From Methylococcales bacterium (GTDB lineage: Bacteria > Pseudomonadota > Gammaproteobacteria > Methylococcales > Methylomonadaceae), in NCBI GenBank assembly GCA_003584875.1, contig QVQD01000201.1, positions 1 to 33,108 on the forward strand: DNA of 33,108 nucleotides, read 5' to 3'. The notes under the pieces are model-generated. The model ran no database searches, was not told the origin of the DNA, and saw only the letters and a program-made list of their open reading frames with translations. Below, one piece after another: positions 1-33,108 of the stretch; the first letter of the stretch is position 1; every line of letters begins with the position of its first letter. The position numbers and the translations under genes were made by a program.

Positions 1-1005
1 TAAAGCCCTATTGAGTTTTAATAAAGGCTTCTTAGAGCCACAACGTGGCTTTAATTCTTCAATTAATTCATCATATAAATTTTTATAATCTTCAAAACTT
101 TTATTATCTTTAGCTATATTCTTATTTACTTTATCTGAAAAGATTTTTCGAAATCCTTCATCGTTTAGTGCATTTTCTATAGGAAATGAATTTGCTTGCC
201 CGGTTTTACATACCGCTTCAGAATTGAAGAGATCATTTAACGTATCTTTATTTGTTAGATCGATATCTTGTTCACTATATTTTTTTATATGCTCACTTAA
301 CCCTTTCGCCCAACCGTTTCGAAGAACTTCATTTTCTTTAACTTTTATAGCAGCAGAAACTGCAATTTTTTTTAATTCATCATCCGTTAGCGTACGGAAT
401 GAAAAAGGTAGCATAGCTTTATCTATAACTTCTTCTAAAAAATGGGATAATTTATCTGCTTTATAAAAATTCTCTAATTCTGGGTAACGTTTAATTAAAT
501 CATCTTCTGCTTTAATCAAATTGTTATAACAAGTAATTAACGGAGTCTTTTTTATTTCGTAGCCTAATTTTTGATATGCTTCTATACTTTTTTTGTTTAC
601 AACACAGTACTTTTCTTTATTAACTCTATTCAAGTAAATAGTTGAAATACCTTTACCAAAACCGATTTTTAAATCCTCAGACCACTCTAACCACTTATCC
701 ACATCAAAATCTTTTTCGAAGGGCAATAAAACTTGTGATCTAAAATTATTGAAGTTATCAGATTCTTCTTCAAGATATTTTATTACATCATCAACATTCC
801 TTTGACCGAGTGACTGAATACCCCCTCCATCTCGGATGAACTTTTCAAAAAAACTAATGAATTCATCTTTTTTTAGACCATTTAAATACTCATAATTTAT
901 TTCATATTTATATGAATCTTCTTTTTTAGAATGGTGATCATTTTTATACCACTCATTAAAAGCAGTTATGATTTCTTTCATATTTTGTGGCAACTTACTA
1001 TTCAT
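1..1005 (-). CDS. Partial AAA/McrB-like restriction protein candidate (N-terminal 335 residues)
   Basis: An open frame of 335 codons runs from an ATG at 1005 to the window edge without a stop, so the C-terminal part is missing. Its ATG overlaps the TGA of the upstream helicase gene in an ATGA junction, so the two are probably co-translated. The visible part is rich in Lys, Glu and Asn. At about residues 114-145 a stretch with GFGKG, then IYLNRV, then YCVVN, then LGY resembles the helix-hairpin-helix-like segment (glycine loop, hydrophobic helix, 'Y-x-I-x-N') found N-terminal to the ATPase in many McrB-type AAA+ restriction proteins. No Walker motif is visible; it would lie beyond the edge. 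The gene is visibly more AT-rich than the helicase, which suggests separate acquisition. That it is a gene is well supported; the McrB-like assignment is inference. Confidence 0.6.
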   Translation of the reverse strand, partial: MNSKLPQNMKEIITAFNEWYKNDHHSKKEDSYKYEINYEYLNGLKKDEFISFFEKFIRDGGGIQSLGQRNVDDVIKYLEEESDNFNNFRSQVLLPFEKDFDVDKWLEWSEDLKIGFGKGISTIYLNRVNKEKYCVVNKKSIEAYQKLGYEIKKTPLITCYNNLIKAEDDLIKRYPELENFYKADKLSHFLEEVIDKAMLPFSFRTLTDDELKKIAVSAAIKVKENEVLRNGWAKGLSEHIKKYSEQDIDLTNKDTLNDLFNSEAVCKTGQANSFPIENALNDEGFRKIFSDKVNKNIAKDNKSFEDYKNLYDELIEELKPRCGSKKPLLKLNRAL

Positions 1006-4000
1006 CTGCTTCCTATATCAGTATTTATTGTTAATCTACAAAACAACCCAACCTTAGCCATTTGCGCCAAGCTATTGACCTTGCACTGTTCCAAACCTTC
1101 ATTAGACACAATAATCGCTAAAGCTTGTGCGCGTGAAACCGCGACATTGAGTCGATTAATATCCAAAACAAAATCTAAGCCTCTGGGGGATTCTTCAATG
1201 TCGCTGACCGCCATGGAGATAATAACCACTGGCGCTTCTTGGCCTTGAAACTTGTCAATAGTGCCGATTTTTAAAGTGCTGGCGAGCTTTTCTTTAAGCA
1301 GATTGACCTGCATGTTGTAAGGGGCAATCACCAGTATATCGTCATCGGTGATGGGGTTTTGTTGTCCATCTTTGTTGGTAAAAGTGCCAGTTTTAAGTTC
1401 AGCGATTAGTTGCTGTACTAGCTGTGCTTCTTCTACACTGCTTTGGCTATTGCCTTCATGCTCTACGCTGACACTCAAGATGCCATGGGCTTTAGTAATC
1501 AAACTGGGTTTAGGGAGGGTGATGGTTTGTTTGCTGTTGTCGGCATCGGCTTGTAATTTACCTTCGTAAACTATCTCAGACAGTGGTGCGCACACCTCAG
1601 GATGCATACGATATGTGCGTTCCAGAAAGATGCCTTTATCGTCTGGAATTACGGCATGAGCCATTAACATAAATTCTAAGGCAGAACTACCCGATAGACC
1701 TGGATGTGAGCCTTGTATGGGTTGCTCTAATTGCATTTGATCACCCATTAGAATGATGTTTTTGGCTGCGCCCGATACCGCCAGTAAATTAGCCAAGGCG
1801 ACTTGACTGGCTTCATCTACAAACAAATAGTCAAAAGGTTGTTCATAAACCATTTCTTTAGCAAAAGCATAAACTGTTGCGCCAATCACTTGAAAAAACT
1901 CATAGGGTTGTTTTTTAGTAAAACCCATTTTGGGTCTATAAGCCAGTTGAGGATATTTTTCGGTAGGAAACTTTTCTTCAAATAAGGTTTGATTCTTGAA
2001 ACCATCGACCTTTGCCATTGGTATATCAGGTGATGATTTTGATACGGGTTCTAATAAATTCATGATGGCGGCATGACTATTCGACATAATGCCTACGCGA
2101 CAACCTTCCTTGATGAGTTGCGTAATCACTTTTTCAGCCGTATAGGTTTTACCTGCACCCGGTGGGCCTTGTATGCACAAACAAGTTTCGTCCATGGCTT
2201 TAACGGCAGTAATAATAGCGGACAGGTAATCGTCGTTATCAGGGTATTGCCGGCGTGAAATGGGCAGGGGTGATTGTTGCCCTGTAAAGCGTGGCTTAGC
2301 TTGGTTAATAATAGTGGCTAATAACTTGGGCAATTGCCGCGTTTCAAAATAGGCTTCGGTAATTTCGCAGAGTCTATTTTCTAGGTTATCGGTATTTATC
2401 CGCGCTTCATCAGCGAACAAGGTGAGCGGTAGCTGTTGTAATGCGTCTTGTTGGTCGGCATTAATCACAAAGCTAATTTGACTATAATGAGCATCATGCT
2501 CGGTTAGGGTAATCTTACTGACTTTTGCACTGGTGTCTTTAATAGTCGCTGTCTCTAGTTTATCGGTGCGCAGCGGTTGGTCATTTTTAAACAGCGCGAC
2601 ACAACTGATCTTGCCATCATTTTCTTGTTGACTGGTCAGGCTTAGATCAAAAACCACGGTATCATCGTCAAACAATTCTGAATCGGTTTTTTCTGCGCGT
2701 TGTAAATAAGTGAAGATTTTGGGTTTACGTTCACGATCATAAAAATGCAGTAGCGATACCAGTAATTCTGCCTGTTTGTCTGCTTTTAAATCAGCGTGTG
2801 CTTCAAACTGATCAAGCAACGCTTGTTGGCGTTGAATAAGTGCCTGGCGTTTTTGTTCATTTTCTAGTTGTCTATCTGTTTTTTCTAGTTCTTCTTTAGG
2901 GATGACTTCGCCGGCATTAAAACAGATATTATTGTTTTGTTGTTGGTCTCTTAGCCAAACCACAAGTTCTAGCGTTGATTCACAATCATCTATATTATAC
3001 GAGCGGATTTCTTGCAGCGTTGTCCAAGCTTGCCAATCAAACTGATCGGGATTTTCCAACCAACTTTGATAGCCATTCGCTTGCTCATTCCAATTTTCTA
3101 AACCACCCTGTGCATGCCAGTTTTCATAAAATACGATGGAGTCACTCCCATTAGCGACTTCTGTATCGCGCTTGCCGCGATAAAGATGCTCTACACTTTT
3201 AATCGAATAATTGGGTTCACCTATTAATAGCCCGCTTTTAACCACTTTATATAAATCCACAAAGACATGATTAGCTAACAGCTGGGCAACTTGATCTTTT
3301 CTGGTTTGATAGCGGTTAACCATTTTATGGATGGCGGTGATTTCATACGTCGCATAGTGATAAATATGCAGAGTAGGATCTTGTTGCCAGCGTTGATAGG
3401 ACCAATCAATAAAGCCTTCAAAGGCTAGTTTTTCTTGGTTTTGATCATGCGCCCACCAATCTTTAAAGGCATATTCTTTGCCCTGCGCGGCGTTTCTATC
3501 TTCATAACTCACGCCCCATAAATATTCAAGCCCACCCGTTACTAAAGGATGTCCTTCAATATCAAAATAAATATCTAGCTTAGATTTGGGCGGTAAGCCC
3601 GATAAGCCTTTGCCATCATTAGGCTTAAGCACATCAAATAGAGGTTTATCTTGGCCTCTGGATGCAAGTTGAATCGCTGCTTGTGCTTTGAGTTTATCAA
3701 AAGTGTCAGACGAGATGCCTTTGATGTCGGGTTGTTCACTAATGGCTAATTCACTTAAGGTGCTTACGCCAATGTCTTGTAATTTTTTAATCTGTGATTT
3801 ACGAATATTGGCGACTAACGCTAAGCTGTCGGATTTTTTCAGTTGCTCTTTAGCAAAGCTACTCCACACACCAAAGTCACTACATAAGGCCAAATCAGGC
3901 ATCATGGACCAATCACCTTGAAAGTCAGTTTGTGCTTTTAAGAATTGTGTCTTTAAGTTTAGAAAATAAGGGTAGTAGGCCGCTAACCGATAAGTATCTT

Positions 4001-4532
4001 GCTTTTTATTCCCTAGCACGACTACAGCATGTTCTGGCACTTTGCCTTGTGCGGTTTCAAGCATCCAGCTATAGCAACACAATTGAATAATAAAATAAGT
4101 TTTGGTGGATAACGAGAGCTTGGTATCCCAAGCTTCGTAGTAATAATCACCTAAGTTTGAATGTCCGGCTTTTTTTATTAAAAAGTCAGCAGAGCCAGCA
4201 AAGTTGTCACGCTCCAAATACGCTTGAAAGATCACTTGATAACCCACTTGCATGGCTTTTATAGTCTCTGCCGCTCTGGTTTCTTTGTCTTCGCTTATTT
4301 TGCAGACATTATCTGCACCTAAGTCTTGTTTGAATTGTTCAAAATAATGACCCTCATGTTGTAAGCCTTTATCAGCTAACAAGCTCATCATTTTGTCTTG
4401 GTCTTTTTCAATGCCCGCTAGTTGTTCTGGTTTATCTACGGCTAAACGAGCCATCCAAGAAGCAAAGGCTGAGCGTTCAAATAAAACTAAATCTGAGGGC
4501 GAATAAGTGTAAGTGTTTAGATTTTTATACAT
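1002..4532 (-). CDS. TM0106-type RecB-like nuclease / DEDD exonuclease / SF1 helicase fusion
   Basis: A 1176-residue three-part enzyme acting on nucleic acid. Residues 1-300 form a RecB/Cas4-like PD-(D/E)xK nuclease: GSAD with D116, then D136-T-K138, then a Q-x3-Y-x2-ML signature near 149-156. Residues about 320-545 look like an RNase H-fold DEDD exonuclease (YprB/RNase_H_2 type): D-I-E-G-H-P, later HYATYE, and YNIDDCEST. Residues about 770-1160 are an SF1 (Dna2/Upf1-like, AAA_11/AAA_12) helicase: GPPGAGKT near 788, DEAS near 905, MGDQMQLEQP, ERTYRMHP, TIDKFQGQE and a LNVAVSRA arginine-finger motif near 1131. It leads a likely two-gene operon with the AAA/McrB-like gene. This architecture is a known but poorly characterised bacterial family; a role in DNA defence or repair is inferred from the partner gene. 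Confidence 0.9.
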   Translation of the reverse strand: MYKNLNTYTYSPSDLVLFERSAFASWMARLAVDKPEQLAGIEKDQDKMMSLLADKGLQHEGHYFEQFKQDLGADNVCKISEDKETRAAETIKAMQVGYQVIFQAYLERDNFAGSADFLIKKAGHSNLGDYYYEAWDTKLSLSTKTYFIIQLCCYSWMLETAQGKVPEHAVVVLGNKKQDTYRLAAYYPYFLNLKTQFLKAQTDFQGDWSMMPDLALCSDFGVWSSFAKEQLKKSDSLALVANIRKSQIKKLQDIGVSTLSELAISEQPDIKGISSDTFDKLKAQAAIQLASRGQDKPLFDVLKPNDGKGLSGLPPKSKLDIYFDIEGHPLVTGGLEYLWGVSYEDRNAAQGKEYAFKDWWAHDQNQEKLAFEGFIDWSYQRWQQDPTLHIYHYATYEITAIHKMVNRYQTRKDQVAQLLANHVFVDLYKVVKSGLLIGEPNYSIKSVEHLYRGKRDTEVANGSDSIVFYENWHAQGGLENWNEQANGYQSWLENPDQFDWQAWTTLQEIRSYNIDDCESTLELVVWLRDQQQNNNICFNAGEVIPKEELEKTDRQLENEQKRQALIQRQQALLDQFEAHADLKADKQAELLVSLLHFYDRERKPKIFTYLQRAEKTDSELFDDDTVVFDLSLTSQQENDGKISCVALFKNDQPLRTDKLETATIKDTSAKVSKITLTEHDAHYSQISFVINADQQDALQQLPLTLFADEARINTDNLENRLCEITEAYFETRQLPKLLATIINQAKPRFTGQQSPLPISRRQYPDNDDYLSAIITAVKAMDETCLCIQGPPGAGKTYTAEKVITQLIKEGCRVGIMSNSHAAIMNLLEPVSKSSPDIPMAKVDGFKNQTLFEEKFPTEKYPQLAYRPKMGFTKKQPYEFFQVIGATVYAFAKEMVYEQPFDYLFVDEASQVALANLLAVSGAAKNIILMGDQMQLEQPIQGSHPGLSGSSALEFMLMAHAVIPDDKGIFLERTYRMHPEVCAPLSEIVYEGKLQADADNSKQTITLPKPSLITKAHGILSVSVEHEGNSQSSVEEAQLVQQLIAELKTGTFTNKDGQQNPITDDDILVIAPYNMQVNLLKEKLASTLKIGTIDKFQGQEAPVVIISMAVSDIEESPRGLDFVLDINRLNVAVSRAQALAIIVSNEGLEQCKVNSLAQMAKVGLFCRLTINTDIGSR

Positions 4533-4671
4533 AGGTGACTCAACAATTAATGTTTTAAAATAGTCATCATTGAATTTGTCACTATGATGACTGTATCGTT
4601 ACTTAGCTTTTTTTGTAATGACCTAACAGTAGATCTAATCACGGATCCCTCAATGTTACATTTTCTAATGT

Positions 4672-4795
4672 AGCTGTAGGCCGGAATAAGACTACCCAAG
4701 CGTAGCGCGTGGTAGCGTTTCCGGCACAGGAGCATTGTCTATGCCGGAAACGCTTTACTCGCTGTCGCTCGAAAGCCTTATTCCGGCCTACAGCT
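4672..4795. repeat. REP-like nested palindrome
   Basis: Two perfect 19-bp inverted arms, AGCTGTAGGCCGGAATAAG at 4672-4690 and its complement at 4777-4795, enclose a second perfect 13-bp stem (AGCGTTTCCGGCA at 4714-4726 with 4742-4754). The outer arm resembles enterobacterial REP heads (CTTAT-CCGGCCTAC). The element lies just upstream of the helicase gene and past the end of the repeat-protein gene. Open frames across it are artefacts of the palindrome. Confidence 0.8.
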
Positions 4796-4838
4796 TATTT
4801 GATAGCTGCTTCTACCAGCTATCATGGCAATACCTAGC

Positions 4839-5378
4839 CTACATATTTTCTAACCTAGATTTGGCTAACTGTACAACATGTGGATCAGTGTGCGTCAGTA
4901 ATTTCTTAAGTATCTTTTTTGGGGCTCTGTAATTATCAGCCAAACTAGCAACGACTGAAGGGTCTTCATGACTAGCTAGCAAGTTGGCTAATTTGATAAC
5001 ATCGGCTTCTTGAAATGTTTCAACATCTCTAGCAATCGATTGCGCTATGTTTACATCTAAATTGATTAACTTTTCAAGCACTTCATGGCTTACATGCTCT
5101 CTAAAAGCATTTGATCTTAATAAATTTCTCAATACGGACACTGAGGTATCTTTTTCTAAAATATCTAACACTTCTGCGCTTAAATGGTCTTTATAAGCTA
5201 AATTTTCACGCACATTAGAAGCTGGATGTTTTGCCGCTAGTAGAAAAAAGTCATTGCTGTCGTCATGGTCTGGATAATTATTGATAATATCTGCAAGGGC
5301 ATCATAAGACAGAGGTGCAGTAAAAACCTCTTTGCCATCTTCGGTAGCCTGTATAGTAAATTGTATATTTGAACGCAT
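4839..5378 (-). CDS. Leucine-rich-variant (LRV)/HEAT-like repeat protein
   Basis: A 179-residue protein of no known function. After an N-terminal segment (about 1-45) it consists of helical repeats of about 24-30 residues, each beginning with a pattern like D/H-P-x3-V-R-x2-L-A and continuing with a Leu-rich helix pair; at least four units can be followed to the C-terminus. This is the pattern of LRV or HEAT-like scaffolds, which bind other proteins; no catalytic motif is visible. The ATG at 5378 is chosen because an AGGAGA ribosome site lies 8 bases upstream; a frame extension to 5411 lacks one. No signal peptide or membrane segment, so cytoplasmic. It stands alone, separated from the helicase gene by the REP-like palindrome. 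Confidence 0.8.
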   Translation of the reverse strand: MRSNIQFTIQATEDGKEVFTAPLSYDALADIINNYPDHDDSNDFFLLAAKHPASNVRENLAYKDHLSAEVLDILEKDTSVSVLRNLLRSNAFREHVSHEVLEKLINLDVNIAQSIARDVETFQEADVIKLANLLASHEDPSVVASLADNYRAPKKILKKLLTHTDPHVVQLAKSRLENM

Positions 5379-5665
5379 TTGTATTTCTCCTAAAGTTATT
5401 AAAGAAATCAATATACTAAAAGCTGATCACCTTGTTTGATTACGCAGAATCAGTTTAAAATTGATATTGTATTAAATAATTGTTACAGGGCTTTTATTTA
5501 AAGCTTGGTTTATTATTTCTCATTAATACGACAAATAATGACCTATTTAGTTATTGAAAGTTATTTATGATTAATAGCTTTGATTGCCTAGGTATGGGGT
5601 AGATATGAATAGCGCCATTAGCGTGGTGCGATACCTAATAATCGCGTGAACTTTTAGAGTAGCCA

Positions 5666-6013
5666 ATGAAAAGTATTTATGTCACTAATGAACTGAATCG
5701 GCTTGTTAAACTGATTACCAATAATCTTCAGGGCATTCACTTGAGACTGTGAAAGTATTATGATTTTAGCTTCCCCCTTTGTAAAAGGGGGACTGAGGCG
5801 GATTTTTGTGTTATGGGCTACTGATATTTAATGATTATTTTTAATAGATCAAATCTCCCCTAACCCCTCTTTGCTAAAGAGGGGAAATAAAAAGAATACT
5901 TTCACAGTCTCTTAAGCTCTATTACTAAAACGGTAGATAGCGTCAGTAAGCGCACTCTTCAGCGGCGCTTAGCAACACCGGTATACTTTGCTCGGCTTGT
6001 TTTGCGGATTTAA
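5666..6013 (+). pseudogene. Small helix-turn-helix gene interrupted by a MITE
   Basis: An ATG at 5666 opens a frame of 25 codons up to 5740, ending in LQGIH, and then runs into the 169-bp MITE at 5743. Directly after the MITE, from 5912, the same reading resumes (LSSITKTVDSVSKRTLQRRL) and stops at 6011-6013. Joined, the two parts give a peptide of about 58 residues that looks like a winged helix-turn-helix of the 'xxGIxLSxI...V-x-KRTLQRRL' kind, as seen in small regulators and at the C-terminus of some Fic-type proteins. After RRLA the reading no longer looks like that fold, so a second lesion or truncation is likely. The join is seen directly; the family is inference. The 200 bases from 6014 to the sirtuin gene hold nothing else I recognise. 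Confidence 0.55.
5743..5911. mobile_element. MITE copy 1 (169 bp)
   Basis: Non-autonomous element with perfect 17-bp terminal inverted repeats: GAGACTGTGAAAGTATT at 5743-5759 and its complement at 5895-5911. Inside are two G/C-run hairpins, CCCCCTTT-AAAGGGGG near the left end and CCCCTCTTT-AAAGAGGGG near the right end. A second copy of identical length lies at 16278-16446. It encodes no protein. The flanks give at most a 2-bp target duplication (TT). Confidence 0.85.
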
Positions 6014-6213
6014 AAATAGATAAAACTTAAGCCTTTAACGGTATCTCATCTTAAGTTGATAGCCCACAAAAGCAATTTAATAAGTCATTATTTGTCGTCA
6101 TACATGCTGATAATAAGGCTGTCCAAAAAAGGATGCTTTAACTATTCAGAGATATTGCTTTAGCAATAGCGTTATCTTCATGATCACTACAATCTACTTT
6201 AAAAGGTTATTTA

Positions 6214-6975
6214 ATGTTTGCCGATACTTTGATTGAAAAACTACAAAAATCCCAACACCTAGTTATTCTTACTGGTGCGGGAGTGTCTGCGGAATCTGGC
6301 ATAGCGACCTTTCGAGATGCGTTAACGGGCTTATGGAAAAAATATGATGCTGAAACCTTAGCCAGTGAACAAGGTTTTAGAGCTGATCCAGCCTTAGTTT
6401 GGGGTTGGTATGAATGGCGGCGTAAACAAGTTTTACAAGCCAAGCCTAATCCAGCCCACTACGCTATTGCTCAACTAGCTGAACAGTTGCCAAAAGTCAC
6501 GTTAATGACTCAAAACGTTGATGATCTTCATGAACGAGCGGGCAGTCACAATGTTTTGCACTTACATGGCAGTTTGCATCAGCCCCGTTGCTTGGATTGT
6601 GATCAAGCTTATGATTTACCAAAACAGGCTGACTCAAAAAACACTAGTAATGTGGAAAGCCGTATTGATCCACCTCATTGTTATGATTGCGATGGCCCGA
6701 TTCGACCAGGTGTCGTTTGGTTTGGTGAACAACTACCTGTTAATGTTTGGAAGTTAGCCCAAGAAGCCTGTCGAGAATGTGACTTAATGCTGGTTATTGG
6801 CACCTCTGGTGTTGTTTGGCCAGTCGCTGATTTGCCTAATTTTGTTAATAAGGATCGAGGTTGTGTTGTGCAAATTAATCCTAACATCACCAGTCTTAAT
6901 GGGCTAGCTAGTTATAACTTATCGGAAAAAGCAGGTGCAATATTGCCTAAACTTTATGCTGCTGCATTTACTTAA
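6214..6975 (+). CDS. cobB: Sir2-family NAD-dependent protein deacylase (CobB type)
   Basis: A 253-residue sirtuin that removes acyl groups from lysines with NAD+ as co-substrate, giving O-acyl-ADP-ribose and nicotinamide. Seen: NAD-binding GAGVSAESGI (21-30) followed by FRD, TQNVDDLHERAG (99-110), catalytic His118 in HLHG, zinc ligands C126, C129, C156 and C159, RPGVVWFGE (164-172) and GTSGVVWPVA (196-205). Tyr66 and Arg69 (Y-x-x-R) match the pair that in SIRT5/CobB-class enzymes accepts succinyl and malonyl groups, so desuccinylase as well as deacetylase activity is expected. The ATG is preceded by AAAAGG. It is a single-gene unit on the strand opposite to its neighbours. Confidence 0.92.
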   Translation: MFADTLIEKLQKSQHLVILTGAGVSAESGIATFRDALTGLWKKYDAETLASEQGFRADPALVWGWYEWRRKQVLQAKPNPAHYAIAQLAEQLPKVTLMTQNVDDLHERAGSHNVLHLHGSLHQPRCLDCDQAYDLPKQADSKNTSNVESRIDPPHCYDCDGPIRPGVVWFGEQLPVNVWKLAQEACRECDLMLVIGTSGVVWPVADLPNFVNKDRGCVVQINPNITSLNGLASYNLSEKAGAILPKLYAAAFT

Positions 6976-7163
6976 ACAGCAAGCTCCTAGTGATCAGGGT
7001 CTGATTTGGCAGTATTAAGAGGAGACTTATATATGTTCGCAATTAAGTAAAATTATATTGATGCTATTTTATGCTTGGGATGGGGGGTTAATATCGGTCT
7101 TTTTTATGACTGAAAGGTTGGCAATTATTGCGGTTTATTGTGATCTTTTATTTATATTTGCAA

Positions 7164-7278
7164 CATGAAAAATTTTAGGCATAAAAAAAGCACTCCGACT
7201 AATTGTAAGTGCTTAATTCATTTGATCTTTGGTGGTGGGTCGTGCGCGATTCGAACGCGCGACCATCGCATTAAAAGT
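7164..7278. repeat. Left direct repeat: 3' part of tRNA-Lys plus terminator (att-like)
   Basis: 115 bases that match 8906-9020 at 112 positions. It contains the terminator hairpin (7183-7214) and bases corresponding to the tRNA-Lys 3' end up to the anticodon stem (7233-7278); the 5' half of the tRNA is absent, so no tRNA is made from it. Weaker similarity continues further left (a shared GTTGGCAATT near 7112 and 8858). This is the typical scar of an element inserted at a tRNA 3' end. Confidence 0.85.
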
Positions 7279-7445
7279 TCGAGTTTAATCTATATCAAAA
7301 ACTGCATACTATTTATAACTCTCTATAATCAATATGATTGCATACATTATAAGGAGTGAGAAGTTGTTTAAAAGAGTATAAAGAATTATGAGCCACTGTA
7401 GTTTTTATTTTCTTGTAAGCCAAGTTTTGACTCACTATTGTTTGA

Positions 7446-7874
7446 CTAGTGCGCATAAATACCCCCATGTAGTTGCCAGAAATCAGCTGGAGTAATAATT
7501 GAATAAAGCTCTGACAATGCCAGTAAGTCCTTATCGCCTGTAACAAGGTAATTAGCGTTTGCTGCTAAAAATGTACCAAGAACAGGTTGGTCAGCGGCAT
7601 CACGCAGAAGTGGTTCGGAAGCTTGAATTGGATCAACTAGGTCTGCAAGAAAAGCCAAGCTATCAACAAAATCTCGAATTTCAAGACTTGACCAGCCTAG
7701 ACGATGATTCATTCTTGGTAGAACGCGGTGTAGCTCATCCAAAATATATTGGGAAAGAATGACCTCGATGCTTCCACTACGCCAAGCAGATACGATTTTC
7801 CCAGGTATCGAACTTGGATAGGCTGTCCCAGATAGTAAAACGTTAGTATCGAGGACAATACAAATTTGTGACAT
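7446..7874 (-). CDS. PIN-domain toxin (VapC-like putative RNase)
   Basis: A 142-residue PIN-domain protein, probably the toxin of a type II toxin-antitoxin module that cleaves RNA using Mg2+ or Mn2+. Visible acidic residues of the active site: D9 in LDTNVLLSG, E47 in LDELHRVL, D92/D95 in RDAADQPVLG, and D114/D116 in VTGDKDLL. The whole protein is one compact domain of normal length for the 'PIN family putative toxin component' group. It starts 2 bases after the stop of the antitoxin gene, so translation is probably coupled. It lies inside the tRNA-Lys mini-island. The RNA target cannot be read from the sequence. Confidence 0.88.
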   Translation of the reverse strand: MSQICIVLDTNVLLSGTAYPSSIPGKIVSAWRSGSIEVILSQYILDELHRVLPRMNHRLGWSSLEIRDFVDSLAFLADLVDPIQASEPLLRDAADQPVLGTFLAANANYLVTGDKDLLALSELYSIITPADFWQLHGGIYAH

Positions 7875-7876
7875 AG

Positions 7877-8152
7877 TTAGAATTTGGCATGTCTGGTGTC
7901 TGAAACAAGAGCATCAATTTCACTGAGACCTTCTTCTTCAGGTATGACGGCATAAACATCCGCTATTTGTTGGCTTAGTGCATCAAACTTAGTTTTAAAT
8001 CGACGTATCCGATCAAATAATTGAGCGTCTACCAATGCCGCCACTGGTTTCCCATCTTTTTTGATTAATATCGAATCATGTCGATATTGAACTTGATTCA
8101 GCATTTCCCCTAGATTTTGACGAAAAACAACGGCATTTACTTCATTGATCAT
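7877..8152 (-). CDS. Phd/YefM-family antitoxin
   Basis: A 91-residue partner of the PIN toxin. The N-terminal half has the Phd/YefM fold pattern: a strand (NAVVFRQNLGEMLNQV), a basic turn, then SILIKKDGKPVAALVD, which forms the DNA-binding dimer. The C-terminal part (about 50-91) is acidic and likely wraps and blocks the toxin active site. The antitoxin gene is first in the pair, as usual. A perfect 12-bp inverted repeat lies 28 bases upstream of its start and is the obvious autoregulatory operator. Confidence 0.85.
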   Translation of the reverse strand: MINEVNAVVFRQNLGEMLNQVQYRHDSILIKKDGKPVAALVDAQLFDRIRRFKTKFDALSQQIADVYAVIPEEEGLSEIDALVSDTRHAKF

Positions 8153-8179
8153 ATTGGCTACACCTTAATTTTAAAGATT

Positions 8180-8212
8180 AAATCATATTGATCATAATGG
8201 TCAATATGATTT
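8180..8212 (-). promoter_or_regulatory. Palindromic operator of the toxin-antitoxin pair
   Basis: Perfect inverted repeat AAATCATATTGA (8180-8191) and TCAATATGATTT (8201-8212) with a 9-base spacer that itself carries a related TGATCA-like core. Its place directly upstream of the antitoxin gene fits autorepression by the Phd-like antitoxin dimer or toxin-antitoxin complex. Site seen; function inferred. Confidence 0.6.
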
Positions 8213-8561
8213 AATAAGTCAATGATAGGTTGATAATTATTTTTTGCCTATGCATTGTTTTTGAGGGAAGTGCGGCGTGTAAAGCAGCAGCTAACATTGT
8301 CAATCTTCAGCATTGGTTTTTATTCGCTCATGTCTATTAGAACGGCATATTATCGATTTTACATGATCACTTTTAACGCTGTTTTTGCCGACTAGTTGGT
8401 CATTTTTCAAGCTGTTTTACACTGAAGACTGCCAATCCGCGATATCATTTTTCCAAATTCAGCGCTATAACTTGAGTTAATGGTATTACTTTCTATTGAA
8501 TGTCATAACTTTCCTAAACAGTGAATATTGAGGAAGTTTGGCATGAGAAGAGTGAACAATA
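8213..8561. other. Unassigned island DNA
   Basis: About 350 bases between the toxin-antitoxin operator and the phage-like fragments. I see no gene, RNA or clear repeat; stops are frequent in all frames I read. It is probably decayed DNA of the mini-island. Confidence 0.4.
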
Positions 8562-8642
8562 AATGACCTCGAGAATTTGGCGCTTACAATCGACCTGCAA
8601 GAACTGATGCTAAGAATAGAAGCGTTAGAGGGTAAGGTATGA
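8562..8642 (+). pseudogene. Tail of a phage-like small gene
   Basis: An open stretch without its own start ends in IDLQELMLRIEALEGKV and a TGA that overlaps the ATG of the next frame (ATGA). The short amphipathic coiled-coil ending and the overlapping junction are typical of small tail or structural genes of phages packed head to tail. The 5' part is missing: an in-frame stop lies at 8553-8555. Confidence 0.35.
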
Positions 8643-8836
8643 GCATAAAAGCCTGACTAGCAAAATTAGAAACTAGGGTTGATTTAAGTCCTTACGCTAA
8701 TATGACACCCCAACAAATGGAAGATAGGCTTGACGAGCTTAGGGCAATAATCAAAGCGCATGGCTGCCCAAACTTTGAAAATTGTATAAATCCTGCTTTA
8801 TGTAAGCGAATTGAGATATTAGAAGCGCAGGGATAA
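8639..8836 (+). pseudogene. Phage-like small gene with an internal stop codon
   Basis: The frame from the ATG at 8639 reads MSIKA, then TGA at 8654-8656, then continues open for 59 codons (LAKLETRVDL ... NPALCKRIEILEAQG) to TAA at 8834-8836. One base change (TGA from TGG, Trp) would restore a 65-residue protein. Restart at the ATG at 8702 would give 44 residues. Two cysteines in GCPNFENC and another in ALCKR might suggest a metal-binding loop. I do not recognise the family; style and context suggest a phage accessory gene. Confidence 0.45.
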
Positions 8837-8905
8837 CAGGTTTTATATGCCTGAATTGTTGGCAATTGTTGCGGGTGTTTTTTTAGAATTGCGCCACTAG
8901 TGCGC

Positions 8906-9020
8906 CATGAAAAATTACAGGCATAAAAAAAGCACTCCGACTAATCGTAAGTGCTTAATTCATTTGATCTTTGGTGGTGGGTCGTGCGCGATTCGAACGC
9001 GCGACCATCGCATTAAAAGT
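8906..9020. repeat. Right direct repeat, overlapping the intact tRNA-Lys
   Basis: Partner of 7164-7278 (3 differences, all in the left half). It spans the tRNA terminator and the tRNA-Lys gene from its 3' end to the anticodon stem, and ends inside the intact tRNA gene. Confidence 0.85.
8925..8956 (-). terminator. Rho-independent terminator of tRNA-Lys
   Basis: On the minus strand, 20 bases past the tRNA CCA, a stem AAGCACT-AGTGCTT is followed by a run of T residues. It also would end the queE-queC transcript. The left direct repeat carries a copy. Confidence 0.75.
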
Positions 9021-9050
9021 GCGGTGCTCTACCGGCTGAGCTAACGACCC
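8975..9050 (-). tRNA. tRNA-Lys (UUU)
   Basis: A 76-base tRNA with encoded CCA. The acceptor stem is GGGTCGT/ACGACCC, the D arm TAGCTCAGCCGGTAGAGC, the anticodon loop CTTTTAA (anticodon TTT) and the T arm contains GTTCGAATC. It lies 49 bases past the queC stop on the same strand, the conserved queC-tRNA-Lys arrangement of pseudomonads and relatives, so co-transcription is likely. Its 3' part is duplicated at 7233-7278. Confidence 0.96.
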
Positions 9051-9099
9051 AACAAAGATTGACCATTATAATGATATATATTAACTATGCAATATTTTT

Positions 9100-9777
9100 T
9101 TATTTTTTCTGATATCGGGTTGGGTCTTCTTCATCAGCTTCTAAAAATCCTGAGATTCTTATTCGACATGCATCACATACACCACAAGCCTCCCCTTGCT
9201 CATCTGCTGAGTAACAGGAAACGGTTTTTCTGTAATCAACACCTAAAGCAATGCCTTGTTTGATAATCTCAGCTTTACTTAACGATATTAGAGGAGTGTG
9301 TATATGAAAAGAATCGCCATCGACACCCGCCTTTGTAGCTAAATTCGCCAATTTCTGAAAAGCACTAATAAACTCTGGCCTACAATCAGGATATCCTGAA
9401 TAATCCACTGCGTTAACACCTATAAAAATATCACTTAGCTTCAATACTTCTGCCCATCCTAAAGCAAAGGAAAGAAATATCGTATTTCTAGCTGGAACAT
9501 AAGTGACTGGTATACCAGCTTCAAGCTTGTTAGGCACAGCAATGTTTTCGTCGGTTAATGCTGAACCACCTATGCTTCCTAGACCAAGCTTAATTATTTT
9601 ATGGTCGATAACCTGGTAATCTTTTGCTATTTGAGCAGCAGCTACTAACTCTGCATTATGTCTCTGGCCATAATCAAAACTTAAGGCGTAACATTGATAG
9701 CCTTGTTGTTTTGCAAGAGCAAGAACTGTAATTGAATCTAATCCACCTGATAGCAGAATAATGGCTTTTTTTTGCAT
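9100..9777 (-). CDS. queC: 7-cyano-7-deazaguanine synthase
   Basis: A 225-residue enzyme that turns 7-carboxy-7-deazaguanine into preQ0 with ATP and ammonia, a step toward queuosine in tRNA. Seen: PP-loop SGGLDS (10-15), FDYGQRH (34-40), VPARN, and the C-terminal zinc-binding cysteines C188, C198, C201 and C204 in a CxxCxxC-type cluster. Length is normal for the family. It is 6 bases downstream of queE, the gene for the preceding step, and followed by tRNA-Lys. Confidence 0.97.
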
Positions 9778-9783
9778 GATAAT

Positions 9784-10425
9784 TTATTTGCCTTGAGCGT
9801 CATTCCAAAGCAGCTTATGTAATTGAATTTGAAATCGAACGGGCAATCTATCGCGGAGTATTTTTTCAGCAAGTTCAGTTGGATTTTGTATCCCCATCAC
9901 TGGTGAAAATAAGACCTCACATCGATTTGTCAACTCATATTCGGTCAAAATAGTTTTGGACCAGTTATAGTCTTCATCATTGCTGATAACAAATTTAACT
10001 TGATCTTTACTATTAAGATATTGAATGTTTGTATATAGATTTTTATTAAGCTCACCTGAACTCGGTGTTTTAAGATCCATAACCTTTATAACGCGTTGAT
10101 TTACGTTGCTAATTTCAATAGCGCCACTCGTTTCAAGTGAAACCTTAAAATCTTTATTAACTAACTCTACCAGTAATTCGTTACAAGCTGCTTGTGCTAG
10201 TGGCTCTCCACCTGTCACCGTAATATATGGGGTGTTATATTGTTCAACTTCAGCAATAATTTCATTGATGCTTATCTTCTTACCGCCAGTAAAGGCATAG
10301 GCGGTATCACAATAAACGCATCGCAATGGACAGCCAGTAAGTCGAATAAATACAGTGGGGATTCCTACTGTATTTGACTCACCTTGTAGAGAATAAAAAA
10401 TTTCAGTTATGCGAAGACTGCTCAT
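9784..10425 (-). CDS. queE: 7-carboxy-7-deazaguanine synthase (radical SAM)
   Basis: A 213-residue radical SAM enzyme that contracts 6-carboxytetrahydropterin to 7-carboxy-7-deazaguanine. Seen: substrate-loop YSLQGES (11-17), the iron-sulfur motif C32-x3-C36-x2-C39 and GGEP (72-75) for SAM binding. The start follows the cpoB stop by 2 bases, so translation is probably coupled. Other queuosine genes (queD, queF, tgt) are not in the window. Confidence 0.96.
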   Translation of the reverse strand: MSSLRITEIFYSLQGESNTVGIPTVFIRLTGCPLRCVYCDTAYAFTGGKKISINEIIAEVEQYNTPYITVTGGEPLAQAACNELLVELVNKDFKVSLETSGAIEISNVNQRVIKVMDLKTPSSGELNKNLYTNIQYLNSKDQVKFVISNDEDYNWSKTILTEYELTNRCEVLFSPVMGIQNPTELAEKILRDRLPVRFQIQLHKLLWNDAQGK

Positions 10426-10427
10426 AA

Positions 10428-11318
10428 CTAATGAGTTGCTTCACTAATTTTGGCTAGTTTCTTTGATGCAAGTATCGCTGCGGGTGATTTAGGATAGTCA
10501 GTAATAATACGATTAAGATACCCGTTTGCTTTTGCTAAATTATTTTGATCCAACTCAATATAACCGAGCTTTAATATAGCATCAGGTACTTTTGCACTAT
10601 CAGGATATTTCTCGAGTACGTCATTAAATGCTTTGCGAGCTGAAACATTATCTTGATTAACCCTATAAGCCTCACCTAACCAATATTGCGCATTATTAGC
10701 ATATTCACTTGTTGGATAATGATTAAGATACGCTTTAAATTGCTCTATAGATTGAAGTGTATGCCCATTTCTAAGTTCATCATAAGCCATAAAATACCCC
10801 TGTTTATCAGGGGTATTAGCCTGGCCTTTTAGCGAATCGTTCTGTGATTTAGGTGCTACTGGTGCTGGGCTATCAGCATCTTTGCTAGACTGTATATTTT
10901 TTTGCGCTGGAATGGTCGGAACTACTGCTGTTGAAGTCGTAGCTGGCTGCATTTCTTTAGCGTTACTATTAATACTGCTAGGTTTTACTGTTTCAGTAGA
11001 GTTTGCTATAACACCACTAGCCTTATTTTCTATGCTTTGCAGACGCTCATCAAAATCTGAATACATTGTGCCCTGATGTTTTTTTAATTCATCAATTCGA
11101 TTGGCCTGTTCGTCGATCTTACCGGTAAGTTGTTGAACTTCAGATTGCATCTGTTCTAAGCGCCCCATTAACTCAAACAAAGTAGTTGACGATTGCGTAT
11201 TGCTTGAATTATTAGGGGCCGAAGACTGTGGATATAATGAATGATCTATAACTACAGGCACCTCAGCATAAGCACTGCTAAAAATAAATGACAGCAAAAT
11301 AAGGCTAGTTTTTTTCAT
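10428..11318 (-). CDS. cpoB: Tol-Pal system coordinator protein CpoB (YbgF)
   Basis: A 296-residue periplasmic protein that links Tol-Pal constriction of the envelope with peptidoglycan synthesis at division. Residues 1-18 are a signal peptide ending SAYA. Residues about 45-95 form a heptad-rich coiled coil (trimerisation), followed by a Ser/Thr/Pro/Gln-rich linker (about 100-170) and C-terminal tetratricopeptide repeats (about 175-290) including GEAYRVNQDNVSARKAF and GYIELDQNNLAKA. It starts 4 bases after pal, in the standard order tolB-pal-cpoB. The linker is longer than in E. coli CpoB (about 263 residues). Confidence 0.94.
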   Translation of the reverse strand: MKKTSLILLSFIFSSAYAEVPVVIDHSLYPQSSAPNNSSNTQSSTTLFELMGRLEQMQSEVQQLTGKIDEQANRIDELKKHQGTMYSDFDERLQSIENKASGVIANSTETVKPSSINSNAKEMQPATTSTAVVPTIPAQKNIQSSKDADSPAPVAPKSQNDSLKGQANTPDKQGYFMAYDELRNGHTLQSIEQFKAYLNHYPTSEYANNAQYWLGEAYRVNQDNVSARKAFNDVLEKYPDSAKVPDAILKLGYIELDQNNLAKANGYLNRIITDYPKSPAAILASKKLAKISEATH

Positions 11319-11322
11319 TTAC

Positions 11323-11898
11323 TTACCTTGGTTGATAAGCAACTTCAACACGACGATTTTTTTCCCATGCCGCCTCGTTATTACCTAAGACAGCTGGTTT
11401 CTCTTCACCATAACTTACTATATTGAGTTGGCTTTCAGAAACGCCACGAGCTTTCATTAAGCTAGCAACAGATTTTGCACGCTGCTCACCTAAAGCAATA
11501 TTATATTCACGTGATCCACGCTCATCTCCATTACCCTCTAAGGTAATATGCTGCGCAGGGTTCGCTATTAAATATTGTGAATGTGCTGATATAACATTAA
11601 TGAAATCTGGCATCACTTCACTACTATCTAACATGAAATAAATAGTACGTTTTGATAATGGGTTATTAGGATCATTAAATTCAGGACCTAAAGTGCTAGC
11701 GTAATCGCCATTACCACTCATCGCGGAACCATTCATGCCATAACCTTTATTGAGGCCACTGGTAGATGCATCGTTAATACCGCTATTAGCATTTAAATTA
11801 CCATCTAATAAACTAGTGTCTTTTTCGTCAGTATCACTACATGCTGATAGTACTAATGCACTTATTGCTAATGCGATTATCGTTTTATTTAGTTTCAT
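11323..11898 (-). CDS. pal: Peptidoglycan-associated lipoprotein Pal
   Basis: A 191-residue outer-membrane lipoprotein that binds peptidoglycan and TolB. The ATG at 11898 gives a proper lipoprotein signal peptide with lipobox L17-S18-A19-C20; the frame extends upstream to 11967 but that would bury the signal and overlap tolB. After a Ser/Gly/Asn-rich tether comes the OmpA-like domain (about 85-190): YFMLDSSEV, LEGNGDERGSREYNIALGEQRA, and the C-terminal EEKPAVLG...NRRVEVAY. The diaminopimelate-contacting residues of the OmpA fold (D and R in GNGDERGS...) are present. Confidence 0.96.
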   Translation of the reverse strand: MKLNKTIIALAISALVLSACSDTDEKDTSLLDGNLNANSGINDASTSGLNKGYGMNGSAMSGNGDYASTLGPEFNDPNNPLSKRTIYFMLDSSEVMPDFINVISAHSQYLIANPAQHITLEGNGDERGSREYNIALGEQRAKSVASLMKARGVSESQLNIVSYGEEKPAVLGNNEAAWEKNRRVEVAYQPR

Positions 11899-11954
11899 TT
11901 TTGATTCTCTAGTTGATATGTGAATTGTAAAAATATTATGAGTAATCTTTAAAT

Positions 11955-13235
11955 TTAAGGGCCCCAAGAAGGCTCTCTAACCTCACCGCTATTAAAAAGC
12001 AACCTCTGTTGTATTTTACCATCGATTGATACTGCAGATAAAAACGCGGTGCCGCCTTTTTTGGAGGCATAAAGGATCATGCTTCCATTAGGTGCAAAAC
12101 TAGGTGATTCATCCGAGCGACCACTTGTTAGTACGTTTATGGATTTATTTGACATATCCATAACAGCTATTCGATAGTCATTACCGTTCCCATGCACCAT
12201 AACTAAGTTTCTGCCATCAGGAGAAAAGCTAGCTCTAGCATTGTATGACCCTGAAAAAGTGAGCCTTTTTTCCTCTCCACCTTGGCTAGATACTATGTAA
12301 ATCTGAGGCTTTCCACCCCTATCAGATGTAAAAACAATTGAGTTGCCGTCGGGTGACCAAGAAGGCTCTGTATCAATAGAAAAGCTTCTAGTTAATTTAG
12401 TCAAAGCATGTGTAGATAAATTAAGAATGAATATATCAGGGCTACCGTCTTTAGATAAAGTTAGCGCTAATCGAGTTCCATCTGGTGACCAAGCGGGTGC
12501 ACCATTGATGCCAGGAAATTCAGCTACTCGGGCTCTTTCTCCGCTAGCCAAAGTTTGCACATAGATGGCTGCTGTTTTTCTTTCAAAAGAAACGTATGCT
12601 ATTTTTTTACCATCAGGCGACCACGAAGGAGACATTAATGGCTCAACTGATGTAGCGATAGTCTGAGGGTTAAAGCCATCGGCATCAGCCACTTGAAGTT
12701 GATGAGATTGTTGTTTACTAGCAGGATTAGTTGTTGTGATATAAGCAATACGGCCACTAAACACGCCTTTTTTACCTGTTAATTTTTCAAAAATGAGATC
12801 ACTAATATGATGAGCCGTTTTCCTCAAATCAGCTGCTGTAGAGGTCATACGATAACCTAACAATTGTCCACTTTTATAAACATCAAATAATTGAAACTGA
12901 ATATTATATTGTCCACCACCGGCATCCGCTAATTGCCCTATAACTAAATAATTTTGACTTGCGGCTTGCCACTCATTGAAATTGACAGCAGATGCTGCAT
13001 TAGGTTTGCTCGGCATGGCTTGTTCTGCCATCATTTTAAAATAACCGCTACGTTCTAAATCAGCATTGACTACAGCACTGATATTAACTGGAGCGCCAGT
13101 TGAAGAAAATGGAACTATGGCAACAGGCAAAGCACTACTAACACCCTCAGATATTTCAATTGTTAAAGCCGCATGACTATTTTGAACAAATAGATTAAAA
13201 GCTATAAGAAATAAAACTTTATTAAAAAAACTCAC
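11955..13235 (-). CDS. tolB: Tol-Pal system beta-propeller protein TolB
   Basis: A periplasmic protein of about 426 residues that shuttles between Pal and TolA. It has a signal peptide ending near SHA, an N-terminal alpha/beta domain (about 25-160) and a six-bladed propeller with repeated WSPDG-type motifs (SPSWSPDGKKIAY, APAWSPDGTRLAL, EPSWSPDGNSIVF, ARASFSPDGRNLV, SPSFAPNGSMILY). The GTG at 13235 is preferred: AGAGG lies 5 bases upstream and the signal peptide then has normal length. The frame continues to a TTG at 13259. The usual upstream genes tolQ, tolR and tolA are not in the window. Confidence 0.95.
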   Translation of the reverse strand: MSFFNKVLFLIAFNLFVQNSHAALTIEISEGVSSALPVAIVPFSSTGAPVNISAVVNADLERSGYFKMMAEQAMPSKPNAASAVNFNEWQAASQNYLVIGQLADAGGGQYNIQFQLFDVYKSGQLLGYRMTSTAADLRKTAHHISDLIFEKLTGKKGVFSGRIAYITTTNPASKQQSHQLQVADADGFNPQTIATSVEPLMSPSWSPDGKKIAYVSFERKTAAIYVQTLASGERARVAEFPGINGAPAWSPDGTRLALTLSKDGSPDIFILNLSTHALTKLTRSFSIDTEPSWSPDGNSIVFTSDRGGKPQIYIVSSQGGEEKRLTFSGSYNARASFSPDGRNLVMVHGNGNDYRIAVMDMSNKSINVLTSGRSDESPSFAPNGSMILYASKKGGTAFLSAVSIDGKIQQRLLFNSGEVREPSWGP

Positions 13236-13358
13236 ACTCACCTCTACTAAGGTTTTCAAAAATTAAAGTCATTATTACATGATGTTAGGAATTAATTTGT
13301 CTTATCTTGAGTTTGGCTGAAGTCATTATGACTATAAGCTATCAAATTTCAAGTTTTG

Positions 13359-13397
13359 AAGGCTGAATAATACTTTTTAGGAGTATAGATCAGCCTT
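13359..13397. terminator. Possible terminator hairpin before tolB
   Basis: Nested stems AAGGCTGA (13359-13366) with TCAGCCTT (13390-13397), and inside ATACT with AGTAT. It lies just past the end of the 170-residue membrane protein gene. There is no clear T run, so function as a terminator is uncertain. Confidence 0.3.
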
Positions 13398-13909
13398 TAA
13401 ATATCCATAAACAGCATAGGAATGCCATAAGTTAAAATAAAATAACTAATCGCTAAAATAACGCTTAGGCTCATTTTTACTTCAAATGCTTGCCGCAATA
13501 TGTAACTCACAATTGCTATATACCAAACAACGAGCAATGCACCAATGCCGATTGAAATTTCTTCTGCATTTTCCTGATGATTCATTACCATTATAAAATA
13601 GAGTCCTTCAGTTAATGTAGCCAGTGTCATAATAAAATTTTCGCAGACAAAAATGGCAATGAACAACTGATCAAAATATTGCCATTTTTTAAAGACTAAC
13701 AAGAACGCAGCGACTGATGAAAACGCCATGACAGTCCGTAAAAAAACTTCTAGTGAGCCATCAGCAGGATCAGAAATTAAACCTTCAACTATACAGCCAG
13801 AAATTAGATAAAACGCCACCGTTTTCCACATAAACGATTTTGATGGTACTAAATTGGCAGGATTATTTCTAAACCAGCATAACGATAGGTATTGGCTTAA
13901 TAATTTCAT
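13397..13909 (-). CDS. Hypothetical multi-pass inner-membrane protein
   Basis: A 170-residue protein I cannot assign to a family. It is strongly hydrophobic with about five membrane-spanning segments (roughly residues 28-46, 58-74, 80-105, 120-138 and 145-166) after a short N-terminal stretch rich in Asn, Pro and aromatics. No enzymatic or transport motif is visible. It resembles small Yip1-like or uncharacterised inner-membrane proteins only in general layout. It sits between cpdA and tolB on the same strand, about 100 bases from cpdA and 160 from tolB, so it may be its own unit. Confidence 0.7.
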   Translation of the reverse strand: MKLLSQYLSLCWFRNNPANLVPSKSFMWKTVAFYLISGCIVEGLISDPADGSLEVFLRTVMAFSSVAAFLLVFKKWQYFDQLFIAIFVCENFIMTLATLTEGLYFIMVMNHQENAEEISIGIGALLVVWYIAIVSYILRQAFEVKMSLSVILAISYFILTYGIPMLFMDI

Positions 13910-14008
13910 GTTAAAAATATTGGACTAAACAAAATGAACATCAGGTTAGGAAAATAAAAACTCATTATAACCACAATTACCAATTAATTGATCAGATAGC
14001 CCATGATT

Positions 14009-14803
14009 TTAATAACCTAAGCTATCAATTTGTAGACCTTTTAACGGCTCTGACAGTCTTGAAATGAATGTTTGGATATTACCATCCGAGCACAAAGTAA
14101 TCTGACGATAACCCGGTGAAACTTTGTCATCCAAACTAAAAGTAGGGCTATTGGGTTTAAATTGAAAACAAGTTGATGGCGAACCTAATACACGAACGCC
14201 AAAGTGCTCAACATCCATTACCTGATGAATATGCCCGTTAATAACAGCCTTAACTTGCGGATGCTTTTTAATTAATGTCCATAATTCTAGGTTGTTTTCT
14301 ATTATCATGGTATCCATCCAGGCGCTTTTAGTTTCTAAACAATGATGATGGACTGCAATCAAAGCATGATAATCTGGATGTCTACTTAAACATTCATCTA
14401 GAAAATTTAATTCTTGATTCGATAATCGGCCGCCAGACTCCCCTTCTATCTGACTATTTAAAAGAATACATTGCCACTTACCTAACAAAAATTGCTTTTG
14501 ACAATTTACTAATGGAGTATTAAATGCTTGTTGCATAAGCTGAAGATCATCATGATTACCCGGTAAGCATACACAGGGTATTTTAGTCGCCTCAAGATAC
14601 TTTAAAATTCGCTGATAACTTTCATGACTAGGATCTTGAGCCAAGTCACCACTAACAATTATTAAATCAAAATGACGATTTTCCTCTAAGGCAAGTTCAA
14701 GTACCGCCCGAAAATAATACTCGGTATTAATGCCTAAAAAATTATCATTTATGCAAGGCAGAATATGACAATCTGTTATTTGCAATATTGATAGGTCAGT
14801 CAT
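14009..14803 (-). CDS. cpdA: 3',5'-cyclic-AMP phosphodiesterase (CpdA/Icc family)
   Basis: A 264-residue class III metallophosphodiesterase that hydrolyses cAMP to AMP in the cytoplasm. All metal-binding motifs of the calcineurin-like family are visible: D11-x-H13, GD (52-53), GNHD (82-85), HHH (152-154) and GHIH (190-193). Length is close to E. coli CpdA (275). Its ATG overlaps the TGA of argA by 4 bp (ATGA), so the two are translated together; a functional link between arginine synthesis and cAMP is not implied. Other cyclic dinucleotide-like substrates cannot be excluded. Confidence 0.9.
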   Translation of the reverse strand: MTDLSILQITDCHILPCINDNFLGINTEYYFRAVLELALEENRHFDLIIVSGDLAQDPSHESYQRILKYLEATKIPCVCLPGNHDDLQLMQQAFNTPLVNCQKQFLLGKWQCILLNSQIEGESGGRLSNQELNFLDECLSRHPDYHALIAVHHHCLETKSAWMDTMIIENNLELWTLIKKHPQVKAVINGHIHQVMDVEHFGVRVLGSPSTCFQFKPNSPTFSLDDKVSPGYRQITLCSDGNIQTFISRLSEPLKGLQIDSLGY

Positions 14804-16128
14804 GAGGTTTTACTTTCTATGTCTTTACGCAAAATTTTGGAGTTTCTTTGCGGGTTATACAACGCTTTAAGTGGCTCTGGTAGATTATCAATATCAGATG
14901 ATAAAAAACCTCTCTCAATAAACCACTGCATCGTTTGAGTTGAAAGTACAAATAAGGTTTTCAGCTTCATTTCCAGTGCTTTTTGATCAACATAACTTAA
15001 TAGCCGAGCTCCGCGACTAGCACCTTGATAATTTGCATGGACTGCAAGACTAGCGATTACGCCATAATAATCATGTTCATTAGCATAAAAAGCTACACAA
15101 GCGATAATCAAGCCATCTCTTTCTAAGACAATATAATCGGCTATTTCCATTTCAATTTTTTCTCTGGAGCGCTTGACTAATATACCTTGTTTCTCTAGGG
15201 GCTTAATAAGTTCGAGAATACCACCTATATCATCGAGCTTAGCGGAACGTAATACTTCGAAAGGTGCAGAGCTAACCAAAGTGCCAATACCATCGCGGCT
15301 AAATAACTCTTGCAACAAAGCTCCATCAATATGGCGATTAATCAAATGAACTCTCTCAATACCCGCTTGGCAACTTTGCATCGCTGCTTTAAGTGGCAAT
15401 TTAGTCAGATCCGATATATTTTTATGATGCTCTAAGAAATGCTCGGTTTCAACGGTCGTCATTTGTCGAATTTGCTCCCCGTCTTCAGGGTTACAGTAAC
15501 TGTGTTCCGTCAATAAAATTAACTTTTCTGCTTTTAAAGCAATTGAAACGGCGGTAGCCACTTGCTCTGCCGACAGATTAAAAATCTCTCCGCTTAGAGA
15601 ATATCCTATCGGTGAAATTAGAACTACCGTGTTTTGATCAAGTTGTAGATGAATTGCAGCGCTATCTACACGACGAACTTCACCAGTATGGCAATAATCT
15701 ATGCCATCTATAACCCCTATTGGTTTAGCAACAATATAATTTCCAGACACTACTTTTAGACTAGATCCAGCCATAGGTGAGTTGGATAAACCCATTGATA
15801 GCAGTGCTTCAATTTCGACACGAACTAATCCTGCAGCTTCTTTTACACATTGCAGAGCTAAATCATCTGTAATACGCAAATTTTTATGAAATAGAGCAGG
15901 AGTGTTAAGTTTTTCAAGTCGCTGGTCTATCTGAGGCCTTATGCCATGTACTATAACTAAACGTATACCTAAGCTGTTAAGTAAAGCGATATCGTGTACA
16001 TGATGATCAAAATCATCTGCCTGCACAGCTTCTCCACCAAATGATATAACAAAGGTTTTGTTGCGATGAGCATGGATGTAAGGAGATGAGTCCCTAAACC
16101 AACTAACAAATGACTTTTCTGATTGCAT
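14800..16128 (-). CDS. argA: Amino-acid N-acetyltransferase (N-acetylglutamate synthase)
   Basis: A 442-residue enzyme (E. coli ArgA: 443) that acetylates glutamate with acetyl-CoA, the first step of arginine synthesis. The N-terminal amino-acid-kinase fold (about 20-290; FVISFGGEAVQ, LVIVHGIRPQID) serves for arginine feedback, and the C-terminal GNAT domain (about 295-440; CVAFYANEHDYYGVIASLAVHANYQGASRGARLLSYV) binds acetyl-CoA. It heads the argA-cpdA pair. argF and argD, later steps of the same pathway, are 3-5 kb away in this window. Confidence 0.95.
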   Translation of the reverse strand: MQSEKSFVSWFRDSSPYIHAHRNKTFVISFGGEAVQADDFDHHVHDIALLNSLGIRLVIVHGIRPQIDQRLEKLNTPALFHKNLRITDDLALQCVKEAAGLVRVEIEALLSMGLSNSPMAGSSLKVVSGNYIVAKPIGVIDGIDYCHTGEVRRVDSAAIHLQLDQNTVVLISPIGYSLSGEIFNLSAEQVATAVSIALKAEKLILLTEHSYCNPEDGEQIRQMTTVETEHFLEHHKNISDLTKLPLKAAMQSCQAGIERVHLINRHIDGALLQELFSRDGIGTLVSSAPFEVLRSAKLDDIGGILELIKPLEKQGILVKRSREKIEMEIADYIVLERDGLIIACVAFYANEHDYYGVIASLAVHANYQGASRGARLLSYVDQKALEMKLKTLFVLSTQTMQWFIERGFLSSDIDNLPEPLKALYNPQRNSKILRKDIESKTS

Positions 16129-16216
16129 AACTATTCAGTTTAAAGTGATAAAGATTAACTTCATTTGCATTTAATCAACCAACGGCTATCAGCTTAACAA
16201 AGGACAAAAAGCTTGC

Positions 16217-16465
16217 TTGGGTCGGATTAAGCGTTAGCGTAACCCGACACTCCACGATTTTGTCAGCTTACGCTATCGAGACTGTGAAAGTATTATGATT
16301 TTGGCTTCCCCCTTTGTAAAAGGGGGATCGAGGGGGATTTTTGTGTCATAGATCATTAATATTTAATGATTATTTTTTATTAGATCAAATCTCCCCTAAG
16401 CCCTCTTTACTAAAGAGGGGGACATAAAAAGAATACTTTCAATCTCTATAGCTAACCCGACCTAC
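16217..16465. repeat. Palindromic repeat split by MITE copy 2
   Basis: Left part: GTCGGATTA and TAACCCGAC form a hairpin at 16221-16248. Right part: TAACCCGACCTAC at 16453-16465 matches the complement of the left arm. Between them MITE copy 2 is inserted at CGCTAT. The family pattern (GGTCGGGTTA...TAACCCGACC) is a common intergenic repeat type. Together they fill most of the gene-free stretch 16129-16547 between argA and ilvD. Confidence 0.6.
16278..16446. mobile_element. MITE copy 2 (169 bp)
   Basis: Same length and orientation as copy 1, with left end GAGACTGTGAAAGTATT (16278-16294) and right end AATACTTTC-AATCTC (16432-16446), where two bases of the inverted repeat are lost. The two internal hairpins are preserved. 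The flanks share TAT (left CGCTATC, right TATAGC), compatible with a short target duplication. Confidence 0.85.
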
Positions 16466-16547
16466 ACCCAATAATATTGTTCACACTGTCCTGTCTTTAA
16501 TATTAGTCCAGCATACGTAGCCATTACTCGATTGTAGTTAACTCAAC

Positions 16548-18245
16548 TCAATCCAAATTGTCAGTTACTGCTCCTTGAGACGCTGAATTTACCAATTTTG
16601 CATATTTTGCCAATACACCACGCGTATAACGTGGAGCAGGTTGCTTCCATGATTCTAAACGACGAGCTATTTCATGTTCATTGATATCTAATTTCAATTC
16701 ATTAGTTTCTGCATCAATTGTGATGGTGTCACCATTTTCAATGATGGCTAATGGGCCACCCACATAAGCTTCTGGAGTGATATGGCCAACAACAAAACCA
16801 TGGGTACCACCAGAAAAACGACCGTCAGTAATTAAGGCGACTTCCTTACCTAAGCCTTTACCCATAATGGCAGAAGTAGGTGATAGCATTTCGCGCATAC
16901 CCGGGCCACCTTTAGGCCCTTCATAACGAATAACAATCACATCGCCTTTTACGATATCGCCATTTAATATACTTTGTAACGCTTGTTCCTCAGCATCAAA
17001 TACTTTGGCTGTTCCAACAAAACGCAAACCCTCTTTACCTGTAATTTTTGCAACGGCACCACCAGGAGCTAGATTGCCGTATAGCACCACTAAATGACTG
17101 TCTTTTTTTATAGGATCAGCCAATGGATGAATCATATCTTGACCTTCCGGATATGGCTTTACGTCGGCTAAATTTTCAGCCAAAGTTTTACCGGTAACCG
17201 TTAAGCAATCACCATGCAACAAACCTTGATCTAATAAAATTTTCATGAGAGGCTGTATGCCACCGATTTCAATTAGTTCGGCCATTTGGTAACGACCACT
17301 AGGTTTTAAATCGGCTAACATGGGTACACGTTTACCAATTCGAGTAAAGTCATCTAAAGTAATATCTACTTTTGCCGCGTTGGCCATCGCTAAGATATGC
17401 AAAACCGCATTAGTGGAACCTCCCAAAGCAATCACTATAGTAATAGCATTTTCAAAGGCTGGTTTTGTCATGATGTCGCTAGGTTTTATATCGTTTTTTA
17501 ACAATTCTAAAACTGCTGCGCCAGCACGTTCACAATCTAATCTTTTATCATTAGAAATTGCAGCTTGTGCAGAACTATTCGGCAAACTCATTCCTAAAGC
17601 TTCAATTGCAGAAGCCATAGTATTGGCTGTATACATACCACCACAAGAGCCTGCGCCAGGAATAGCTTTGGCCTCAATTTCAGCAAGCTCAGCATCATCA
17701 ATTTGGTTATTAGCTCTAGCTCCCACCGCTTCAAATACCGAGACTACATCAAGTTTTTTATCTTTATGACAACCCGGCATAATAGTGCCACCATAAACAA
17801 AGATTGCTGGACGATTTAAGCGCGAGATTGCAATCATACAACCAGGCATATTTTTATCACAGCCACCAATAGCAACCACACCATCAAAGCCCTGGCAACC
17901 AACCACAGTCTCAATTGAATCGGCAATGACTTCACGAGATACCAGCGAATATTTCATACCTTCGGTACCCATAGAAATACCATCTGATATTGTAATAGTG
18001 TTAAAAATAACAGCCTTACCATTAGCTTGATCAACACCGAATCCTGCAGCATCCGCTAACTTATTAATATGCATGTTACAAGGTGTAACCATACTCCACG
18101 TTGAAGCAATCCCTATTTGTGGTTTTTTGAAATCTTCATTTTTGAAGCCGACTGCATGTAACATTGCTCGACTAGGTGCCCTCTCCATGCCATCAACGAC
18201 TAAAGATGAAAAGTTGCGGGTGTTGTGGTCATCTGAACGAGCCAT
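16548..18245 (-). CDS. ilvD: Dihydroxy-acid dehydratase
   Basis: A 565-residue enzyme that dehydrates 2,3-dihydroxy-isovalerate and -methylvalerate to the keto acids that are transaminated to valine and isoleucine. The cysteines expected to bind the iron-sulfur cluster are visible: C56 (TPCNMH), C129 ([10 protein letters not shown]) and C201 ([14 protein letters not shown]). The length is that of the shorter IlvD branch found in plants, mycobacteria and cyanobacteria, which carries an oxygen-tolerant [2Fe-2S] cluster, rather than the 616-residue E. coli type; the cluster type is inferred from this. AGGA lies 9 bases before the ATG. Single gene; no ilvA, ilvC or ilvBN nearby. Confidence 0.96.
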
Positions 18246-18328
18246 GTGATCAATTCCTGATATTTATAAGATTTTAGTAACTAATGTAAAAGTGTAAAGA
18301 CTATGAAAGTATAGGCTTCCCTTTTCCC

Positions 18329-19003
18329 TTAAAAAGAATCCCAACTATTTTTACGTCTCCATCCAAGTTTTGGCAATATAAACCCTAGCAAAACACCAAA
18401 TAATGAAAGTAAACCTCCGTAAAGAAACCAGTCCTGACTGGCAGTATCTTTTAAGGCTTGATTTTCAAGTTTATATTGTTGTAAGTCTCGCTCAACATTA
18501 ACGACGCGCTCTTGTAATTCATCTCGCTCATTTCTTAATTGCGAAGAGCTAGCCATGGTTTTTTTCAGCTCATTTAATTCACGCGTTAATTTGTCACGCT
18601 CAATGGCTAATGATTTCTCAAGAGTAGTACCCGGAGTTAGAGTTTCTTTTAAAGCCGATAATTCAGCACGTAAGGTCACATTATTTGATTGCAATATCGA
18701 CATTTCTTTACTTGTACTATCTTTAGGGTCGATCTCAGGAGGTTCCGCTTTGGTAAAGCGTGCCTTTATGAAACCTTCTGTACCATCCGTTAACTGGACA
18801 TTAATAAAACCATTTTTTGGTTTCTTATCAAGAACAGTCAAGGCGGTGTCAGTGGCTAGAACTTTTATTACATTACTATGACTGCTTGCTGCGTCATATA
18901 GCGATAAGTTCTGTGCATCGTTTACATAAACAATATCAGCCATAGCAATAGTAGTCGTTGCGCTGATGATTAACATACAGATATAACAAAGTAATTTTTT
19001 CAC
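18329..19003 (-). CDS. SH3-domain envelope protein (TIGR04211/YgiM-like)
   Basis: A 224-residue protein with a signal peptide (1-22, ending AMA), a bacterial SH3 domain (about 24-86; VNDAQNLSLYDAASSHSNVIKVL ... GTEGFIKARF), a long coiled coil (about 98-190, rich in Leu, Glu, Arg, Lys) and a C-terminal membrane segment (193-211) followed by a short basic tail. This order is that of the TIGR04211/YgiM family, whose exact role is unknown; a periplasmic peptidoglycan- or envelope-related function is likely. It lies between argF and ilvD on the same strand. Confidence 0.88.
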   Translation of the reverse strand: MKKLLCYICMLIISATTTIAMADIVYVNDAQNLSLYDAASSHSNVIKVLATDTALTVLDKKPKNGFINVQLTDGTEGFIKARFTKAEPPEIDPKDSTSKEMSILQSNNVTLRAELSALKETLTPGTTLEKSLAIERDKLTRELNELKKTMASSSQLRNERDELQERVVNVERDLQQYKLENQALKDTASQDWFLYGGLLSLFGVLLGFILPKLGWRRKNSWDSF

Positions 19004-19126
19004 GGCTATATTTTTAGGTTAGGTTGCCAAATTGTAAATAAATCGATTAAATTTTTTTTTAATATAGAATCATTTTATTAAAAATCTATTAAATCAATTT
19101 AATAATTTATTTTATATACTATTTTT

Positions 19127-20032
19127 TCAATTACTTAGAAGAAATTCAAGTAAAGCTTTTTGTACGTGCAAACGATTCTCAGCTTCTGGGTAAATCACAC
19201 TTTGTGGGCCATCTATAACATCAGAGGTTACCTCTTCCCCACGATGAGCAGGTAAACAATGCATAAAAAGTGCATCATGGTTTGCTGCATTCATGATTTC
19301 TGCATTAATTTGATAATCTTTAAAGGCTAGTTCGCGCTGTTTTTGCTCTTCTTCTTGACCCATGCTGGCCCAAACGTCAGTTACGCAAAGATCTGCATTT
19401 TTAGCTGCAGCTATTCCGCTATCAAAAAATTTAACATGTTTGCCTGCAGCACTGACATATTCAGATAATGGTTGATATTGAGCAGGGCTAGCAATATGTA
19501 AAGTAAAATCCAATAATGTCGCAGCTTGAAGATATGTATGACACATATTATTGCCATCACCTATCCAAGCCACAGTTTTTCCACGAATATCACCACGAAA
19601 CTCAAAATAGGTCTGCATATCCGCTAGTAATTGACAAGGATGTTGTAAATCAGTTAAACCATTAATAACAGGTACACTAGAATACTGAGCAAAAGTTGTT
19701 ACCGTTTCATGTTTGTGGGTTCTTAACATGATGCAATCAACCATACTAGATATAACTTTAGCGCTGTCACGCAATGACTCACCTCGTCCTAGTTGTGTAT
19801 CTCTAGGGGATAAAAATAAAGCGCTTCCTCCAAAGTGGGCCATACCTGCTTCAAATGAAATTCGAGTACGAGTTGATGACTTTTCAAAAATCATCGCTAA
19901 CACACGACCTTTTAAGGGCTGAAAATTAGGGTCACGGTTATTTTTAAGTTCTATACCTCTATGGATAATGTGCCGAAACTCTTCGCTGGATAAATCAAGT
20001 AGGCTAGTGAAATGTCTGGGATTCATATTCAT
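19127..20032 (-). CDS. argF: Ornithine carbamoyltransferase
   Basis: A 301-residue cytoplasmic enzyme joining ornithine and carbamoyl phosphate to citrulline. Seen: carbamoyl-phosphate loop SSTRTR (52-57), LQHPCQLLAD (about 129-138), the ornithine-side DVWASMGQEEE, and HCLPAHRGEEV (258-268). Length is normal for the anabolic type. It follows argD by 15 bases on the same strand, forming an argD-argF operon. A second ATG two codons in (MNPRHF) is an alternative start. Confidence 0.96.
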   Translation of the reverse strand: MNMNPRHFTSLLDLSSEEFRHIIHRGIELKNNRDPNFQPLKGRVLAMIFEKSSTRTRISFEAGMAHFGGSALFLSPRDTQLGRGESLRDSAKVISSMVDCIMLRTHKHETVTTFAQYSSVPVINGLTDLQHPCQLLADMQTYFEFRGDIRGKTVAWIGDGNNMCHTYLQAATLLDFTLHIASPAQYQPLSEYVSAAGKHVKFFDSGIAAAKNADLCVTDVWASMGQEEEQKQRELAFKDYQINAEIMNAANHDALFMHCLPAHRGEEVTSDVIDGPQSVIYPEAENRLHVQKALLEFLLSN

Positions 20033-20047
20033 AATTCAATCTGGTAC

Positions 20048-21220
20048 TTATTGAGTAAACTCATTTATCAAAGTAGATAGTATATCAATCAACATGTTAA
20101 TTTGTTGCTTGTCTATTATTAAGGGAGGTAGTAGTCGAATCGTAGTTTCATTAGTCACATTTATTAATAAATGCTGCTGCAATGCTAATTTAACTAAATC
20201 AGTACAGGGTTTATCAAGTTCAATGCCAATCATCAAACCTTTGTGACGTATGTCTACAATATGGGTATTTTTCTGCAAGTTCTCAGTAAAGCCAGAGCAA
20301 ATAGCACTTCCTTTTTGTTCAGCTTGCTCAATTAGATTATCTTCCTCCAAAACAGTTATAACAGCTAGAGCGGCACTACAAGCCAAAGGATTGCCACCAA
20401 ATGTTGAACCATGAGCACCTGCAGTCAAAAGTTCTGCAGCTTTTCCTCTTGCTAAACAAGCGCCAATAGGTACACCATTTCCTAGTGCTTTAGCCATAGT
20501 ACAAACATCAGGTAAAATATCGTTATGTTGAAAAGCCAAGAATTTACCGGTTCGTCCTACACCGGTTTGAATTTCATCCAACATCATGAGTAAATCATGT
20601 TCATCACATAAATCACGAAGATTATTTAAATAATCTGGTGCAGGAATATTGATACCACCCTCTCCCTGTATGGGTTCAACCAGCACTGCAACTATATTTT
20701 TATTTTGCTTAACTGCTGATTCAATAGCCGGAATGTCGTTGTAAGGAACTCGAATAAAACCTTCAACTAATGGCGCAAAACCTTTTTGAACTTTAGTATT
20801 TCCAGTCGCGCTCAATGTAGCCAAGGTACGTCCATGAAAACTTTTTTCCATGACTATAATCTCAGGCTTTTCTATACCACGTTCATGACCAAATTTACGT
20901 GCTAACTTTATTGCTGCTTCATTCGCCTCTGCGCCAGAATTACAGAAAAAAACATTATCCATGCCGCTCTTATTAACCAAGCGATCCGCTAGTTGTTCTT
21001 GAGCAGGGATTTTATATAAATTTGACGTATGTAGAAGTTTTTTACTTTGCTCGCAAATAGCTTTATGCACAGCAGGGTGTGCATGACCTAGACTGCAAAC
21101 AGCTATACCTGATAAAGCATCCAGATAACGACTACTGTTTTCATCAAATAACCACGCACCTTCACCTCGTTCAAAAGTAACCGGTAAACGACCGTAAGTG
21201 GGCATAATATGGCTGGTCAT
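20048..21220 (-). CDS. argD: Acetylornithine aminotransferase
   Basis: A 390-residue class III PLP aminotransferase that transfers an amino group from glutamate to N-acetylglutamate semialdehyde; in many bacteria it also serves succinyldiaminopimelate in lysine synthesis. Seen: CNSGAEANEAAIKLARK near 95-110, FHGRTLATLSATG, LDEIQTGVGRTGK with the PLP-binding Asp, the Schiff-base lysine K244 in TMAKALGNGVPIG and the GSTFGGNPLACSAA motif. It is first in the argD-argF operon and is divergent from grxD; the promoters of both must lie in 21221-21389. Confidence 0.95.
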   Translation of the reverse strand: MTSHIMPTYGRLPVTFERGEGAWLFDENSSRYLDALSGIAVCSLGHAHPAVHKAICEQSKKLLHTSNLYKIPAQEQLADRLVNKSGMDNVFFCNSGAEANEAAIKLARKFGHERGIEKPEIIVMEKSFHGRTLATLSATGNTKVQKGFAPLVEGFIRVPYNDIPAIESAVKQNKNIVAVLVEPIQGEGGINIPAPDYLNNLRDLCDEHDLLMMLDEIQTGVGRTGKFLAFQHNDILPDVCTMAKALGNGVPIGACLARGKAAELLTAGAHGSTFGGNPLACSAALAVITVLEEDNLIEQAEQKGSAICSGFTENLQKNTHIVDIRHKGLMIGIELDKPCTDLVKLALQQHLLINVTNETTIRLLPPLIIDKQQINMLIDILSTLINEFTQ

Positions 21221-21389
21221 GACATTTGGCCTTTAAAGGTTAGCTACTAAATTTCGCTAGCTGATAATAAAAATGTTTGATTATAAGTATCAATGTAGTA
21301 TCAGGCAAGCACTGACTAACAAGATTAGCTTTTTTAAAGCTAATAAAGTTGCTAAAATCCTTTTTTATTTTGTTTGAGTGAATACGAAT

Positions 21390-21713
21390 ATGAGCGTTAT
21401 AGAAAGAATTAAAGATCAACTTGAAAACAATCCAGTTGTTTTATATATGAAAGGTTCTCCTGATTTTCCACAATGCGGTTTTTCTGGCCAAGTAGTACAA
21501 ATTTTAGCTGCTAGTAATGCAAAATATGTATCAGTGAATATCTTTGAAGATCCTGAACTACGTGAAGCTCTTAAAGATTATTCAAACTGGCCAACTTATC
21601 CTCAGTTATATATCAATGGAGAGTTAGTCGGAGGTTGTGACATCATTACTGATTTATATAAAAAAGGTGAATTAGTTACGCTACTAGCCAAAGTAGATAG
21701 TTTAGCTGAATAA
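21390..21713 (+). CDS. grxD: Monothiol glutaredoxin, Grx4/GrxD family
   Basis: A 107-residue monothiol glutaredoxin that binds a [2Fe-2S] cluster as a dimer, often with BolA, and passes iron-sulfur clusters to target proteins. Seen: YMKGSP (19-24), the C29-G-F-S active site, WPTYPQLYINGELVGGCDI with the glutathione-binding TYP and GGCD motifs. The ATG at 21390 fits the family start (MSVIERIKDQL); the frame also has a GTG at 21378. It is one of few plus-strand genes on this side of the origin. Confidence 0.95.
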   Translation: MSVIERIKDQLENNPVVLYMKGSPDFPQCGFSGQVVQILAASNAKYVSVNIFEDPELREALKDYSNWPTYPQLYINGELVGGCDIITDLYKKGELVTLLAKVDSLAE

Positions 21714-21793
21714 GTCCCTATTCTTTTACTACCCCTAGTAAGCTATAACTGTATAGAAACTTCTAGTTCTTTAGTTAATAGTTGGTATAAAGG

Positions 21794-21813
21794 CTGAGCG
21801 AATAAACGCTCAG
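21794..21813. terminator. Hairpin between convergent grxD and hemJ
   Basis: Perfect 7-bp stem CTGAGCG/CGCTCAG with a 6-base loop, 80 bases after grxD and between two converging genes. No T run follows, so terminator function is only suggested by position. Confidence 0.35.
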
Positions 21814-21941
21814 TCGGCCATATTTAATCCTCTAAATGAAGCGTCTTATTTTAAATACCTATAATTGTATATCTATGCAATTAAGGATTTAAAGCCTTAC
21901 TAACCTTCAAAACTACGTTTTATATCACTAACGTCTGACGC

Positions 21942-22367
21942 TCAAAAAGGCTTAACGACTGCCAAAATAATGATGCCTACTAAAAATAAGACGGGGACTT
22001 CATTCATCCAACGATAATAAATATGACTATGTACATTCCGGTCATGCTTAAAATCATTTAGCCAAAGACCACATACGAAATGGTAGACCACCATTAATCC
22101 TAGCATAGTAAGCTTTATTGTTAACCACCAAGAGTTACCATAAAGCAACCAAGCATAATCAACCAACATCCAAATACCAAATATAAAAGTCGCTATCATA
22201 CCTGGTGTCATAATGCCGTAAAATAATTTACGTTCCATTATCTTAAATCGTTCATGACTTATTTCATCGGTACTTTGCGCATGATAAACAAATAAGCGAG
22301 GTAAATAGAATAAGCCAGCAAACCAAGTAACCATAAAAATTAAGTGTAAAGCTTTTATCCAAAGCAT
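21942..22367 (-). CDS. hemJ: Protoporphyrinogen oxidase HemJ
   Basis: A 141-residue inner-membrane protein with four membrane spans (about 3-24, 50-72, 80-100, 122-140) that oxidises protoporphyrinogen IX in heme synthesis. It matches the HemJ (UPF0093) family in length and in conserved features: HLIFMVTWFAGLFYLPRLFVYH (8-29), KLFYGIMTPGM, and a conserved Lys in WWLTIKLTMLG. The start is preceded by GAGAGA. Single gene, convergent with grxD. Confidence 0.93.
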   Translation of the reverse strand: MLWIKALHLIFMVTWFAGLFYLPRLFVYHAQSTDEISHERFKIMERKLFYGIMTPGMIATFIFGIWMLVDYAWLLYGNSWWLTIKLTMLGLMVVYHFVCGLWLNDFKHDRNVHSHIYYRWMNEVPVLFLVGIIILAVVKPF

Positions 22368-22512
22368 CGATTATCTCTCATGATTTTTAAATTAACATTT
22401 AAATTTTTATAGCACGTTTATAAATATCACACGTAACAGGTGCAATTAAATAGGTAATAATCATAGGTTATTACCTTAAGGTGGGACTAACTAATAAACT
22501 AATATTTTTATA

Positions 22513-22575
22513 GGATGTGCTTAACGATAGTGTAGCGAATGGTCGTGATGCGCTTGACTATCGTTAAGCACATCC
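22513..22575. repeat. 63-bp palindromic repeat
   Basis: Perfect 18-bp inverted arms, GGATGTGCTTAACGATAG (22513-22530) and its complement (22558-22575), with a loop of 27 bases that can pair partly (AGCG with CGCT). It lies between lgt and hemJ, both on the minus strand. Only one copy is in the window. It could fold in RNA and act as a weak end of the lgt transcript. Confidence 0.75.
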
Positions 22576-22630
22576 CATACCCTCAATTTTGCTTTTCCCC
22601 GCACTTTAAATTACACCCACACGTAACAAT

Positions 22631-23422
22631 CTATTTTACATTTAAAGGTGCTTTCGCCGCGTAATAGAACATTGCTGCACCCATTATAATCATGGGCAAT
22701 GACAATATCTGCCCCATAGTAACCCAATCTAATGCCAAATATCCAAGTTGAGCGTCTGGCATTCTATAAAATTCTACAAAAAATCTAAAACATCCATACA
22801 AAAACAAAGCAAGTCCTGTAATTGCACCAACAGGTCTTTGTTTTCTTGAATATAGATTAAGCAAAATATATAAAACAATTCCTTCTAAAAACGCTTCGTA
22901 AAGCTGTGAAGGATGTCGTGCTAATGGGCCACCGTTTGGGAATACCATTCCCCAAGGTACTTGAGTGACCTGACCCCATAACTCTGAATTAATAAAGTTT
23001 CCAATACGACCAGCACCTAATCCTATAGGAGCTAATGGTGCGATAATGTCGGTTAATTGCAGCATAGAGCATTGATTTTTTTTTGAAAAAAACCGCATTG
23101 CTATAAATACCCCTAACATTCCCCCATGAAAAGACATACCTCCCTGCCATATCTTTAATAATATCAATGGGTTACTTATGAATTCACTGAAATTATAAAA
23201 TAAAATATAGCCAATTCTTCCCCCTAAAATGACTCCTATAGCCCCGTAAGTGACTAAATCTTCTATAGTTTCTGGTTTGATAGGCGACCATGGTTGTTTA
23301 GCTCTTATTTGTCCTAAAAACCATACAGCTGCAAAGCCAATGACGTACATAAGCCCATACCAATGTACTTTTGCAGGTCCTATGCTGAATATGACTGGAT
23401 CAATATTAGGATAATTAAGCAT
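22631..23422 (-). CDS. lgt: Phosphatidylglycerol-prolipoprotein diacylglyceryl transferase
   Basis: A 263-residue inner-membrane enzyme that transfers diacylglycerol to the lipobox cysteine of prolipoproteins such as Pal. Seven hydrophobic segments; seen motifs include HWYGLMY (20-26), the SFHGGM motif with H99 (counterpart of the essential His103 of E. coli), and GAGRIGNFINSELWG with the essential Arg. It starts 2 bases after the gyrB stop and has no clear ribosome site, so translation probably depends on gyrB. A gyrB-lgt pairing is unusual compared with E. coli, where lgt is with thyA. Confidence 0.96.
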   Translation of the reverse strand: MLNYPNIDPVIFSIGPAKVHWYGLMYVIGFAAVWFLGQIRAKQPWSPIKPETIEDLVTYGAIGVILGGRIGYILFYNFSEFISNPLILLKIWQGGMSFHGGMLGVFIAMRFFSKKNQCSMLQLTDIIAPLAPIGLGAGRIGNFINSELWGQVTQVPWGMVFPNGGPLARHPSQLYEAFLEGIVLYILLNLYSRKQRPVGAITGLALFLYGCFRFFVEFYRMPDAQLGYLALDWVTMGQILSLPMIIMGAAMFYYAAKAPLNVK

Positions 23423-23424
23423 AA

Positions 23425-25851
<2,427 letters not shown>

Positions 25852-25867
25852 TTACTGTAGTTGTGAA

Positions 25868-25883
25868 TGTTCCACATGAAACA
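25868..25883. promoter_or_regulatory. parS-like site 2 (one or two mismatches)
   Basis: TGTTCCACATGAAACA, immediately after the recF stop and 28 bases before the gyrB start. It differs from the bacterial consensus TGTT(T/C)CACGTG(A/G)AACA at one central base. Expected to bind ParB near the origin. Confidence 0.65.
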
Positions 25884-26960
25884 TTACACTTGTATTATAT
25901 TGCCGTGTTCCACGTGGAACATTTTGTAATTCTTAATATCAGCCAGATCACCAAAATCAGATTGCTCAGTCGTTGTTATAAATACTTGGCATTCTAACTC
26001 AACTAAATAGTTGAGTAGTTTTGCTCTATTGATGACATCTAATTCAGCTGCAAAATCATCTATAAGAAAACAACCAATATTACTATGTTGATTTTTAAGT
26101 AACTGCATCTGAGCTAACTTTAAACTCATTACTAATAATTTTAGTTGACCCCTAGAAACATAGTCTTTGGCTAAGCGACCCGCTACCATTATTTGTATAT
26201 CACCGCGATGGGGTCCACTATGTGTAAAACCGAAACGAAGATCTTTATCAATATCTTCTATAAAAACACAATCGAGTTCCTTATCTGTATTCCATCCCGA
26301 GAGATACTTTAATTCCACGTCATCAAGATCAAGAAACCTAGCAACAATTTCTATAAAGACTGGTTTAAATTTAAGTAAATAATTATGTCTGTAATTATTC
26401 ACCATTGTACCGTAATTAACCAATTCGTTATTCCAAACATTGAGTTGATTAACTGATCGAGTCTTTAATAATGAATTACGATGCGCTAAACACTTTTTAT
26501 AATGTCGCCAAACTAATAAAAAGTTTTCATTGTCATTAAAAACCCCCCAATCTAAAAACTCTCTCCTTAATTGAGGTGCAGCATCAAGTAATTCATAACT
26601 TTTAGGATGAATAACTTGTAAAGGTAAGGCATAAGCAAAATCTGATTTTTTATGGGTAGTTTGATTATTAATTCGACAACAATAGTTTTTACTGTCAATT
26701 TGAACACCTAAATGGGCTGTAGCACCATTCATCTGCAATATTTCAGCAGAAACAACTAATTCTAAATGTGTTGAATTAATAACTGATTTTATTGATGAAG
26801 AACGAAAAGACTTAATGCGTCCTAATAAAAAAATTGCCTCAAGAAAAGCAGTTTTTCCACTAGCATTTTTTCCAATAATAAAATTTAATGTCGGCGAGGG
26901 ATATACCGCAGCCAGAATAATGTTACGTACAGAGCTAATATTTAGCTTAGTAATTATCAT
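25884..26960 (-). CDS. recF: DNA replication and repair protein RecF
   Basis: A 358-residue SMC-like ATPase that with RecO and RecR loads RecA at single-strand gaps. Seen: Walker A GKNASGKT (30-37), a signature-type segment LAKDYVSRGQLKLLVMSLKLAQ (about 275-297), and Walker B FLIDDFAAELD near 310. The C-terminal tail (KMFHVEHGN) is encoded by a parS palindrome, so its sequence is partly set by the DNA site. It lies between the CYTH gene and gyrB; the usual order is dnaN-recF-gyrB. Confidence 0.96.
   Translation of the reverse strand: MIITKLNISSVRNIILAAVYPSPTLNFIIGKNASGKTAFLEAIFLLGRIKSFRSSSIKSVINSTHLELVVSAEILQMNGATAHLGVQIDSKNYCCRINNQTTHKKSDFAYALPLQVIHPKSYELLDAAPQLRREFLDWGVFNDNENFLLVWRHYKKCLAHRNSLLKTRSVNQLNVWNNELVNYGTMVNNYRHNYLLKFKPVFIEIVARFLDLDDVELKYLSGWNTDKELDCVFIEDIDKDLRFGFTHSGPHRGDIQIMVAGRLAKDYVSRGQLKLLVMSLKLAQMQLLKNQHSNIGCFLIDDFAAELDVINRAKLLNYLVELECQVFITTTEQSDFGDLADIKNYKMFHVEHGNIIQV
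25906..25921. promoter_or_regulatory. parS site 1, perfect palindrome inside recF
   Basis: TGTTCCACGTGGAACA is a perfect 16-bp palindrome matching the chromosomal parS consensus. It lies within the last codons of recF and encodes the FHVEH of its C-terminal tail. Site 2 lies 22 bases away. Known parS sites cluster near oriC, here about 3 kb away. Confidence 0.88.
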
Positions 26961-27052
26961 TGCAATTATGAACGAGAAAACTAACTAGAGAATCTGACAA
27001 AGCACGATGATCAAATTAGAGTAAGAAATCAATCTTATGCTTAGAAATGATA

Positions 27053-27520
27053 TTACCAAACTGAATAAGGATGGTTAGCTAAATTATTATTATAATAGCG
27101 AAGATCAGAAGTAACTTCTTCTCCTAACCAATTAGGCTTTGAAAAAACAGCTCCAACTTCTGGTAGTTCAATTTCAGCAACAATTAAACCAATATTATCA
27201 CCTTCAAACTCGTCTATTTCCCAAGTATTGCCCTCATTAATAACAATATGACGAGTTTTTTCAATAATAGGTTTTTTACATAGATTAGTAATTATTTCTT
27301 GTGCATCAGATATTGGAATTTCATATTCATATTCATGACGTTGGGTTCCAATAGTAGCGCTCTTTATATTAAGCCAAGCATGGTTATCACTAATTCTTAC
27401 TCTGATCGAACTCGTTGCAATTGAATTTAAATAACCCTGTTTATATTTAACAGAATAACTAACATCATTACGCCATTCATTATTAGCTAATAAAAATTTA
27501 TGTTCTATTTCTATAGCCAC
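27053..27520 (-). CDS. CYTH domain protein (triphosphate tunnel metalloenzyme)
   Basis: A 155-residue CYTH-fold protein. The N-terminal E4-x-E6-x-K8 motif (MAIEIEHKFLL), IRVRI, EYEYEIP, EKTR and WEIDEFEG with EIEL near the end are the charged residues lining the triphosphate tunnel. Bacterial relatives hydrolyse inorganic triphosphate or thiamine triphosphate. The GTG at 27520 is the likely start: it gives the family-typical EIExKFLL opening and AGGT lies 7 bases upstream; the frame further upstream to 27583 lies inside the CDGSH gene. It follows that gene by a single base, so the two are probably coupled. Confidence 0.88.
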   Translation of the reverse strand: MAIEIEHKFLLANNEWRNDVSYSVKYKQGYLNSIATSSIRVRISDNHAWLNIKSATIGTQRHEYEYEIPISDAQEIITNLCKKPIIEKTRHIVINEGNTWEIDEFEGDNIGLIVAEIELPEVGAVFSKPNWLGEEVTSDLRYYNNNLANHPYSVW

Positions 27521-27521
27521 T

Positions 27522-27758
27522 TTATGACCTACAATTATTACTGCCATCACAATAAGGAGGCGTATTTGTTTCTGAACAGCCACATAAAAAGATAGCTTTA
27601 GTTTCTTCGGCTATAAATTTAACAGATTTCTTATCTGAAAACTCTCGATGAGCATTATCACACAAGGGCATATTTTTACTAAAACCACAGCTACACCAAG
27701 AATATTTAGTGCCAGCTTCAACAGAGATTTCAAGAGGTGAATTAGTTTTAGTTATCAT
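27522..27758 (-). CDS. Double-CDGSH iron-sulfur protein with one altered ligand
   Basis: A 78-residue protein with two CDGSH-type [2Fe-2S] motifs. The first is complete: C22-x-C24, C33-D-N-A-H37. The second has C59-x-C61 and C70-D-G-S but Asn74 in place of the cluster-binding histidine (codon AAT; CAT would be His). Proteins of this class are small cytoplasmic redox or iron-sulfur carriers whose role in bacteria is unclear. It sits between dnaN and recF and one base before the CYTH gene. Loss of the His ligand should change or abolish the second cluster. Confidence 0.88.
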   Translation of the reverse strand: MITKTNSPLEISVEAGTKYSWCSCGFSKNMPLCDNAHREFSDKKSVKFIAEETKAIFLCGCSETNTPPYCDGSNNCRS

Positions 27759-27812
27759 TTTTTTTATCGTGTAAAAATTAATAAATACATAAATTACAAT
27801 AAGTTATATAAA

Positions 27813-28913
27813 CTAAAGCGTCATAGGCATAACAATAAATTTATAAGCACAGAGTTCTGATTCATCAATAAAACAACTACTACCATTAGTTGCTAAAGTT
27901 AAAACGGCTAATTCAGAATCTAAATTAGTAACTGCATCTAATAAATACTGAGAATTAAAGCCTATGGAAATAGAAGGTCCCATGTACTCAATGCCGATTT
28001 CTTCTTCAGCTTCGTCGTGCTCCGGATTATGGGCACTAATTCTTAAGCTATTATCATTAATCTCAAAAGTAATACCCTTAATTTTTTCATTCGATAAAAT
28101 AGCTACACGCGTTAAAGCTTCTTTTAAAGCGAGCTTTTGTATATGAATTGGACTATTGAATTCTTGCTTAAAAACCCTACCAAAATCTGGGTATTTTGAA
28201 TCAACTAATTTAGCAGAAAAAATTAACTTATTGATAATAATACGTATATTGTTCGTAGAAAAATTAACCTGCAATTCCAACTCAGGATCATCTAATAAAC
28301 GACTCAGTTCGATTGCCCCTTTTCTAGGAACAATTATTCGAGCTTCATACCCTGTTTCTTGATCTAAATCATCTTCATAAATAGAAAGACGATGGCCATC
28401 TGATGCCACTAATTTAATCTTATTATTACTTATATTAAGCATTAATCCGTTTAAATAATAACGAACATCCTGATTTGCCATACTAAATAGAGTTTTATCT
28501 AGCGATTTTTTTAACTTCCCCGCATTAATAAAAAAAGAATGGCTTAACTCTGTCTCAGAAAATTCAGGATAATTATCCGCTGATAAACAATTTAAAGAAA
28601 AACGACTGCGATTAGATGAAATTTTTACTTTATCACTTTGCAGTTCAAATTTAATTTCTGCTCCATTAGGCAATAATCTACAAATATCTAAAAATTTTCG
28701 TGCAGGTACAGTAATTGTTCCAGGGATTGCTGAATTTGCAGGAATGTTAGCGATAATCTGTATTTCAAGATCAGTGCCTGTTAAACATATAGAGTCTTCT
28801 TGTACAACTAATAAAACATTAGAAAGTATAGGCATGGTTTGCCTTTTTTCAATAACGCTTACTATTTGTTGCAAGGGTGTTAATAGATCTTCTCTATTAA
28901 TTATAAATTTCAT
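27813..28913 (-). CDS. dnaN: DNA polymerase III beta subunit (sliding clamp)
   Basis: A 366-residue clamp, the same length as in E. coli, with three clamp domains (about 1-120, 128-240, 245-366). It forms the ring that holds polymerase III on DNA. Seen: MKFIINREDLLTPLQQIVSVIEKRQTMPILSN at the start (given here only in part by its conserved L-x-P-L and TMPILSN), SDGHRLS near 174, and the C-terminal MPMTL hook next to the peptide-binding pocket. It is the first gene leftward from the putative origin; dnaA, normally upstream of it, is missing here. Confidence 0.97.
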   Translation of the reverse strand: MKFIINREDLLTPLQQIVSVIEKRQTMPILSNVLLVVQEDSICLTGTDLEIQIIANIPANSAIPGTITVPARKFLDICRLLPNGAEIKFELQSDKVKISSNRSRFSLNCLSADNYPEFSETELSHSFFINAGKLKKSLDKTLFSMANQDVRYYLNGLMLNISNNKIKLVASDGHRLSIYEDDLDQETGYEARIIVPRKGAIELSRLLDDPELELQVNFSTNNIRIIINKLIFSAKLVDSKYPDFGRVFKQEFNSPIHIQKLALKEALTRVAILSNEKIKGITFEINDNSLRISAHNPEHDEAEEEIGIEYMGPSISIGFNSQYLLDAVTNLDSELAVLTLATNGSSCFIDESELCAYKFIVMPMTL

Positions 28914-29175
28914 TTATTTTAAATTGGGAGAATAAGCTAATTAAACAAAGCCAAAAACTAGTCATTATATTGGCCTAACAATGATTATGTTCCATGATTA
29001 TATAGTCGTCGAAGCCCATACGCTAGTATTTTGTCCAATAAAACAATTTGTTAAATGAATATCTATTTAAAAAACAAGGACTCAAAAAGCGAGTTAGGGT
29101 CTGACTATTGAATTAATCGTAATATAATATAAGTTATTTTTTTAAAAGATTATTACTATTAACAAGGCAATTAAC

Positions 29176-29184
29176 TGTGGATAA
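29176..29184 (-). promoter_or_regulatory. DnaA box
   Basis: TGTGGATAA, the exact complement of the consensus TTATCCACA. Confidence 0.7.
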
Positions 29185-29253
29185 CTAGTGGCAGGCTATT
29201 AAAATTAAACCTTAGCGGCTATTTTAAAGCTGTGTTTTTATACCCCTGTAATC

Positions 29254-29262
29254 TGTGGATAA
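29254..29262 (-). promoter_or_regulatory. DnaA box
   Basis: TGTGGATAA, a second exact match in the same orientation, 78 bases from the first. Confidence 0.7.
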
Positions 29263-29480
29263 AAGTTTTCAAAAATTTTATATTCAGCTTGATAGCAAGT
29301 TAATCACAGATTTAGTAACAGAGAATCTAACTGCATAACTAAAATAACAATCATATTTGTAATGTTATCTTGGGTGGTTTATTAACTTAAAAGTGATTTT
29401 TAATAGGGTTTGAATGGATAAACAAGGCATTATGTTGGATAATGCGCTCAATATTTATCCGATAACTAAGCAGTGAATAA

Positions 29481-31241
29481 ATGAAACAAAAAATAGAGGG
29501 TTTACTCATCCAAGCTGTTGAAACACTTATAGCTGAGGGTGTGTTAAATTTAGATACTCCACCCGTGATAATGATTGAACGTACTCGTGATGCTCAACAT
29601 GGTGATTTTGCATCAAATTTAGCTTTAGTATTAGCAAAGCCAGCAAAGTTAAATCCTCGTCAATTAGCAGAAAAAATCATCGCAGCATTACCTACAAATG
29701 ATGCCATTACCAAAATAGAATTAGCGGGCCCTGGCTTCATTAATTTCTTTGTTAATCCAAATACCCAATTTGGTGTGATTAAAAAAATTCATGAGCTTGG
29801 CAATTCCTTTGGTTTAAGTACAAAGGGTGTTGGTAAGAAAATTCAGGTTGAATTTGTATCCGCTAATCCTACTGGACCGCTTCATGTTGGTCATGGTCGA
29901 GGAGCCGCTTATGGTTCTGCAGTGTCAGACTTATTAGAAGCAGTGGGTTTTGAAGTACATCGTGAATATTATGTAAATGATGCGGGTCGACAAATGGATA
30001 TATTGGCCACTAGTATATGGTTAAGATATTTAGAAGTTTGTGGAGAACTCGTTACTTTTCCAAGCAATGCTTATCGTGGTGATTATGCACGTAATATTGC
30101 CTCAGATATTGTTAATAACGATAAAGACAAATATCGTAGATCCATAGAAGTCGTGTTCGAACAAATTCCTGCCGATGAACCTCAAGGTGGCGATAAAGAT
30201 GAACATATCGACGCTTTGATTGCTAAGATGAAAAGCTTGTTAGGTCCCTCATTATATAGAGAGTTTTTTCAGATTGGTTTAGAGACTATTTTAGAAGATA
30301 TCAAAGCAGATTTGATTGAATTTGGTGTCGATTATCAACAATGGTTTTCAGAACGTCAGCTTATGGATGATAGTTCAGTAGAAAATGCTCTAGAACGTTT
30401 GCGAATTGGCAATTATCTTTATGAGCAAGAGGGGGCGACTTGGTTTGCTTCTAGTCAATTAGGTGATGAAAAAGATCGTGTGGTCATTAGAGAGAATGGG
30501 CAATACACCTATTTTGCTTCTGATATTGCTTACCACATGAATAAACTAGATAGAGGTTTTGACCAAATTATCGATATTTGGGGAGCTGATCATCATGGTT
30601 ATGTGCCTAGAGTAAAAGCGGCGATTGAAGCACTCGGTGCTGATGAATCTAAATTAAATGTGCTATTGGTTCAATTTGCTGTGCTTTACCGAGGTGAAGA
30701 ACGTGTTCAAATGTCCACTCGTTCTGGAGAATTTGTTACCTTAAGACAATTGCGAGCTGAAGTCGGTAAGGATGCCGCTAGATTCTTTTATTTAATGCGT
30801 CGCTCAGAACAACACATGGATTTTGATTTAAAATTAGCGACCTCAAAATCTAACGATAACCCCGTTTTTTACGTTCAATACGCTCACGCACGCGTTTGTA
30901 GTGTATTACGTCAATTAGATGAAAAAGGCTGGCAAAGAAATTTAGTGTTAGGTTTAGAGAATTTAGAAAAACTAACAGAAGAACATGAAAGCTCATTATT
31001 AGTCGTATTGGCACGATATCCTGAAGTACTAGAACGTGCAGCTCTGCAATATGAACCGCATCAATTAGTTATTTATTTACGCGAATTAGCACATGATTTT
31101 CACACTTATTACAATGCTCATCAATTTTTGGTTGATGACGAAGTGATCCGTAATGCCCGTCTAAGCTTGATTTGTGCAGTAAAGCAGGTCTTGTCTAATG
31201 GACTAGGTTTATTAAGTATTAACGCACCCGAATCCATGTAA
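29481..31241 (+). CDS. argS: Arginyl-tRNA synthetase
   Basis: A 586-residue class I synthetase that charges tRNA-Arg. Seen: an N-terminal ArgRS-specific domain (1-90), the HIGH-type motif HVGH (135-138) within [30 protein letters not shown], the [11 protein letters not shown] loop (411-421) in the place of KMSKS (a degenerate form usual in ArgRS), and the C-terminal anticodon-binding DALR domain (about 465-586). Length is normal. It overlaps the next gene by one base (TAATG). Confidence 0.97.
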
Positions 31242-31852
31242 TGACTAGAGATTATAAACCAAGGCCTGTTAAAGGAAAATTTGCTAAGCAGCAAAGACAT
31301 CATAATGATGAACGCTCCAAAGTAAGTGTGTGGAGGTGGATGTTAATTACCGCCATCATTATTTCATTTGTGGTATTTTTGGTTTATATAAGTACTCGTC
31401 ATAAAGAAACTATTCCAACGGCTGTAGAAGTCCCAGCCAATAAAACACTTGCAGAAAATTCAGTAGCCATTAAAGAAGAGAAAAAGCCTGAAGTAAAACA
31501 AACCCCTCAACCTCCTCAATTTGATTTTTATACCATCTTGCCAGAAAAAGAAGTGGTTGTTCCTGAATATGAAATCAAAACCAGAACTCGGGAAGAGCAT
31601 GTAGGTAAAGCCAAAGAGGCTCATTATATTTTGCAAGTAGGCTCTTTTAAAACCTACAAAGAAGCCGAAACCTTAAAAACTAAATTAGCCAGTATGGGAA
31701 TGGAATCAACCATACAGAAACAAAAAATAGGCATCATCAGTTGGTATCGAGTAAAAATGGGACCTTATACTCAAATGCCCAGTATTAATACCATCAGAGG
31801 AAGACTCAGACAAAATGGCATTGATGTCATTATTACTGAGACAGGTGAATAG
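31241..31852 (+). CDS. SPOR-domain cell-division protein (FtsN-like)
   Basis: A 203-residue bitopic membrane protein: a basic cytoplasmic N-terminus (1-32), one membrane span (33-50), a charged, Pro-rich periplasmic linker (about 52-125) and a SPOR domain (about 127-202; YILQVGSFKTYKEAETLKTKL ... WYRVKMGPY). SPOR domains bind denuded peptidoglycan at the division site, and this layout is that of FtsN-like proteins. It overlaps argS by one base. In Pseudomonas the same argS-SPOR pair is followed by hslVU, which is absent here. Confidence 0.9.
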   Translation: MTRDYKPRPVKGKFAKQQRHHNDERSKVSVWRWMLITAIIISFVVFLVYISTRHKETIPTAVEVPANKTLAENSVAIKEEKKPEVKQTPQPPQFDFYTILPEKEVVVPEYEIKTRTREEHVGKAKEAHYILQVGSFKTYKEAETLKTKLASMGMESTIQKQKIGIISWYRVKMGPYTQMPSINTIRGRLRQNGIDVIITETGE

Positions 31853-32014
31853 GTATTATTAATTAGAGGTCTCATAAGTCCTCGCAGTGTTAATCGATTA
31901 TGCATGCCTCGTGTTTGATAACTCCCTCAGTTCCCCTTTTCCAAAGGCATAGGTATCTTCACAAATAATGGTTAGCATTCCCACGAGCGAACGATAACAT
32001 TGTGGTTAAGATCG

Positions 32015-32078
32015 TAGGGGCGACAGATTCGCCCAGTACATTAGTATGATTTTACGTGGCGAATTTGTCGCCCCTACA
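32015..32078. repeat. 64-bp palindromic repeat, copy 1 of 3
   Basis: Arms GTAGGGGCGACAGATTCGCC and its near-complement (one mismatch in 20) around a 24-base loop. This copy opens a compound array with periods of 188 and 199 bases. The stretch 31853-32014 before it holds a decayed fragment resembling the MITE interior near 31921-31950 but no gene. Confidence 0.85.
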
Positions 32079-32202
32079 TTTTAATTTCCGCAGTAGGTGA
32101 TTTTGTCGAGTTACACTAACTTTAGCCTGTCCTATGTGTTCTTTGGATTTAATCTCCAAGCGAGGCGGGGGTTTATAACCCCGACCGGCATTAATTTTAA
32201 TT

Positions 32203-32266
32203 GTAGGGGCGACAGATTCGCCCAGTATATTAGTATGATTTTACGTGGCGAATTTGTCGCCCCTAC
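32203..32266. repeat. 64-bp palindromic repeat, copy 2 of 3
   Basis: Almost identical to copy 1 (one base differs, CAGTATAT for CAGTACAT). The DNA between copies also repeats: ACACTAACTTTAGCC, CCAAGCGAG and GGGTTTATAACCC each recur after copies 1 and 2. Confidence 0.85.
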
Positions 32267-32401
32267 AGTTTAATTTCTGCTGTAGGTGATATTGTCAGTT
32301 ACACTAACTTTAGCCCGTCCTTCCAAGCGAGACTTGGGTTTATAACCCTGTCTCAAACGTTTCGGTCGGTGTTGCAAACCCCGACCGGCTTTATATTAAT
32401 T

Positions 32402-32465
32402 GTAGGGGCGACAGTTTCGCCCAATACATTAGTATGATTTTACGTGGCAAATTTGTCGCCCCTAC
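32402..32465. repeat. 64-bp palindromic repeat, copy 3 of 3
   Basis: Third copy with a few changes (AGTTTCGCCCAA on the left, GGCAAATT on the right). It is preceded by CCCCGACCGGC, as copy 2 is, and is followed directly by a short open frame that may be the tail of a broken gene. Confidence 0.85.
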
Positions 32466-32582
32466 AGAATAAAGCCAGTAGCCAAACAATTAGCAAATGT
32501 GACGGGTGTACATTTATTGCATTATTCAGAGCTAAGAAAATTTAATCAAAAAATATACCAGCCTAATGGCTGTATAAAATAA
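32466..32582 (+). pseudogene. Possible gene tail cut by repeat copy 3
   Basis: From the end of repeat copy 3 a frame stays open for 38 codons, including KPVAKQLANVTGVHLLHYSE and ending NGCIK before TAA at 32580-32582. The composition looks protein-like, but the stretch is short enough to be chance. I do not recognise the family. If real, its 5' part was replaced by the repeat array. Confidence 0.25.
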
Positions 32583-32684
32583 AATGATGACTGGAACATT
32601 GTTAATACCACCGTTTAGCTATCGGTACCTCTATAACTCAAGCGGCTTGCATATATTGGCTAGTGCTGTTGTCTTAGTTGGTTT

Positions 32685-32713
32685 TTGAGTGAACTTTGCT
32701 TGTTTGGTATGAT
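32685..32713 (+). promoter_or_regulatory. Sigma-70 promoter candidate for hsdM
   Basis: TTGAGT (32685-32690), a 17-base spacer and TATGAT (32708-32713), about 75 bases upstream of the hsdM start. Confidence 0.45.
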
Positions 32714-32788
32714 GGAATAGCAAACAAATACTATAAAGTCATCCTTGAATAATCATAAATGGCATAAATGAATTAAAGGGAACAGCAT

Positions 32789-33108
32789 ATGGCTGAGAAG
32801 CAAACCAAAAAGAAAGTCCTTAAAATAAAAAGCATAGAAGAAACGCTTTGGGAATCAGCCAATAAACTACGCGGTAGCGTAGAACCCGCCGAATACAAAC
32901 ACGTGGTACTCGGACTTATCTTTTTAAAATTTGCCAGTGATAAGTTTGAAGAACACCGCCAAATACTCATAGCTAAAGGCCAAGAAAAGTATATTGAAAT
33001 GCCTGACTTTTATGGCATGGCTAATGTGTTTTATCTGGATGACATCAGTCGCTGGAGCTACATCATTCAAAACGCCAAGCAAAATGATATTGCTTTAAAG
33101 ATTGATAC
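32789..33108 (+). CDS. hsdM: Type I restriction-modification DNA methyltransferase subunit (partial)
   Basis: The first 106 residues of an HsdM-type adenine methyltransferase; the gene runs off the window. The visible part is the HsdM N-terminal helical domain: SIEETLWESANKLRGSVEPA, EYKHVVLGLIFLKFASDKFEE, and a second helix after the MPDFYGMANVFYLDDISRW segment. The methyltransferase motifs (N-P-P-F/Y) would follow beyond the edge, as would hsdS and hsdR. AAAGGGA lies 8 bases before the ATG. The complete system would methylate and guard host DNA and cut unmodified DNA. Confidence 0.93.
   Translation, partial: MAEKQTKKKVLKIKSIEETLWESANKLRGSVEPAEYKHVVLGLIFLKFASDKFEEHRQILIAKGQEKYIEMPDFYGMANVFYLDDISRWSYIIQNAKQNDIALKID

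Follow-up and report, generated by a model that had tools for sequence, protein, structure and literature searches.

Recurrence of a TM0106-family nuclease-exonuclease-helicase beside McrBC suggests an undescribed variant of type IV restriction

The window analysed here is a stretch of 33,108 nucleotides, equal to contig C14 of a draft genome of 3.03 Mb (labelled G000) that has Methylococcaceae and Crenothrix as its nearest named kin. At one end it encodes a TM0106-family protein with nuclease, exonuclease and helicase domains, whose gene overlaps the start of a gene for the N-terminal part of an McrB-like protein (Table 1). The same pairing occurs in distantly related bacteria, which suggests an undescribed McrBC variant that would also shred the foreign DNA it has cut.

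Table 1. Features of the TM0106-McrB locus; coordinates are those of the window unless another contig is named.
Feature	Coordinates	Strand	Basis
TM0106/COG2251-family nuclease-exonuclease-helicase, 1176 aa	1002..4532	-	Reading frame, TIGR03491, Pfam, AlphaFold2, Foldseek
RecB/Cas4-like PD-(D/E)xK nuclease domain	3918..4532	-	TIGR03491, weak Cas4 matches, conservation
DEDDy 3'-5' exonuclease-like domain (RNase_H_2), residues 321-527	2952..3572	-	PF13482, conservation
UPF1/Dna2-like SF1 helicase core, ∼residues 764-1149 (GPPGAGKT, DEASQ)	1086..2243	-	AAA_11/AAA_12, Foldseek
ATGA stop/start overlap of the TM0106 and McrB genes	1002..1005	-	4 nt shared
McrB N-terminal part, 335 aa, cut by the contig end; probable target-recognition modules	1..1005	-	Identity to G012 and G118, continuation on C129
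McrB module A, residues 1-206, common to G012, not to G118 or G214	388..1005	-	Sequence identity
McrB module B, residues 204-335, common to G118 and G214, not to G012	1..396	-	Sequence identity
Aligned McrB continuation (locus L132)	G000:C129:6458-8617	-	Family alignment

The TM0106 protein

A first-pass annotation of this DNA had described a single chain combining a PD-(D/E)xK nuclease, a DEDD exonuclease and an SF1 helicase, each with its catalytic residues, and the reading frame, the domain matches and residue conservation all bear this out. The protein is a member of the TM0106 family, as it scores 217 bits over residues 79-527 against TIGR03491 (TM0106-family RecB-like nuclease), where the curated cut-off is 97.45. 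Its nuclease domain (∼residues 1-205, border drawn by eye) carries the key residues D116, D136-x-K138 and Q150-Y154, and is followed by an RNase_H_2 domain (PF13482, 79.7 bits, residues 321-527) and a helicase region matched by AAA_11 and AAA_12 (110.9 bits for the latter, residues 964-1144), on which an IGHMBP2-family helicase model scores under its own cut-off. In a 42-row alignment of the window protein and 41 of 54 listed relatives, D116, K138, Q150 and Y154 of the nuclease, D324, E326, D426, Y512 and D516 of the DEDDy domain, and G789, G794, K795, D906, E907, Q910, R975, Q1096, R1127 and R1134 of the helicase are invariant, while H59 (39/42), D136 (41/42) and T796 (39/42) are nearly so. 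Judged by these motifs, the catalytic residues of all three enzyme domains are intact.

The AlphaFold2 model of the chain (mean pLDDT 87, pTM 0.81) finds Dna2 as its top match by E-value in a Foldseek search of the PDB (E 4e-28). Like TM0106, Dna2 joins a RecB-like nuclease and an SF1B helicase in one chain; we know of no DEDD domain in Dna2. Over the whole chain the match is weak (TM 0.34-0.37, rmsd 26), so the likeness is confined to the domain plan. The nearest solved helicases also include UPF1, IGHMBP2 and senataxin, and helicases of this branch are known to run in the 5'-3' direction.

The McrB partner and its continuation on a second contig

The stop codon of the TM0106 gene (1004-1002) and the ATG of the partner (1005-1003) overlap just as the first reading had them. 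The McrB-like call on this partner had been made from a short segment of its N-terminus. The 335-aa fragment matches no Pfam or PADLOC family that would mark it, and its AlphaFold2 model is of low confidence (pLDDT 40). Relatives of the fragment were found neither in plasmids and phages by tblastn nor in genome contigs by peptide patterns, and a search of 201 genomes returned two besides the window. Matches to PdaC, gltX, enolase and RaiA in Pfam, NCBIfam and the PDB were weak and judged to be due to chance.

The rest of the gene appears to lie on contig C129 of the same genome, which, taken in the same orientation, starts at the next aligned residue when the McrB of genome G118 is taken as reference: G118 reads ...RALCALFPEHF..., the window ends in ...RAL, and C129 begins with CALFPEHF.... 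We infer this junction rather than read it, and the assignment of the window gene to McrBC hangs on it. Leftward extension had been proposed as the way to look for Walker A, NxxD and McrC, and C129 holds all three: an McrB continuation with GPPGTGKT and MNTADR (AAA_5, 58.3 bits) and, overlapping it, an McrC gene (PF10117, 207.9 bits) that keeps the PD...DTKW motif. These are the features by which a type IV McrBC system is recognized, namely an AAA+ protein with Walker A and NxxD and an adjacent McrC with PF10117 and a PD-(D/E)xK nuclease. On C129, McrC is followed by a 99-aa gene, which shares 91% identity with the gene in that position in genome G214. In the sister genome G012 the operon is complete, and its identity as TM0106-McrB-McrC is close to certain; across the presumed junction, the same identity is very likely at the window locus.

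A further McrC piece in the window genome is broken by an inner stop (contig C4, locus L133, 2528-3055), and G118 holds a TM0106 piece with an inner stop (L027, 827-1381). Each lies near a WYL-like gene, as judged by eye, in similar neighbourhoods, and the two pieces are perhaps traces of a decayed second copy.

Recurrence of the pairing

Within the genus, TM0106 is present in 8 of 35 genomes and is followed by McrB in six of these eight (G000, G118, G211 as a piece, G012, G062 and G214), G154 and G127 being the two without a downstream McrB. G062 has TM0106, a 150-aa ORF, McrB and McrC in order, with McrC cut by the contig end, and G214 has TM0106-McrB-McrC, with TM0106 cut by the contig end.

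In named genomes, we scanned the best 80 of 412 TM0106 relatives, a choice that leans to near kin. McrB lies downstream on the same strand at 15 of these 80 loci, in lineages from Gamma- and Betaproteobacteria to Verrucomicrobia; the 15 include G118, G012 and G214 again and four Acinetobacter with near-identical TM0106. The pair is thus not unique to this genome. McrC is visible at 12 of the 15, the contigs ending first at the other three. McrB is the very next ORF in nine and separated by one or two small ORFs in six; at 14 of the 15 loci, the ORF that follows TM0106 begins -30 to 70 bp past the end of that gene. When chained neighbours were clustered, McrB formed the largest cluster (19 members, split-off modules included), followed by McrC with 12 and the next with 5, with the limit that, at loci of high G+C content, a few genes may be masked by the ORF-overlap filter of the locus and chain scans. 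The other 65 of the best 80 relatives have no McrB or McrC match within four ORFs on either side, and at 12 of them the contig ends within 1.5 kb downstream of TM0106.

Conserved co-occurrence, a check already suggested for the pair, is also seen across the phylum. The McrC (1e-20) and TM0106 (1e-60) surveys had the same sample size and genome handles and were therefore treated as one sample, of 398 genomes with that of the window (34 with McrC, 17 with TM0106) and 397 without it. In the latter, 16 genomes have TM0106, 33 have McrC and 9 have both (Fisher 5e-7). In 7 of the 9 (G778, G825, G871, G971, G983, G1023 and G1036) the two genes lie within 10 kb by coordinates compared by hand; in G833 and G858 they are on different contigs, and since the G858 match covers the helicase part only (643-aa frame), the counts without it are 8 genomes with both and 7 of 8 within 10 kb. 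The seven close loci comprise three with the order TM0106-McrB-McrC, one with McrB-McrC-TM0106 and three that are not contiguous on one strand. N6_Mtase (PF02384) served as a control for the clustering of defence genes in general. Twelve of the 16 genomes with TM0106 also have this family; one of the twelve (G825) has it within 10 kb of TM0106, and in G778 it is ∼12 kb away. The difference between 7/9 and 1/12 gives p 0.002; one family is a thin control, draft assemblies hide some neighbours, and both p-values are optimistic as the sampled genomes are related.

Apparent exchange of McrB modules and McrBC cassettes

The two modules of the window McrB have different closest relatives, residues 1-206 being 63% identical to the McrB of G012 and residues 204-335 being 76% identical to that of G118. 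The McrC of the window system shares only 25% identity with the McrC proteins of G012 and G214, whereas TM0106 is 78% identical in G012, 87% in G214 (piece) and 88% in G118, so that close TM0106 relatives stand beside different McrBC cassettes. It appears from these identities that TM0106 is stable while the recognition modules beside it, and even the McrBC cassette, have been exchanged. One or two small ORFs separate TM0106 from McrB at L059, L079, L093, L097, L103, L104 and in G062; those of L059 and G062 cluster with McrB proteins, as expected of split-off modules.

Trees of both partners point to repeated changes in the pairing. On a FastTree phylogeny of 94 TM0106 sequences of at least 1050 aa (shorter loci including G214, two duplicates and the phylum sample left out), the McrBC label (17 rows) requires at least 8 changes, against a mean of 15.9 when shuffled. 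On a quick tree of 43 McrC matches of 250-600 aa, in which several branches are long, that of the window's McrC included, the TM0106 label (21 rows) requires 7 changes (at least 6 by starred branches), against a shuffled mean of 14.7. By these label counts, the pairing is repeatedly gained or lost on both sides, gain and loss looking alike, and more rarely than at random.

Of 72,556 plasmid records, 77 carry relatives of TM0106. IMG/VR returned 27 TM0106 loci, of which 6 match the nuclease part and one of these six has McrBC: on the prophage-like contig L170 (4946-13122), a complete set of TM0106, a 162-aa ORF, McrB and McrC is carried as cargo between a terminase gene and genes for a ParB-like protein and an integrase. 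A separate phage sequence set gave no TM0106 match at 1e-20.

TM0106 beside other genes

We examined what stands beside TM0106 at 76 loci without McrBC (7 near-duplicates left out), taking on each side the nearest ORF of 100-1499 aa within 1.5 kb, with the top 25 families per tally; 138 of the 139 listed neighbours were scanned, the omitted one being part of the TM0106 gene itself. Six of them match WYL regulators, and GajB, HerA, mads and other PADLOC families are matched once or twice each; PADLOC models match ordinary genes too, so these neighbours show a tendency only. The possibility that the fusion is found mostly alone, in housekeeping contexts, is borne out in part: it stands without McrBC at 65 of the best 80 of 412 relatives, but many of its neighbours match defence families. 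TM0106 seems to be a reusable end-processing module, found also alone or beside other defence genes.

Four of the 138 neighbours, all in kin of the window, belong to the UDG superfamily, and at L024, L028, L029 and L030 TM0106 is followed by a UDG-superfamily gene and then by one of 129-133 aa. The UDG-superfamily gene is a second recurrent partner and possibly another sensor of modified bases. In G154 (L022, 1776-7768), the place of McrB is taken, 21 bp after TM0106, by a protein of 815 aa that combines 5'-3' exonuclease, Sel1 and Lcl_C domains. On the Vibrio tubiashii plasmid p123 (L007), BREX genes lie upstream and a gene for a TrlF-type ATPase overlaps TM0106. A contig of the 'Dehalococcoidia' UBA1332 (L052) is 98.1% identical to L007 over 17.4 kb, through either contamination of the metagenome-assembled genome or very recent transfer.

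Tentatively, one may go further and picture TM0106 as a swappable DNA-shredding core, repeatedly recruited by sensors of abnormal DNA into a class of two-stage restriction systems; the sensors could then be McrBC in several lineages, the UDG-superfamily gene in Methylococcaceae relatives and the TrlF-type ATPase in Vibrio. If this is true, a sensor would make the first lesion and one Dna2-like enzyme would destroy the molecule.

Surroundings of the locus

Part of the early case for a defence island is not supported. The McrB fragment has a G+C content of 28.5%, against 41.3% for the fusion gene, and McrB is also below TM0106 in all five other loci measured (only slightly in L120), so the contrast in base composition is usual. 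The MITE-like element itself is real (4672-4795; arms of 22 nt, inverted, at 4672-4693 and 4774-4795). With up to 3 mismatches allowed, however, the arm sequence is matched 190 times across the 3 Mb genome and its reversed control not at all; the element therefore says nothing about an island, and we rejected it as evidence of one. Of the 30 window ORFs of at least 100 aa, 10 further ones were scanned, and eight match housekeeping families (queC, tolB, TolA-binding/TPR, argA-like, ilvD, class III aminotransferase, gyrB and argS); the other two are one with a PIN domain and one (4839-5411) without a match.

The latter gene, whose window copy has no Pfam match, resembles by eye genes of 178-196 aa at L005 (5026-5562), L006 (6333-6923) and L014 (4640-5176). 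In sister genomes it flanks the system, now on one side and now on the other, and may mark an insertion spot.

Of the candidate defence pair, the identity of McrB and the recurrence of the pairing stand, as does the lack of a named system with this pair in our searches; neither the MITE/REP elements nor the base composition support an island.

Relationship to known systems

The system shares with canonical McrBC (type IV, NxxD branch) the AAA+ motifs GPPGTGKT and MNTADR, the overlapping McrC with PF10117 and PD...DTKW, and variable N-terminal modules, and differs in that a third gene, TM0106, leads the operon. It is most likely a variant of type IV restriction and not a new kind of system. The window protein has the full domain set of TM0106/TIGR03491/COG2251, and the fusion as such is already published: the accessible part of a 2014 study notes PD-(D/E)XK, RNase H-like and AAA domains in COG2251, giving the family neither partner nor role (PMC3985635), whereas here it is tied to McrBC.

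The CoCoNuTs of types II and III (CnuH-CnuB-CnuC) likewise encode an SF1 UPF1-like helicase with McrB and McrC relatives. According to the portion of the McrBC survey available to us, CoCoNuT GTPases carry NxD together with coiled coils, while the McrB on C129 reads NTAD, that is NxxD, and so falls outside that definition; CnuH carries OB-fold, SmpB-like, RNase-toxin-like or wHTH domains, with a Vsr-type nuclease in type III-B, and that portion does not mention for CnuH the pair of RecB-like and DEDD domains present in TM0106 (PMC11090510). The survey has nearly 34,000 homologs in its McrBC tree; the associations it lists are with type I restriction-modification, DISARM-like genes and methyltransferases, and neither TM0106 nor RNase H occurs in its main text (PMC11090510). 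A term search of the main texts of the YprA (PMC12458937) and BREX (PMC12839542) papers did not find TM0106, and CMoRE, considered as an overlapping system, proved unrelated in the part accessible to us (PMC12923530).

In PADLOC-DB 2.0.0, the helicase region of TM0106 matches MkoA, MkoC, DpdJ and others and its nuclease region weakly matches Cas4; no protein of a named anti-phage system matches TM0106 over its whole chain. Neither PADLOC nor our literature search gave a named defence system with this pair; the latter found no published description of TM0106 with McrBC and whose reach mostly excluded subscription papers and preprints.

Discussion

We consider it somewhat probable that the operon is a variant of type IV restriction in which McrBC cuts modified DNA and TM0106 would degrade the ends, and TM0106, McrB and McrC probably work jointly. 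The variable N-terminal modules of McrB would read a feature of modified or foreign DNA, upon which the GTP-driven McrB ring and McrC would make a break. TM0106 would load at the ends, unwind them with its SF1B helicase and degrade both strands with its RecB-like nuclease and 3'-5' exonuclease, turning cutting into irreversible destruction. Gene order, the overlap, the catalytic motifs of the three proteins and recurrence across lineages can be read in the sequences; we infer the cut-then-shred mechanism from the enzyme classes. The Dna2 top match, the cargo of L170 and the PADLOC families near McrBC-less TM0106 also favour a joint system, and the loci without McrBC (65 of the best 80 of 412), the varied order in the phylum sample and the weakness of the Dna2 match count against it.

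Those same loci without McrBC are what would be expected if TM0106 and McrBC were two independent defence systems, each acting alone and sharing an island through the general clustering of defence genes, as are the assorted defence families among the 138 other neighbours (WYL 6, mads, GajB, HerA) and an order or strand unlike TM0106-McrB-McrC in four of the seven close sample loci. Independence would not readily explain the 4-nt overlap here and the short gaps elsewhere, nor why McrB recurs far more often than any other chain partner while the N6_Mtase control is near TM0106 in just one of the 12 genomes holding both, and we hold it to be rather unlikely.

McrBC can cut wrongly modified host DNA, and the Dna2/RecB-like make-up of TM0106 would also suit a guard of the host that resects such breaks or otherwise limits toxicity. 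RecBCD- or AddAB-type enzymes are common in bacteria for such breaks, however, and the sparse distribution of TM0106 (8 of 35 genus genomes) suits defence better than repair, which makes this role improbable.

It is more improbable still that RNA or RNA-DNA hybrids are the substrate of the helicase-nuclease, as has been suggested for CnuH, the UPF1-like helicase that CoCoNuTs pair with McrB and McrC relatives (PMC11090510, accessible part): UPF1, IGHMBP2 and senataxin are indeed among the nearest solved helicases, but the C129 McrB has NxxD and not the CoCoNuT NxD, its McrC keeps PD...DTKW, and DNA is indicated both by the RecB-like domain and by the fold match with the best E-value.

The fate of DNA after cutting by McrBC is usually left to host exonucleases. 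In the type IV variant that we favour, a dedicated nuclease-helicase in the McrBC operon would make degradation part of the system itself. This would show evolution in parallel with the CoCoNuTs, in which a different UPF1-like helicase came together with McrBC relatives, and it would assign a role to TM0106/COG2251, a widely annotated and functionally blank family.
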